From assembly GCA_944323625.1 (NCBI GenBank), contig CALUTD010000001.1, forward strand, positions 62,001-126,000: DNA of 64,000 nt, in the 5' to 3' direction. The notes beneath the pieces were generated by a model that made no database searches, was not told where the DNA came from, and worked only from the letters and a program-made list of their open reading frames with translations. Positions 1 through 64,000 of the stretch are shown piece by piece. The DNA is from Candidatus Gastranaerophilales bacterium. GTDB lineage: Bacteria > Cyanobacteriota > Vampirovibrionia > Gastranaerophilales > Gastranaerophilaceae. The translations under genes and the position numbers were made by a program. The stretch's first letter is position 1; every line of letters starts with the position of its first letter.

Positions 1-1569
1 GTCAATTGTTTTTTGAAGTTTATTTAAGTTTTCATCCGTAAATGTTACATTTTTTATCATTTCCAAAAGAAAACTTATATTTGTATTGCTTCCGACAGTA
101 AAAAACATCGACAACAAATTTTTTTGTGCTTTTTCACTTATATTTGAAGTTTTTGTTACAATTAGCTTTGGTTCTTGTTTTATAAGAGTTTGCGGCATTT
201 TACTGCGGTTAACCTCCCTAATCAATGATTTTTCATCTATATCTATTCTGTCAGATACCAACTTTATATATTCATTTTGAATGATATTGTTTGGAATTTC
301 CTCGATTAAAGGCATGATTTTTTTTACAAGTTTTAATTTATCTGTCGGAGAAAAATCATTATTATATTCTTTTAAAACCTGTTCAAGTTCAAAATCTAAA
401 AGCAAAGGGGCTTTTTTTATGTATTTTTTATAATTTTCAATTCCGTATTCACGTATGTATTCATCGGGGTCTTTACTGTCAAAAGGGGCAATAACCCTTA
501 TTTCACAGGTGTATTTATCATCTGTCAGAGTAGAATATGATTGGTCAAATATTTTTAAATTCCCCAGTCCCTTAAATGCCTCTTTAATAACATCTGTACT
601 TCTTTTTGTTGCATTAAGTCCGGCTGTATCAGTATCAAAAGCAAGATATATTTTTCTTGATTTTGAATATTTTGCAATAAGTCTTACATGATCAACAGTT
701 AAAGCCGTTCCGCATGAAGCAACGGCATTTTTTAAACCTGCTGCCTGTGCGGAAATTACATCAAAATAACCTTCCATAATGACTACATAATCATCTTTCA
801 TCATTATATCTTTTGCTTTATCTATGCCGTATAAAATTCTGCTTTTGTTGTATAAAATTGTATCGGGAGAATTCAAATATTTAGGATTTTGACCTGATTC
901 AACGGCTCTTGCACCAAAAGCGATAACATTTCCTGATTCATCTCTTATCGGAATCATTATACGATTTCTGAACCTGTCAACATACTCCCCTTTTTCTGTT
1001 TTTATTATTAAACCTGCTTTCTCTAATATTGACGGCATGTATTTAGCTTTATATTTTGTTTCAAGCTCATTAAATCCCTTTAATGAAAAACCAAGCATGT
1101 ATTCATCAATAATTTCTTTTGTAATCCCCCGTTTTGCCAAATATTCTAATGCAGGCTTTGCCATAGGTGAGTTGTACAAATTATTATGATAATACTCGCA
1201 TGTTTCTTTTAAAACATCTTTAATTTGTTGCTTTTCTTCCGTATACTGTTTTGAGTTACCGCTTCCGGTTTGTGGAAGCTCAATACCGTATTTAAGCGCT
1301 AAATCCTTTATTACTTCGGGAAAAGTTTGATTATTAATTTTCATTAGAAAACTGATTGCATCTCCGCCTTCTCCGCAGCCAAAGCATTTATATATCCCTT
1401 TTTGAGGATTAACGCAGAATGAAGGAGTTTTTTCTTCATGAAACGGACAGCAGCCCCAATAATTTGCTCCTTTTTTCTTCAGAACCACACGGGCCTGAAC
1501 AATATCGAGTATATCAAGCCTTGTTCTTATTTCTTCTATAGCTTCATTATATGATTTGACAGTTGTCAT
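1..1569 (-). CDS. dnaG: DNA primase DnaG (3' part cut by window edge)
   Basis: DnaG makes the RNA primers for DNA replication at the fork. The reading frame is open from the ATG to the left edge, so about 523 N-terminal residues are seen and the C-terminal helicase-binding part is missing. The CHC2-type zinc finger is at residues 40-65 (CPFHEEKTPSFC, then CFGCGEGGD). The TOPRIM core follows near residues 265-310, with the catalytic glutamate in MEGYFDV and the metal-binding FDTDTAG. The dGTPase gene lies immediately upstream on the same strand with a 3-nt gap, so the two are probably cotranscribed. Family identity is certain from these motifs; only the end is unknown. Confidence 0.97.
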   Translation of the reverse strand, partial: MTTVKSYNEAIEEIRTRLDILDIVQARVVLKKKGANYWGCCPFHEEKTPSFCVNPQKGIYKCFGCGEGGDAISFLMKINNQTFPEVIKDLALKYGIELPQTGSGNSKQYTEEKQQIKDVLKETCEYYHNNLYNSPMAKPALEYLAKRGITKEIIDEYMLGFSLKGFNELETKYKAKYMPSILEKAGLIIKTEKGEYVDRFRNRIMIPIRDESGNVIAFGARAVESGQNPKYLNSPDTILYNKSRILYGIDKAKDIMMKDDYVVIMEGYFDVISAQAAGLKNAVASCGTALTVDHVRLIAKYSKSRKIYLAFDTDTAGLNATKRSTDVIKEAFKGLGNLKIFDQSYSTLTDDKYTCEIRVIAPFDSKDPDEYIREYGIENYKKYIKKAPLLLDFELEQVLKEYNNDFSPTDKLKLVKKIMPLIEEIPNNIIQNEYIKLVSDRIDIDEKSLIREVNRSKMPQTLIKQEPKLIVTKTSNISEKAQKNLLSMFFTVGSNTNISFLLEMIKNVTFTDENLNKLQKTID

Positions 1570-1572
1570 TCT

Positions 1573-2616
1573 CTATTGCAGTCCGTTCATTCGTGCCAGT
1601 TTAAATAAAAATTCATCATTATTTTTTTGTATAAAAGGTGAAGGAAGAAAATTCTCTTCAAATTTTATTAATACATACCTGTCAGTCATGCCTGAGACAT
1701 AGTCGCAAACAGTTTGCATTATGTCTTTTTTATCTGATTTAGGATATATTTTCCTAAGTTCAAAGAAATAGTGTTCAAAAAGCCGTTTTATTACATTTTG
1801 AGCCTTATCTTCCTCTAATTTAATCGGAGAATTATTATAAACATGTTCAAACATCCACTTTCTTAAATTAATAAACTGTTTAAAACACTCATCCGACATC
1901 AATATTTTATCTTTTCCATAACTATTTTCAACAATATCATTAACGAGTTTTGTTAATCTTATTCTATTTGTTGTTGAGAAATAATCTGCGCTTTCTTTCG
2001 GCATATCTTCTTTTTTTATAATATTAGCGCGTATTGCATCTTGAATATCATGATTAATATATGCAATTTTGTCTGATATTCTGACAAGCTGTCCTTCTAA
2101 AGTATTAGGCATACATTGATAAGAATGATTTAAAATTCCGTCTATAGTTTCATAGGTAAGATTCAAGTCCTCGATAAATTCCACTACTCTTACGCTTTGT
2201 TCATTATGCCTGTAACCGCCCGGCATGAGTTCATCCAAAACTCTTTCGCCCGAATGCCCGAACGGGGTATGACCCAAATCATGCCCGAGTGCAATTGCCT
2301 CAGTTAAATCTTCATTCAAATCTAATGCCCTTGCAATTGTTCTTGCAATTTGAGAAACCTCAAGCGTATGGGTCATTCTTGTTCTAAAATGGTCATCATA
2401 CGGAGAAAAAAATACCTGTGTTTTATGCTTTAACCTTCTAAACGCCTTTGAATGGAGTATTCTGTCCCTATCCCTTTGATATTCGGTTCTTAATGTACAG
2501 GGTTCTTCTTTTCGTTTTCTGCCTTTCGTATTTACACTTTTTGAGGCAAACGGAGATAAATACAAATTCTCACGCTCTTGGGTTTTCTCTCTTACTGTTT
2601 TTTGTTTTTGTTCCAT
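1573..2616 (-). CDS. dgt: dGTPase-like deoxynucleotide triphosphohydrolase
   Basis: HD-superfamily enzyme of the Dgt family, which cleaves dNTPs to a deoxynucleoside and triphosphate and so helps control dNTP pools. The 347 residues match the shorter bacterial type. The HD metal site is visible as RMTHTLEVSQIA near residue 80, then ALGHDLGHTPFGHSGE near residue 110, and HNEQSVRVVE. The C-terminal part (DYVSGMTDRYVL) is also typical. It sits directly before dnaG, and a dgt-dnaG pairing fits a replication-linked operon. Substrate preference (dGTP against other dNTPs) cannot be read from the sequence. Confidence 0.93.
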   Translation of the reverse strand: MEQKQKTVREKTQERENLYLSPFASKSVNTKGRKRKEEPCTLRTEYQRDRDRILHSKAFRRLKHKTQVFFSPYDDHFRTRMTHTLEVSQIARTIARALDLNEDLTEAIALGHDLGHTPFGHSGERVLDELMPGGYRHNEQSVRVVEFIEDLNLTYETIDGILNHSYQCMPNTLEGQLVRISDKIAYINHDIQDAIRANIIKKEDMPKESADYFSTTNRIRLTKLVNDIVENSYGKDKILMSDECFKQFINLRKWMFEHVYNNSPIKLEEDKAQNVIKRLFEHYFFELRKIYPKSDKKDIMQTVCDYVSGMTDRYVLIKFEENFLPSPFIQKNNDEFLFKLARMNGLQ

Positions 2617-2678
2617 TTCTCATATCCCCGATTGTTCTTATTTTATTAAAAAAAATATCTTTTTGCCATTATTTTTAC

Positions 2679-2706
2679 TTGATTTGTTTAGATTATTTAA
2701 TATAAT
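2679..2706 (+). promoter_or_regulatory. sigma-70 type promoter of rpmB
   Basis: TTGATT, a 16-nt spacer and a perfect TATAAT lie about 75 nt upstream of the rpmB ATG, in the divergent region between dgt and rpmB. Confidence 0.7.
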
Positions 2707-2782
2707 GTTATAGTCAGGCTTGATTATTTATTGTTTTTTATATATTATCAAGCTATACGAATTTTTTGAAAGGAAAATTAAA

Positions 2783-2974
2783 ATGTCAGTTGAATGCGCA
2801 ATTTGCGGAAAAAAACCATTGAAAGCAGCTAAACTTTCATTCTCTCATAAACATCATGTATACAGACAAAGTCCTAATTTGCAATCCGTAAAAATTAATG
2901 ATAACGGTACAATTAAAAGAGTTAAAGTCTGCACTTCTTGTTTAAGAGCAGGTAAAGTTCAAAGGGCTGTTTAA
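2783..2974 (+). CDS. rpmB: 50S ribosomal protein L28
   Basis: Small protein of the large ribosomal subunit (63 residues, normal length). The start ECAICGKKP and the tail VKVCTSCLRAGKVQ are typical of L28 and keep the two CxxC pairs of the zinc-binding form. A longer frame opens upstream, but the ATG used here is preceded by AGGAAAAT and gives the family's usual N-terminus. It is a single-gene transcript with its own promoter and a strong terminator just downstream. Confidence 0.97.
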   Translation: MSVECAICGKKPLKAAKLSFSHKHHVYRQSPNLQSVKINDNGTIKRVKVCTSCLRAGKVQRAV

Positions 2975-2991
2975 TTTAAATTTGTTGTAAA

Positions 2992-3021
2992 AATGAACCT
3001 CTTTATGGAGGTTCATTTTTT
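2992..3021 (+). terminator. Intrinsic terminator after rpmB
   Basis: Perfect 10-bp stem (AATGAACCTC / GAGGTTCATT) with a 6-nt loop followed by a T run. It overlaps the stop of the convergent HD-domain gene. Confidence 0.9.
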
Positions 3022-3799
3022 ATGCCGCATTTGCGGTTATTATTGCCGTATCTTTTAATGCTTCAACTACTTCTGTACTTACTTTTCCCTGTTTGGCTTT
3101 TTGGTCTAAGATTGCAATAGCCTCTGAATGGCTTAAAGGCTTTTTATAGCTTCTATTTTCTCTTAGCGCCGAATATATATCAGCGACAGACAATATATCT
3201 TTTAAAATATCATTATTTTCAGATTGCGGCATATGATGGTTTTTGACAAGTTCTAATACTTTTTTATTCATTCCGGTTTGAGTCAACAATTCATATCCCA
3301 ATTCGGAATGTAAATCCATAATTTCTCTTTCTTTCGGTGTAAGTTCAGATGTTTTATTTAATATCTCAGGCGGAATTAAAATTTTTCCAAAGTCATGAAA
3401 AATAGCGGCTTGCTCCAATACTTTTTTATCTGAAGTTGAAATATTAAGTTTATCAGCCAATTGAAGTGCATATCTCTGAGTTGTTAACAAATGTGTATTT
3501 AAAATATTTAACACATTTTCAGGATGCACTTCTACTTCTTCTATACCGTTAGAATTAATAATATCTTTTATTTTAGGATTTTTATTTACTAGAGAGTTAA
3601 CAAATTTAACATTTGCATAAGCTTTTAAAAGTTGTTTTGAATCATATAAATTATTTATATTTATTGAAGGAAATGAATTAGACGGAGAAGTATTATATGC
3701 TCCTTTTTGAAAAGTATCCTTCCCTGAATTCAAATGTCTATAAGATATAGCGCCATTAATTTTGGCATTATAATTACTTATATTATTATTTACCTTCAA
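3020..3799 (-). CDS. HD-domain (HD-GYP-like) phosphohydrolase
   Basis: 259 residues. A metal-binding HD domain fills residues 105-255: FHDFGKILIPPEIL (HD..GK), then LHSELGYELL, KNHHMPQ and SVADIYSALRENRSYKK. This is the layout of HD-GYP cyclic-di-GMP phosphodiesterases, but the GYP triplet after the HH pair is missing (NHHMPQSENND), so activity on cyclic-di-GMP is uncertain. The first 90 residues are polar, Asn-rich and of no known fold, with no signal peptide. The start is a TTG with a distant AAGG; a later start is possible. It is convergent with rpmB and appears to be a single gene. Confidence 0.75.
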   Translation of the reverse strand: MKVNNNISNYNAKINGAISYRHLNSGKDTFQKGAYNTSPSNSFPSININNLYDSKQLLKAYANVKFVNSLVNKNPKIKDIINSNGIEEVEVHPENVLNILNTHLLTTQRYALQLADKLNISTSDKKVLEQAAIFHDFGKILIPPEILNKTSELTPKEREIMDLHSELGYELLTQTGMNKKVLELVKNHHMPQSENNDILKDILSVADIYSALRENRSYKKPLSHSEAIAILDQKAKQGKVSTEVVEALKDTAIITANAA

Positions 3800-3992
3800 A
3801 ATAATAACTACCTTATTCTTACCTTACATTTATTATAAAAACATTTGATTTAAAAAAATTGCTAAATACATCTTGACTTTATTTTATAAACAAAGAAAAA
3901 TATAAAATAATGTTATAAACATGAGAAAATGTGGAATAAGATTAAAGTTAGTATAAGTAGATTTTATATTATAAAATAAAGGAGATTATTTA

Positions 3993-4511
3993 ATGTACAC
4001 GAAAGAAGATCTTGCGGAATTAATTATTAAAAATCCTGAAGAATTTAACTCCTACAAAAAAACCGTAGAAGAAGAGCTTGATTTAACGGAATTGGATTTT
4101 TCAAATCTTACTTTGGAAGAAATAGATTTCTCAAATACCGAATTGGCCGGAACATCTTTTTCGGATTCTCATATATCAAATTGCAACTTTACCGGCAGTG
4201 ATTTAAATGCTGCGGATTTTACAAGAGCAACAATCGTAGAATCAGATTTTTCCGAAAGTATTTTGAACGGAACAGATTTTAGTTATGCATCTGTTAATTA
4301 TTGCAATTTTACTGATTCGGATATGGCAGGTTGTATTGTAAAAGAAGCCGAGCTTTCAGATTCTGATTTTTCTGCAAGTATAAATCTCGCCGCAACGAGA
4401 GCGGACGAAACAACAATTTGGCCTGATAATGACCTTTTACCTGATGATTTTGATACAAATTATGCAAAAGATTCAGATGATGAAGAAGAAACTGCTATTT
4501 CAGATTATTAA
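3993..4511 (+). CDS. Pentapeptide-repeat protein
   Basis: 172 residues. From about residue 30 to 140 the chain follows a five-residue periodicity with Phe or Leu at the centre (LDFSN, IDFSN, TSFSD, CNFTG, ADFTR, SDFSE, TDFSY, CNFTD). This builds a right-handed quadrilateral beta-helix. The tail is acidic (DSDDEEE). AAGGAG lies 11 nt before the ATG. No partner is suggested by the neighbours and there is no signal peptide, so it is probably cytoplasmic. Pentapeptide proteins range from gyrase mimics to scaffolds; the function here is unknown. Confidence 0.8.
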   Translation: MYTKEDLAELIIKNPEEFNSYKKTVEEELDLTELDFSNLTLEEIDFSNTELAGTSFSDSHISNCNFTGSDLNAADFTRATIVESDFSESILNGTDFSYASVNYCNFTDSDMAGCIVKEAELSDSDFSASINLAATRADETTIWPDNDLLPDDFDTNYAKDSDDEEETAISDY

Positions 4512-4542
4512 TTTTTATTCCTGCTCATAATTACACAAAAAA

Positions 4543-4568
4543 ATACCGCCCGTTTTATCAGGCGGTAT
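4543..4568. terminator. Bidirectional terminator between pentapeptide gene and hppA
   Basis: Perfect 8-bp stem ATACCGCC / GGCGGTAT with a 10-nt loop. It has A-rich and T-rich flanks on both sides, so it can end both convergent transcripts. Confidence 0.88.
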
Positions 4569-4586
4569 TTTAATTTGTTAATAATA

Positions 4587-7001
4587 TTATTTATCTGAAG
4601 GAATTCTCATACCGTAGAATGAACGAACTACAAATATAAGAGCTACAACAAATAAAACCACTCCAGCAATTGGTGCTGCCGTTTTAAATGCAGGAGCAAT
4701 CGCAATTTCCATTGCCAATAATCCAAACAATGTCGTAAATTTAATTATAGGATTCATAGCTACAGAAGAAGTATCTTTAAACGGATCGCCTACAGTATCA
4801 CCAACAACTGTTGCATCGTGAAGCGGTGTTCCCTTTTCATTCAAATCAACTTCAACAATCTTTTTCGCATTATCCCAGCAACCGCCGGCATTTGCCATAA
4901 ATACGGCCTGGAATAATCCGAATATTGCTATACCGATTAAGTAGCTTACAAAGAATGATACTGGATTTACATTATTCATCATCGGTGCGGATAAACAAGC
5001 AAAAGCAAGTGCGAATGCAAATAAAGCTATAAATATATTTAACATACCTTTTTGAGCATATTCCGTACATATTTTTACAACTTCTTTGGAGTTATCAACA
5101 TTTGCTTTTTTATCATCACAATCGCCCAATTTAATGTGTTTTGAAATGTATTCAACAGCTCTATATGCACCTGTTGTTACAGCCTGCATTGAAGCACCCG
5201 AGAACCAATAAATAACAGCGCCGCCTAATAACAGACCTAAAATTGTATAAGGGTTTAACAGGTTTAAGATAGCTTCAGGCTCAATACCCAGTGTTTCTTT
5301 AATTACAAGAATCAAAGAGAATATCATTGTAGTTGCACCTACAACCGCAGTACCGATTAATACCGGTTTTGAAGTAGCTTTAAATGTATTTCCTGCTCCG
5401 TCATTTTGTTCAAGATATTTCTTTGCCTTATCAAAATTCGGTTCAAACCCAAATTCGTTTTTGATTTCTTCAGAGATGTTCGGAATTTCTTCAATTAATG
5501 ATAATTCGTATACAGACTGTGCATTATCGGTAACAGGACCATAGCTGTCAACTGCAATCGTTACGGGCCCCATTCCGAGGAAACCGAAAGCAACCAAACC
5601 AAATGCAAATACAGATGAATATATCATAATTTCAGGCGGAATATTAATACTTGCAAAATATGCAAGTGCCATTAATACGACTATTACAAGTCCAATCCAA
5701 AATCCTGAGAAATTCCCTGATACTATACCTGATAATATTGTTAAAGAAGCACCACCTTCTCTTGAGGCAGTTACAACTTCGCTTGTATGTTTTGCCTTTG
5801 GACTTGTAAATACCTTTGTAAATTCAGGTATTAATGCAGCACCTAAGGTACCGCAGCTTATGATTGTAGACAAAGTCAGCCATAAACCGCAAGGCATTGA
5901 ATTTAGTAAATAATAGCTTACTCCGAATGTCATACAGATTGATAAAATCGAAGTGAGCCAAACAAGATTTGTTAAAGGCGCTTCAAAGTCAAATTCTTCC
6001 TTCTTTGAATATAATACGCTGTTTATTATATTGTTTATACCATAAGCTACTACAGAAGTAATAATCATAAGGTATCTCATTACAAAAATCCAGGTTAATA
6101 ACTGAATTTGGTATTCGGGGAAAACGCCGAGCAATATAAAGCTTACAAGCGCAACACCCGTTACACCGTATGTTTCAAACCCATCTGCAGTAGGTCCTAT
6201 TGAATCTCCAGCGTTATCTCCGGTACAATCTGCAATTACTCCGGGGTTTCTTGGGTCGTCTTCTTTTATACCGAATTGTATTTTCATTAAATCAGAACCT
6301 ATATCGGCAATTTTTGTGAAAATACCCCCTGCAACACGAAGTGCAGAAGCTCCAAGAGATTCACCTATAGCAAATCCAATAAAGCAAGCACCTGCCAAAT
6401 GTCCCGGAATAAACAATAAAATTGAGAGCATAACTATAAGTTCAACACTTACAAGCAGTACACCAATACTCATACCTGCTTTTAAAGGAATATTTAAAAT
6501 ATCCAAAGGTTTATTTTGAAGTGATGTAAAAGATGTTCTTGCATTAGCTAAAGTATTCATCCTTATTCCAAACCACGCTACTCCGTAAGAACCTAAAATA
6601 CCTACAATTGAAGCAGCAAGAATAATTAATACGTTTACAGCGCTCATTTCCTGCAAAAATCCGAAATAAAATGCAATACAAATTGCAATTAAGATTTCTA
6701 AAATAATTAAAAACTTACCTTGCTGTATAAGATAAGTTTTACACGTTTCAAAAATAGTATTACCTATTTCTATCATACATTTGTGAGCTTTAACGGCTTT
6801 AATTTGTCCGTATGCAATAAGCCCCCAAATAAGTCCCAAAACAGAAACAACAATACCTGTAACCAACAAAGTAAAATTACATCCGTCAATTTTGGGAACA
6901 ACAAGATTTGCTTCACCCGCCAAAGCAGGAGAAACTGAGACAAGTAATAATGCTAAAATTGCATAAAACTTCCTCATAAAGCTCTGTTTTAATAATGGCA
7001 T
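4587..7001 (-). CDS. hppA: Membrane-bound ion-translocating pyrophosphatase
   Basis: Integral membrane enzyme that couples hydrolysis of cytoplasmic pyrophosphate to ion export. About 804 residues with some sixteen membrane segments. Hallmarks: EDDPRNPGVIADCTGDNAGD followed by SIGPTADGFETY (substrate and Mg sites), GESLGASALRVAGG, and the C-terminal acidic loop VGDTVGDPFKDTS. The site that separates potassium-dependent from independent enzymes reads GNTFKA; a lysine there marks the potassium-independent class in characterised members. Whether it pumps H+ or Na+ I cannot settle by eye. A frame extends to a GTG at 7025, but the ATG used here is placed 7 nt after GGGAG. The N-terminus has an extra signal-like hydrophobic stretch ending ALAGEA. 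Single-gene transcript. Confidence 0.95.
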   Translation of the reverse strand: MPLLKQSFMRKFYAILALLLVSVSPALAGEANLVVPKIDGCNFTLLVTGIVVSVLGLIWGLIAYGQIKAVKAHKCMIEIGNTIFETCKTYLIQQGKFLIILEILIAICIAFYFGFLQEMSAVNVLIILAASIVGILGSYGVAWFGIRMNTLANARTSFTSLQNKPLDILNIPLKAGMSIGVLLVSVELIVMLSILLFIPGHLAGACFIGFAIGESLGASALRVAGGIFTKIADIGSDLMKIQFGIKEDDPRNPGVIADCTGDNAGDSIGPTADGFETYGVTGVALVSFILLGVFPEYQIQLLTWIFVMRYLMIITSVVAYGINNIINSVLYSKKEEFDFEAPLTNLVWLTSILSICMTFGVSYYLLNSMPCGLWLTLSTIISCGTLGAALIPEFTKVFTSPKAKHTSEVVTASREGGASLTILSGIVSGNFSGFWIGLVIVVLMALAYFASINIPPEIMIYSSVFAFGLVAFGFLGMGPVTIAVDSYGPVTDNAQSVYELSLIEEIPNISEEIKNEFGFEPNFDKAKKYLEQNDGAGNTFKATSKPVLIGTAVVGATTMIFSLILVIKETLGIEPEAILNLLNPYTILGLLLGGAVIYWFSGASMQAVTTGAYRAVEYISKHIKLGDCDDKKANVDNSKEVVKICTEYAQKGMLNIFIALFAFALAFACLSAPMMNNVNPVSFFVSYLIGIAIFGLFQAVFMANAGGCWDNAKKIVEVDLNEKGTPLHDATVVGDTVGDPFKDTSSVAMNPIIKFTTLFGLLAMEIAIAPAFKTAAPIAGVVLFVVALIFVVRSFYGMRIPSDK

Positions 7002-7090
7002 TTTTATTCTCCCTTCCAATACCACTTTACAAAGCTTTATTATATCTTATTATTCATAATTTAACTATTTTTTAAAATTAGTTAATATAT

Positions 7091-7336
7091 CTATTTTACT
7101 TTTAAGAATTCGCCGATATCTGTTTCAAGATAATTTGCCAGTTCTACAAGTTTACCCAATGATAAATTTAATACTCCCATTTCTATTTTGGCAACATAAC
7201 TCCATGAAACCTTCATGAGTTCCGAAAAGGTTTCTTGTGTATACCCGCGTTCTTTTCTGACTCTTTGGATATTTTTTCCAACTAATTTTAAAGTGTTCTT
7301 TTTGTCCATATATTTATTATGTACGTTTATTAACAT
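7091..7336 (-). CDS. XRE-family helix-turn-helix regulator
   Basis: 81 residues, essentially one Cro/C1-type HTH domain: LVGKNIQRVRKERGYTQETF, then SWSYVAKIEMG (recognition region) and LGKLVELANYLE. It is a small DNA-binding repressor-type protein with no partner domain. It is transcribed away from the G-tract/prepilin locus starting at 7.41 kb, so local control of that locus is possible but unproven. The start is uncertain: a second ATG (MDKKNTLK) at 7309 fits the family better, and neither has a clear Shine-Dalgarno sequence. Confidence 0.8.
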   Translation of the reverse strand: MLINVHNKYMDKKNTLKLVGKNIQRVRKERGYTQETFSELMKVSWSYVAKIEMGVLNLSLGKLVELANYLETDIGEFLKVK

Positions 7337-7407
7337 ATGTGTATAGAAAGATAGTTGTATAGAAATATTTATGAATGCAATTCGTATCTGAAATTTTATT
7401 ATAATTC

Positions 7408-7436
7408 TTGCATTGTGTTTAAATATTTGTTATATT
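7408..7436 (+). promoter_or_regulatory. Predicted promoter of the 7.46-kb G-tract leader
   Basis: TTGCAT, 17-nt spacer, TATATT, 27 nt upstream of the leader ATG. The same arrangement precedes the two sister leaders at 19.3 kb and 51.65 kb. Confidence 0.55.
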
Positions 7437-7462
7437 CAAATATATCAGGAGGTAAAAGAAAT

Positions 7463-7501
7463 ATGAAGAAAGAAATACACTACGGGGGGGGGGTAAATTA
7501 A
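7463..7501 (+). CDS. Short leader ORF carrying a G10 tract
   Basis: AGGAGG lies 8 nt before an ATG that reads MKKEIHYGGGVN and stops. The glycines are encoded by a run of ten G. Adding one G would shift the frame to read about ten further codons (KLRVKNK...), up to the TAA at about 7533. The same design (SD, ATG, short basic peptide, G run, then TAAATTAA) occurs upstream of the prepilin genes at 19.2 and 51.65 kb. A strong SD and own promoter argue that it is translated. Whether the peptide or the act of translation matters is unknown. Confidence 0.5.
   Translation: MKKEIHYGGGVN
7484..7493 (+). repeat. Homopolymeric G10 tract
   Basis: Ten consecutive G in very AT-rich DNA, inside the leader ORF and flanked by TAC and TAAATTAA. 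The flanks are shared with the tracts at 19.27 and 51.67 kb (CAC in the last). Confidence 0.95.
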
Positions 7502-7546
7502 GAGTTAAAAATAAATTAATATATTACTTCTAAATTTGTTTAAATA

Positions 7547-7574
7547 TTGATTAATATGGGTATATAACTATAAT
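7547..7574 (+). promoter_or_regulatory. Predicted promoter of the 7.6-kb prepilin gene
   Basis: TTGATT, 16-nt spacer, TATAAT. The spacer AATATGGGTATATAA is nearly identical to that of the 51.8-kb prepilin promoter, which supports function. It lies after the G-tract leader, so the prepilin can be transcribed without the leader. Confidence 0.65.
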
Positions 7575-7596
7575 TAAATGGAAAGGTTAATAAGAA

Positions 7597-8244
7597 ATGA
7601 AAGAAATAAAAGGGTTTACCCTTGCAGAGGTTTTAATTACTCTTGTTATTATAGGAATTATTGCAGCTATTACTGTTCCTGTTGTTATGGCGAATCATAG
7701 AAAAACAGAAACTTCATCAAAACTCAAAAAATTCTATGCGACAATGTCTAATGCAATAAAACTTGCAGAAAATGAAGAGGGAATTCCTTCTTATGATTGG
7801 GATTTTTCACTTGACGGAAAAGAATTTTTTGAAAAATATCTAAAAAAACATGTAGTTACAGGTGAAGTTGAAGATACCGACAGCCAAAGATATAGAAATG
7901 GTAACTGGCTATATTTTGACGTTAAATTTAATGATGGAGCTATTATGGGGTTTGATTGGTGGGGAAGTGATAACGGACGGATTATGATGTTTATAGTCGA
8001 TGTAAACGGAGATAAGGGACCTAATGAGTCAGGGAGAGATGTTTTTGATTTCGCAATTACAAATAATAAACAGTTTGGCGGAATATTATTCCCTTTTGGT
8101 TGTTCAAGTCAAGATCCCGTTGAAAATAAAAAATGTTCAAGACAAGAAATGCTTGATTATTGCAAAGAAGTAAAACATAGCTGCAGCGAACTTATAATGA
8201 ATGACGGCTGGGAAATTAAAGACGATTATCCTTATAAAATATAA
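7597..8244 (+). CDS. Prepilin-like protein (type IV pilin / pseudopilin N-terminus)
   Basis: 215 residues. The short basic leader MKEIKG is followed by FTLAEVLITLVIIGIIAAIT, the classic class III signal: cut after Gly by prepilin peptidase, with a Glu at mature position 5 and a long hydrophobic helix. Two features recur in the four short prepilins of this window: an aspartate-rich loop here reading VDVNGDKGPN, which resembles the calcium site of GspG-type pseudopilins, and a C-terminus DGWEIKDDYP. The helix-adjacent NHRKTETSSKLKKFYATMSN is also shared. It probably sits in the inner membrane or in a pilus-like filament. No pilus assembly ATPase is in this window, so the machinery is elsewhere. 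Confidence 0.88.
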   Translation: MKEIKGFTLAEVLITLVIIGIIAAITVPVVMANHRKTETSSKLKKFYATMSNAIKLAENEEGIPSYDWDFSLDGKEFFEKYLKKHVVTGEVEDTDSQRYRNGNWLYFDVKFNDGAIMGFDWWGSDNGRIMMFIVDVNGDKGPNESGRDVFDFAITNNKQFGGILFPFGCSSQDPVENKKCSRQEMLDYCKEVKHSCSELIMNDGWEIKDDYPYKI

Positions 8245-8282
8245 AATTATGTAATATATAAAAAAGATGACAATTAAAACAT

Positions 8283-10160
8283 CTATATTTTTGTAGCTAA
8301 CGATGGAGCGAGGGCAATAAATTGTCTTACCAGTTCTTTATCCCATTGTATTCCGGCACCGTCTTCCAATATTGCACATGCTTTTTCAAAGCTCATACCT
8401 TTTCTGTACGGTCTGTCGCTTATAAGTGCATGATATGTATCGGCTATAGCAACAATTCTTGCCGCCAATGGTATTTCTTCGCCTTTTAAACCGCATGGAT
8501 AACCGTTTCCGTTCCATTGTTCATGGTGATATTTTACTATCGGAATTAAATCATGCAATAAAGGATTTGGGTCCAAAATCTTTTGTACACCTATTGTCGG
8601 GTGCTGTTGTATAATTTTAAATTCATTATCCGTTAATTTTGAAGGTTTTGTTAATACATCTTCAGGTATACCAATTTTCCCTATATCATGAAGGAGTGCC
8701 CCTAATTTTATGCGTTCAACTTCTTTTTCAGGCAAATTTATTGCTCTTGCAAGGGCGACTGAATATCTTGATACTGATGAAGAATGGTCTTTTGTATATT
8801 CATCTTTTGCATCTATAGCACTTGCAAGTGATGTTACAACTTCTATTAAATGGTTTTGTGAGAGTATATTTTCATTTTGGAATTGCTCTACAAGCGCTTC
8901 TTCAAAATTAATACCTATTTGAGAATGTCTTTTTGCCATTACTGCAGCAAAGGAGTTTAATGCTGTATCATCCCAAAAATCAAAATCCTGAGTTGAAACA
9001 ATTATCGAACGTCCATTTGCATATCCTTTTGTTTTTGACACCAGTACAGCTTGTTCTGCAAGTATAAGCAATTTTTCTTTATCAGTGGAATCATCAGGAT
9101 ATGTGGAAATTCCGACTGAAACTTTATTTAGAGGTCCTATATCATCAATCAAACAACAGGAAAGTGAATATGTCAGATATTCAGCCATATATTTTGCTTC
9201 TTCGGCATTCATATCCCTTAAAATTACTGCAATTTTGTCACCGCCATATCTTGCGGCAATATCTTGTTTTTTTATATTCTCGTTTATTTTCCCCGCTACT
9301 GTTTTTATTACTTCATCGCCTTTTGAATGTCCAAAATCTCTGTTTATTTGCCCCATATTATTTATATCAAATATTAGAACAGAAACTTTTGTTTTACTGG
9401 CATGCGCATATTCAAGCTCTCCGGTTAAAAGTTCATGAAATCTTCTGTGAGAATATAAATTTGTCAGATTATCAAGAAATGAATTTTGAGCAACTTTTTC
9501 ACTTAAAATTTTGTTTTGATATAATAGGCCTATATTCGCGGCGGATAGTTGATATAAGTTTATATGGTTTTGTACATTCGTATCACTAACAAGTATTACA
9601 CATATTGTTTTCCCCTGGGCAGTTACTGGAATTATTGCACAAGGTAAATTCATCAATGATGGTACTTTTAAAAAATCAGAATCATTAAGGATTGAAATTT
9701 CATTATTATCCAAAGCTTTTATTATTTCATTGTCTTTGTCATTTTTAAAAACTTTAAAAGAATATACACTTGAATTTTTGTCCAACAGTTTTATGTTTAT
9801 AGTTCCAGCCTGGTTATCTATAAATCCAAATGCAGTATATGTACAGTTTAACATATTAACAAATAAGCTGTGTAGTGCATTTAAAGAATCTTTAATATCT
9901 GTGTAGTTTTTAACAATTTCATTTACTTGTTTAATAAAAGCAAGATAATCAATCACACCAAATAATTTTTCACTGTGATGAGGAAGACCAATACCTCCAT
10001 ACGGAGTCTTTACAGAATTCATTCCACTTCCCAGTACGTTTATTTTAGCAATTAATCCGCTTTTATCTATCGGATTTGTTGTAATTGGTGATGAGGAAGA
10101 GAAACTGTTGTCTTTTTTATTATTTATATTTATATCTGTACTTTTCTTACTTTTTTGCAT
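8283..10160 (-). CDS. GAF-like / degenerate GGDEF / HD-GYP signalling protein
   Basis: 625 residues, cytoplasmic, no membrane segments. The order is a polar N-terminus, a GAF-like sensor region (about 80-215), a GGDEF domain (about 225-385) and an HD-GYP domain (about 430-620). The GGDEF signature reads ARYGGDKIAV, with Lys in place of the catalytic Glu, so cyclase activity is doubtful and the domain may only bind GTP. The HD-GYP domain is intact: LHDIGKIGIPEDVL, KYHHEQWNGNGYP and ARIVAIADTYHALISDRPYR. A cyclic-di-GMP phosphodiesterase tuned by GTP and a small ligand is the likeliest role. Monocistronic, convergent with the prepilin gene. Confidence 0.87.
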   Translation of the reverse strand: MQKSKKSTDININNKKDNSFSSSSPITTNPIDKSGLIAKINVLGSGMNSVKTPYGGIGLPHHSEKLFGVIDYLAFIKQVNEIVKNYTDIKDSLNALHSLFVNMLNCTYTAFGFIDNQAGTINIKLLDKNSSVYSFKVFKNDKDNEIIKALDNNEISILNDSDFLKVPSLMNLPCAIIPVTAQGKTICVILVSDTNVQNHINLYQLSAANIGLLYQNKILSEKVAQNSFLDNLTNLYSHRRFHELLTGELEYAHASKTKVSVLIFDINNMGQINRDFGHSKGDEVIKTVAGKINENIKKQDIAARYGGDKIAVILRDMNAEEAKYMAEYLTYSLSCCLIDDIGPLNKVSVGISTYPDDSTDKEKLLILAEQAVLVSKTKGYANGRSIIVSTQDFDFWDDTALNSFAAVMAKRHSQIGINFEEALVEQFQNENILSQNHLIEVVTSLASAIDAKDEYTKDHSSSVSRYSVALARAINLPEKEVERIKLGALLHDIGKIGIPEDVLTKPSKLTDNEFKIIQQHPTIGVQKILDPNPLLHDLIPIVKYHHEQWNGNGYPCGLKGEEIPLAARIVAIADTYHALISDRPYRKGMSFEKACAILEDGAGIQWDKELVRQFIALAPSLATKI

Positions 10161-10282
10161 TAACCAATCCTGATTATGTCTATTATAAAACTATAATTAA
10201 AAAAATTTGCTATTTTTTCACAAATATTTACATAAATATATTACTATATTTTTACTTTTTATAAAATATCTAATGAAAAAAA

Positions 10283-12283
10283 TTATTTTTTATTAACTTT
10301 ATAAATTTTTATTCCGCCTTCATCATATATTTTTTTTAGAGAAAACTCTTTCAAGTTTGTATATTCAGGACTGTATTCCGATTTTGTCAAAATATAATCT
10401 ACTTCAAGTTTTGGTATATCATTTATATTGAGAAATAAAATATATGTAGCTGCAATATTCTCTTGATTGTAAAAAAATGTAGGTAATTTATTATTTATAA
10501 TTGTTGCAATATGAGCATATCTATTATAAACATTGTAATATTTACCTGAAGGATCCAATTTTTTGGCAAAATCAAAATTTGGATAAATATTGGCAGAATT
10601 TATAGTAACAGCTCCAAACAATATTGGGAAATTAGATAGAACAATTTCATCTTTAGATTCAACAAGCCAAACTCCGGGGTCTTGCGCTTGTATTCGTTTT
10701 ATTTCTTGCCCTGCAGGTATTCCTTCAATTGTATTTAACCCTTTATATACAGGATTTATAAATCCAAAACATATAAAATATATTAACATTATTATACAAT
10801 ATATTTTATTAATATGTTTAGATTTATTTGAATACAATTTTAAAAAAGTATAAGTTAATATAAATATCATAATTTCTGCAAATATTAAATAAACATCTTT
10901 CAAATTAATACTATTAAGAAAGATACTTTTATCCCAATATGATGACTCAATATCAAATTTCCTTAATATATAAAATCCATATAATGTGCATATTGAGTAT
11001 ATTATCGTAATCCAAAATATTTCTTTTTTTGTTTTTAATTTAAAATCAGAACCAAGAATTCTTATTAGTAAAAAAACATCAATGAATGATGATGCCATAA
11101 CCAGTCGTCCTGTTGACAGATATAATAATGTATATTTTGCTAAATTATGAGGAAATCCGAATATTGCAAAAAATAAGAAAAATACATATAAAAATACTAA
11201 AGACATAACAAGTTTATCTTTAAACTTATCTTTATATAAATAAACACATGATAAAATAAGTGGCAGCGGGAAAAAGCTAATAAAATGTGCCCTTTCACAA
11301 ATATTTGCGAAATTAAAAATTCCATTTTTCGCAATGTAAAAAAAGAAAAAGTATAAACCAAATTTACCTTCTGAAAAGCGGCTTCCGGGATATATCGTAT
11401 TTTTTATTAATTCAATATCAGGAAGGGATTTAATTATTATCGGAATAACAATTAAACAGGTTATTAAAACGGGGAATAACAAATATATTAAGTCATGTTT
11501 ATCATATTGTATTCCTGAATTTTTATAACGTTCAAAGAAAACGTAAAGACCTAAAATAATAAATACATACCCGAATACTATCTGCCATGCAGGATAAAAA
11601 CATGTGATAAAGCCAGCCCAGCATATTCCCAATAAAACAGATAAAAATATTTTTACTACTTTTTTATTGCTTTGCATAAAATAGTATATGGTTATAACGC
11701 CAAGTTCTCCCCAAAAGATTTGTTCGACAAGATCGTTAATTGCAAACCACCATTGAAGTCCCGGTGAATAAGTAACCATAAATGCACCAAGTAAAGGCAA
11801 AATTCTGTTTTTTGAACTAGGCGGCATAAACAATTTAAAGAATTCAAATGTAACAAGAAAAAGGAAAATTGTTCTTCCGCACCAATACCACGAAAGCCCC
11901 TTTGCATTTCCCAATAATATATATCCCCATTGGAACGGCTTTGCAAGCAAATATAAAAAGTCTTTTACCGGTGCACTGTATCCAAGAGCCATATTTGTCG
12001 GAGCATTTCTCCACAGAGAATTAAAAAACGGAAAATCTTGATATTTCTGACTTAAAGCCATAGGAGTATGAAGAATATATTCATCACTCCTTATACTCTT
12101 TGCTTCTCCTATAATAGGCTCTGCGAATTTTGAAGTATTTAACCCCGGTTGTATATCCTTATTATAAATCCCCAGTGAAGAACCGTGAATTTCAAACATT
12201 ACCAATATTATAAAAATAACAAAACAGATTAATATTCGAAAACGATAAATAAAGTCTCCAAATTTAATAATAAGTCTGTTCAT
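10283..12283 (-). CDS. Large polytopic membrane protein (glycosyltransferase-C-like, unassigned)
   Basis: 666 residues with roughly a dozen hydrophobic helices. After the first helix there is a conserved-looking outer loop: GEAKSIRSDEYILHTPMALSQ. This arrangement recalls the uncharacterised DUF7657-type and YfhO-type membrane proteins of envelope polysaccharide loci, but I am not certain of the family. The C-terminal 150 residues are soluble and end in a small beta-rich domain (GGIKIYKVNK). It is the last gene of a run with lpxI and lpxB, 15 nt after lpxB, which suggests a role in lipid A or surface glycan modification. Confidence 0.6.
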   Translation of the reverse strand: MNRLIIKFGDFIYRFRILICFVIFIILVMFEIHGSSLGIYNKDIQPGLNTSKFAEPIIGEAKSIRSDEYILHTPMALSQKYQDFPFFNSLWRNAPTNMALGYSAPVKDFLYLLAKPFQWGYILLGNAKGLSWYWCGRTIFLFLVTFEFFKLFMPPSSKNRILPLLGAFMVTYSPGLQWWFAINDLVEQIFWGELGVITIYYFMQSNKKVVKIFLSVLLGICWAGFITCFYPAWQIVFGYVFIILGLYVFFERYKNSGIQYDKHDLIYLLFPVLITCLIVIPIIIKSLPDIELIKNTIYPGSRFSEGKFGLYFFFFYIAKNGIFNFANICERAHFISFFPLPLILSCVYLYKDKFKDKLVMSLVFLYVFFLFFAIFGFPHNLAKYTLLYLSTGRLVMASSFIDVFLLIRILGSDFKLKTKKEIFWITIIYSICTLYGFYILRKFDIESSYWDKSIFLNSINLKDVYLIFAEIMIFILTYTFLKLYSNKSKHINKIYCIIMLIYFICFGFINPVYKGLNTIEGIPAGQEIKRIQAQDPGVWLVESKDEIVLSNFPILFGAVTINSANIYPNFDFAKKLDPSGKYYNVYNRYAHIATIINNKLPTFFYNQENIAATYILFLNINDIPKLEVDYILTKSEYSPEYTNLKEFSLKKIYDEGGIKIYKVNKK

Positions 12284-12298
12284 AATTATACAATACCC

Positions 12299-13426
12299 TT
12301 ATATATCATTAACAATAATTTCGGCAGCTTTGTGTGCAGCACCTTTTGTATGAAGTATTTCTTTTACTTTGGACAGTGAAGTTTTCATATCGGAATTATA
12401 TTTCTCATCTTCAATAATTTTTAATATATTAGAAGCAATTACATCCGGTTTTGCTTTTGTTTGAAGAATTTCAGGCACAATATCTTGATTTAATATTATA
12501 TTTGGCAGACAAACTCTTTTAATACTTCTTACTAAAAGATAAATAATATACAAAAACCATGGGCCTCTATAGCTTATTATCATAGGAGTTTGGTACAATG
12601 CCGCCTCAAGTGCAACAGTACCTGAAGCCAGTATCAAAGCATCAGAAACAGATAAAAGTTCGTAATTTTTATTTTTCATTATCTTTATATTTAAATCTTT
12701 ATATTTATCTGTAAGCGGATATATTAATTCATCTTTTATATTCGGTGCCTGGCAGAGTATAAATTGTACATTTTCATTTTTAGATTTAATAATTCTAGCT
12801 GAGTCCAAAAATAGTTTTAAGAGATTTTTTATTTCAAAAGTTCTTGATCCCGGGAAAATTGAAATTAATTTTTTTGATGTGTCTAGATTGTTATTTTTAA
12901 AAAATATAGTTTTATCTGTTTTAGGCGGCATTTGGTTTAAAAGAGGATGGCCGACAAATTCAACATCTACACCTATTTTTTTATACATTTCGCTTTCGAA
13001 CGGAAAAATTGTCAAAACTTTATTAATATTTTTTTTGACCGTATTTAGGCGCCATTTTCTTGATGCCCAAATTTGCGGCGGAATATAATAATAGATTTTA
13101 AAACCGAATTTTGAAATTACTTTAGATAAATTCAAATTAAAACCGCCATAATCCGTTAGTAAAACCATATCAGGTTTATATTTGTCATGTAAATATTTTG
13201 CTATTTTTTCCCCAAGCATAATATGGTTAAAAATAATGCCAAAATTAAAGCCCATTGCTGACATTTTAGAATGGTCGCAAAACAATTTTACGCCTGCTTG
13301 CTCAAGATTTTTGCCGCCGACAGCTTCAATTTCAATTTCGGGATTCAATTTTTTTATTTCTCTCACAACATCTGCAGCATGCTTATCGCCTGAATATTCA
13401 CCGGTTATTATAAATAGTTTTTTCAT
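12299..13426 (-). CDS. lpxB: Lipid-A-disaccharide synthase
   Basis: GT19 glycosyltransferase that joins UDP-2,3-diacylglucosamine and lipid X into the lipid A disaccharide at the inner membrane. 375 residues, normal length. Seen: the N-terminal ITGEYSGDKHA, DYGGFNLNLSK, YYIPPQIWASRKWR, FVGHPLL, ISIFPGSRTFEIKNLL and the C-terminal ALILASGTVALEAAL. The ATG overlaps the lpxI stop by 4 nt (ATGA), a sign of translational coupling. Its presence shows an outer membrane with lipid A. Confidence 0.96.
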   Translation of the reverse strand: MKKLFIITGEYSGDKHAADVVREIKKLNPEIEIEAVGGKNLEQAGVKLFCDHSKMSAMGFNFGIIFNHIMLGEKIAKYLHDKYKPDMVLLTDYGGFNLNLSKVISKFGFKIYYYIPPQIWASRKWRLNTVKKNINKVLTIFPFESEMYKKIGVDVEFVGHPLLNQMPPKTDKTIFFKNNNLDTSKKLISIFPGSRTFEIKNLLKLFLDSARIIKSKNENVQFILCQAPNIKDELIYPLTDKYKDLNIKIMKNKNYELLSVSDALILASGTVALEAALYQTPMIISYRGPWFLYIIYLLVRSIKRVCLPNIILNQDIVPEILQTKAKPDVIASNILKIIEDEKYNSDMKTSLSKVKEILHTKGAAHKAAEIIVNDI

Positions 13427-14238
13427 ACAGCCATTACAATTATATTATTTTTATCTGCAAATTCGATAGTTTTTTTGTGGTCAACCAAAATAGTTTCATT
13501 TGCTTCAACCGCAATAAGAGAAGCCTTGTATTTTTTCATTGTTTTTAGTGTATTTAAACCAAATGCAGGAATATCAAACCTTTTATCCTGTTTGGGCTTT
13601 GAAACTTTAACAATAATTGAATCTTTTTTTCCCAGTTTACAGCCGCGTTTAATACACTTATCCGTACCTTCGATTGCTTCTATAGCCATAATCATTCTGT
13701 CTTTTATAACAACAGATTGCCCTATATCCAGCTCTCCCATTTCTTTTGCAATTTTATATCCATACTCAACATCTGCTAATTGTGCTTCAGTTGGTTGAAT
13801 TTTACCTAAAACTCCGCGAGGTACCATCAAATTTTTAATAAATATTGTTTGATCTAAAACCGTTATACCTATTTTATCAAGTTCATTAACCAAAAACAGC
13901 ATAATAGCATCATCATTTAATCTTTTTGCCTGTTTTAAAAACTCAACAGCTAAAGAGTCAAACCTTGGACGTTTTACAACCAAACTTTTAGATACTTTCC
14001 CTATAAATGTCAACTGTTTTATTTCATTTTCCAACAGAGCATTTTTTATTTTCAGTACTTCTCCGGGGGCAAAATCATAGACTTTTGAACAATATTTTTT
14101 CAATTCATTCCTATTATCCGAAGATAAAGAAATTGCAATTACTTCAAAACCGTTTTCTTTAGCATTTTTTGCAAGCTGAACAGGCAACTGCCCATTGCCC
14201 GCAATTAAACCTTGTTTATTTTCTAATTCTATAGACAC
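13423..14238 (-). CDS. lpxI: UDP-2,3-diacylglucosamine pyrophosphatase LpxI
   Basis: LpxI (DUF1009 family) hydrolyses UDP-2,3-diacylglucosamine to lipid X, the step before LpxB; it replaces LpxH in many non-gammaproteobacteria. About 271 residues. Recognised by GLIAGNGQLPVQLAKNAKE at the start, ALLENEIKQLTFIGKVSKS, NDDAIMLFLVNELDKIG and the C-terminal MIMAIEAIEGTDKCIKRG, then FDIPAFGLNTLKTMKK. A frame opens at a TTG at 14244, but the GTG used here is 7 nt after AAGGA. Directly coupled to lpxB. Confidence 0.94.
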   Translation of the reverse strand: MSIELENKQGLIAGNGQLPVQLAKNAKENGFEVIAISLSSDNRNELKKYCSKVYDFAPGEVLKIKNALLENEIKQLTFIGKVSKSLVVKRPRFDSLAVEFLKQAKRLNDDAIMLFLVNELDKIGITVLDQTIFIKNLMVPRGVLGKIQPTEAQLADVEYGYKIAKEMGELDIGQSVVIKDRMIMAIEAIEGTDKCIKRGCKLGKKDSIIVKVSKPKQDKRFDIPAFGLNTLKTMKKYKASLIAVEANETILVDHKKTIEFADKNNIIVMAV

Positions 14239-14277
14239 TCTCAAATCCTTTTTTTACATATTATAATAAAAAAAGAT

Positions 14278-14556
14278 TTATTTTAAAACATTATCCTCTG
14301 ATTGTTTTTTTAGTTCAATCAAACATTTTGCCAGTTGGTCGGGACAACTTGTGGGTTTTGAACCGCAAGTAATACCTTCAAGTCTTTCAATGACATCTTC
14401 AATCTTCATGCCTTTTATCAGGCTTTTTATTCCTTTAAGATTGCCCGGACAACCGCCCATAAATTCGACATCATAAATTTTATCGTCATCGATTATAACA
14501 TTCATTAATGCGCAGCATGTGCCTTTCGGTCTATATTGTATTGATTTTAAAGTCAT
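14278..14556 (-). CDS. TSCPD-domain protein (TIGR03905 type)
   Basis: 92 residues with conserved cysteines: KGTCCALM, GGCPGNLKG, GITCGSKPTSCPDQLA. This is the stand-alone version of the TSCPD domain otherwise found at the C-terminus of B12-dependent ribonucleotide reductases, where the cysteines are thought to hold metal. The role of the free-standing form is not established. A clear AAAGGAG precedes the ATG. It lies between pit and lpxI in the same-strand run with gaps of 14 and 39 nt. Confidence 0.85.
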   Translation of the reverse strand: MTLKSIQYRPKGTCCALMNVIIDDDKIYDVEFMGGCPGNLKGIKSLIKGMKIEDVIERLEGITCGSKPTSCPDQLAKCLIELKKQSEDNVLK

Positions 14557-14570
14557 AAATTATTTCTCCT

Positions 14571-15575
14571 TTAATGAGGTATATGTTTTAATACGGAATA
14601 TATTATTAAAGACATTATAACGCAGCATGGAATTGTTAATACCCATGCAATAATAATATTTCCGATAATATTTGTTCTTACGCTTCTGCCTTTAATTGCG
14701 CTTCCAACCCCCATAATTGAAGTGGAAACAACATGAGTCGTGCTCAAAGGAATACCAAAAACAGAGGCAACAAGAACTATTGCAGATGCTGCAAAATCAG
14801 CAGCAGCACCGCTTATCGGTTTTAATTTAATTATTTTGCTTCCCATTGTTTTAATAATTTTCCAACCGCCCGACATTGTTCCTAATGCCATTGTTACAGC
14901 ACAAACTATTTTAACATATATAGGTATTTCGAATTTACCTTCGGGCATAACCAAAAAGCCGCCTGTAACAAGAGCCATAGTTATTACCCCCATTGTTTTT
15001 TGAGCATCGTTTAAACCATGACTTAATGCCATAAGCCCTGATGCAAATAATTGTACTCTTTTAAATCTTCTGTTTATAACGTCAGGTTTCATTTTATAAA
15101 ACAATCTTAAGAATGCACACATAACCATAAATCCGACGAAAAATCCCACAACAGGAGAAGCAAACATTGGAATTATAACTTTATCTACCAAAATTACAAA
15201 ATTAATTGTATTTAGACCGGCATGAACAAAAGCAGAACCTAACAATCCGCCGATTAAGGCATGAGATGAGCTTGAAGGAAGCCCGAACCACCATGTAATA
15301 AGATTCCATATGACAGCTGTAATAAGAGCGCAAAGTATAACATTCAAAGTTATAGTATCAGAAGCGATAATCCCTGCCCCTATTGTTTTTGCAACATTGA
15401 CTCCTAAAAGAGCACCTATACCTTCTAATACCGCACCAAAAAGAACGGCCTGTCTGGGAGATAATACTTTTGTTGATACTATTGATGCTATTGAATTTGC
15501 ACAGTCATGAAACCCATTTATATAGTCAAACATCAAGGCTACTATTATTACTGAAATTAATAAAAAAAGTGTCAT
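14571..15575 (-). CDS. pit: Low-affinity inorganic phosphate transporter (PiT family)
   Basis: 334 residues with about ten membrane helices. The two PiT signatures are present: FDYINGFHDCANSIASIV near the N-terminus and ALSHGLNDAQKTMG in the second half, together with GLPSSSSHALIGGLLG and GIPLSTTHVVS. Uptake is driven by the ion gradient. The DUF47/PhoU-like gene is 14 nt upstream, the usual partner for Pit proteins. Confidence 0.94.
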   Translation of the reverse strand: MTLFLLISVIIVALMFDYINGFHDCANSIASIVSTKVLSPRQAVLFGAVLEGIGALLGVNVAKTIGAGIIASDTITLNVILCALITAVIWNLITWWFGLPSSSSHALIGGLLGSAFVHAGLNTINFVILVDKVIIPMFASPVVGFFVGFMVMCAFLRLFYKMKPDVINRRFKRVQLFASGLMALSHGLNDAQKTMGVITMALVTGGFLVMPEGKFEIPIYVKIVCAVTMALGTMSGGWKIIKTMGSKIIKLKPISGAAADFAASAIVLVASVFGIPLSTTHVVSTSIMGVGSAIKGRSVRTNIIGNIIIAWVLTIPCCVIMSLIIYSVLKHIPH

Positions 15576-15589
15576 GGCAGTATCCTCAA

Positions 15590-16237
15590 CTAACTCATTT
15601 TCAATACTACGCTTACAACAGCATCAGATACGCTGTAGCATGCATCTAATGCATTTTCCAGGTCTTTATGAATATCTCGTAATTTAATTACATTTAAAGC
15701 ATCATATTTGCCTGAAAATAAAGCTTCTGTAGCTGCAAAAAGTATTTCATCCCCTCTTGTTTCTATTTCTTTCATTTTTAAATTTTTTGCTGTCATGTCT
15801 GAAATCGTTGGTTTCTTAAAATTAGCAAAAATTAGTTCAAGCTCATCAGTCGCAGCAATAAGAGTTTGCGATTGGTTTTTTAAGTTATCTGTATATTGGT
15901 TCAATTGATATACTTTTAGATTCATACATGCTTTTGTTATCTTTTTTGTAATTTTATTCAATAATGATGCAATATTTTGAATATCTTCTCTGTCAATCGG
16001 TGTGACAAAAGAAGTATCCAAAACTTCTAGCGTCTTTTTTATGTTTTTACTGCTGGCATGCTTATATTGTCTTGCACGGGCAATTTGTTCTTCAGTAATA
16101 TTTCCGCCCTCCAATATTTCGTGCAATAATTGTGCTGATTGCTTACAGCACTTTGTACCCTCTTCAAACAATGAATAAAAAACATCATTAGATGGGGGCA
16201 AGATATAAGACATAATTCCACTAACTAATTTTGACAT
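15590..16237 (-). CDS. DUF47 family PhoU-like protein, partner of Pit
   Basis: 215 residues, all alpha-helical, of the TIGR00153/DUF47 group, which are PhoU-like metal-binding bundles encoded next to PiT transporters and thought to regulate them. Typical patches: DVFYSLFEEGTKCC near the N-terminus, AARQ-like helices, and LRDIHKDLENALDACYSVSD at the C-terminus. A frame continues upstream to 16282, but the ATG used here follows AAGGAG and gives the family's normal start (MSKLVSG). Confidence 0.9.
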   Translation of the reverse strand: MSKLVSGIMSYILPPSNDVFYSLFEEGTKCCKQSAQLLHEILEGGNITEEQIARARQYKHASSKNIKKTLEVLDTSFVTPIDREDIQNIASLLNKITKKITKACMNLKVYQLNQYTDNLKNQSQTLIAATDELELIFANFKKPTISDMTAKNLKMKEIETRGDEILFAATEALFSGKYDALNVIKLRDIHKDLENALDACYSVSDAVVSVVLKMS

Positions 16238-16286
16238 TTTTTTCTCCTTTTCATAAATAAATATAGAACACTGCACAAACAATGTT

Positions 16287-16913
16287 CTATACCAAATTTT
16301 GCTTAACCAATTCTTTTCTTATTCTGTTTAATCCGGATTGAATAATCCTTGATATTCTTGAAGGTGACAAATTGAATTCTTCTGATATTTCTCTTAACTT
16401 TTTATCTTGAAAAAACTTACATTCAATAAGTTCACGTTCACGTTGAGGAAGATTTTTTATAGCATTTTTTATGTGTTCACTTAATTCTGAAAACAAAATC
16501 TTTTCTTCGGGATTTCTCTTGGAATCTCTTATTTGAGTAGGGTTATCACCTTCAGAAATCTCATCAACAGATAAAATCGTTTTATAAACTGCTTCCCTTA
16601 TTGTGCATTGATTTTCCTCATCAACATAAATTTCATTTTCTTTGCGATTTTTTAAAACATACCATTTATATCTGCGCCGAACTTCATTTCTTATTGCCCA
16701 TTTTATAGCAGTAGACAAATATGAACGGTTATATTTATCAGGAGGATTATTCGCGCAAAGCTTATGTATAACCTGAGTAGCTATATTTACCAACTCTGAA
16801 TAGTCTATTAAATGTTTTGAAGACAACTTTTTATACTCTACTTTTGAGAGAGTGTCTATTAACTCCTGATAATCTCTTATATTAAATTTTTGTACCGTAT
16901 TATCTGAACTCAT
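16287..16913 (-). CDS. RNA polymerase sigma-70 family factor (group 3-like)
   Basis: 208 residues. Region 2 helices are visible around residues 25-85 (YLSTAIKWAIRNEVRRRYKW). Region 4 is at residues 145-205, with LPQRERELIECKFFQDKKL and the HTH REISEEFNLSPSRISRI. A classical region 1 and most of region 3 are missing, so it is an alternative factor and not the housekeeping one. It starts a same-strand run that continues with DUF47, pit, TSCPD, lpxI, lpxB and a membrane protein, so it may coordinate envelope and phosphate functions. No anti-sigma gene lies beside it. Confidence 0.88.
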   Translation of the reverse strand: MSSDNTVQKFNIRDYQELIDTLSKVEYKKLSSKHLIDYSELVNIATQVIHKLCANNPPDKYNRSYLSTAIKWAIRNEVRRRYKWYVLKNRKENEIYVDEENQCTIREAVYKTILSVDEISEGDNPTQIRDSKRNPEEKILFSELSEHIKNAIKNLPQRERELIECKFFQDKKLREISEEFNLSPSRISRIIQSGLNRIRKELVKQNLV

Positions 16914-17189
16914 CTTTTATAAATATAAAATCTATACATGACATATTTTACATTAAATAAAAAAATATATATATAAAATAAGCAATAATTTTTAAAATTT
17001 CATACAATATTAACTTTTGTAACATTCACTTTTTGTTGTATTTACTTGATTTTTCGGTATTTTTCAGATTTTATGAATATAAAACAAAATTAAATTAGCA
17101 ATTTTTTAGAATCACAGGCATTCATGATTGTGTAAGTTAATAAATTAATGGAAACCAATAAATTAAGTTAGTATAATAAGGAGTAAGAA
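16914..17189. other. Divergent intergenic region
   Basis: 276 nt between the sigma factor and the Gln/Pro-rich gene. Very AT-rich. A TATAAT-like box lies 14 nt before the ATG at 17190, overlapping the SD region. I see no hairpin, repeat or RNA gene. Confidence 0.5.
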
Positions 17190-18422
17190 ATGATACAAGC
17201 GCCACAGACACAGTACATGCCGCAACAGGTCCAATCTTATCAGCAGCCAAATGCGCTTTATAATACCGTGCAAAATCCCCAGCAGCAAACACCTCAGCAG
17301 CAGGGTGTAATATATAATTATCCTACAGCAAGCAGTTACTTGCCAACACAAACACAACAATATAGTCAACCGGTAAATACATATACTCCTTATGCAAATG
17401 ACAAGTCACAATTTAACGGAGTAAATATTGAAATATTAAATCCTCAAGGAGTAGGAACAGCTCCTCAAATTGGTCCTGCTCAACAGGCACCGGTTCAATA
17501 TCAAATGCCTGCACAGTTTGTACCTGTACAACAGCCGGTTATAATGCCTCAATATCAAGCACCGGTGCAGCCAGTTCAACAACCGATTACACAAATAAAT
17601 CAAACACCGCAAGCTATACCAGCACCGCAAATACAAACACCGCAAACTGATGCACAGCAACCTGCTGTAGCACCTCAAATAGATCAAGCGGCAGCTCCCG
17701 ATACTTCAATTACTCCTGAGTCTTTTGCGGGAAAATTAAAAACGGATGATTTAGATGCTCAAAAAGCAGCTATTGAAGAATTAGCAGAAACCGTAAAAAA
17801 TAACGAAACAGCAGGTCCTGTTTTACTGGATACTCAATTATTTGATGAATTAGTAAATATTATAAACAAAGACACATCTAATCTCGAAGGGCCTTCTCAA
17901 GATGTAATTGATTTACGAAATAAAAATTCTGAAGAGTTAACAGAAGAAGAAAAAACAAAAGCATTAACTCCTACTCAGTTAGAAAAAGCCGAAATTAACA
18001 AACAGTATGCTTTATATACAATAGCTTATATGCAAGAAAGATTAAATAATGAACTTGAAAAAAGAAACGGCAGTGCCCTTGAATTAAAAGATTTACCCTG
18101 CATTGATACTGTTATTGACACTGCAAAATCAAACCCGAATCCGATGTTAAGAATAGGTGCACTTTCATCTTTGGCACATATAGCAAGACCTGAATATGCT
18201 GCAGATTTAAAAACAATATTTGATTTAGCCGAAGCTGACGAAGATGCAAGAGTAAAAGAAACTGCAATCGCAGCTAAACAATCCATTCCGGGATTAGAAA
18301 ATACTGAAAATGCAGAGTCTGCAGATAAATCACAAGAGCCTAAAGAAGAGGAAACAAAAGCAGACAAAAAAGCTGCAAAAAAGGCCGCTAAAGAAGCTGC
18401 TAAAGAAGAAAAGAAAGCTTAA
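17190..18422 (+). CDS. Gln/Pro-rich protein with HEAT-like helical domain
   Basis: 410 residues. Residues 1-165 are low-complexity and rich in Gln, Pro, Ala and Tyr with no signal peptide. Residues 170-370 are helical with HEAT-like pairs (LDAQKAAIEELAETV, PMLRIGALSSLAHIA, ARVKETAIAAKQSI). The tail is a run of Lys/Ala/Glu (KKAAKKAAKEAAKEEKKA). AAGGAG precedes the ATG. Function is unknown; a scaffold or cytosolic adaptor is plausible because disordered N-terminus, helical repeat and basic tail are typical of binding proteins. Confidence 0.75.
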   Translation: MIQAPQTQYMPQQVQSYQQPNALYNTVQNPQQQTPQQQGVIYNYPTASSYLPTQTQQYSQPVNTYTPYANDKSQFNGVNIEILNPQGVGTAPQIGPAQQAPVQYQMPAQFVPVQQPVIMPQYQAPVQPVQQPITQINQTPQAIPAPQIQTPQTDAQQPAVAPQIDQAAAPDTSITPESFAGKLKTDDLDAQKAAIEELAETVKNNETAGPVLLDTQLFDELVNIINKDTSNLEGPSQDVIDLRNKNSEELTEEEKTKALTPTQLEKAEINKQYALYTIAYMQERLNNELEKRNGSALELKDLPCIDTVIDTAKSNPNPMLRIGALSSLAHIARPEYAADLKTIFDLAEADEDARVKETAIAAKQSIPGLENTENAESADKSQEPKEEETKADKKAAKKAAKEAAKEEKKA

Positions 18423-18440
18423 TTCCTCATAAGAATAAAA

Positions 18441-18471
18441 AAAACTACCGGTTTAACCGGTAGTTTTTTTG
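18441..18471. terminator. Bidirectional terminator (ACTACCGG family)
   Basis: 12-bp stem AAACTACCGGTT / AACCGGTAGTTT with flanking A and T runs. It separates two convergent genes. Hairpins of the same sequence type occur at 30.1 and 40.95 kb next to an IS200 element and an IS200 relic. Confidence 0.9.
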
Positions 18472-18484
18472 TAAAATAATATTT

Positions 18485-19120
18485 TTATAATTTATACGGA
18501 TAATCATCTTTAATTTCCCAACCGTCTTTCATAATAAGTTGCGCACCCCAATAAGCCGCGCTGCTATTATACTGCTTTGCAGAAGATAAAATCTCATCTC
18601 TTGAGCCTTCCTGTTCACAAACTTTATTAGGACAGTTACTGGCAATATCAAATTCAAATATATCTCTTCCACCCTGATTAGGACCTTTTTCACCGTTTAT
18701 ATCTATGTAAATAATATCAGAATTGGGATTAGAAAAACTCATAATAGTTCCATCATTCAGATAAACAAAAAATGTAGGCCAATCAATAAATCCATTAGGA
18801 GTATCACCGCTATCATCAAAATAGTATTCTTCTGTAATTTTGCTATAATTCATATATTTTGCTATATATGTTCGAAACCAGTATTGATAGCAATTTTCAA
18901 TATTTTCATAACGACAATCAGGCATATTTATAGTTCCATTTTCAATTTCGGCGAGTCTTATTGCATTTGTAATCGCTGAATAAAACTTTTTAAGTTTTGC
19001 CGATGTCTCAGTTCTTTTATGGTTTGCAATTACCAAAGGTACTGTTATTGCAGCAATGATTCCTATAACAACAAGGGTTATAAGTACTTCCGCTAAAGTA
19101 AATGATTTTATCTTTTTCAT
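18485..19120 (-). CDS. Prepilin-like protein
   Basis: 211 residues of the same family as the gene at 7.6 kb. The leader is MKKIKS followed by FTLAEVLITLVVIGIIAAIT; the residue before the cut is Ser, not Gly, which is unusual for prepilin peptidase. The aspartate loop reads IDINGEKGPN and the C-terminus DGWEIKDDYPYKL. Four cysteines lie in the variable domain (PDCRYENIENC, NCPNKVC), probably forming disulfides outside the cell. Upstream on the same strand lie a terminator hairpin and a G11-tract leader ORF. Confidence 0.87.
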   Translation of the reverse strand: MKKIKSFTLAEVLITLVVIGIIAAITVPLVIANHKRTETSAKLKKFYSAITNAIRLAEIENGTINMPDCRYENIENCYQYWFRTYIAKYMNYSKITEEYYFDDSGDTPNGFIDWPTFFVYLNDGTIMSFSNPNSDIIYIDINGEKGPNQGGRDIFEFDIASNCPNKVCEQEGSRDEILSSAKQYNSSAAYWGAQLIMKDGWEIKDDYPYKL

Positions 19121-19181
19121 ATTATAAACTCTCCTATATTAATAATTATATGCCAATATTATTGAATAATTAAGCAAAATA

Positions 19182-19211
19182 AAGTCAACATTTCGTATCA
19201 AATGTTGACTT
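19182..19211 (-). terminator. Hairpin between G-tract leader and prepilin gene
   Basis: Perfect 12-bp stem AAGTCAACATTT / AAATGTTGACTT with a 6-nt loop, followed in the transcribed direction by TATTTTG. It sits between the leader ORF and the prepilin. A counterpart at 51.73 kb keeps the fold with a compensatory base change (C:G to T:A), which supports a real RNA structure. Confidence 0.75.
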
Positions 19212-19221
19212 AAATCTATAT

Positions 19222-19296
19222 TTAAAAATACAATATTAAACTGCTTTTAGCTCTTAATTTACCCCCCCCCCCGTAGCGCTTAAATTGTTTATACAT
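19222..19296 (-). CDS. Short leader ORF carrying a G11 tract
   Basis: AAGGAGG lies 8 nt before an ATG. The 24-residue peptide starts MYKQFKRYGGGGKLRAK and ends seven residues later. At eleven G the frame stays open through the tract and stops about 10 nt before the terminator stem; at nine or ten G it would stop within three codons after the tract. Thus tract length decides how close ribosomes come to the hairpin. Same design as the leaders at 7.46 and 51.65 kb. Confidence 0.5.
   Translation of the reverse strand: MYKQFKRYGGGGKLRAKSSLILYF
19262..19272 (-). repeat. Homopolymeric G11 tract (C on the + strand)
   Basis: Eleven consecutive C on the + strand, so G in the leader mRNA. It is flanked by CGCTAC before and TAAATTAA after, the same flanks as the other leaders. 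Confidence 0.95.
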
Positions 19297-19320
19297 ATTT
19301 TTACCTCCTTTTAAATCTAT

Positions 19321-19348
19321 ATTATCATATATTCCCAATTTTTGGCAA
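19321..19348 (-). promoter_or_regulatory. Predicted promoter of the 19.3-kb G-tract leader
   Basis: Read on the minus strand: TTGCCA, 16-nt spacer, GATAAT, about 25 nt upstream of the leader ATG. Confidence 0.5.
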
Positions 19349-19422
19349 ATATAATTCTAATATTTTTATAAGTAGCAAATTTTATTTTTTCAAGGTTTGT
19401 TACAAATAAAAAGGGGGAATTT

Positions 19423-20295
19423 ATGAAAATTGGTTTTAATTATAATATTTACTCAAATAAGATGTCAGTTCAAAATACTAATTTTGTTACTAAAGTAAAG
19501 AATACAAATTTGCTAAACGAAAAATGTGGTAAAAATAAAAATGTATCTTTCAAATCATATTATGATGATGATAACTATTGGGAAGACTCTCCTTTAGATA
19601 AGTTAAGAGATCATTTTTTATACGGGATAAGAGCGTATGAATGCGTAAAGGAACCTCCGTTCCAAATATTTGCAAAAGATTTGTCTGAAAACGATATTCA
19701 AAAATTAGATTTTAATTATAATGATTTAAAATCCTTAAAACTTAATAATTTTACAATTTTAAAAAATAAGAAAGGTGTTAGGGGTAGTTGTATTGTAGAA
19801 GGGTATAATTTCAAATATATAAATGATGTTAAAAATGCAGGAATTGAAAGAATAATTGATCTTAGAGAAATTGATAATTCTGCGGAAATTTATAAAATAT
19901 GTAATAAATATGGTTTAGAATACTTTAACTTCCCAATTTCATATAATATGGAAACTGGACAAGAAAATATTGATAAACTTCCTGAACTATTAGAATTAAT
20001 AAATCAGGGTAAAATATACATTGGTTGTGAGGAGGGTATTAATAGAACAGATATGACACTGGCAATTAATTATTTGTTTAATCCGAAAGAAAAAGTAATA
20101 CCTGACTTAGAATCAGCTTCTCCGTCAAAAATACTTGAATATACTCAAGATTTTGCGAATTCAATATTTGGAAATGAATCATTTGATAAAAAAGAGTTTG
20201 CGGAATCTTTAGGTTGGGAAGATTATATTTCATTTGAAAATGAATATTGTGAAAAACTCAGCAAACTCTTAAGTAAATATGAAAAAAGAAAATAA
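19423..20295 (+). CDS. Cysteine phosphatase-like protein (CX5R, dual-specificity type)
   Basis: 290 residues, no signal peptide. The P-loop of Cys-dependent phosphatases is visible as IGCEEGINRTDMTLAINY (C-x5-R followed by T) near residue 210. An upstream GIERIIDLREID near residue 145 is the IxDLR segment common in bacterial tyrosine/dual-specificity phosphatases; it and the C-x5-R lie about 60 residues apart, as usual. The general-acid Asp is not obvious. The N-terminus (about 100 residues) is polar and holds NVSFKSYYDDD. A strong AAGGGGG precedes the ATG. Substrate could be phosphoprotein, phosphoinositide or other; I infer only the chemistry. Confidence 0.65.
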   Translation: MKIGFNYNIYSNKMSVQNTNFVTKVKNTNLLNEKCGKNKNVSFKSYYDDDNYWEDSPLDKLRDHFLYGIRAYECVKEPPFQIFAKDLSENDIQKLDFNYNDLKSLKLNNFTILKNKKGVRGSCIVEGYNFKYINDVKNAGIERIIDLREIDNSAEIYKICNKYGLEYFNFPISYNMETGQENIDKLPELLELINQGKIYIGCEEGINRTDMTLAINYLFNPKEKVIPDLESASPSKILEYTQDFANSIFGNESFDKKEFAESLGWEDYISFENEYCEKLSKLLSKYEKRK

Positions 20296-20296
20296 C

Positions 20297-21346
20297 TTAT
20301 TCTTTTAGGTTTTCTTTTAATTGCTTTTTGTTATGAATTAAAGAAGATATAAATGCTGCGGCAACAATTACCAATCCTGTTCCGCCTGTTATTACTTCTG
20401 GAATTTCTATTCTTGTTGATATAAACATAATCAATGCCAAAAAGCCTATAGCCCAGTGTGCGCCGTGTTCTAAATATAAATATTGTTTTAATGTTTTCAT
20501 ATCAACAATATAAATTGTTAAAGAACGTACAAACATAGCACCTATAGCTAAACCTACAGATATTATTATGATATCTTTGCTTATTGCAAAAGCGCCTAAA
20601 ACACCGTCCAGCGAGAAAGAAGCATCAATCAGTTCTAAATATAAGAAACCTATAAAGCCGAGTTTTGCGGTTCCGCCGAGCATTGCAGCTTTCTTTTCCG
20701 CTATATTTTCAAGTAAATTGCTTATACTGTCTATAACCAAATATAAAACTATTCCTACAAAACCTGCCATAATTACTGCTACTTTTTGGTTCTCGGGAAT
20801 AAAATGTTGAAGTACCATTAATGCAATTAAGGATATTACAACATCAATGTATTTAATACAGTGAAGTTTTGCCAGTGGTTTTTCAATGCAGCAAACCCAA
20901 TGAGTTTCTTTATTGCAATTAAAGAAATATGTAAGAAATATCATTAGTAAAAAAGTACCACCAAAAGTGACTAAAGGGGCATGAACTTCATGCAGATAAT
21001 ATGCATATTTATCAACATCATATAGTGCAAGTTTAGTTACACCAATAACTGTTAAACCTGAAAATGCCGCTACAACTAAAATTGGGAATAAGAATCTCAT
21101 TCCGAATACGGCAATCAAAATTCCCCATGTTAAAAACCTATGACGCCAAACATCGCTCATCTTTTCAAGTTTCATTGCGTTTATTACAGCATTATCAAAA
21201 GATAATGTTACTTCTAAAATTGATAAGAATGCAACTATGAATAGTGCCATAAAACCGCTCCCAGGATGCGAATGCTCACCCCAAAAATAAGCAAAGATTA
21301 TACCGAGTATAGTAACAAGCAATGAACATTTAAAATATTTAAACAT
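20297..21346 (-). CDS. DUF475 integral membrane protein (TerC-like)
   Basis: 349 residues with eight or nine membrane helices. The pattern SILEVTLSFDNAVINAMKLE in the second helix and ELIDASFSLDGVLGAFAIS later are the paired acidic SFDNA/SFSLDG motifs of the TerC/DUF475 superfamily, which is thought to handle metal ions (Mn export in related proteins). The role of the DUF475 branch itself is not settled. Single gene with its own promoter region before fba's terminator. Confidence 0.88.
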   Translation of the reverse strand: MFKYFKCSLLVTILGIIFAYFWGEHSHPGSGFMALFIVAFLSILEVTLSFDNAVINAMKLEKMSDVWRHRFLTWGILIAVFGMRFLFPILVVAAFSGLTVIGVTKLALYDVDKYAYYLHEVHAPLVTFGGTFLLMIFLTYFFNCNKETHWVCCIEKPLAKLHCIKYIDVVISLIALMVLQHFIPENQKVAVIMAGFVGIVLYLVIDSISNLLENIAEKKAAMLGGTAKLGFIGFLYLELIDASFSLDGVLGAFAISKDIIIISVGLAIGAMFVRSLTIYIVDMKTLKQYLYLEHGAHWAIGFLALIMFISTRIEIPEVITGGTGLVIVAAAFISSLIHNKKQLKENLKE

Positions 21347-21442
21347 AAATTTCCTCTCTCATGTCTTTAAGAGATATTATACAGAAAAACTTATTAAATT
21401 AATTCATATTTTTATTCTATTTTTGCATGTTTAATAAAAAAC

Positions 21443-21473
21443 AAAACCAATGACTTTTATAATCATTGGTTTT
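21443..21473 (-). terminator. Intrinsic terminator after fba
   Basis: 11-bp perfect stem AAAACCAATGA / TCATTGGTTTT with a 9-nt loop, followed on the minus strand by GTTTTTTATT. Confidence 0.9.
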
Positions 21474-21495
21474 GCGCAGTTTTTATATGCTTAAA

Positions 21496-22455
21496 TTAAT
21501 CTTTAGCATGACCTGCAGTACCTAAAACATCAACCATTTTATGTTTTACCATTTCTTTTACGGCTGTTCTGCCGGGGCCCATATATTCACGAGGGTCAAA
21601 TTTTTCAGGATGTTCAATGAAGAATTCCCTGATTGTTGAAGTCATAGCAAGTCTTAAGTCAGTATCGATATTAATTTTTGCAACGCCGTGTTTAGAAGCA
21701 TAATTCAACATATCTTCAGGTACACCTTGTGCATCAGGTAAGTTACCGCCATATTTATTGCATTTTGCAACAAATTCTTTCGGAACTGATGAAGAACCGT
21801 GAAGAACAAGCGGAAAATCATAGCCTACAGCTGCATTAACAGCTTTTTTAATTTCTGCTAATCTTTCAAAATCCAATTTAGCTTCGCCTTTAAATTTGTA
21901 AGCACCGTGTGATGTTCCGATTGCAACTGCTAAAGAATCACAACCTGTTTCTTTAACAAATCTGGCAGCTTCTTCAGGGTCTGTGTATGTTGAATCTTTA
22001 GCATGAACTTTAACGTCATCTTCAACACCTGCTAATTTACCGAGTTCTGCTTCAACAGAAACGCCGTGAGCGTGAGCGTATTCAACAACTTTTTTTGTTA
22101 AAGCAATATTTTCTTCAAGCGGGAATCTTGAACCGTCTATCATAACAGATGAGAATCCGCCGTCAATACAAGCTTTACAAATTTCAAAATCGGCACCGTG
22201 GTCTAAGTGAAGAGCAATAGGTACTGTTGTTGTTGCTAAAGCAGCTTCTACTAATTTAATTAAATATGTTTGGTTTGCATATTTTCTTGCCCCTGCAGAA
22301 ACTTGAAGAATAATAGGTGATTGAGTTTCTTCTGCCGCTTCTGCTATACCTTGTAAAATTTCCATGTTGTTTACATTGTAAGCGCCGATAGCATAGCCGC
22401 CTGCCAATGCTTTTTTGAACATTTCTTCAGTTCCAACTAATTTTCTTTCGCTCAT
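21496..22455 (-). CDS. fba: Class II fructose-1,6-bisphosphate aldolase
   Basis: Zinc enzyme that interconverts fructose-1,6-bisphosphate with dihydroxyacetone phosphate and glyceraldehyde-3-phosphate in glycolysis and gluconeogenesis. 319 residues. Seen: ALHLDHGADFEICKACID (catalytic Asp and zinc His), SVMIDGSRFPLEENI, GVSVEAELGKLAG, AIGTSHGAYKFKG (zinc His) and FPLVLHGSSSVP with INIDTDLRLAMT. AAGAGGAGA precedes the ATG. It has its own terminator, so it is probably transcribed alone. Confidence 0.96.
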   Translation of the reverse strand: MSERKLVGTEEMFKKALAGGYAIGAYNVNNMEILQGIAEAAEETQSPIILQVSAGARKYANQTYLIKLVEAALATTTVPIALHLDHGADFEICKACIDGGFSSVMIDGSRFPLEENIALTKKVVEYAHAHGVSVEAELGKLAGVEDDVKVHAKDSTYTDPEEAARFVKETGCDSLAVAIGTSHGAYKFKGEAKLDFERLAEIKKAVNAAVGYDFPLVLHGSSSVPKEFVAKCNKYGGNLPDAQGVPEDMLNYASKHGVAKINIDTDLRLAMTSTIREFFIEHPEKFDPREYMGPGRTAVKEMVKHKMVDVLGTAGHAKD

Positions 22456-22596
22456 TAGTATAGTCTCCTCTTGTTTATATACACTTTAAATTTACATCAA
22501 AAAAAAATTCTTTACAAATAATTCGTAAATCGGATAAAAAATAACTTTTTACAAAATTTAATGAATATGTTATTATACTAAACAAAGAGGTTTAAT

Positions 22597-23115
22597 ATGG
22601 CTGATAACAAAGAAGATATTATATATTGTCCGGCATGTGGACAGGAGATGCAGAAAATATATTTACCCGAGCAAAAGATACATTTGGATGTTTGTACGGA
22701 TGGTTGTGGCGGCATATATTTTGACAACAGAGAGCTTGATAAAATAGATGAGCTTCATGAGGATATTTCACCTTTAGCAAAAGTGTTTGAGGGTAAGGAA
22801 TTTAAAAAAGTCGATGAAGTTTATGACAGAATATGTCCTGTTTGCGGATGGAAAATGGTTAAAAATTTTTCCAGTTCAAAACATCAAATTCAGGTAGATG
22901 AATGTTATGGCTGCGGAGGAAAATTTTTGGACCATTCTGAGCTTGAAAAAATAAGAGATGAGTATCAAACAGAAGATGAAAGAGCCGGTGAAGTTATATA
23001 CGATTTGTATGCAACAGTAGGTAACGAACTTGAAAGAATGGATTACATATATAAAAAAGAAATGAGCGATCCGAGTATACTTACAAGATTAATAAATCTC
23101 AGATATAAAAAATAA
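22597..23115 (+). CDS. Double zinc-ribbon (zf-TFIIB type) protein
   Basis: 172 residues. Two copies of the short zinc-ribbon CPxC...C..CGG.(Y/F).D lie in tandem: IYCPACGQEM with CTDGCGGIYFDNREL, then CPVCGWKM with CYGCGGKFLDHSEL. This is the zf-TFIIB family of small bacterial proteins of unknown role, probably nucleic-acid or protein binding. The C-terminal 60 residues are helical and charged. AAAGAGG precedes the ATG. It is followed 89 nt later by the prepilin/adhesin fusion. Confidence 0.8.
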   Translation: MADNKEDIIYCPACGQEMQKIYLPEQKIHLDVCTDGCGGIYFDNRELDKIDELHEDISPLAKVFEGKEFKKVDEVYDRICPVCGWKMVKNFSSSKHQIQVDECYGCGGKFLDHSELEKIRDEYQTEDERAGEVIYDLYATVGNELERMDYIYKKEMSDPSILTRLINLRYKK

Positions 23116-23204
23116 ATTTTAATTTTTGATAAAAAAATTGAAATTTGGGTATTAAAATAATAATAAGCGTTAAAATAGAACAAATAGGAAACGGAAGTAA
23201 TTAT

Positions 23205-26018
23205 ATGAAGAAAACTGAAAGAGCATTTTCGCTTGCCGAATTGTTGATATCTTTGCTGGTAACCAGCATGATTTTGGCGGCAACAGTTCCAACTATAACA
23301 AGAAAAGCAGCATCAATAAATGAAAATCCGTGGAAATATGCACAGGGTAGCGGTAATGACATTTATGCCGCAACCGGTGATAATCAATCAATACTTGTTG
23401 GTACCTCTGGGGGTGGGATTTCAGATAATGAATCTGTTGGGAAACTAAACATAGTAACGGCTACAGATTCTACAGATAATGCTCTTTCCTTCTTTAACAA
23501 AGACGGAGATTATTTGTCCGGTGTTTTTGCTAATAATAAATCAAATTTAGTTCTTGGTGTAAATGTAGTAAAAAATGATATTAATGATGATAAAGCAAAA
23601 AATAATTTAATTATTAATTTGGAAGATTCGGGCGAGTCAAGTAAAGTTATAGAAAATAATGTAATTTTAGGCATTGATGTTCTTTCTGAACTGGAAGATG
23701 ATCCTTCTGTTAGAAGTAATGTTGCAATTGGCAATTCTGCACTTGTAATGCCAAAAAAAGAAAATATAGCCAATTTAAATTTTTGGAATACAATAATTGG
23801 AGATCATGCCGGAGGTAATTTAAATGGTGGTTTGTATAATGTTGCAATAGGACGGTATTCTTTATACAGTTATGATACAGATAAGACACATCCAGGCATC
23901 CAAACATACAATAAAACTAATGAAGCTAATAGATCAGCACATAACATAGCAATAGGATATAGTGCTGGTAGTAAGATTTCAGGCGGCGGTCATTATAACA
24001 TAGCAATGGGGCCAATGGCATTGGCTTACACTACCAATGGAAATAATAACATCGCTCTTGGTAATTATTCAATGTATAATAACCAATCAAATGATTACAA
24101 TATAGGTATTGGTATTTCGTCATTATACAATTTTAGAGGAACAGGCAATACCGCAGTTGGCAGTTATGCAATGCGGGGTCAAAGTGAAACTAACAATGGT
24201 ACAACAACCTATGCAACAGGAGCTTATAACACGGCACTCGGTTATATGGCGTTATATTCAACAACGTCAGGAGGATATAATGTAGGCTTAGGTGCAAGCG
24301 CAATGTATTATAATACGACAGGACAATATAACACTGCTGTAGGACGTTCTGCACTGTATGGTGATTCTACTAATAAATATTCGGGAAATTATAATACGGC
24401 AATTGGTTACAGAACTTTATATTCAGCTACTACTGGCGGTTATAATATCGCAATAGGCCCTAATTCTATGTATTATAATACAACAGGCCAATATAATACT
24501 GCAATAGGCCCTGAGTCTATGAGGGGCGATTCAACAAATAAGCATACAGGGGAGTACAATACTGTTCTTGGATATAGAACATTGTACTCAAATGTAGATG
24601 GTGATAGAAATACAGCAATCGGAGCAAGAGCACAATATAATTATACAGGTGGAACTGATAATACATCGGTGGGTTATTATTCTATGTATGGTTCAAAAAC
24701 AAATAGTGAACTGACAAGTACAAATAATACTGCTGTAGGTTCATATTCATTAAGTGCAATAAAATCAGGATCAGATAATACAAGTATAGGGTATGAATCC
24801 TTAAGACTAAATACAACAGGAAGTAATAATACAGCTATAGGTATAAAAACTTTAAGAAGTAATACTACAACTAGCGGGAATACCGCTATAGGTTCAGAAA
24901 CACTAAGAGCAGCAACAGGAAGTAATAATACAGCTATTGGTGTTAATGCTTTAAGAGGTGAAGAAAGCGCAAACGGTACTTATACCGGTACAACAGGAGA
25001 TTATAATATAGCAATAGGTCCTAATGCAATGTTAAACTCAAAAAGCGGGAACTACAATATTGCAATAGGATATAATTCTTTAAGTTCGCTTTATTATCCA
25101 TCATCAAGTCTTATGGCTTCCGATAATATAGCACTTGGAAGAAATTCATTAAAATCGAATGTAAAAGGACGTAGTAATATTGGAATAGGACATAGCACAT
25201 TAGAAAATACAATAGGAGAAAATAATGTTGCTATTGGTTCTGCTGCAGGAAAGGGAATTTCAGATTCAGATTATAATGTAGCATTGGGGTATGTTGCTTT
25301 ATATCAGGCAGATGCAGAAGAAAATACGGCAATAGGTTCAAGATCACTTTATAAAAACAAAACAGGAGGATATAATACTGCTATTGGTTCACAAGCTTTA
25401 TATAATTTAACAGAAGGAAATAATAATATTGCTATAGGTCAAGGCGCTGGTAAGGGTATCCAAACAGCATCTCATACAATATGCATAGTAAATGTAAATC
25501 AAGTTGATAATTGTGAAAATGAAAATTATAGTTTTCAAATTGGTATAAAAAGTGATGGCTTTAGGTATTTATATGGTAGTATGGGGAACAGTCCAAATTT
25601 ACATTTAGATGGTGATTTTTATGCAAATAATATAGCATATAGTTCCGATCTGCGTTTAAAAAACATAACAGGCGACAATCATGCCGGATTAGAGGAAATC
25701 AACAAATTGAAGGTAAAGAACTTTACATACAAAGATGACGAGAAGAAAAAACCTCATGTTGGTGTAATTGCTCAAGAATTACAGAAAATATTCCCAAATT
25801 CGGTGTTTAAAGATGATAAAGGGTATTTATCAATATCACAAAATGAAATCTTTTGGGCAATGGTAAATTCTATAAAAGAATTGTGCGCTAAAATACTCGG
25901 ATTAGATAAGAGAATAACAGCTCTTGAAGAAGAAAATGCAAGACTAAAACAGCAGATAGAAAAGCAGAATTTAGAATTTGAAAAACGATTGAGCAAGCTT
26001 GAAAAGAATGCAGATTAA
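23205..26018 (+). CDS. Prepilin-leader / YadA-head repeat / S74 chaperone fusion protein
   Basis: About 937 residues from the ATG at MKKTERA, placed after GGAAACGGAAG; an upstream alternative start has no such site. Residues 1-30: basic leader then FSLAELLISLLVTSMILAAT, a type IV prepilin signal with Ala before the cut. Residues 30-150: non-repetitive. Residues about 165-790: some 25 or more repeats built on N(T/I)AIG.xALy.nTTGgyN, the left-handed beta-roll of YadA-like adhesin heads. About 815-890: SSDLRLKNI, then HVGVIAQELQKIFP, the Peptidase S74 intramolecular chaperone known from phage tail spikes, with the self-cleavage site before SDLRLK. The end is a coiled coil (LEEENARLKQQIEKQ). Together this suggests a secreted trimeric fibre attached through a pilin-like anchor. 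Confidence 0.88.
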   Translation: MKKTERAFSLAELLISLLVTSMILAATVPTITRKAASINENPWKYAQGSGNDIYAATGDNQSILVGTSGGGISDNESVGKLNIVTATDSTDNALSFFNKDGDYLSGVFANNKSNLVLGVNVVKNDINDDKAKNNLIINLEDSGESSKVIENNVILGIDVLSELEDDPSVRSNVAIGNSALVMPKKENIANLNFWNTIIGDHAGGNLNGGLYNVAIGRYSLYSYDTDKTHPGIQTYNKTNEANRSAHNIAIGYSAGSKISGGGHYNIAMGPMALAYTTNGNNNIALGNYSMYNNQSNDYNIGIGISSLYNFRGTGNTAVGSYAMRGQSETNNGTTTYATGAYNTALGYMALYSTTSGGYNVGLGASAMYYNTTGQYNTAVGRSALYGDSTNKYSGNYNTAIGYRTLYSATTGGYNIAIGPNSMYYNTTGQYNTAIGPESMRGDSTNKHTGEYNTVLGYRTLYSNVDGDRNTAIGARAQYNYTGGTDNTSVGYYSMYGSKTNSELTSTNNTAVGSYSLSAIKSGSDNTSIGYESLRLNTTGSNNTAIGIKTLRSNTTTSGNTAIGSETLRAATGSNNTAIGVNALRGEESANGTYTGTTGDYNIAIGPNAMLNSKSGNYNIAIGYNSLSSLYYPSSSLMASDNIALGRNSLKSNVKGRSNIGIGHSTLENTIGENNVAIGSAAGKGISDSDYNVALGYVALYQADAEENTAIGSRSLYKNKTGGYNTAIGSQALYNLTEGNNNIAIGQGAGKGIQTASHTICIVNVNQVDNCENENYSFQIGIKSDGFRYLYGSMGNSPNLHLDGDFYANNIAYSSDLRLKNITGDNHAGLEEINKLKVKNFTYKDDEKKKPHVGVIAQELQKIFPNSVFKDDKGYLSISQNEIFWAMVNSIKELCAKILGLDKRITALEEENARLKQQIEKQNLEFEKRLSKLEKNAD

Positions 26019-26159
26019 TATTTACGCTTTTGATATCGGCAGGTTTTTAACGGCCTGCCATATCAAAACGGAATAATTGATGTTGAACATTGAAAATTTA
26101 ATAAAAAATTTAGGTAATTGTAGAAAAAGATACGTGATTCAGTGACAGCAGTTCGGAAT

Positions 26160-26240
26160 TACACATGTGTTTTGCAAGGTATTTACAATTTCATGTTGTT
26201 TTACCAAGCCGGTAAGAACCTGAAACAAGTTCAGGTTGAC
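26160..26240 (+). repeat. Dispersed repeat, copy 1 (inverted copy at 60.05-60.13 kb)
   Basis: About 80 nt beginning TACACATGTG and ending in the palindrome AACCTGAA-acaag-TTCAGGTT. The inverse complement of 60047-60133 shows the same order of blocks (ACACATGT, CAAGGT, ATGTTGT, GGTNAGAACCTGAAAC) with scattered mismatches. Confidence 0.65.
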
Positions 26241-26244
26241 GAGA

Positions 26245-26251
26245 GGGGGGG
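26245..26251 (+). repeat. G7 tract
   Basis: Seven G directly after the dispersed repeat, in the context GACGAGAG...AGTGC. It is not in an ORF and its flanks differ from the prepilin-linked tracts. Confidence 0.9.
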
Positions 26252-26372
26252 AGTGCTTTTTAATTACTGCCTATAATATAATACTTCAATTGTCATCCTG
26301 AAAAGTCTAAAAATCAAGCAATTTATTGCGTAGATTTTGACTTGTTCAGGATCTTACCAACTGAGAATTATA

Positions 26373-26440
26373 AGTTAATCCGGTTAGAAACCGGCTCTGC
26401 CTGAAAACAAGTTGAGTAATGTCAAAAATAAGTTAAACAA
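26373..26440 (+). repeat. Dispersed repeat, copy A (inverted copy at 41.33-41.40 kb)
   Basis: AAGTTAATCCGGTTAGAAAC, then CGGCTCTGCC and AAACAAGTTGAGTAATGT. On the other strand at 41335-41405 there is AAAACAAGTTGGGTAATGTT with AATAAGTTAATCTAGTTAGA and AACCGGCTATGCCGG; the blocks are in different order but clearly related. Confidence 0.6.
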
Positions 26441-26678
26441 GTCAGAAACCCGCCGCTGCGGGTCAGGTTGGAGGGGATAAAACTTTTTATCACCGAAACA
26501 AATAAAAAAGTTTTAAATCACAATCAAATATAATTACTTCCTATTTGCAGCCATAGAGAAAATGCGTGGCTGCTTTTTTTATTATAGGAACTTTTATGTT
26601 TATTTTTGTATCTTATAATTTATATCCTTTTTTTATTTGCAGTATAATAAATGTGAGATAATAAAGGAAAATAAGGCT

Positions 26679-27494
26679 ATGTGGAATTATTCTGAAACAG
26701 TTATGGAACATTACAGAAACCCGAGAAATGTCGGGTGTATAGAAGATGCTGACGCAATAGGCGAAGCGGGTTCTCTTTCTTGCGGTGATATGCTTAAATT
26801 ATATTTGAAAGTTGACGATAAAGGTATTATAACGGATGCCAAGTTTCAAACATTCGGCTGCGGAAGCGCCGTTGCAAGTTCCAGTATTTTAACCGAAATG
26901 GTTATAGGGAAACACATTGATGAAGCAAGAAAAATTACAAATAAACAAATAGCCGAGGCTCTTGGCGGTCTGCCGCCCGAAAAAATGCACTGTTCCGTTA
27001 TGGGGCATGAAGCTTTAGAAGATGCAATAAAAAATTATTATAATGAAGAAATAACAATAAATTCAGATAATGATGAAACTGTTTGTTTTTGTTACGACGT
27101 AACAAAATCATTTTTGGAAAACGAAATAAAAAATAATCATTTAAAAACAATGCAGGATGTTATAAATTACACAAAAGCCGGCGGCGGCTGCGGCAGGTGC
27201 AGAGGTAAAATTCAAGATATTTTAGACTCCGTTAATGCGCCTTTGGAAAAAGAAAAACCTACAAAAACTCAGATGATTATTAAAATTAATAACATAATCG
27301 AAAAATATATTTCCCCCGAACTAAGAAAAGATGGCGGAGATATAGAGCTTATTGATGTTGATGACAATAAAATAAAAGTCAGATTATCAGGAAGATGCCA
27401 GGCATGCAACCGTTCACAGTTAACGCTTACTCATTTTGTTGAAGCTACTTTAAGGCAGCATATAGATGAAAATATAGAAATTGTTCAGGTGTAA
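26679..27494 (+). CDS. nifU: Fe-S cluster scaffold NifU (three-domain)
   Basis: Scaffold on which NifS builds Fe-S clusters before transfer. 271 residues with the full NifU layout: an IscU-like domain (SLSCGDMLK, FGCGSAVASSS, HCSVMGHEAL: the three Cys), a central [2Fe-2S] domain (VCFCYD and AGGGCGRCRG) and a C-terminal Nfu domain (LRKDGGDIELIDV, RCQACNRSQ with CxxC). An upstream start is possible in frame, but this ATG gives the canonical MWNYSETVMEHYRNPRNVG start. nifS follows after 3 nt. No nitrogenase genes are seen, so this is probably the general Fe-S system. Confidence 0.95.
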   Translation: MWNYSETVMEHYRNPRNVGCIEDADAIGEAGSLSCGDMLKLYLKVDDKGIITDAKFQTFGCGSAVASSSILTEMVIGKHIDEARKITNKQIAEALGGLPPEKMHCSVMGHEALEDAIKNYYNEEITINSDNDETVCFCYDVTKSFLENEIKNNHLKTMQDVINYTKAGGGCGRCRGKIQDILDSVNAPLEKEKPTKTQMIIKINNIIEKYISPELRKDGGDIELIDVDDNKIKVRLSGRCQACNRSQLTLTHFVEATLRQHIDENIEIVQV

Positions 27495-27497
27495 AAG

Positions 27498-28712
27498 ATG
27501 ACAGATAAAAAGTTTATATATTTAGATAATAATGCTACTACAAAAGTTGATGAAAAAGTTGTTGAAGCTATGCTTCCGTATTTTTCGCAGTATTACGGAA
27601 ACCCTTCAAGTATATATGATTTTGCGGGTAAAAGCGCAAATGTAATAAAGGAATCAAGAGAGATAATTAAAGATTTCATGGGAGCGAACAGCCAAAAAGA
27701 AATTATTTTTACCGCATCAGGCAGCGAAAGTGCTAATACTGCAATTAGAGGCATTCTTAATGCAGACAGGTCTAAAAATCACCTTATTACAACAAAAGTT
27801 GAACATCCTTGTGTTCTTAATGTATATAAACAACTTGAGAAAGAAGGTTACAATGTAACTTATGCGGGAGTTAATTCTTCAGGCGAATTAAATACAGAAG
27901 AAATATATGAATCTGTTAATGACAAGACAGCTCTTGTTTCGTGTATGTATGCAAATAATGAGACAGGAGTTATTTTTCCGGTTGAAGAGATAGCGGAAAA
28001 AGTCAAATCAAAGAATAAGGATACAAAAGTATTCGTTGATGCAGTGCAGGCTGCAGGTAAAATAAATCTTGATGTAAAAAATACTCAAATAGATATGATG
28101 GGAATTTCAGGTCATAAATTCCATGCTCCAAAAGGTGTCGGCGCATTATATGTTAAATCTTCAGTACTGTTTAACCCTCTTATAATAGGAGGTCATCAGG
28201 AGAACGGAAGAAGAGCGGGAACTGAAAATGTTGCCTTTATTGCAGGGTTAGCTAAAGCAGCTCTTTTGGCTCAGGATTACCTTAAATACGAATCAACGAA
28301 AGTAAAAGAACTCCGTGATAAACTTGAAAACGGATTATTATCAAGAGTATACAGTGCAAGACTGAATTCTGCTTCAAGAACAAGAGTTCCGAATACTACA
28401 AATATCGGATTTGAATATGTTGAAGGCGAGCTAATATTATTGAATATGAATGATGCGGGTATATGTGCAAGTTCAGGAAGTGCCTGCACTTCGGGAAGTT
28501 TAGACCCCAGTCATGTTCTTAAAGCCATGGGCATACCTTTTACAGCCCTGCATGGGAGCATAAGGTTCAGTTTGAGCAGATATACAACTGATGAAGAAAT
28601 AGATTATGCTCTTGAAGTTATTCCGGGGATTATTGAAAAATTGAATAATATATCTCCGTTCCAGCAGGAGCTTAAAGAATTAAGACAGAGAAAAGGTATT
28701 TATTCAAAATAA
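27498..28712 (+). CDS. nifS: Cysteine desulfurase NifS
   Basis: PLP enzyme that takes sulfur from cysteine for Fe-S cluster assembly. 404 residues. Seen: YLDNNATTKVDE at the start, TKVEHPCVLN, the PLP lysine in GISGHKFHAPKG, GGHQENGRRAGTEN and the flexible catalytic-cysteine loop SSGSACTSGSLDPSHV. The spacing of that loop fits the NifS/group I class. It is translationally close to nifU (3-nt gap). Its 3' end overlaps the convergent exported-protein gene by 13 nt. Confidence 0.96.
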   Translation: MTDKKFIYLDNNATTKVDEKVVEAMLPYFSQYYGNPSSIYDFAGKSANVIKESREIIKDFMGANSQKEIIFTASGSESANTAIRGILNADRSKNHLITTKVEHPCVLNVYKQLEKEGYNVTYAGVNSSGELNTEEIYESVNDKTALVSCMYANNETGVIFPVEEIAEKVKSKNKDTKVFVDAVQAAGKINLDVKNTQIDMMGISGHKFHAPKGVGALYVKSSVLFNPLIIGGHQENGRRAGTENVAFIAGLAKAALLAQDYLKYESTKVKELRDKLENGLLSRVYSARLNSASRTRVPNTTNIGFEYVEGELILLNMNDAGICASSGSACTSGSLDPSHVLKAMGIPFTALHGSIRFSLSRYTTDEEIDYALEVIPGIIEKLNNISPFQQELKELRQRKGIYSK

Positions 28713-29287
28713 AGATAGCTCACTAAATTTAAATCAATACTGCCGTACATTAGTCTTATTCTGTTACCGCTAATTATTTCGGCATTGCAGAAAGAAATTG
28801 ATTCCTGCTCTAAATCCTGCATTGTCTGTTCAGCTTTCACTGTTAGAATTGTTTTTGTCCCTTGTGAAAGTTCAAGAACATATTCATCTTCTGCAACCTT
28901 GCGGCATGATAGTTTATAGTAGCCGGGATGTATTTTTTCACCATCATAGCTGTATGCTTCTGTCGGAATCATAACTGTCAGTGTTTGACTCAATTGGTCA
29001 TCAGGTGATTGAGAATTAGCGAATTCTTTTAAATGCTCAAAATCAGAAGATGGGGAAAGCGGTTGAACCTCTTTTTGCAATTTTCTTTGTTTTTTTGAAA
29101 GAGAGCGTTCTTTTAATGTTTCTATTGTCTTTTTTAATTTAGAATCAGAAACGGGTTCCTGATCTTCAAAACCACTGTTAAAAATTGATGAACCTTCGCT
29201 CCAGGCAGAATCTTTTTCAGAATCCTTCGCATAAGCAAAAGAAAATGTCATCAAACATATTATAAATAATGTTAAAATTCTTTTCAT
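28700..29287 (-). CDS. Exported protein of unknown function
   Basis: 195 residues with an N-terminal signal peptide (MKRILTLFIICLMTFSFAYA, cut before KDSEKD). The middle is charged and helical (LKKTIETLKERSLSKKQRK). The last 90 residues look beta-rich, with PTEAYSYDGEKIHPGYYKLS and SIDLNLVSYLYFE. Two cysteines remain in the mature part. I do not recognise a family. The gene is convergent with nifS and overlaps its end. Confidence 0.7.
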   Translation of the reverse strand: MKRILTLFIICLMTFSFAYAKDSEKDSAWSEGSSIFNSGFEDQEPVSDSKLKKTIETLKERSLSKKQRKLQKEVQPLSPSSDFEHLKEFANSQSPDDQLSQTLTVMIPTEAYSYDGEKIHPGYYKLSCRKVAEDEYVLELSQGTKTILTVKAEQTMQDLEQESISFCNAEIISGNRIRLMYGSIDLNLVSYLYFE

Positions 29288-29388
29288 ATTTTATATAATA
29301 CTGATTTTCTTAAATATGTAAAGTATTTATGTTATTTTTTTCACCAATATGGTATTATATGTTTAGGTGTTTTTTATGAGGATTGTTT

Positions 29389-29697
29389 ATGAAAAAAATT
29401 AGTAAATTTTCTTTTTTATTTATATTAGGAATTGCAGTTTCTTTATTTGTGTCAAACTGTGTAATGGCTTATGAAGTCAGTTCGGAAGATTCAGATATTA
29501 AAGTAGATAAATTTCAACCCAGTTCAGGGGTAAAAATTAAATCTTCTCGTTTTGCTCAGGCTATGGAAAATGCTACTTATAATGCAACACATAAAGACGG
29601 TGAAAAGAAAGATACTTCAATAACAGATCCTGACGAAAACTCTACCCCCGATGTACAAAAGAAAAAACGGGATACAAGTACTTTCAGATGGTTCTAA
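29389..29697 (+). CDS. Small exported protein
   Basis: 102 residues from the ATG MKKISKF; a TTG two codons upstream is also in frame. A signal peptide (FLFILGIAVSLFVSNCVMAYE) is followed by a short acidic, Lys/Asp-rich chain ending KKKRDTSTFRWF. No domain is recognised. It is followed 43 nt later by another small exported protein in the same direction, so the two may be cotranscribed. Confidence 0.65.
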   Translation: MKKISKFSFLFILGIAVSLFVSNCVMAYEVSSEDSDIKVDKFQPSSGVKIKSSRFAQAMENATYNATHKDGEKKDTSITDPDENSTPDVQKKKRDTSTFRWF

Positions 29698-29740
29698 AAC
29701 CTGTATAATAAAACTTCAAGTTAGGAAAAGGAGAGAAAAA

Positions 29741-30115
29741 ATGAAAAAATCTTTATTTACTATCGCTTTACTTAGTGCAATATTTATGGCATATTGCAAT
29801 GCTGCAAATGCTGCAACCGTTACATTCACAAAACCTTCAATTCAAGTAAATCAAGATGAATCAATACTTGAAAAGAAAAAACAAGAATATCAAGCTAAAA
29901 AAGAAGCACAACAAAAAGCTAATGAAGCAAAAAAACAACAATTTCAAAATGAAATAAATAAAACAAAAGCTGATATCGAAAAAAGTAAACAAGAAGCAAA
30001 AGCAAATCAGGAAAAAAAGGCTGCAGAAGCTAAAGCAAAACAAAAACAAAGACAAGATGCAATAAACAGCTTTAAAGATTCATTTAAAAATAAAAACTAC
30101 CGGCTTAGCCGGTAG
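29741..30115 (+). CDS. Small exported helical protein, 3' end set by a terminator hairpin
   Basis: 124 residues from an ATG after AAAAGGAGAG; the frame's earlier start overlaps the previous gene and lacks a site. The signal peptide ends NAANAATV. The rest is a long Lys/Gln/Ala/Glu helix (KKKQEYQAKKEAQQKANEAK). The last residues, KNYRLSR, and the stop codon are encoded by the ACTACCGG terminator stem that adjoins the IS200 element, so the original end may have been replaced. Confidence 0.7.
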   Translation: MKKSLFTIALLSAIFMAYCNAANAATVTFTKPSIQVNQDESILEKKKQEYQAKKEAQQKANEAKKQQFQNEINKTKADIEKSKQEAKANQEKKAAEAKAKQKQRQDAINSFKDSFKNKNYRLSR

Positions 30116-30121
30116 TTTTTT
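30092..30121 (+). terminator. Terminator (ACTACCGG family) at the IS200 border
   Basis: Stem ACTACCGGCT / AGCCGGTAGT followed by six T. It overlaps the last codons of the preceding small exported protein gene. Closely related hairpins are at 18.44 kb (no IS) and 40.95 kb (IS relic). Confidence 0.85.
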
Positions 30122-30812
30122 CTGTGGCTATAAGCCACTGTTACCTGCTTGGCTCTAAAGAGCCTCCGAAAATTTGCCTCCCGCACTACTTCCTCTCGCT
30201 GGCTCTAAAGAACCTCCTTCTTTAGCTTTTGTTCACCTGCTCACCCGTGAACGGGTCTATATACTCTTTCAACGTCAGTTGGTCAAACTCTATATCCTCT
30301 TGCAGCTGATTTTGTACATATTCTTTTATCTTTTTCTCATTCTTTCCTACTGTATCTACATAATATCCTCTACACCAAAAATGTCGGTTCCCATATTTAT
30401 ATTTTAAGTTCGCATGTCTTTCAAATATTATTAATGAACTTTTTCCTTTCAAATATCCCATTACTGATGATACACTATATTTTGGTGGTATCCTTAATAA
30501 CATATGTATATGATCCGGACATGCTTCTGCTGCTATTATCTCTATTCCCTTTCTTTTACATAAATCTTTTAATATTTTTCCTATATCTATTCGTATTTGT
30601 TTATATATTATTTTTCGTCTGTATTTCGGTGCAAATACTATATGATACTTACATTCCCACTTCGTATGTGCTAAACTATTTATATCCATTTGGATCCTCC
30701 TCTACTTAATTCGTACGGTCGGCAAACCTTTACTTATTATACTATTGGAGGTTTTTTTTACTTGAAGCTAAAGCTTTCGCGAACTCACCTGCATAGCAGG
30801 TGGTTTATTTTC
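30122..30812 (-). mobile_element. IS200/IS605-family element (single tnpA)
   Basis: About 690 nt around one tnpA gene. Each end carries a subterminal hairpin as expected for this family: GTGGCTATAAGCCAC near the left border (right end of the element) and CACCTGCATAGCAGGTG near 30787-30803 (left end). A second small hairpin GGCTCTAAAGAGCC is at about 30153. No inverted terminal repeats are seen, which is normal here. Exact borders are estimates. No tnpB is present. Confidence 0.8.
30222..30689 (-). CDS. tnpA: IS200-type Y1 HUH transposase TnpA
   Basis: 155 residues. The family start WECKYHIVFAPKYRRK is clear, the HUH pair reads CPDHIHMLL, and the catalytic tyrosine helix (GKNEKKIKEYVQNQ) lies near residue 130. 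GAGGAGGAT precedes the ATG. The frame is intact, so the element may be active. Transposition would occur as single-stranded DNA during replication and leaves no target duplication. Confidence 0.95.
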   Translation of the reverse strand: MDINSLAHTKWECKYHIVFAPKYRRKIIYKQIRIDIGKILKDLCKRKGIEIIAAEACPDHIHMLLRIPPKYSVSSVMGYLKGKSSLIIFERHANLKYKYGNRHFWCRGYYVDTVGKNEKKIKEYVQNQLQEDIEFDQLTLKEYIDPFTGEQVNKS

Positions 30813-30831
30813 ATTTCATTACAATTAAACC

Positions 30832-30861
30832 AAAAAACCTCCTAAAAAGGAGGTTTTTTTT
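30832..30861 (+). terminator. Strong terminator between IS200 and next gene
   Basis: AAAAAACCTCC / GGAGGTTTTTTTT stem with a 6-nt loop. It insulates the downstream gene from the insertion. Confidence 0.85.
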
Positions 30862-30862
30862 A

Positions 30863-30892
30863 TTGACATAAATCCGAACTAAAATGTAAAAT
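30863..30892 (+). promoter_or_regulatory. Promoter of the 30.9-kb exported protein gene
   Basis: Perfect TTGACA, 18-nt spacer, TAAAAT, about 20 nt before the start codon. It begins right after the terminator. Confidence 0.65.
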
Positions 30893-30912
30893 AATAGCAT
30901 TAAGAGGAGAGT

Positions 30913-31569
30913 ATGATGAAAAAATTATTTTATTTACTTGTTTGTTCTTTAATTTTTGCCGGAGCTGCTTATAATCCTGCTATGGCAGAAGAAGATTCTG
31001 TTATTATAAAAATTCCAGCAGAAGATGTTGATACAATAGATGTTAAATATGAAACTCCCAAAAAAGCAACTTCCCCCTCCTTTGTAGATTCTACCAAAGA
31101 TGCCGCGAAAAAAACCGTTGATACGACAAAAGATTTTACAGATAAAACTGTTGAAGCAACAAAAAAAGCCGCGCAAAAAACAGTTGAAACAACAAAAGAA
31201 GTTACGGATAAAACTGTTAAATCCACTAAAGAATTTACCGATAAAACAATTGATAATACAAAAGAAGTTATTGATAACTTAAACCCTAATAAACCTGTCA
31301 CAGTTGACGAATTAAAAACAAAAGCATCAATAAAAACTTTGAAGAATGAACGAAAAGAAATTAAATCCGCATACAATTCAAGAATAAAAGATATTAATGC
31401 AAAAATAAAAGCAACTGAAGCTTCTACAACTATATCAGATGTTCAAAAACGCAACAGAATATATAACTTGAACAAAGAAAAACAGGAAATTATTATAAAA
31501 CGAGATTCCGCTGTTGAAGAATATAATATGAAAATCGAAAAAGTTAAAGCTGAATCTAAGTCAGAGTAA
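30913..31569 (+). CDS. Exported protein with 11-residue Lys/Thr repeats
   Basis: 218 residues. The signal peptide ends NPAMAEED. Residues 55-115 consist of about six imperfect 11-mers of the type KkTVe(T/A)TKe(F/V)TD (KTVDTTKDFTD, KTVEATKKAAQ, KTVETTKEVTD, KTVKSTKEFTD, KTIDNTKEVID). This is the amphipathic 11-residue period seen in LEA-like and apolipoprotein-like chains. The C-terminal 90 residues are a charged coiled coil. It probably binds membranes or other helices outside the inner membrane; function unknown. Confidence 0.75.
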   Translation: MMKKLFYLLVCSLIFAGAAYNPAMAEEDSVIIKIPAEDVDTIDVKYETPKKATSPSFVDSTKDAAKKTVDTTKDFTDKTVEATKKAAQKTVETTKEVTDKTVKSTKEFTDKTIDNTKEVIDNLNPNKPVTVDELKTKASIKTLKNERKEIKSAYNSRIKDINAKIKATEASTTISDVQKRNRIYNLNKEKQEIIIKRDSAVEEYNMKIEKVKAESKSE

Positions 31570-31589
31570 ATGTTGTTTTTTACCCGCCT

Positions 31590-32795
31590 TCAAAGTTCAT
31601 TATCATTATAAAGTCTATAACCGGCCTCATAAGCGTCGGTTACGGCGTTTGAAAATTTCTTACCGGTTGACCAGTATGAGGTATGAGCTCCCATAAATGT
31701 TCTTCTGCTTTTTACATCCGATTTTGAATAAATAAACCCTTTATTTGGTAAAATTTCCATATCAATTTTATCTTTTAAATCTTTATATGAAATATTTTTT
31801 GTTACCGAATATCCTAAAGGATCATCGGCATAATTTACTGTTAGCCAAAACATATTATTTTCTAAAATATATTTATATAAAAGCTTATTATAATAAGTTA
31901 AAGAATAATTTGGATTTGATATATCAGAATAAAATAATATAAGAGGACTGCCAAAATTTATAATACCTTTTAAAACACCCGGCGGGATACATTCTTCACA
32001 GGTAAAATCATTTATTTTTTCATAATCACCTTTAGACATTTCAAAATCAATATTTGGCATTAATTGACCATCTGCACTGTATACGGCAAGACCTGACTTT
32101 GTCAGAGCATCAATACAGGTTTTATTTTTAGGATTATTTTTTACATAATCTTTAAACTCGTCTGAAACATTTGTCCGCAAAAAATAATCATAAATATCAA
32201 TATTTGGAAGTTTATTAAACATATATTCATAAGTTACAAAAGAACCGGCGCTATAACCGAACAAAATAACAGATTTATTCTGTTCATAACTTTCCTTAAC
32301 CTGTTTATGTAAATCTTCAATAACAGGATGCATATTCCTATAATGAGATACCCATATTGCATCATGTAAAAAATGAGCCAATAGTGTACGCACTGTTTGT
32401 GCAAGTTTTGGACTAAACATTTTTGATATTTTTAATCCCGAATTTATTGATTGAATTTCTTCGCTGCTTCTATCTCCCCAAAAGAAAGTTTCAGGTTTTG
32501 CAGATATATTATATTCTCCGTCTTTTAAAAGTTTTTTATTTATTAATTGGGAATTCGAAAAAGCTTCAATCATATGAGGATGCAATTTTTCTACACCGTT
32601 AAAAAACCATTTCTTCATTTTTTTATCATTATTATTAGAGCCGTTTATATAAATGAATTTTATTTCACCCTTCGGCAGCTCACAAGTGCTGCCATCCGTA
32701 GTACAGCCCTTTTGCTGCATTGAAGCACAAGCGGGCTGCGGCAAAAAGCCAACTATTACCAATAATATTGCAATTATTAAAATAAATTTCTTCAT
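31590..32795 (-). CDS. Exported serine hydrolase-like protein (alpha/beta fold)
   Basis: 401 residues with an N-terminal signal peptide (FILIIAILLVIVGFLPQPAC). A nucleophile elbow SVILFGYSAGSFVTYEYM lies near residue 185, preceded by a strand and followed by a helix as in alpha/beta hydrolases. KFIYINGSNNND near the start could form the oxyanion strand. The C-terminal histidine is probably in TFMGAHTSYW. Several cysteines suggest disulfides. A lipase or esterase acting in the periplasm or outside is plausible; no closer family is recognised. Confidence 0.6.
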   Translation of the reverse strand: MKKFILIIAILLVIVGFLPQPACASMQQKGCTTDGSTCELPKGEIKFIYINGSNNNDKKMKKWFFNGVEKLHPHMIEAFSNSQLINKKLLKDGEYNISAKPETFFWGDRSSEEIQSINSGLKISKMFSPKLAQTVRTLLAHFLHDAIWVSHYRNMHPVIEDLHKQVKESYEQNKSVILFGYSAGSFVTYEYMFNKLPNIDIYDYFLRTNVSDEFKDYVKNNPKNKTCIDALTKSGLAVYSADGQLMPNIDFEMSKGDYEKINDFTCEECIPPGVLKGIINFGSPLILFYSDISNPNYSLTYYNKLLYKYILENNMFWLTVNYADDPLGYSVTKNISYKDLKDKIDMEILPNKGFIYSKSDVKSRRTFMGAHTSYWSTGKKFSNAVTDAYEAGYRLYNDNEL

Positions 32796-32870
32796 ATCTT
32801 AATATTTCATTCTGATGTTTTATTTTTATAGTATCATAAACTAACAGGATATAATTTAGGAATTAATTTT

Positions 32871-34148
32871 ATGAATGTTTTGTTCGGAATTTTAGGAATA
32901 CTTTCAATGTTATTGATTGCATTTTTGATGTCAAATAACAGAAAGAAAATAAACTATAAAACCGTTATAGTCGGATTAATACTTCAATTTTTACTTGCGG
33001 TATTTATATTGAAATTTGAACCCGGAAAGTTAATTTTCGAATATATAGGACGTTTCGTAGAAAAGATTCTTGAATTTGCGAACCAAGGCGCCGATTTTGT
33101 TTTCGGTCCGTTATCAAACAGCCCCGAAGTTTTAAATGAATTATTCGGCGATAAATCGTTTATGTTTGCTATGAAACTTATTCCTGCATTAATATTTATG
33201 ATGATACTTGTTAATATATTATATTATTACGGAATAATGCAAAGAGTAGTTGCATTTTTCGGCAAAATAGTAAACAAATTAATGGATGTATCGGGTGCTG
33301 AAGCACTATCAAATGTAGCAAGTTCATTTGTCGGTCAAATAGTTGCACAAATAATGATAAAACCGTATCTTCCAAACTTAACACGTTCTGAAATACTTGC
33401 TTCAATGACAGGTAGTATGGCCTGCTTATCAGGAGGGTTGATAGCCGTATACGCTGGGCTTGGAATACCTGCGCAGTATATGCTGGCAGCTTGCATAATG
33501 GCAGCTCCAGGTGCTCTTGTTGTTTCAAAAATAATTTATCCTGAAACAATGGAGCCTCAAACTAAAAACGATTTTAAAATTAAAACAAGAAGAAGTGATG
33601 TAAATGTTTTAGATTCCATTTCAAAAGGCGCGGCAGAAGGTATGAAAGTTGGGTTAAATGTTATTGCAATGCTTATTGCTTTAATTGCTCTTATTGCTTT
33701 AATAGATTATTTTCTTGCCAAATTCGGAGGTTTTGTTCACAATATTTTTAATTTAAATTTAAACTTTATAGGTATGGATATTGAACATTTATCAATAAAG
33801 ATGATTTTTGGTAAAATTTTTTCTGTTTTTGCGCTTTTAATAGGTATTCCGATGAATGAAATTACAACAGTAGGCTCATTACTGGGAACAAAATTTGTTC
33901 TTAATGAAGCAATTGCTTTTACTGATTTAATTTCTATTAAAAGTACGCTTTCAGAAAAAAGTTTTATAATTGCAACTTTTGCACTGTCGGGATTTGCAAA
34001 TTTTACATCTGTAGCTATTCAAATATCAGGTATAGGAGAAATTGCTCCTAATCAGAGAAAAAATCTTGCCAGGATGGGAATAAGAGCCCTCATTGCCGGA
34101 ACTCTTACTTCTTATATATCTGCTTGTATGGCAGCAATGTTATTATAA
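32871..34148 (+). CDS. Concentrative nucleoside transporter (NupC/CNT family)
   Basis: 425 residues with about ten membrane helices. It takes up nucleosides with Na+ or H+. Family signs: the start ILGILSMLLIAFLMSNNRKKIN, GQIVAQIMIKPYL, SMACLSGGLIAVYAGLGIPA with MLAACIMAAPGALVVSK, EGMKVGLNVIAML and ALSGFANFTSVAIQISGIGEI. Coupling ion is not clear. It is monocistronic, facing an AT-rich divergent region with the secreted hydrolase. Confidence 0.92.
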   Translation: MNVLFGILGILSMLLIAFLMSNNRKKINYKTVIVGLILQFLLAVFILKFEPGKLIFEYIGRFVEKILEFANQGADFVFGPLSNSPEVLNELFGDKSFMFAMKLIPALIFMMILVNILYYYGIMQRVVAFFGKIVNKLMDVSGAEALSNVASSFVGQIVAQIMIKPYLPNLTRSEILASMTGSMACLSGGLIAVYAGLGIPAQYMLAACIMAAPGALVVSKIIYPETMEPQTKNDFKIKTRRSDVNVLDSISKGAAEGMKVGLNVIAMLIALIALIALIDYFLAKFGGFVHNIFNLNLNFIGMDIEHLSIKMIFGKIFSVFALLIGIPMNEITTVGSLLGTKFVLNEAIAFTDLISIKSTLSEKSFIIATFALSGFANFTSVAIQISGIGEIAPNQRKNLARMGIRALIAGTLTSYISACMAAMLL

Positions 34149-34157
34149 TCAAAAAAT

Positions 34158-34595
34158 TTATACACATTCATCCAAAAGGGATTCTACTTCATCGTTAAAA
34201 GCTGGAATTTGCTCAATTTCGAACCCTTTTGTTGTATATAAGTTTTGTGCATATTGATGGATTAGTTTTGAATTTTTTTCAAGGTTGCTGTTTAAATAAT
34301 AAGTTGTAAACTCCTTCATTGTGAACGGAAGTTTTCTGCAGCGTTTAAATCTATATTTATACAACTTATCAATACCATTTTTATTTTCTACATATTCTTT
34401 ATTTGTTTCTTTTTGGATTTGTCTTATTTGTTGTTCGGTTTCATCTGAAAAAGGATAATAAAAATATGTTTCTGTAATACTGGGTATATTAAGACCCTCA
34501 TCAATATCAGTACGTCTTTTAGTTTTTCCCCATAAACCGCTGAAAGTTTGATTATTTACCGTATTTGACTGTTTAACTACCGGTGTAATTCTCAT
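34158..34595 (-). CDS. Small protein of unknown function with NxTFSGLW motif
   Basis: 145 residues, no signal peptide, hydrophilic and rich in Glu, Lys and Tyr. Near the start it has NNQTFSGLWGKTKRR. A similar short 'polar N-terminus plus F(S/K)(G/S)' segment occurs in the phosphatase-like protein at 19.4 kb. The rest is predicted helical (DETEQQIRQIQKETNKEY). I recognise no family. Convergent with the nucleoside transporter gene. Confidence 0.6.
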   Translation of the reverse strand: MRITPVVKQSNTVNNQTFSGLWGKTKRRTDIDEGLNIPSITETYFYYPFSDETEQQIRQIQKETNKEYVENKNGIDKLYKYRFKRCRKLPFTMKEFTTYYLNSNLEKNSKLIHQYAQNLYTTKGFEIEQIPAFNDEVESLLDECV

Positions 34596-34661
34596 AGAAT
34601 AAATCCTCTTTCTTTATTGTGAATATTTGTTTATAGAAAAACTCATAAAAATATTTTTTGC

Positions 34662-35528
34662 CTATTTATTTATAGAAAAATAAATATCTTTTAATCTCTT
34701 TTTGCTAATGTGAGTATAAAGCTGTGTAGTTGAAACATCACTATGGCCCAAAAGTTCTTGAACAATTCTTAAATCGGCTCCATTTTCAAGTAAATGTGTT
34801 GCAAACGAATGCCTTATTGTATGAGGTGATATATCTTTATTTATGTTTTTGCCTATCGAATTTATAAATATATATACATCCTGCCTTGTCAACTTTTTAC
34901 CGTTGTCTTTTATAAAAAGATATTTAGTTTTTAAATTATATTTTTTTACAATATATTCACGTTCTTTTAAATATTTTTTTATTGCCCGGCATGCTTTGCC
35001 GCCTATAGGAATAATTCTCTCTTTTGACCCTTTTCCGATACATCTTACGTATTTTGAATTCAAGTCAACATTATTAATTTGTATATTTGATAATTCAGAT
35101 ACTCTTAATCCCGCTGCATACAGAAGCTCCAAAATTGCTTTATTAATAACCGACATGTTTTCATCTAAAAGCTCTGTTATTTCATTTATACTTAACACCT
35201 TGGGCAGTTTTTTCGGTAATTTAGGCTGTTCAATCGATAATGCGGGATTATGCTTAATATATTCATTAAGACTTAGCCATTTAAAAAATCCTTTAATAGA
35301 TGCTATTTCACGTGTGATACTCATAGGTGTATATTTTTTATCATATAAATTTTTTATATACATATTTAAGTGGATACGTTGGATTTGGTCAATATTTTCA
35401 ATTTGAAGTCCTGATAAAAAATCGGAGAAAGAGTATAAATCACTCCTATAGGCTAAAATGGTATTAACGGCAAGTCCCCGTTCAATTTCCAAATATTCAG
35501 AATAAAGTGCTATGTAATGAATTAACAT
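34662..35528 (-). CDS. xerC/xerD: Tyrosine recombinase XerC/XerD
   Basis: Resolves chromosome dimers at dif together with FtsK. 288 residues, normal length. N-terminal SAM-like DNA-binding part (YLEIERGLAVNTILAYRSDL) and C-terminal catalytic part with all residues present: Arg in AAGLRVSELSNI, Lys in GKGSKERIIPIG, His-x-x-Arg in PHTIRHSFATHLLENGAD, His in LLGHSDVSTTQLYTH, and the nucleophile Tyr of QLYTHISKKRL. Not linked to a mobile element here, so it is probably the housekeeping enzyme. The choice between XerC and XerD cannot be made by eye. Confidence 0.9.
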   Translation of the reverse strand: MLIHYIALYSEYLEIERGLAVNTILAYRSDLYSFSDFLSGLQIENIDQIQRIHLNMYIKNLYDKKYTPMSITREIASIKGFFKWLSLNEYIKHNPALSIEQPKLPKKLPKVLSINEITELLDENMSVINKAILELLYAAGLRVSELSNIQINNVDLNSKYVRCIGKGSKERIIPIGGKACRAIKKYLKEREYIVKKYNLKTKYLFIKDNGKKLTRQDVYIFINSIGKNINKDISPHTIRHSFATHLLENGADLRIVQELLGHSDVSTTQLYTHISKKRLKDIYFSINK

Positions 35529-35610
35529 AAGGAAATTTTAACATTTTTAACTTTATACTTCAATCGAATAAAAAATATACTTCCTATTTCACCATAAATT
35601 AAATAAAAAA

Positions 35611-38094
35611 TTAAATTTTTTCTATACCGGCAACAAGAGGATCTAATATTCTTCTTCCTACATTTTCAAATTCTATTTGGCAAAATAATATTTTATTACT
35701 GTAATTGGTAAAACCTTCAACAATTCCTTTTCCATGTTTTGGATGAAATACTCTGTCACCTACTTTAAATGGTATTTCAGATGGTGTAACTCCTTTTGGT
35801 TTATCAGTTTCATAGACCGTTATATTTTGACTGTTTTTCTGTTGAGTTTTTTGATTATTGATTGTTTGTTCTTCTTTTTTATAATCATTTTCTTCATCAA
35901 ACTCAGACAATATACTATTTTCTGCCGGTCCGGATACTGTTTCATTTTCTTCTGTGTTATCTGAATCAGAAGGTTCAACTTCATCCTTTGGTTCAGGTTC
36001 TTCTTTTTGAATTTGTTTTATTTCAGATTGTTTTGAATTTTGTTTCGCTTCTATACTTTCAACTATATCATCTATGAAAGTTGATTCCTGCTCTTCAGGC
36101 AATTCCTGTTTTATTTCCACAGAAGGCTCATGTTCATTATTTTTAGGCAGGGTAATAGAAGTTTCTTCTTTTTCTGATTCTGTTTCTGTTTCAATATTTT
36201 CAGAAATATTATCATTTAATTCTTCATTAACTATAGGGGCTTCTTCTGTATCCAAATCTCCTATATCAATAAAGTCACCTTCTTGCAATTGAATTGGTTC
36301 ATTAGTTTCCATTATTATATCATCTTGATTTTCTTCAATAATTTCATTTTCAGACGGTGTCTCTTCTATTAAAACTTCATCATCTTCAGAATCAGTAAAT
36401 AATTCATCAAAATCAGAATCATCTTCAATCGGAACAATTTCTGCAGTAGTTTCTGAATTATCAGAATTTATAATATCATCTTGTTCTTCATCGAAATCAA
36501 TACCAATATCATTTAACAAATCCTCCGTGTCTTTATTTTCTGTTTCCGGAGTAAATACATCATATTTCGTTTCTTGAAGCGCTTCAAGAGAATCATTAAC
36601 TATATCTTCATCTGATTTTTTAGAAGCTTCTGCTTCAGGTTTAACAATGTCATTATTTTTTAAATCATCAAGAAAATCCAAATCAGAATCAGTTAAATCA
36701 TCATCCGTAACAGAGTTATAAGGATTTAAATTTTCCGCTTCATTTTTTGATATTTCTTGTAAATCTTGATTATTTTCATCATTTATTTGAATATTTGAAG
36801 GAACTATTTTTTTTGATGTTGTCAGCATATCATCAACATCTTTTTTTATTTCATTTTGTATAACTTCATCATTAGTTAAAGCATTAAAAGCTTGCAATTC
36901 AATAATTAAAGGAATATATAAAGTTGATTCTCCATATATCATAAATTCATTTAAGTTTAATTTATTGGCAAGTACTCCATACTGTTCCTTTTCATGATGT
37001 TCATTCAACGTTTTACACAATATTCTGTTATTACAATACGATTTTAAAAGTTGAGAATTCTTATAACTGTATGATGTTGATATAACAGGAATAATATTTT
37101 GTGAATTATAAATATTATTTATTGTTTTTTTATCCATTGCAACATCATCTAAATCCATTATAAGATAATAATTTCCTCTTATTATGTAAGCAATAGTTTC
37201 AATAATGAACTTAAACCATTTGTATTCTATATCTGAAACATCTACTATAAGAATATTATTTTTTTCAAAATCAGTATTTAAAATATCAAATTGTTCTTTA
37301 TTTTCAGCAAAAATACTATCCTGAGCATACATCCACAGTTTATTCCTTAGCAGCATCAAACCTGATGACGGATTTTGTAAAAATTCATCATCTACCACAT
37401 TTTTAAACATTGTAAACGGAATAAATTTATCTTCTAATGTTTTCAGATATTCTCTTAATTCCAAAATAATACTTTGAATCAACGCTTTATCTTCTAAGGG
37501 GCAATCAGTTAAATCATTTTCATATATTGTGTTAAAAGCATTGATGTTAAGAGGAAGCTTAAAATTTTCAGCAATCTTAACTCTTGTCACATTGGTTAAA
37601 GATTTATAACTTCCGTCAAAATCAAGCAGTATAATTTTTTTGTTGAGTTCTTTAAGCTGCGACAAAAGGTTTTTAACAATAATAGCAGTAGAGTCTTTTC
37701 TATCCGAGAGAATGTAAAGTTTATCATCAACAAAATCTATCGGCGCTTTAACAACACAAGTCTGATGGTTTGCGAGGTTGCCGAAATATATATTTTCTTT
37801 TGTACTTTTAATAAGTTCAAGTATTTCCCCAGGGTTAATATATATTATTTTAGAATCTTTTGAAGGTATATATCCTGTATAAAATGAAAGATTTTCGTCT
37901 TTATCTATACTCAAAATTAGCTTTAATTCCGCAGTATTACTTACTGAATCAGAAATTGTTTCAATATTAATAATTTGTGTAATAAGTTTTTGATTAGAAT
38001 CTTCAATCAGTAAAAAATCAGACGGAAGCAAATGATTTTCGGCAGGATTATACAATATCTTTGCTATATCATTTTTCACTTCAAAAAGCTTCAT
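35611..38094 (-). CDS. Degenerate HerA/VirB4-like ATPase with acidic linker and UvrD-type Tudor tail
   Basis: About 827 residues. The first 400 look like an additional-strand P-loop ATPase of the HerA/VirB4 type (ILLDFDGSYKSL resembles the strand after Walker A; NYYLIMDLDDVAMD resembles Walker B), but the Walker A position reads LSDRKDSTAIIVKNLL with no GxGK(S/T). ATP binding is therefore doubtful. Residues 420-760 are a disordered chain extremely rich in Asp, Glu, Asn and Ser. The last 60 residues (FKVGDRVFHPKHGKGIVEGF) match the Tudor domain at the C-terminus of UvrD/PcrA helicases, which binds RNA polymerase. The ATG used follows TGAGGA; a TTG four codons earlier is less likely. Confidence 0.6.
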   Translation of the reverse strand: MKLFEVKNDIAKILYNPAENHLLPSDFLLIEDSNQKLITQIINIETISDSVSNTAELKLILSIDKDENLSFYTGYIPSKDSKIIYINPGEILELIKSTKENIYFGNLANHQTCVVKAPIDFVDDKLYILSDRKDSTAIIVKNLLSQLKELNKKIILLDFDGSYKSLTNVTRVKIAENFKLPLNINAFNTIYENDLTDCPLEDKALIQSIILELREYLKTLEDKFIPFTMFKNVVDDEFLQNPSSGLMLLRNKLWMYAQDSIFAENKEQFDILNTDFEKNNILIVDVSDIEYKWFKFIIETIAYIIRGNYYLIMDLDDVAMDKKTINNIYNSQNIIPVISTSYSYKNSQLLKSYCNNRILCKTLNEHHEKEQYGVLANKLNLNEFMIYGESTLYIPLIIELQAFNALTNDEVIQNEIKKDVDDMLTTSKKIVPSNIQINDENNQDLQEISKNEAENLNPYNSVTDDDLTDSDLDFLDDLKNNDIVKPEAEASKKSDEDIVNDSLEALQETKYDVFTPETENKDTEDLLNDIGIDFDEEQDDIINSDNSETTAEIVPIEDDSDFDELFTDSEDDEVLIEETPSENEIIEENQDDIIMETNEPIQLQEGDFIDIGDLDTEEAPIVNEELNDNISENIETETESEKEETSITLPKNNEHEPSVEIKQELPEEQESTFIDDIVESIEAKQNSKQSEIKQIQKEEPEPKDEVEPSDSDNTEENETVSGPAENSILSEFDEENDYKKEEQTINNQKTQQKNSQNITVYETDKPKGVTPSEIPFKVGDRVFHPKHGKGIVEGFTNYSNKILFCQIEFENVGRRILDPLVAGIEKI

Positions 38095-38219
38095 TCTTAT
38101 CCTCAAATTAATAGTATTTTAGAAACTAACCTCAATTATTATACATCATTAAAAATAATATACAAATCATACGCAAAAAGTATATTTGTGATAGTATTAC
38201 CAATAAAAAGGGGGCAAAG

Positions 38220-38891
38220 GTGAAGGGCATAATTTTTGATTTCAATGGGACATTATTTTTTGATTCTCATCTTCATTATGAAGCCTGGAGAATATATTCT
38301 AAAAAACTTAGAGGTTATGAGTTTACTGATGATGAAATGAGAGAAAAAATGTTCGGCAGAACAAATGCAGATATAATTGAGTATGCCATAGGTAAAAAAC
38401 CGTCAAAGGAACTTGTTGATAAGCTGGCGAAAGAAAAAGAGTCTATGTATAGGCAAATGTGTCTTAAAGACAAAAAGAATTTTGTTCTCTCACCGGGGGC
38501 TCAAGATTTTTTAGATTTCCTTAAAAAAAATAATATTCCAAGAACAATTGCAACAATGTCAGAATGGGATAACGTTGAATTTTATATAAAAGAGTTCAAT
38601 CTCTCAAATTGGTTTGATATTGATAAAATAGTATACTCAAATGGCAAAATTCCAGGCAAACCGGCACCCGATATATACAAAATAGCAGCACAAAATTTGG
38701 GACTTAATCCCGAAGACTGCATCGTTATTGAAGATGCAATTTCGGGGATTAATGCTGCAAAAGCGGCTAATATAGGTATGATTATTGCTATTGCATCTAT
38801 TGAAAGTGATTCTCTATATAAAAATCTTAATTGTGTAAATCAAATTATTCATAATTTTAATGAAATAGATAAAAAAATTTTTACAAAATAG
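38220..38891 (+). CDS. HAD-superfamily phosphatase (beta-phosphoglucomutase-like subgroup)
   Basis: 223 residues starting at GTG with AAGGGGGC 5 nt upstream. HAD motif I reads IIFDFNGTLF: the nucleophile Asp is present but the second Asp is Asn. Motif II is IATMSEWD, motif III lysine is in GKIPGKPAPDIY and motif IV is DCIVIEDAISGINAAKAA. The helical cap lies between residues 15 and 90. A sugar-phosphate or nucleotide-phosphate hydrolase is likely. The Asn may alter the general acid step. It is followed by a hairpin terminator about 110 nt downstream. Confidence 0.83.
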   Translation: MKGIIFDFNGTLFFDSHLHYEAWRIYSKKLRGYEFTDDEMREKMFGRTNADIIEYAIGKKPSKELVDKLAKEKESMYRQMCLKDKKNFVLSPGAQDFLDFLKKNNIPRTIATMSEWDNVEFYIKEFNLSNWFDIDKIVYSNGKIPGKPAPDIYKIAAQNLGLNPEDCIVIEDAISGINAAKAANIGMIIAIASIESDSLYKNLNCVNQIIHNFNEIDKKIFTK

Positions 38892-39002
38892 GCAATTTTT
38901 TTTAATAAAATGTTTTTATATATTTACGAGAGATAAGAGGAGGAGAGAACAGAAACTTAAAAACCTTAATTTGAAATAAAGAACGGTTTTTAACATTATT
39001 TT

Positions 39003-39033
39003 AAAAGACGGTTAATCAAATAGCCGTCTTTTC
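39003..39033 (+). terminator. Terminator upstream of G9 tract
   Basis: AAAAGACGG / CCGTCTTTT with a 12-nt loop. A weaker hairpin (AAAAACC...GGTTTTT, about 38961-38994) lies just before it. The two may end the HAD transcript or belong to a short RNA starting near 38930, where an unused AGGAGGAGAG occurs. Confidence 0.75.
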
Positions 39034-39038
39034 TGTAT

Positions 39039-39047
39039 GGGGGGGGG
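39039..39047 (+). repeat. Homopolymeric G9 tract
   Basis: Nine G beginning with the G of an ATG directly after a terminator, about 160 nt upstream of the acidic EF-hand protein. The following bases AAAAAATAATATATTAAG resemble, weakly, those after the prepilin-linked tracts. A 29-codon frame starts at that ATG but has no Shine-Dalgarno sequence. Confidence 0.9.
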
Positions 39048-39207
39048 AAAAAATAATATATTAAGTTATGTAACAACAATATTAAATCCTTTTATAGAGT
39101 GCATTTTAGCCAAACAAATTTATTAGAATACAAAAAAACACGACAATTTTTATACGAAAAAATTTTTTATTAATTTATAAGAAAGATAAGAGAGAGGAAA
39201 TATTAAA

Positions 39208-40890
39208 ATGGCAATGAACGGAGTTAATTCTTCACTTGAGTTATTACATTTAACAGAGTTTCCGGGAACGAAAGGAACCTCAAGCTTAAGAACAAACAAC
39301 AACGATGATGCAATATCATTTAATTTTAGTAATGTGAATGATTCAAGTAATATTGAAGATGTTGAATCAGACTACATGGAGTCTGCTAAAGCAATAGGAA
39401 AAGACGAAGAAGAAGTTGAAGAAACAGAAGAAGCAGAAGAAACAGAAGAAACAAAAGCAGCTTCAGGAACGCAAGCAACAAGCGGAACAAGCAGAACAAC
39501 AACAGAATCATCTGAAGAAATTCAAGAAGAAATAGACAAACTTGAAGAAGAAAAAGAAGCTAATGAAGAAAAAATGGAAAAAATAGAAGAAAAAATCGAA
39601 TCATTAGCTAAACAAGCCGAAGAAAATATACTTGCTGCCGCAAAAGCACAAGAAAGTGCTGTAAATGAGCACGAAGAAGAATCTCAAAAAATATTGGATG
39701 AAAATATTAATGCATATATAGCTGCCAATAAAGAAGGCGGTGAAGGAATGTCAAGAGATGAACTTCAACAAAATATAAAAGGTGCACTTCCAAATGCCCC
39801 TGAAGTAGCAGATGCATTAGCTGCAATGACAGCGGCAAGCGAACAAATCAATGAAATTGATTCCTACTTAGGCGAATTAAGTGATTTAATTGCAGATACA
39901 CAAAATATAGAAGATCAACTTAGTGTAAAACAAGAAGAATATGAAGCCGCAAAAGAAGCTGAATGTTGTGACCCGATAGGATTTACAGCCGGAGAAGGTG
40001 AAGACAAAGCACAATATGACTTTATAGTTGATGATGGCAGTTTTGATTCAACAAGCGACTTTTTGGGTGCTGAAAATCAATGGGCAGAAATGAGCGCATT
40101 AGATACAAACGGTGACCAAACTGTAGATATGGCAGAACTGAAAGCGGCAAATATAAAAGCTGTTAAAACAGATGCAGAAGGCAATCAATCTGTAATTGAT
40201 TTATCCGAAGAATTTGGAGAAGATTTCTCAATTGATTTATCTTCATACGTACAAGGCGGTTCTCATGCAGATGTTGATACATCTTCCGACTCTGATAACG
40301 ACGGAACAAAAGACCAATCATTATTAGGTACATTTAATGTTAATACAGGCGACGGAGAAGAAGTAAAAGGCTACAACACATTGGATGATACTGATTGGTT
40401 AAGCGAAAATTACGGAATTTCGGCAGATACAACTACAGCAGAAGCAGGTTCTGAATCTGCCTCAACTGCAGGAGAATTAAATCCTTTGGATTATTCACAA
40501 GACCTACAGCCGCATGTAAATTTCTTTAACGAATATACGGCAAAATCAGAATCATTAAAAGAATCTTTAATTGAAGCTGGCGAAGGTTTTGGAATAACAG
40601 CAGATAAAATGAATGAAATTAACCAGGCTACTCAAAGAGAAGCACAAGATAACGCAGATGATTTCTTCGCTTCATTAGAAAAAGATGAAAAAGCCGAAGA
40701 AGCGAAATCAGATGAAGAAGCAAAATCATCAGAAGAAACGGGAGATATTGAACAGAAGGGAGAGGAAACAACAACAAACGAATTATCAGCAACAGATAAT
40801 TCAACTACACAAGAAGGAGTATCAACTGCATCGGAAGAAAAGAGCGATGATTTATTAAAAGAAGAACTCCTTGTAGAAAGAGCTGCTTAA
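39208..40890 (+). CDS. Very acidic protein with EF-hand-like loop
   Basis: 560 residues, no signal peptide or membrane segment. Residues 60-100 are a Glu/Thr-rich run (EETEEAEETEETK). 105-260 form a long coiled coil. Near residue 300 a textbook EF-hand loop reads DTNGDQTVDMAE; a second Asp-rich stretch DTSSDSDNDGTKDQ follows near 350. The C-terminus is again Glu/Ser-rich. AGAGAGAGGAAAT precedes the ATG. Calcium binding is likely from the loop; the role is unknown. A strong terminator follows. Confidence 0.7.
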   Translation: MAMNGVNSSLELLHLTEFPGTKGTSSLRTNNNDDAISFNFSNVNDSSNIEDVESDYMESAKAIGKDEEEVEETEEAEETEETKAASGTQATSGTSRTTTESSEEIQEEIDKLEEEKEANEEKMEKIEEKIESLAKQAEENILAAAKAQESAVNEHEEESQKILDENINAYIAANKEGGEGMSRDELQQNIKGALPNAPEVADALAAMTAASEQINEIDSYLGELSDLIADTQNIEDQLSVKQEEYEAAKEAECCDPIGFTAGEGEDKAQYDFIVDDGSFDSTSDFLGAENQWAEMSALDTNGDQTVDMAELKAANIKAVKTDAEGNQSVIDLSEEFGEDFSIDLSSYVQGGSHADVDTSSDSDNDGTKDQSLLGTFNVNTGDGEEVKGYNTLDDTDWLSENYGISADTTTAEAGSESASTAGELNPLDYSQDLQPHVNFFNEYTAKSESLKESLIEAGEGFGITADKMNEINQATQREAQDNADDFFASLEKDEKAEEAKSDEEAKSSEETGDIEQKGEETTTNELSATDNSTTQEGVSTASEEKSDDLLKEELLVERAA

Positions 40891-40900
40891 ACAAATACAC

Positions 40901-40937
40901 AAAAAGACCCGGTATATAATCTATCCCGGGTCTTTTT
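40901..40937 (+). terminator. Terminator after the acidic EF-hand gene
   Basis: AAAAAGACCCGG / CCGGGTCTTTTT with a 12-14 nt loop and a T-rich tail. Confidence 0.88.
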
Positions 40938-40944
40938 GTAAATT

Positions 40945-41590
40945 ATAACTACCGGCTAATCTAGTAGTTTTTTTGTATCTACAAACTACTGTAGCCTGCT
41001 TTCTCTAAAGAAACTCCCTTTATTAATCCCCCCTATTATGTTACCTGTATATTTTAGATAATTCGGTAACAAAAATTGAATTTCTAATATTTTAAAAATA
41101 CATATTATAAATTAAATAAAAAAAATAAAATTTTCCGCTCGATATTTTTTTCCAATAATGCTAATTTCAACTTAAGGCTACGTAACTCACGGGCTAACGC
41201 CAGCTCAAACAGTACTCCGCCTTGTTATTGTTTCAATAAGCATTATTTGGGAAAAGAAATATAGGCTGTCAAATTTTATTCTTTTTATTTATTAAATTAA
41301 TGAAAAACTTCAAAAATAGTAAGTTCCTGAACCGGCATAGCCGGTTTCTAACTAGATTAACTTATTTTCAACATTACCCAACTTGTTTTCCTGCAAAACT
41401 GGCTTTAAATTAAATTAACTTACTTTTGACCTTAATCAACTACGCCAAGGCTTGTTTTCTGCACTTTCAGAATGGCAGTGAAATGATTTTTAATGTTAAA
41501 TAAAAACAATTTTTGTCATCGAATTACGTAACATATACACAAACACAACGCTAAAGATACCGGGAACTTACCTGCATAGTAATGTAGTTT
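40945..41590 (-). mobile_element. Decayed IS200-type element (ends kept, transposase lost)
   Basis: The left part (ACTACCGGCTAATCTAGTAG, then TGTATCTACAAACTACTGTA, GCCTGCTTTCTCTAAAGAAA) aligns with the border of the intact element at 30.09-30.17 kb. The right part (CGCTAAAGATACCGGGAACT, TACCTGCATAGTAATGTAGT) aligns with 30.77-30.81 kb. Hairpin arms have lost pairing. Between them about 530 nt show no TnpA-coding sequence and instead hold a dispersed repeat and an AT-rich filler. This also accounts for the gene-free stretch up to 41.63 kb. Confidence 0.6.
41335..41405 (-). repeat. Dispersed repeat, copy B (see 26.37 kb)
   Basis: On the minus strand it reads AAAACAAGTTGGGTAATGTT, AATAAGTTAATCTAGTTAGA, AACCGGCTATGCCGGTT. 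The last part forms an AACCGGC/GCCGGTT hairpin. Related to the 26.37-26.44 kb repeat. Confidence 0.6.
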
Positions 41591-41595
41591 ATTAT

Positions 41596-41625
41596 AAAAA
41601 AAATGACTTAATTAAGTCATTTTTT
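41596..41625. terminator. Palindromic bidirectional terminator
   Basis: Perfect palindrome AATGACTTA/TAAGTCATT inside A and T runs, just after the stop of the small acidic protein gene. Confidence 0.85.
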
Positions 41626-41632
41626 TACTTTA

Positions 41633-41836
41633 TTATCCTTCAAAATCTATATTTTCAAAATCTTCATATTCGTCAAATGAGAATTCGCTATTTTGTTCTT
41701 TGTAATCAAACAAATTAGTTTCTTCGTTATTAGAGCAGAAATCAACTTCTGAATAATCGAAATTATCATCGCTTTTATTTTCCGTTTTTTTAATCTCGCT
41801 AAGATTAAATCCTTGTATTGATGAAAAGAAACTCAT
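41633..41836 (-). CDS. Small acidic protein, unknown
   Basis: 67 residues, strongly acidic (FDYSEVDFCSNNEE, FSFDEYEDFENIDFE), no hydrophobic segment. AAAGAGGATACT precedes the ATG and a strong terminator follows, so it is probably real. It resembles in composition the acidic linkers of the large proteins at 36 and 48 kb. No family recognised. Confidence 0.6.
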   Translation of the reverse strand: MSFFSSIQGFNLSEIKKTENKSDDNFDYSEVDFCSNNEETNLFDYKEQNSEFSFDEYEDFENIDFEG

Positions 41837-41956
41837 AGTATCCTCTTTTTAACTCGTGTTATATATATAAAAAATTTTTCTCTTTAAGAATTGCCTCATT
41901 TTATTAAAAATGTAATAAAAACGGCTAAAACACCTTTAAATATTGACTTTTTAATG

Positions 41957-41984
41957 TTGCAAAACTTAACATATTATTTATATT
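41957..41984 (+). promoter_or_regulatory. Possible promoter of the phase-variable prepilin
   Basis: TTGCAA, 16-nt spacer, TATATT, about 60 nt before the SD-ATG at 42044. AT-rich surroundings offer other candidates. Confidence 0.4.
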
Positions 41985-42043
41985 GTAAAATTTCATTTAT
42001 ATTGGCAAAATAATAAAGCAAAGTATTAAAGATGAGGAACAAA

Positions 42044-42070
42044 ATGATACAAAATTACCCCCCCCCGTAG
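42044..42070 (+). CDS. Frame-blocked start of the prepilin gene (SD-ATG plus C9 tract)
   Basis: GAGGA lies 5 nt before this ATG. With the nine C present it reads MIQNYPPP and stops at TAG. With eight C it would read MIQNYPPRSEKTFLKEK and continue into the prepilin frame; with eleven C the same plus one proline. With ten C it stops at a TGA just before the prepilin. So only tract lengths of 8, 11 and so on open the gene. I list it as the 5' part of the downstream gene. Confidence 0.6.
   Translation: MIQNYPPP
42058..42066 (+). repeat. Homopolymeric C9 tract inside the prepilin 5' region
   Basis: Nine C between TTA and GTAGCG. The reverse complement reads CGCTAC-G9-TAATTTT, which matches the flanks of the 19.27-kb tract (CGCTAC-G11-TAAATT). 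The motif therefore lies in inverted orientation relative to its gene here. Confidence 0.95.
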
Positions 42071-42083
42071 CGAAAAAACGTTT

Positions 42084-42683
42084 TTGAAAGAAAAAACATT
42101 CACACTGGCAGAAGTTTTAATTACTCTTGTTATTATTGGTATTATTGCAGCTATAACCGTACCCGTTATTATGGAAAACCACAGAAAAATTGAAACAGCA
42201 GCAAGAGTTAAAAAATTTTACTCAAACATTTCCAATATGATTAATTTAATAAAAGTTGATAACGGTGTTGAATATTTAAGATATTATGGAGATACTGACT
42301 ATTTAACGAGCGAAAATATTTTAAAATATCATTCATATACGAAGATATTACCACACACCGGTAATAGTTTAGTACTTTTACTTAATGATGGCAGTAAGTT
42401 AACAACAGGCTTTTGGTCTACTATAGAATTTACAATTGATACAAACGGAGATAAAAAACCAAATAAATGCGGGTATGATATATTTTCAGTCAGTCTTGGA
42501 GAAAATAATTCCAGTAATCAAATAAGTTTTAATTGTTTCGGAAATACAAGGGAAGAAGTAATTGAGGCACTAAAAGAAGAAGCAAATTATACGGATAGTG
42601 CCTGCGGACAATCTGATTGCTATACAAAATTGTTAATGATGGACGGATGGGAATTTAAAGATGATTACCCCTGGAACTTATAA
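42084..42683 (+). CDS. Prepilin-like protein, probably phase-variable and currently OFF
   Basis: 199 residues from a TTG, with the family's FTLAEVLITLVIIGIIAAIT helix, NHRKIETAARVKKFYSN, aspartate loop IDTNGDKKPN and C-terminus DGWEFKDDYPWNL. The residue before the cleavage site is Thr (KEKT/F), not Gly. The TTG has no Shine-Dalgarno sequence; the well-placed SD-ATG is 40 nt upstream, out of frame by one base because of the C9 tract. The coding sequence itself is intact with conserved features, which argues against a dead pseudogene. Low-level expression from the TTG cannot be excluded. Confidence 0.8.
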   Translation: MKEKTFTLAEVLITLVIIGIIAAITVPVIMENHRKIETAARVKKFYSNISNMINLIKVDNGVEYLRYYGDTDYLTSENILKYHSYTKILPHTGNSLVLLLNDGSKLTTGFWSTIEFTIDTNGDKKPNKCGYDIFSVSLGENNSSNQISFNCFGNTREEVIEALKEEANYTDSACGQSDCYTKLLMMDGWEFKDDYPWNL

Positions 42684-51805: not shown

Positions 51806-51885
51806 TAAATATTTAAAAAAATTTCGCCGGCTCTTCGCAGCCGAAAATGGCGGGCGATACTGGATTATAGAAAGGTTTATAAAAA

Positions 51886-52605
51886 ATGAAGAGAATAAAA
51901 GGATTTACCCTTGCAGAAGTACTAATTACTCTTGTTGTCATAGGTATTATTGCAGCTATAACCGTTCCTGTTATTATGGCAAACCATAGAAAAACAGAAA
52001 CAGCTTCAAGACTCAAAAAATTCTATGCGACAATGTCCAATGCAATAAAACTTGCGGAAATGGAACATGGCACAAAATCTTATGAATGGGGTTGCCCCAC
52101 TTGCGGAGACTTTGAAGCAGAAAAAGAGTGGTTTGAAAAATATCTTGCCAAATATATAAACTACACTAAAATAGAGAAAATGTCAGAAAATGCAGAAAGA
52201 ATGAAATTGCATAAAGAAATGGGACTAATAACCGGAGGAGCTGCCATATATTTAAATGACGGTTCTCTTATGTTCTCATCAGAATGCATTGATAATGTTG
52301 CGTATGACGTAAACGGAGATAAAGGTCCGAATGAATTTGGAAGAGATATATTTGTATTTTTTATACTTTCAAGTGATGATAGTGGTTACGCAAATGATAT
52401 TATAGATAATATTCCTCGTTTTAATACTATAAATTTTGATCCTATTCCCTGGGAAAATAACGAACAAATGCTAAAAACAAACTATAATAGAGAGAAATCC
52501 TTGGAAGAATGCAAAACAGATTCAGGCAGAACATGGGGTTATTGTACACGTCTAATAGAACTTGACGGATGGGAAATTAAGGATGATTATCCCTGGAAGA
52601 TATAA
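51886..52605 (+). CDS. Prepilin-like protein
   Basis: 239 residues, closest to the gene at 7.6 kb. Leader MKRIKG followed by FTLAEVLITLVVIGIIAAIT with Gly before the cut, NHRKTETASRLKKFYATMSN, aspartate loop YDVNGDKGPN and C-terminus DGWEIKDDYPWKI. A CPTC pair (GCPTCGDF) and two later cysteines suggest disulfides. GAAAGG precedes the ATG. Product is an inner-membrane or filament pilin-like subunit. Confidence 0.88.
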   Translation: MKRIKGFTLAEVLITLVVIGIIAAITVPVIMANHRKTETASRLKKFYATMSNAIKLAEMEHGTKSYEWGCPTCGDFEAEKEWFEKYLAKYINYTKIEKMSENAERMKLHKEMGLITGGAAIYLNDGSLMFSSECIDNVAYDVNGDKGPNEFGRDIFVFFILSSDDSGYANDIIDNIPRFNTINFDPIPWENNEQMLKTNYNREKSLEECKTDSGRTWGYCTRLIELDGWEIKDDYPWKI

Positions 52606-52686
52606 AATCAATTCATTAGCAAAACTTTCTTTTTAGGCAATTACAGGCATGAATATTTTCTTAAAATAACAATATATAATTGAATA

Positions 52687-53601
52687 TTAAGATATAATAT
52701 ATTCTTCTTTTATTTTTATAGTTCCCGTTTGTGAGTTAAACATTGCTTTTGCACCGACGGGAATTGTATCTTTTATTTTTCCGTGTGTAAATTTAAACCC
52801 GTCACAAACCGGAATATTCAAAAATAGAGCAAGTTCTTTTATTACTTCTTTAAGCAGTTCTTTATTTTCAACATCTTTAAATTCGCCAAGTGCAATACCT
52901 TTAACTCTTTCTTTTAATTTTTTTATGTTAAACAATTGTGTAAGCATTCTGTCTATTTTATAAACAGGTTCATTAAGGTCTTCTAAAAATAAAATTAAAT
53001 TATCTTCGGGAATAAAATCTATACCGCATAAAGAGGCTAAAGAAGCAAGATTTCCCCCAACGAGTCTGCCAAAAGCTTCACCGTCTTTAAAACAAGTTGA
53101 ATTTTCGGCAAAGAATTCATTTTGTCCAAATTCAAGCGTATTAAAAAAAGAATTTTTTGTGTATTCATTAATTTCTACTGAAAAATCACCGTTAGGCATT
53201 GCGCTATGAAAAGTAATCAGACCTGTTTTTTTTAAAATCATATTAAGCAAAATAGTAATATCTGAGTATCCGGCAAAAATTTTAGGATTTTTTTTAATAA
53301 GATTCCAATCAATATAATTTAAGAGTCTTAATGTTCCAAATCCGCCTCTTGCACAAAAAATGGCATCTATTTTATCATTCTGAAAAAAGTCATGAAGAGC
53401 GGTTATACACTCCGAATCATTATTGCCGGCCATATAGCGGTGAGAACACTTACAAGTTCCTGAGATTATAACATTATACCCTTCTGTTTCAAAGAATTCT
53501 TTTGCCCTTTCAAGTCTTTCATATTCTTTTATCCTTCCGGATACTGCTAGAAAACCTATTGTATTGCCTTTTTTTAAATTTTTCGGTCTGATTATATTCA
53601 T
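52687..53601 (-). CDS. LD-carboxypeptidase family protein (peptidase S66)
   Basis: 304 residues. S66 enzymes trim the terminal D-Ala from murein tetrapeptides in recycling. Seen: KGNTIGFLAVSG, AIFCARGGFGTLRLL (the nucleophile Ser of family members lies in the GxxGxxR(L/I)L-like region further on), FAGYSDITILL (the Ser nucleophile in the GxSD motif), TFHSAMPNG, LFLEDLNEPVYKIDRMLTQL (catalytic Glu) and FKFTHGKIKDTIPVG (catalytic His). No signal peptide, so cytoplasmic. A GTG three codons upstream is an alternative start. Confidence 0.88.
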   Translation of the reverse strand: MNIIRPKNLKKGNTIGFLAVSGRIKEYERLERAKEFFETEGYNVIISGTCKCSHRYMAGNNDSECITALHDFFQNDKIDAIFCARGGFGTLRLLNYIDWNLIKKNPKIFAGYSDITILLNMILKKTGLITFHSAMPNGDFSVEINEYTKNSFFNTLEFGQNEFFAENSTCFKDGEAFGRLVGGNLASLASLCGIDFIPEDNLILFLEDLNEPVYKIDRMLTQLFNIKKLKERVKGIALGEFKDVENKELLKEVIKELALFLNIPVCDGFKFTHGKIKDTIPVGAKAMFNSQTGTIKIKEEYIIS

Positions 53602-53665
53602 GCCGCACACTTTTTTCTAATATTAATATATAATTGATAATAACAGATATATTCGGAGTGAGCAA

Positions 53666-55507
53666 TTGGAAAATAAATATATACCTTTATATCGCAAATA
53701 CAGACCTCAAACGTTTCATGATTTAATAGGTCAAGAAAATATTGTGCATGCACTGAGTAATGCCATAGAATTAAACAGAATTGCACATGCTTATTTATTA
53801 TGCGGCCCAAGAGGAACCGGTAAAACTTCATCGGCAAGAATTCTTGCAAAATCATTGAATTGTAAAGAAGGTCCTACTTTGACTCCTTGCGGAAAATGTC
53901 CGGCATGTCTTGATATTATGAATTCCGTTCCCGTTGATGTTATTGAAATAGATGCCGCAAGTAACAGAAGTGTTGAAGATACTCAGGCAATTTTGGAAAA
54001 AATACAGTATGTTCCCGTTAACGGCAGATACAAAATATATGTAATAGATGAAGTTCACATGCTATCTAATCATGCGTTTAATGCACTTTTAAAAACGCTT
54101 GAAGAACCGCCTGAAAATGTTATATTTATTCTTGCTACTACAGAACCTCATAAAGTTTTGGAAACAATTATTTCAAGGTGTCAAAGATTTGATTTCAGAA
54201 GAATTACGACGGATGATATTGTTAAAAGACTCGAATATATTTCTAGTCGGGAAAATATAAATATTTCAAAAGAGGCTCTTTATTCGATTGCAAAAAATTC
54301 ACAAGGCGGAATGAGAGATGCTTTAGCACTTTTGGACCAAATAAGCGTTTTGGGTGTTAATAAACAAATTCAGGTTGAAGATATTAATGAAATTTTGGGT
54401 AAAATTTCTTATGATACACTATTTGAAATTACTCAATATATTATAGAATCCGATTGCGCAAAATCTGTGCCGCTTATTGATAAGATATATTCAAAAGGAA
54501 ATGAGCCTGTTCAAATTGTTTCCAATTTGATTCAATATTTTAGAGATTTAATGATTGTTAAAAATTGTTCGGATAAAGAACTTGTTTTTTCTTTGACTCA
54601 AATAAACGAGTCAAATTACGAAAAAACAAAACAACAATCAGACAGTTTTACGGTATCGGAAATTATACAAATAATAGACAGATTGTCTTATTATGTTACT
54701 CAAATTAAAGATACAACCAATAAATATCTTTGGCTTGAGCTTTGTATAATCGATTTAACAAATTATAAAAATCTGCCTTCGGTTGAAAATTTGCTTAAAC
54801 GAATAGAAGAGTTGGAACAAAAACTTGCTTCGGGTGATTTTAAATTATCTTCTGTACCTCAAAAAGTTGAACAGATTGTTAAGCCGCCAATGCAGCCGTC
54901 AGTTCAAAATAAAACCGCAATTCAAGAATCGAAAAAGGAAAATATATTACAAACACAGCCTCAAACTATAGAAACACCGGCAGTAGAAAGTAAACCAATA
55001 TCTTTGGAACAAGAAGAACCAACTTATACTAAACCTCAGAACACTTCAGATGGTGATATACACAGTTTATGGGTATCTATAATTCAAAGTATTGAAAGTC
55101 CTCCAAACAGAGCCTTTTACTCAAATTTGGCACGTCCAGTTGAAATATCCGAAAATAAAATCGTTATTGCCTTTAGTAAAGAAATGTTTGTTAAACAGGC
55201 AAAAGAAGGACCTAAACATCAGGCAATTGTTGATGCTGTTTCTAAATATATGAATATTAAAAATCCAAATATTGAAATAATAACAAGCGATAATATTGAT
55301 TTTTCAAAAAAAACTGCGGCACCGATGTCAAATTCCTTGCCAAAAGTGCCTGAAGAACCGTCTGTTTCAAAACAGGAAGAAGAAGATTACCACGCTTTTA
55401 TGGAACAAAAAAAGGAAGAACAACAACAGCCTCCAAAACGTGCAATGGAAGCTTCAACTCAGGCGGAAATGATAAAAGAACTTTTTGACGGGAAATATAT
55501 TGATTAA
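53666..55507 (+). CDS. dnaX: DNA polymerase III subunits gamma/tau
   Basis: AAA+ clamp-loader subunit of the replisome. 613 residues starting at TTG, with CGGAG 7 nt upstream. Walker A is GPRGTGKTSSARIL, the zinc site is CKEGPTLTPCGKCPAC, Walker B/DExx is YVIDEVHMLSNHAF, and sensor 1 is FILATTEPHKV, then SRCQRFDFRR. Domain III follows (GGMRDALALLDQ). Residues 400-470 form a Gln/Pro-rich linker and the C-terminal part (HSLWVSIIQSIESPPNRA) is a tau-like domain. Confidence 0.95.
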   Translation: MENKYIPLYRKYRPQTFHDLIGQENIVHALSNAIELNRIAHAYLLCGPRGTGKTSSARILAKSLNCKEGPTLTPCGKCPACLDIMNSVPVDVIEIDAASNRSVEDTQAILEKIQYVPVNGRYKIYVIDEVHMLSNHAFNALLKTLEEPPENVIFILATTEPHKVLETIISRCQRFDFRRITTDDIVKRLEYISSRENINISKEALYSIAKNSQGGMRDALALLDQISVLGVNKQIQVEDINEILGKISYDTLFEITQYIIESDCAKSVPLIDKIYSKGNEPVQIVSNLIQYFRDLMIVKNCSDKELVFSLTQINESNYEKTKQQSDSFTVSEIIQIIDRLSYYVTQIKDTTNKYLWLELCIIDLTNYKNLPSVENLLKRIEELEQKLASGDFKLSSVPQKVEQIVKPPMQPSVQNKTAIQESKKENILQTQPQTIETPAVESKPISLEQEEPTYTKPQNTSDGDIHSLWVSIIQSIESPPNRAFYSNLARPVEISENKIVIAFSKEMFVKQAKEGPKHQAIVDAVSKYMNIKNPNIEIITSDNIDFSKKTAAPMSNSLPKVPEEPSVSKQEEEDYHAFMEQKKEEQQQPPKRAMEASTQAEMIKELFDGKYID

Positions 55508-55513
55508 TGTAAA

Positions 55514-56965
55514 TTATTGCTGCCCCTTAAGTTCTTTATATATTTTTTTATATTCTAAAGCACTTTTTGACCAGGAAAAATCTTTTTTCATCGCATTTTG
55601 TATAAGGGCGTTCCATTCTTTTTTGTTGTGATATGCATCTATTGCAAACTGAATGGTTCCCAACATTTCATGGGCATTATAATTATAGAATTTAAAGCCG
55701 TCTGCATCTTGATTCGGATAAGCATTAATAGTATCTTCAAGCCCTCCTGTAGCTCTTACTATGGGTATTGTTCCATATTTTAATGAAATTAACTGTGAAA
55801 GTCCGCATGGCTCAAACTTTGAAGGCATTAAGAACATATCAGCGCCGGCATATATTTTATTACATAAGTCATTGCTGTATTCAATTCTTGCTCTTACATT
55901 ATTTGAGTTATAACTCATCCATACAAAAAAGTCTTCATACCTTTTTTCTCCCGTGCCCAAAATAATAATATCAGCATTTAAATTTCTTAATTCATTTTCA
56001 ACGGCTTTTAACAGGTCAATGCCCTTTTGTTCAACAAGTCTTGATATCATGGCAATTAACGGCCTGTCTTTTTTATATTCAAGCCAAAAGTCTTTCATTA
56101 CATCCTGTTTACATTTTTCTTTATTCTCAATATTTGAAGAATTATAGTTGTATTTAATAAGTTTATCCGTTTCAGGGTTAAATATTTTATAGTCTATTCC
56201 GTTCAATATACCCTTTAATTTATATTCGTTGTTTCTGAGTGTCCAATCCATGCCTTCGCCGTAGTCGTATGTTAAGATTTCTTTTGCATAGTTTGGAGAT
56301 ACCGCTATGATTTTATCCGAATAATTAATTGCGCCTTTCATCCATACCAGCATTCCGTAATGTTCAAGTCCGTATTGATGATATACTTCATCTCTGTTTA
56401 TTCCGGCGAAATCCAATATTTCGGGGAAATATTTGCCTTGATAGGCTAAATTATGAATAGAGAATACTGTTTTTGTGTTCTTGAAAAACTCATCATTTTT
56501 ATATGAAGTTTTAAGCCATACGGGTATCATTGCCGTATGCCAGTCATTACAGTGAATAATATCAGGTTTAAAGTTTAGTCTTCTTGCATATTCAAGCACA
56601 CACTGTGAAAAAGTTATAAACCTTTCCTGTTCATACCAGGAATCTATACCTGATGGGTAAACACAGTTAAAACAGGAAAAGAATTTCGGGTTATCAATAA
56701 AAAATACATTAATATCGGTATCAGGCAGTTTGCACATTTTGAGAGTAAAAATATATTCTGCCCATCCGAATCTCATTCTAAGCTGTGAATTTTCTATTTC
56801 TTGAATATTATATTTATTTTTATCAATACTTCCTATTAACGGTGTAAATATTGCTATTTGAGTATTTTCATCCTCAATGTATTTTGGCAGCGACCCCATA
56901 ACATCTGCAAGTCCGCCTACTTTGGTGAATGGTGCAAGTTCAAATGATGCATATAATATTTTCAT
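55514..56965 (-). CDS. glgA: Glycogen synthase (ADP-glucose type)
   Basis: GT5 enzyme that extends alpha-1,4-glucan from ADP-glucose. 483 residues. Seen: the N-terminal ELAPFTKVGGLADVMGSLP (KxGGL), NDWHTAMIPVWLKT, FSIHNLAYQGKYFP, NGIDYKIFNPETD and the C-terminal PSKFEPCGLSQLISLKYGT with VRATGGLEDTI. It indicates glycogen storage. It is 12 nt upstream of nothing on its strand; ruvA precedes it by 12 nt, so they may share a transcript. Confidence 0.95.
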   Translation of the reverse strand: MKILYASFELAPFTKVGGLADVMGSLPKYIEDENTQIAIFTPLIGSIDKNKYNIQEIENSQLRMRFGWAEYIFTLKMCKLPDTDINVFFIDNPKFFSCFNCVYPSGIDSWYEQERFITFSQCVLEYARRLNFKPDIIHCNDWHTAMIPVWLKTSYKNDEFFKNTKTVFSIHNLAYQGKYFPEILDFAGINRDEVYHQYGLEHYGMLVWMKGAINYSDKIIAVSPNYAKEILTYDYGEGMDWTLRNNEYKLKGILNGIDYKIFNPETDKLIKYNYNSSNIENKEKCKQDVMKDFWLEYKKDRPLIAMISRLVEQKGIDLLKAVENELRNLNADIIILGTGEKRYEDFFVWMSYNSNNVRARIEYSNDLCNKIYAGADMFLMPSKFEPCGLSQLISLKYGTIPIVRATGGLEDTINAYPNQDADGFKFYNYNAHEMLGTIQFAIDAYHNKKEWNALIQNAMKKDFSWSKSALEYKKIYKELKGQQ

Positions 56966-56977
56966 AATGTGCCTCTT

Positions 56978-57613
56978 TTATGATAATTGTGATAAGTATT
57001 CAAGCGAATACTTTAACATGTCCTCGGTTTTAGTGCAATCTTTCTTATTTTCAATAACAAATTTTATTGCGGATTTAATTTCTTCTTTCTCATATCCGAG
57101 TGCGGTTAAAACACTTTGAACTTCGGTTAAACAATCTTGATTTACCGATGTTGTTTTTATATCTGATATATCAGATGGATTTACATTTGACCAGCTAATT
57201 AATTTATCTTTTAATTCAATTATTATTTTTTGAGCGACTTTAGGGCCTACGCCTTTTGCTCTTGACAGTTCTTTATAATCTTGTTTTATCATTATATCAA
57301 TGAGTTCAGGAATGGAAAATTCATCAAGAAGCAATAATGCAAGTTTTACTCCTATACCTGATACGCTTTGTAATATATTGAATATGTCCCGTTCTTCTTT
57401 TGTTAAAAAGCCTGTAAGATTCATTGAATCTTCTTTGTGACTCAAGGAAACATAAATTTTAACTTCTTTTTCTTCCTTTTCGTTTATTTTTGATATTGTT
57501 CTCTTGTTTGTTAATATCAAATAACCGGTGTTATTGACCTCTATTACTAAATGAGTTCCTCTATAAGAGTTGATTTGCTTTGAAACTATTTGTCCTTTTA
57601 AGTAATCATACAT
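56978..57613 (-). CDS. ruvA: Holliday junction branch migration protein RuvA
   Basis: 211 residues. RuvA tetramers hold Holliday junctions and load RuvB. Domain I: MYDYLKGQIV and GTHLVIEVNNTGY. The HhH motifs lie in LQSVSGIGVKLALLLL and SRAKGVGPKVAQKIIIELK. Domain III (EVQSVLTALGYEKEEIKSAI) contacts RuvB. ruvB and ruvC are not in the window. The TPR protein gene lies 2 nt upstream. Confidence 0.95.
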   Translation of the reverse strand: MYDYLKGQIVSKQINSYRGTHLVIEVNNTGYLILTNKRTISKINEKEEKEVKIYVSLSHKEDSMNLTGFLTKEERDIFNILQSVSGIGVKLALLLLDEFSIPELIDIMIKQDYKELSRAKGVGPKVAQKIIIELKDKLISWSNVNPSDISDIKTTSVNQDCLTEVQSVLTALGYEKEEIKSAIKFVIENKKDCTKTEDMLKYSLEYLSQLS

Positions 57614-57615
57614 AA

Positions 57616-58203
57616 CTAATTTTCTTCTTTTTCCTTTAATTCATTATATTTATTTAAAGCTTTAAGAGCTTCTTTTTCATTGTTCAAATTTTTATAAGCA
57701 AATGCGAGATTATAATAAAAATCTGCCTCCGTATTTTTTAATTTAATTGCTTTTTGAAATGCAGATTTGGCTTTTTTGTAATCCTTTAATCCTAAATATG
57801 AACAGCCCATATTGTAATAGTAATACGGAAAATCTTTTTTGTATTTAATAGCAAGTTTGTACTCTTCTATTGCGCTGTTATATTTTTTTTGCTTGAGATA
57901 GATATTAGCAAGATTGTAATGAGCCTTGTCAAAATCAGGCTTTAATATTATTGATTTTTGAAAAAAGAAAGATGCATTTGTATCATTGTTAAAATCCTGA
58001 GAAAGATTTCCAAGCAAAAACCAAAGCTCATAATCACGCTCATCTTCCGTTATTTTGGAAATCATATTGTATGCTTCTTCAAGATTATTCGAGTTATATA
58101 ACGCTATAATCTCTTTTTTCCTATCCTCTAAAGAAGGTGCAGCTATAACTGTATTTATACTTAATATTGCAAATAAAAATAATATAAATAATTTTTTCAT
58201 CAT
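57616..58203 (-). CDS. Exported TPR protein
   Basis: 195 residues: a signal peptide (LFILFLFAILSINTVIAAP), then about four TPR units (YELWFLLGNLSQDFNND, FDKAHYNLANIYLKQKKYNS, FPYYYYNMGCSYLGLKDYKK, ADFYYNLAFAYKNLNNEKEA). It is a protein-binding scaffold, probably periplasmic. It overlaps no gene; ruvA follows after 2 nt, so coexpression is likely though a functional link is not implied. Confidence 0.83.
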   Translation of the reverse strand: MMKKLFILFLFAILSINTVIAAPSLEDRKKEIIALYNSNNLEEAYNMISKITEDERDYELWFLLGNLSQDFNNDTNASFFFQKSIILKPDFDKAHYNLANIYLKQKKYNSAIEEYKLAIKYKKDFPYYYYNMGCSYLGLKDYKKAKSAFQKAIKLKNTEADFYYNLAFAYKNLNNEKEALKALNKYNELKEKEEN

Positions 58204-58289
58204 AGTAACATTTTATCATTTAACAAAGGAAAAATAAAATTGAAAATTTAATAATTTATATTTTATTACGAAAATTTTCAATTATTATT

Positions 58290-59156
58290 TTAATTGAATA
58301 GTATTATAAGCATAGCTCCCAAAAGCATAATCGTGGTTCCTGTTAATTTTTTTATTATATTCTCTTCCTTAAAAAATTTATAACCTAAAAATACTGTTAT
58401 TACAGATGAAAGTTGAAATAATGCCAGCGCAAATCCAACATTCATTCTCTCAAATACATAATTTGTTGAATATTGCATTAAACCTAAACATACTGCAATT
58501 AAAAACAAATATTTTATAAGTTCTTTTTCAGGTAGCTTTATTTTTCTTTTTAAAATAAAGATTATGAAGAATGACCATAATAATCCTGATAAACACCAAA
58601 AAATAAAACATGTTTCAACCGACGACATTATAATTATACGCTTTAAAATAGCAGCCTCTGTGCCTGTCAGAATTAATGCAAAAAATCGGTATTGAATATC
58701 TTTTCTTTTTAATAATGAAAACGAAAAACCCTCTTTTTCATTCTCAAATATAAAATAACTTCCGGCAACTATCAGTATAACCCCTGCTATTCCGATAACT
58801 GACGGAACTTCTCTCAAAAATATAAATGCACTTATTAATCCTATAACAGATTTATATGAATTAATAGGGCCTATAACTGATAGTTCTCCAATATTTATTG
58901 CTTTTATTAAATATAAAGTTCCCAGTGCACATAATAATCCTGCAATTAAAACGTAAAACCAAAAATTCGCTTCGTATGTACTGATTTGTACATATTTATT
59001 AAAAAACGGAATACAAAAAATACTTAAGATAAGATATGTATAAAAATTAATTATTGACGACGGGATTGAATATGATAACTTTTTTTGAAATGCGTTTGCT
59101 GCAGGGTTTGAAATTATTCTTATAATTAAAAAAAAATATGTAATAATTTGATTCAT
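58290..59156 (-). CDS. EamA/DMT-family transporter
   Basis: 288 residues with about ten membrane helices in two repeated halves (GTLYLIKAINIGELSVIGPI with FIFLREVPSVIGIAGVILIV; later QYSTNYVFERMNVGFALALF with YKFFKEENIIKKLTGTTIML). Such drug/metabolite transporters move small metabolites. Substrate unknown. An earlier ATG at 59177 is in frame, but AAGG lies 9 nt before the one used here. Confidence 0.85.
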   Translation of the reverse strand: MNQIITYFFLIIRIISNPAANAFQKKLSYSIPSSIINFYTYLILSIFCIPFFNKYVQISTYEANFWFYVLIAGLLCALGTLYLIKAINIGELSVIGPINSYKSVIGLISAFIFLREVPSVIGIAGVILIVAGSYFIFENEKEGFSFSLLKRKDIQYRFFALILTGTEAAILKRIIIMSSVETCFIFWCLSGLLWSFFIIFILKRKIKLPEKELIKYLFLIAVCLGLMQYSTNYVFERMNVGFALALFQLSSVITVFLGYKFFKEENIIKKLTGTTIMLLGAMLIILFN

Positions 59157-59383
59157 AATACAACGCCTTAAAAGCATAAAAAATAGACACTAAAAAATGG
59201 GCCCGGCAGGATTGTCTTGTCTTGCGGGCATTAAACGGCATTACGTGTTTTATTTTCAGCGGCTTTGCCGCTTCCAATAAAAGCACTTCAGCCTCTGCCC
59301 GCAAGCCGCTCGAACCCGGACAAAACTTCGTTTTGTGAGGTTCTCATCCTACTGTTATTTTATTAAAAATAAACATTAAAAAT
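59157..59383. other. Gene-free stretch between EamA gene and tRNA
   Basis: It contains a copy of the tRNA 3' end region and a GC-richer piece with hairpins (CAGCGGCTTTGCCGCT, ACAAAACTTCGTTTTGT). I see no supported ORF. Confidence 0.55.
59179..59213 (-). repeat. Second copy of the tRNA 3'-end region
   Basis: 35 nt matching 59365-59399 at 31 positions, including TGGGCCCGG(C/T)AGGATT, the 3' end of the tRNA. The two copies are exactly 186 nt apart. Direct repeats of a tRNA 3' end are typical of integrase attachment sites or of tRNA duplication. Confidence 0.75.
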
Positions 59384-59455
59384 TGGGCCCGGTAGGATTC
59401 GAACCTACGACCAAGGGATTATGAGTCCCCTGCGCTACCGCTGCGCCACAAGCCC
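59384..59455 (-). tRNA. tRNA with CAU anticodon (Ile2-type or elongator Met)
   Basis: Cloverleaf on the minus strand: acceptor GGGCTTG pairs with CGGGCCC (two G-U pairs), D-arm GCGCAGCGGTAGCGC, anticodon loop CTCATAA, T-arm GTAGGTTCGAATCCTAC, discriminator A, no encoded CCA. The anticodon arm GACTCATAATCCCTTGGTCG resembles lysidine-modified tRNA-Ile2, but elongator tRNA-Met shares the loop, so the amino acid is left open. Confidence 0.93.
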
Positions 59456-59758
59456 AAGTTTTTATATTCAATTTTCAATTTGTCAGGCTTGCGGTAGCTG
59501 CGCTACCTACCTCTCAAAAAACGATACTTACACTCCGCTTCGCTTCGGATACAGGCTCAATCATCCTCGCTTTGCTGCGGTGTTTCGCTTTGTAAATCGT
59601 TTTTTTCGGCAGAGTGCCAACAAGCCCAAGTTTTTATATTCAATTTTCAATTTGTCAGGCTTGCGGTAGCTGCGCTACCTACCTCTCAAAAAACGATACT
59701 CAATCGTTTTTTTCGGCAGAGTGCCAACAAGCCCAAGTTTTTATATTCAATTTTCAAT
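59448..59758. repeat. Local tandem repeat array upstream of the tRNA
   Basis: Three copies of a block that starts with the 5' end of the tRNA (ACAAGCCCAAGTTTTTATAT). Copies 59448-59528 and 59620-59700 are identical over 81 nt; a third (59727-59758) keeps 32 nt. A second block of 57 nt is identical at 59595-59651 and 59702-59758. Each 81-nt copy contains a GGTAGC/GCTACC hairpin. Confidence 0.9.
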
Positions 59759-60161
59759 CTATTAGACTCGACTATCCCGGTCTGTAACATAACGATATTA
59801 AATCGCTTTATCTTCCAAAACAGCCAACAAGCCTGCTTCAAATTAAGAATATCATTAACAATTTATATCGTCAAGTAAAAATATTGAGAATTTATATACC
59901 GGTTTATACTAAAAATATCTAGAATTGTTATCCTTTTTGTACGGGTTACGTAATTCGGTTACAAAAAATTATACTGTCATTCTGAAAACAAATATAGACT
60001 AATATTACGCAAGAAAGAATCGACAAAAAGTCAGCAAAATTAGGTTGTCAACCTGAACTTGTTTCAGGTTCTGACCAGTGTGGGAATACAACATAAAACT
60101 ACAAATATAAAACCTTGTAAAATACATGTGTAACTCTATGCCGGTAAGATCCTGAGCTCGC
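59759..60161. other. Gene-free stretch, repeats only
   Basis: AT-rich filler, then the inverted copy of the dispersed repeat from 26.16 kb at 60047-60133, with its AACCTGAA/TTCAGGTT palindrome. No convincing ORF. Confidence 0.55.
60047..60133 (-). repeat. Dispersed repeat, copy 2 (inverted relative to 26.16 kb)
   Basis: On the minus strand it reads TACACATGTATTTTACAAGG, then ATGTTGT and GGTCAGAACCTGAAACAAGT, in the same order as the 26.16-kb copy. Confidence 0.65.
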
Positions 60162-60367
60162 TCCGCTTCTTGGATTTGCTTTGCGCTCAAGCCTGTCATT
60201 CGTTCGCCTTCGGCTGTCCTCTTTTCGGCTTTCGCTTTCCGGAACTTCGTCCGTCCGCAAATCCGCTTCTTGGATTTGCTTTGCGCTCAAGCCTGTCATT
60301 CGTTCGCCTTCGGCTGTCCTCTTTTCGGCTTTCGCTTTCCGGAACTTCGTCCGTCCGCAAATCCGCT
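60162..60367. repeat. Perfect 100-nt tandem duplication
   Basis: Two identical 100-nt units plus six nt of a third (TCCGCTTCTTGGATTTGCTT...CCGTCCGCAAA). GC content is far above the surroundings. Since 100 is not a multiple of three and no frame has a ribosome site, it is unlikely to be coding. Confidence 0.95.
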
Positions 60368-60392
60368 ATCGTAATTTTTTGCTCGGACAATA

Positions 60393-60548
60393 TAAAAAAG
60401 GAAAAGAGGTATAAACCAAGTGACTGATCTATACCTCAATGAAGGAATTATATTCTGAAAGAATATAATCACCACGGGTAACTTTTTTAATCCCCTGCTG
60501 TATGTTTTAAAGTACGGGGTTCTATTTTCTTTTTTATATTGCTATCTA
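60393..60548 (-). ncRNA. Candidate structured small RNA
   Basis: A strong promoter (60555-60582) and a terminator on the minus strand bracket about 156 nt without an ORF. Inside are hairpins GATTATATTC/GAATATAATC (60447-60470) and a longer pairing of AACCCCGTAC with GCAGGGGATT. The terminator is GAGGTATA/TATACCTC (60406-60437) followed by TTTTCCTTTTTT. Size and layout would fit a 6S-type or other housekeeping RNA, but I cannot assign a class. Confidence 0.45.
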
Positions 60549-60554
60549 TATTTA

Positions 60555-60582
60555 ATTATATGTGTATATATTTATTAGTCAA
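60555..60582 (-). promoter_or_regulatory. sigma-70 promoter of the candidate small RNA
   Basis: On the minus strand TTGACT, 16-nt spacer, TATAAT. Among the best-matching promoters in the window, yet no gene starts within 150 nt downstream. Confidence 0.65.
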
Positions 60583-60712
60583 CAAAAAATAATATTCTGA
60601 TTGAATAATACTATACAAATGTAATAATTCCTATGTTTTGCGGCTTTTAAGGACATTAAAAAAAGCTAATCTAATGTGTTGCCTTTTACCTTTATTCTGT
60701 CTATTAACAAAA

Positions 60713-61561
60713 TCAATTTTTGTTATCTAACTTTATATATATGGAATCTTTCCATGATAAATCAACATATTTTATTTTTTGTTCAACCTGTTTTATTTCA
60801 GGAATTATGTGATGAACGGCTTTGATTCTTTCAAAGGCAGAAATGTCAATTTCTCCAAGCTTTAACTTAACACTTTCCAGCTGTACAAAAGCATTATGCG
60901 GATTTCTTATATCAAGATATAAAACTTTTTCACCCGCATATTGTTCTATGAGTTTTACAAGTTTATAAAGATTATTTATTTTTTCTTTATCCCATTGTTC
61001 GTAATCATCGTCTTTATTTCCGTAGCTAAGAATTTTTACCGTTTTAAAATGTTGAGGTAAAGGAAGATAATCTCGCGGAATTAACTCACCTGTAAATGCA
61101 AATGCTGCAACTTCAGGGGCTTCTTCTGACGGTGCTATTGTAAGCGCAGGATTTAATTCTTCTATCATTACTATTAATCTTGCCGGCAGCCAATATCTTC
61201 TTATATATGCTCTTTTTATAGGTGTTAATTTTTCTATTTCCTTTTCTATTGGTGTCGGATCTATTTTATATATGGGTTTCTTAGGGAGTGCAATATTTTT
61301 CATTTTATTTAATATTTTATCTGAAGGTACAATATCATTCCCCAAAATCTCAATTCGTTCTCCCAATGGTTTTGAATAAACATCAGAAGGGAAATACCAA
61401 AAATGAGAATTTGCTGTCCTGTATAATGCATAGAATAGAAAAAGTATAAATATAAATCGTATAAATTTATAAATCCGCCTAAGAGTAATCTCCCCGCGTC
61501 TTGCTTTGCGGCGCAGCTGTTCTTGTTTTATTCTCCTTTGTACGGAATTTAACTCTTCCAT
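60713..61561 (-). CDS. ftsQ: Cell division protein FtsQ/DivIB-like
   Basis: 282 residues: a basic N-terminus (RRIKQEQLRRKARRGEITLR), one membrane helix (FIRFIFILFLFYALYRTA), then a POTRA-like domain (RIEILGNDIVPSDKILNKM, LPKKPIYKIDPTPIEKEIEK, RRYWLPARLIVMIEELNPAL) and a beta domain. It is recognised mainly by this layout and by its position directly after murC-murB-ddl, the usual division/cell-wall cluster. It starts at the base after the ddl stop. ftsA and ftsZ are not in view. Confidence 0.88.
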   Translation of the reverse strand: MEELNSVQRRIKQEQLRRKARRGEITLRRIYKFIRFIFILFLFYALYRTANSHFWYFPSDVYSKPLGERIEILGNDIVPSDKILNKMKNIALPKKPIYKIDPTPIEKEIEKLTPIKRAYIRRYWLPARLIVMIEELNPALTIAPSEEAPEVAAFAFTGELIPRDYLPLPQHFKTVKILSYGNKDDDYEQWDKEKINNLYKLVKLIEQYAGEKVLYLDIRNPHNAFVQLESVKLKLGEIDISAFERIKAVHHIIPEIKQVEQKIKYVDLSWKDSIYIKLDNKN

Positions 61562-62512
61562 TTACTTATTTAATCCTGCATTATTTAAAATCATCAGTAC
61601 CAAATCATCGTATGTGATTCCCATAACTGCCGCTTGTGCCGGTAAATCACTTGTATCTGTCATTCCCGGGCTTGTATTTATTTCCAGTATATATGGAATA
61701 CCGTCCGCAATTAAAAAGTCAACACGGCTTACACCACTGCAATTACAGCCTTTATGAGCTTTGACGGCCATTTCTTTAACAACCTTTGTCATATTTTCAG
61801 ATAATTCAGCAGGAAGTATAAATTCTGTCATTCCTTTTGTATATTTTGCCTCATAATCATACCATTCTTTTTTTGGTCTTAATTCTAAAATTTCGGTTGC
61901 AAAGGTTTTTTCATTATTGTCTAAAACACCTACCGTAGCACTAACCCCTTGAACATATTCTTCTATTAATATATCCTGCTTACATTCTAATGACTTATTG
62001 TATAATTCTTCAAGTTCATCTTCTTTATTTACTTTATACATTCCTATACTTGAGCCTTCAGAAACAGGTTTTAACATCAGAGGATAATTTAATCCTTTAA
62101 CTGCTGCTTTTACATCTTCTCCTTTTTTTACAAATACGGATTTTATTAACGGAAGTCCGAATTTTCTCAGAACAGTTTTTGTATATTCTTTATTCATACA
62201 AATTGCACTTGAATAAACACCACATCCTGTGTATTCAATACCTAAGAGTTCTAACATCCCTTGAATACATCCGTCTTCGCCGTATTTGCCGTGTAGTGCA
62301 TTATAAGCAGCTTTAAAGCCTTTATTGGCAATCGTTTTTATTGTATTTTCATTAATATCTATAAGTTCTGCATTAATATAACCGAGCCGTTTTAGAGCTT
62401 CATATACATTTTTACCCGATCGGAGCGATACTTCTCTTTCATTTGAAAATCCGCCGCATAAAACCGCTATTTTTGTGTCATTTGAATATTTTCTGTAGCC
62501 ATTAGTTCCCAT
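61562..62512 (-). CDS. ddl: D-alanine--D-alanine ligase
   Basis: ATP-grasp enzyme that makes the D-Ala-D-Ala end of the murein precursor. 316 residues. Seen: AVLCGGFSNEREVSLRSG, ALHGKYGEDGCIQGMLELLG with YTGCGVYSSAICMNKEYTK, LMLKPVSEGSSIGMYKV, ILIEEYVQGVSATVGVLD and ILEINTSPGMTDTSDLP (metal site). The first ATG overlaps murB by 46 nt and adds about 15 residues compared with most family members; no better start is seen. Confidence 0.95.
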   Translation of the reverse strand: MGTNGYRKYSNDTKIAVLCGGFSNEREVSLRSGKNVYEALKRLGYINAELIDINENTIKTIANKGFKAAYNALHGKYGEDGCIQGMLELLGIEYTGCGVYSSAICMNKEYTKTVLRKFGLPLIKSVFVKKGEDVKAAVKGLNYPLMLKPVSEGSSIGMYKVNKEDELEELYNKSLECKQDILIEEYVQGVSATVGVLDNNEKTFATEILELRPKKEWYDYEAKYTKGMTEFILPAELSENMTKVVKEMAVKAHKGCNCSGVSRVDFLIADGIPYILEINTSPGMTDTSDLPAQAAVMGITYDDLVLMILNNAGLNK

Positions 62513-63390
62513 AATTTATACTCTTCCGTTTCTTTATTTCCAATATATTTTATTTCAGGTCTTAATTCTATTTTATAACTTTCTTGAACTTTTGAATACA
62601 TTTTATACATTAAACTTATAACATCATTAGAATTTGCATTATCATAGTTAATAATAAAATTAGCATGATTTTCAAATACCATTGCACCGCCTTGTTTTTG
62701 ACCTTTAAATCCGCATAAATCCAAAAGTCTGCCGGCAGAATCGTTTGGAGGGTTTTTAAATATACTGCCCGCATTTCCGTATTTTAATGATGGTTGTTTT
62801 GTTTTTCGAAATTCGGTATTTTTATCCATAGTTGTTTTAATAGTTTCATAATCCGATTTGTTTAATTCAAAATCTGCCTCTAATACAATATAGCTGCCTT
62901 TTTGAAGTTCAGAGTATCTGTAATTAAAATGCATATCTTCTTTTGAAAAAAGTTTTGTTTCTTTTGCTTTTAAATCATAAACTTTAGCACTTATAAAACA
63001 ATCTGAAATAGACTGATTATGGGCAGAGGCGTTCATATAAATCATTCCTCCAAAGCTTCCCGGGAAACCTATCAAAAATTCAAATCCCGAAAGATTATTT
63101 TTTAAACATTCTTTTGATAACAAAGCCCCTAATGTGCCCGAAGAAACTTTTATTTTGTTATCTTCTATCCTATATGAATTATGTTTTTTTGTGAAAATTA
63201 TATTCTTGTTAATTTTCCCTGAATAAAACAATACATTAGAACAGTTACCGAGAATCATATCATATTCATTTGAATCAAGTAATTCAATAAATTCATGGCT
63301 ATTTGAAGGGAATGCAGCTTTTTTGACCGTACCTCCTATACGAAACGAAGATTCATTTTTAATATTATAATTTTCAAAAACTTCCGTCAC
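62467..63390 (-). CDS. murB: UDP-N-acetylenolpyruvoylglucosamine reductase
   Basis: FAD enzyme of murein precursor synthesis that reduces UDP-GlcNAc-enolpyruvate to UDP-MurNAc. 307 residues. Seen: NESSFRIGGTVKKA, ILGNCSNVLF, LIGFPGSFGGMIYMNASAH, NYRYSELQKGSYIVLEADFE, KYGNAGSIFKNPPNDSAGRL (the Ser proton donor in GSIFKNP) and GAMVFENHANFIIN. Its ATG overlaps the murC stop by 4 nt. Confidence 0.96.
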   Translation of the reverse strand: MTEVFENYNIKNESSFRIGGTVKKAAFPSNSHEFIELLDSNEYDMILGNCSNVLFYSGKINKNIIFTKKHNSYRIEDNKIKVSSGTLGALLSKECLKNNLSGFEFLIGFPGSFGGMIYMNASAHNQSISDCFISAKVYDLKAKETKLFSKEDMHFNYRYSELQKGSYIVLEADFELNKSDYETIKTTMDKNTEFRKTKQPSLKYGNAGSIFKNPPNDSAGRLLDLCGFKGQKQGGAMVFENHANFIINYDNANSNDVISLMYKMYSKVQESYKIELRPEIKYIGNKETEEYKLWELMATENIQMTQK

Positions 63391-64000
63391 TTTACTTTAA
63401 CCCTGTTTGATTCTTTTTCTATAAGTTTCCCCAGTTTTGTTATACTGCCCGCTCCCATTGTTAATACTATATCATTATTTTTTAGCAGCGGAAATATCTG
63501 TTTTGCGCAATCTTCCATAGACCCTTTAACATATATTACATTTTTATTTTCAACACATTCCGAAAATATTTTTGAATTTATTCCGTCTATTTCTGTTTCC
63601 CCTGCAGGATATACATCTGTAACAATAAGTAAATCTGCGTTGTCAAAGGCCTTTAAAAAATCATTCCATAATCCTTTTAACCTTGTGTATCTGTGCGGCT
63701 GAAATATTTCAACCAGTCTGTAGTTTGATTTAGCAGCATCTTTTACGCTTTTCAGTGTTGTTTTAATTTCACTCGGGTGGTGAGCGTAATCATCATATAT
63801 TTTTATGCCGTCAAATTCGCATACTTTTTGGAATCTTCTTCCCATCCCGGAAAATGTGTAAAAATACTGTTTAAGTTCTGATATGTTGACTCCTGCTTCT
63901 TTTAAGGCAGCATAAACCGCAAGTGAATTATAAATATTATGAATACCGGGGACTGAAAGTTTTATGGTATCTAGATATTCGTCTTTATAATATATATCAA
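63387..64000 (-). CDS. murC: UDP-N-acetylmuramate--L-alanine ligase (5' part outside window)
   Basis: The frame is open to the right edge, so only the C-terminal 204 residues are seen. Adds L-Ala to UDP-MurNAc. Recognised by SVPGIHNIYNSLAVYAALKE, FSGMGRRFQKVCEFDGIKIY, DDYAHHPSEIKTTLKSVKD, LVEIFQPHRYTRLKGLWNDF and IVLTMGAGSITKLGK. An internal ATG in GMGRRF is not the start. First gene of a murC-murB-ddl-ftsQ run. Confidence 0.95.
   Translation of the reverse strand, partial: DIYYKDEYLDTIKLSVPGIHNIYNSLAVYAALKEAGVNISELKQYFYTFSGMGRRFQKVCEFDGIKIYDDYAHHPSEIKTTLKSVKDAAKSNYRLVEIFQPHRYTRLKGLWNDFLKAFDNADLLIVTDVYPAGETEIDGINSKIFSECVENKNVIYVKGSMEDCAKQIFPLLKNNDIVLTMGAGSITKLGKLIEKESNRVKVK

Follow-up and report, generated by a model that had tools for sequence, protein, structure and literature searches.

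Described phase-variable systems and the G-tract leader

The pil1 and pil3 loci of S. gallolyticus are proven phase-variable attenuators that comprise GCAGA repeats, a translated leader peptide and a stem-loop terminator (Danne et al. 2014, PMC3894217). In the low state (pil1), the leader peptide stops 39–49 nt before the terminator; in the high state, it stops at most 4 nt before this structure, inside it, or beyond it (PMC3894217). For the Neisseria pilC gene, PMC7593972 cites Jonsson 1991 on poly-G phase variation. Lengths of 9 (53%) and 10 (26%) prevail among the poly-G tracts of Campylobacter, which are mostly located in ORFs, and 18–39 phase-variable genes are present in C. jejuni (PhasomeIt, PMC6321876).

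Here, we analysed a leader unit at positions 7408–7597 of a 64-kb stretch of DNA (the window) from the genome of a Candidatus Gastranaerophilales bacterium (the host genome, G000; 1.99 Mb, 96% complete, 37 contigs). The lineage of this bacterium is sister to the photosynthetic cyanobacteria. We suggest that the unit is probably one copy of a multi-copy G-tract prepilin leader that operates as a contingency (phase-variation) locus and, where the leader stands alone, as an attenuator. It very likely belongs to a phase-variable leader family; that the stand-alone copies work by attenuation is about as likely as not.

Like pil1 and pil3, the stand-alone loci possess a slippery repeat within a translated-looking leader ORF upstream of a pilin gene, followed by a terminator-like hairpin (20 of 21 copies), and the shift of the stop codon is akin to that of the streptococcal system, from 25–51 nt before the hairpin to at most 10 nt before it, inside it or beyond it. 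Unlike S. gallolyticus, the repeat is a homopolymer of G instead of a 5-nt unit, the proteins are type IV-like prepilins and not constituents of sortase pili, 21 copies occur in a single genome, a second promoter-like site follows the hairpin, and the system is known from sequence alone; furthermore, the reported copy lacks the hairpin. No earlier description of G-tract prepilin leaders was found in the pilin and pili literature searched, nor did the searched literature contain a paper on phase variation in the Gastranaerophilales, which are uncultured gut relatives of cyanobacteria. Few bacteria would have as many candidate phase-variable genes from a single family as the prepilins described below. 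They suggest a second origin, in an unrelated type of pilus, of the frame-dependent attenuation known from streptococcal pili, and an importance of surface-antigen variation to these commensals.

The reported leader unit and the other tracts in the window

A sequence-only reading of this DNA had described a promoter, an AGGAGG sequence, an ATG, a short ORF with ten Gs, a second promoter and a prepilin gene, and each of these elements was found in its place on the plus strand. The leader promoter-like site TTGCAT-17-TATATT (7408–7436; TTGCAT at 7408–7413, TATATT at 7431–7436) holds a conserved position in 21 aligned copies; taken alone, its score is not above those of shuffles (8/12), and its −10 region is conserved across the copies. 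The likewise conserved Shine-Dalgarno sequence AGGAGG (7447–7452) precedes the leader ORF, which in its assembled, short 'off' reading starts with the ATG at 7463 and has 12 codons (MKKEIHYGGGVN; 7463–7501), including the G10 tract (7484–7493). With 8 or 11 Gs, the ORF enters the ON frame and is extended (7494–7533; ...GGGGKLRVKNKLIYYF) up to a stop at 7533, a long reading of 22–23 residues. A second promoter-like site, TTGATT-16-TATAAT (7547–7574), is conserved in the copies and lies 5' of the gene (7597–8244) for a prepilin-type protein of 215 amino acids (MKEIKG/FTLAEV...), which was recognized by domain search (N_methyl and DUF6613) and structure modelling. The model of this protein (pLDDT 87.8) has a helix from residue 9 to 61 followed by strands that form a beta-sheet head; a Foldseek search of the PDB with this model gave no match.

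No terminator-like hairpin is present between the reported tract and the prepilin gene (fold z-score 0.82), and the spacer between leader and prepilin measures 121 nt versus approximately 160 nt in the sibling units. Since this copy has no hairpin, its prepilin should be read at any tract length, as in the streptococcal system when the terminator is deleted; the reported copy may thus be viewed as a natural 'delta-terminator', whose prepilin is probably uncoupled from the leader and expressed whatever the length of the tract.

The improbability of a ten-G run, emphasized in the sequence-only reading, is borne out by the number of G or C runs of at least nine nucleotides on both strands of the window: 0.006 are expected from its base composition and five were found. 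Three of them belong to stand-alone leader units (7484 on the plus strand, 51671 on the plus strand, 19262 on the minus strand), a C9 run at 42058 lies within the leader of a prepilin, and the run at 39039 follows a hairpin in non-coding DNA. The earlier statement that the unit recurs twice more is therefore true of the stand-alone units of the window (51671 and 19262) but too low, given the fourth tract at 42058 and the 121 tracts of the genome.

The second stand-alone leader ORF (51647–51682, plus strand; MKKSINRHGGG) contains a G9 tract (51671–51679), which leaves it in the short, off frame; it is followed by a terminator-like hairpin (51730–51764) detected by folding and covariation, a promoter-like site (51778–51805) and a prepilin gene (51886–52605; 239 amino acids) found by domain search. 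On the minus strand, the third leader ORF (19222–19296) has a G11 tract (19262–19272) and is in the long (ON) frame (MYKQFKRYGGGGKLRAKSSLILYF); its hairpin (19180–19213; dG −13.5 kcal/mol, z −6.0) and a prepilin gene identified by domain search (18485–19120; 211 amino acids) come next. The fourth prepilin (42044–42683, plus strand) carries the C9 tract (42058–42066) in its own leader and is off as assembled; it would be open with C8 (212 amino acids) or C11 (213 amino acids). The prepilin downstream of the leader carries the N_methyl domain, and DUF6613 scored above the cut-off at two of the four window loci.

Elsewhere in the window, a 957-codon ORF (23145–26018, plus strand) that was inspected by eye starts like a prepilin, contains numerous YadA-like repeats (NTAIGxxxL) and ends in a region reminiscent of an S74 intramolecular chaperone. 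The dispersed sequence GTAAGAACCTGAAACAAGTTCAGGTTGAC precedes a G run both at window positions 26200–26251 (G7) and at locus L075 (G9).

Genome-wide distribution of G-tracts and prepilins

The host genome harbours 121 G-tracts of at least eight nucleotides, about 1.2 being expected, so that a chance run is ruled out at this level as it is in the window (five found, 0.006 expected). As 102 of the 121 tracts are directly preceded by C, and the reversed-pattern control (tract, then C) yielded none, most of them share one sequence context. Reading of the DNA stretches around 120 of the 121 tracts identified 79 G-tract leaders, with 57 fused to a prepilin and 22 standing alone; in 57 of the 79, the ATG is located exactly 24 nt before the tract. 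Four prepilins of the host genome carry the tract as C.

An independent TIGR02532 search detected 106 prepilin domains in the host genome, and a tract lies at most 260 bp upstream at 83 of these 106 genes (59 near, 24 far), counts that do not represent independent trials because the copies have a common descent and recombine with each other. The 18 tract-less prepilins with full upstream sequence all lack the promoter module of the stand-alone class; their leaders are short and ordinary, and the DNA upstream of them is different; the nineteenth tract-less prepilin is a copy of the module cut by a contig edge. A local oddity confined to three copies is ruled out; the candidate phase-variable pilins form a set that extends over the genome. 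The proposal of a unit with a frame set by the tract is supported in that the unit looks translated, and its tie to prepilins in that 21 of 21 complete stand-alone copies precede a prepilin gene. Unlike the situation in Campylobacter, one gene family with a conserved leader dominates here (83 of approximately 120 tracts).

Four G10–G11 tracts occur within about 4 kb of another contig (locus L067; contig C4, approximately 4849–8736); two of these lie in a DegT-like aminotransferase ORF and an acetyltransferase-like ORF, functions that were read from the sequence, and the region is a candidate phase-variable surface-sugar locus.

The fused class of tract-containing prepilins

At the 57 fused loci, a Shine-Dalgarno sequence and an ATG are followed by usually seven further codons (MNKS[IL]NR[YH]), the G-tract, and the prepilin N-terminus S/FTLAEVLITLVVIGIIAAITVP. 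Approximately 17 residues separate the tract from this N-terminus in one frame only (MNKSxNR[YH]-GGG...SFTLAEV), and the proteins are mostly 220–270 amino acids long. Matches to PF07963 and TIGR02532 revealed the class III signal (FTLxE) and the N-terminal methylation helix; all 57 fused prepilins have Glu at position +5, and cleavage would mostly follow a Ser (49/57) rather than a Gly. The existence of this class supports the earlier suggestion of a relationship between the leader and that of a prepilin, as the same leader is fused to a pilin at 57 loci, but the likeness on which the suggestion had been built (a basic peptide ending in Gly) is beside the point: the Gly-Gly-Gly of the leader is encoded by the tract, and cleavage of the fused copies is expected about 17 residues later, before FTLAEV.

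Most fused loci (43/57) are open at 8 or 11 Gs, and in most the OFF frames run into a stop (TAA or TAG) soon after the tract. The assembled lengths are mostly 9 (32 loci) and 10 (22 loci), and the assembled sequence is in frame in only 6 of the 57 (P = 7e-5 versus one third). ORFs of at least 200 codons are nevertheless retained at 54 of the 57 loci, even though 51 genes are out of frame, which argues for expression in some cells and disfavours the view that these prepilins are pseudogenes. Slippage by one G would bring the pilin gene into frame or take it out. The lengths of 8 and 11 Gs should give an identical mature pilin, because the prepilin peptidase is predicted to cut after the tract-encoded part. 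Tract length differs in 7 of 29 pairs of similar genes, a comparison of paralogues of one genome only.

In Neisseria pilC, the tract is positioned in the signal-peptide region. The fused class resembles this arrangement, as a poly-G tract at such a site switches a pilus protein on or off; pilC encodes a single assembly/adhesin protein, whereas here about 60 prepilins themselves are affected and share a leader peptide.

The preponderance of lengths that leave the gene off by one also fits a programmed slippage, in which G9 or C9 is maintained and slippage of RNA polymerase or the ribosome gives a small, constant dose of pilin. In the host genome, 28 of the 57 fused genes have G9 and need G8, in the congener G025 (see below) 14 of 15 have C9 and need C8, and at most G-tract loci a stop codon directly follows the tract, a setting that favours +1 shifts. 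A stop codon at the shift site is known to favour +1 frameshifting in prfB. We consider programmed slippage improbable: 13 fused genes with G10 need the opposite shift, and tracts outside leaders have the same 9/10 length distribution, so that lengths of 9 and 10 may be a mere mutational equilibrium. A default 'off' setting can thus follow from the frame design combined with such an equilibrium, the same peak at 9 and 10 being present outside the leaders and in Campylobacter.

The stand-alone class as a candidate attenuator

The 22 stand-alone leaders have no fused pilin; 21 are complete, and each of these precedes a prepilin gene with its own start, in 19 cases at a distance of 152–167 bp. 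Alignment of the 21 copies revealed a common order of a promoter-like site (...AATATATGATAAT), a Shine-Dalgarno sequence, an ATG, the tract, TAAATTAA and a hairpin, followed by the second promoter-like site (TATATAATTAT), a further Shine-Dalgarno sequence and the prepilin gene. The hairpin has a T-rich tail, is situated at about +42 to +91, and is missing solely from the reported copy; fold z-scores of the four examples tested were between −3.7 and −6.6. Changes on both sides of the stem occur at six pairs, a degree of covariation reached in 0 of 500 shuffles, and controls slid along the alignment scored lower.

In the short readings, the leader ORF ends 3–29 nt past the tract and 25–51 nt before the hairpin, and none of the 42 OFF readings reaches the hairpin; in 20 of the 20 hairpin-containing copies, the long reading comes to within 10 nt of the hairpin or terminates inside or beyond it. 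The leader family, its frames and the covarying hairpin are properties of the DNA, and from these we infer slippage in cells, termination, antitermination and their effect on pilin expression. The tract would most likely act as a phase-variable attenuator. Ribosomes on leaders with 9 or 10 Gs would stop 25–51 nt short of the hairpin and the terminator would form; those on leaders with 8 or 11 Gs would advance as far as the hairpin or enter it, thereby opening it, and transcription would reach the prepilin gene. The main weakness of the attenuator reading is the second promoter-like site, conserved after the hairpin and before the prepilin gene in all stand-alone copies, since it would bypass the attenuator.

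This second site, together with the separate start codon of the prepilin in all copies, is also what speaks for regarding the stand-alone leaders as relics of fused prepilins into which a terminator, a promoter and a new start were inserted, the pilin being locked on and the leader having no present role. The occurrence of the same leader in fused form elsewhere, the presence of both forms of one leader type in G025, and the reported copy, which does without even the hairpin, fit such an origin. Each complete stand-alone unit nevertheless retains a tract of 8–11 Gs, a start codon and a Shine-Dalgarno sequence (a retention that weighs less as evidence, as the copies share descent and recombine), no module-bearing prepilin with a decayed tract was present among the tract-less ones examined, and the pairs of the hairpin covary. 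We therefore regard the relic interpretation as rather unlikely.

With its promoter-like site, Shine-Dalgarno sequence, ORF and terminator-like hairpin, the stand-alone unit also has the make-up of a complete small gene, which might direct the phase-variable synthesis of a free peptide (about 22–50 amino acids in the ON frame) from its own promoter to its own terminator, independently of the prepilin. We find this highly unlikely: the ON-frame C-termini vary in both length and sequence among the copies, as if only the position of the ribosome counts, and the leader invariably accompanies a prepilin.

Signs of exchange between prepilin genes

Three pairs of loci (L121/L122, L062/L089 and L079/L099) share 97–99% identity in the 150 bp that follow the tract. 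The near-identical block begins 7–8 nt before the tract, runs for 165 to more than 500 bp downstream and ends inside the prepilin gene; the leaders upstream are clearly diverged and the flanks are unrelated. These blocks are a sign that prepilin 5' regions are exchanged between loci and that the tract, or a site close to it, marks the boundary. Pilin antigenic variation at Neisseria pilE is similar in that a G-rich element, the G4 element, lies upstream of a pilin gene, just as near-identical blocks start at the tract here; the pilE element is a four-run quadruplex motif, whereas the host tract is a single run of 8–11 Gs.

The shared block C(G/A)C(C/T)AC-G9 might accordingly serve mainly as a site of exchange, for which the three pairs with diverged leaders are the evidence. 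Breakpoints are, however, expected in any short conserved block, the pairs are few, and the frame design of the leaders would be left unexplained; a recombination anchor as the principal role is, in our view, very improbable.

Relatives, mismatch repair and origin of the tracts

Among 41 genomes of the genus, the exact leader word is abundant only in the host genome (47 occurrences) and in G025 (26 occurrences), a congener (Candidatus Gastranaerophilales bacterium Lapin-001 bin51) that presumably stems from a rabbit. Conservation, which had been proposed as a check, is thus divided: outside this species the exact leader hardly occurs, but the congener has the same design with other sequences. 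The leaders of 15 G025 prepilins are of the type MENKHQIYPPRGGKT and contain C9; as assembled, 14 are off by one, and the fifteenth was scored from a different ATG. It also has two stand-alone leaders with an unrelated hairpin in the same geometry, and the stop shift between ON and OFF frames is found in both.

Prepilin numbers range from 3 to 17 in 38 genomes, compared with 106 in the host, 59 in G025 and 54 in G008. Only 1 of 20 G008 prepilin loci examined (L241–L260) has a G or C tract, so that prepilin expansion and tracts are separable, and expansion is ruled out as the cause of the tracts. Several G008 prepilins have long leaders bearing other repeated motifs (NRQLNxxxTRK).

A leader pattern derived from these loci was without a match in viral contigs, which were searched with regard to a mobile or viral origin. 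The mismatch repair protein MutS1 is intact in the host genome, and MutL, found at some level in 38 of the 41 genomes of the genus, is absent from the host assembly. At the host mutL locus (L239; contig C2:91210–95418, a long contig), the host retains the adjacent pilT and permease genes; in the position occupied by mutL in the congener G029, the host has a 123-codon ORF and a dxs-like ORF, and no remnant of mutL was detected in the 8 kb around the locus. Loss of mutL would raise slippage rates, and it may be a contributor at most, as the tract-rich G025 keeps MutL. Mismatch-repair loss as the sole cause of the tracts is ruled out as a general rule, with MutS1 intact in the host and MutL present in G025.

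Taken further, the phase-variable leader family might form a default-off pilin repertoire, with one shared leader, translational switching of about 60 prepilins and attenuators for about 20 more, mutL lost, the tract as the boundary of exchange, and only a few of the approximately 80 pilins displayed by each cell at a time; we put this forward tentatively, as a possible but doubtful extension.

Tracts are located in other genes in many other members of the genus. At four loci of congeners (L140, L161, L165 and L192), G9–G11 tracts lie close to the 5' ends of long ORFs that do not encode pilins; these are further candidate phase-variable genes. Genomes of the genus g7 (e.g., G156, G228 and G238) contain dozens of tracts of eight or more Gs, with nearly equal counts of CG8 and G8C; these tracts are perhaps flanked by C on both sides and would then represent a different tract family.
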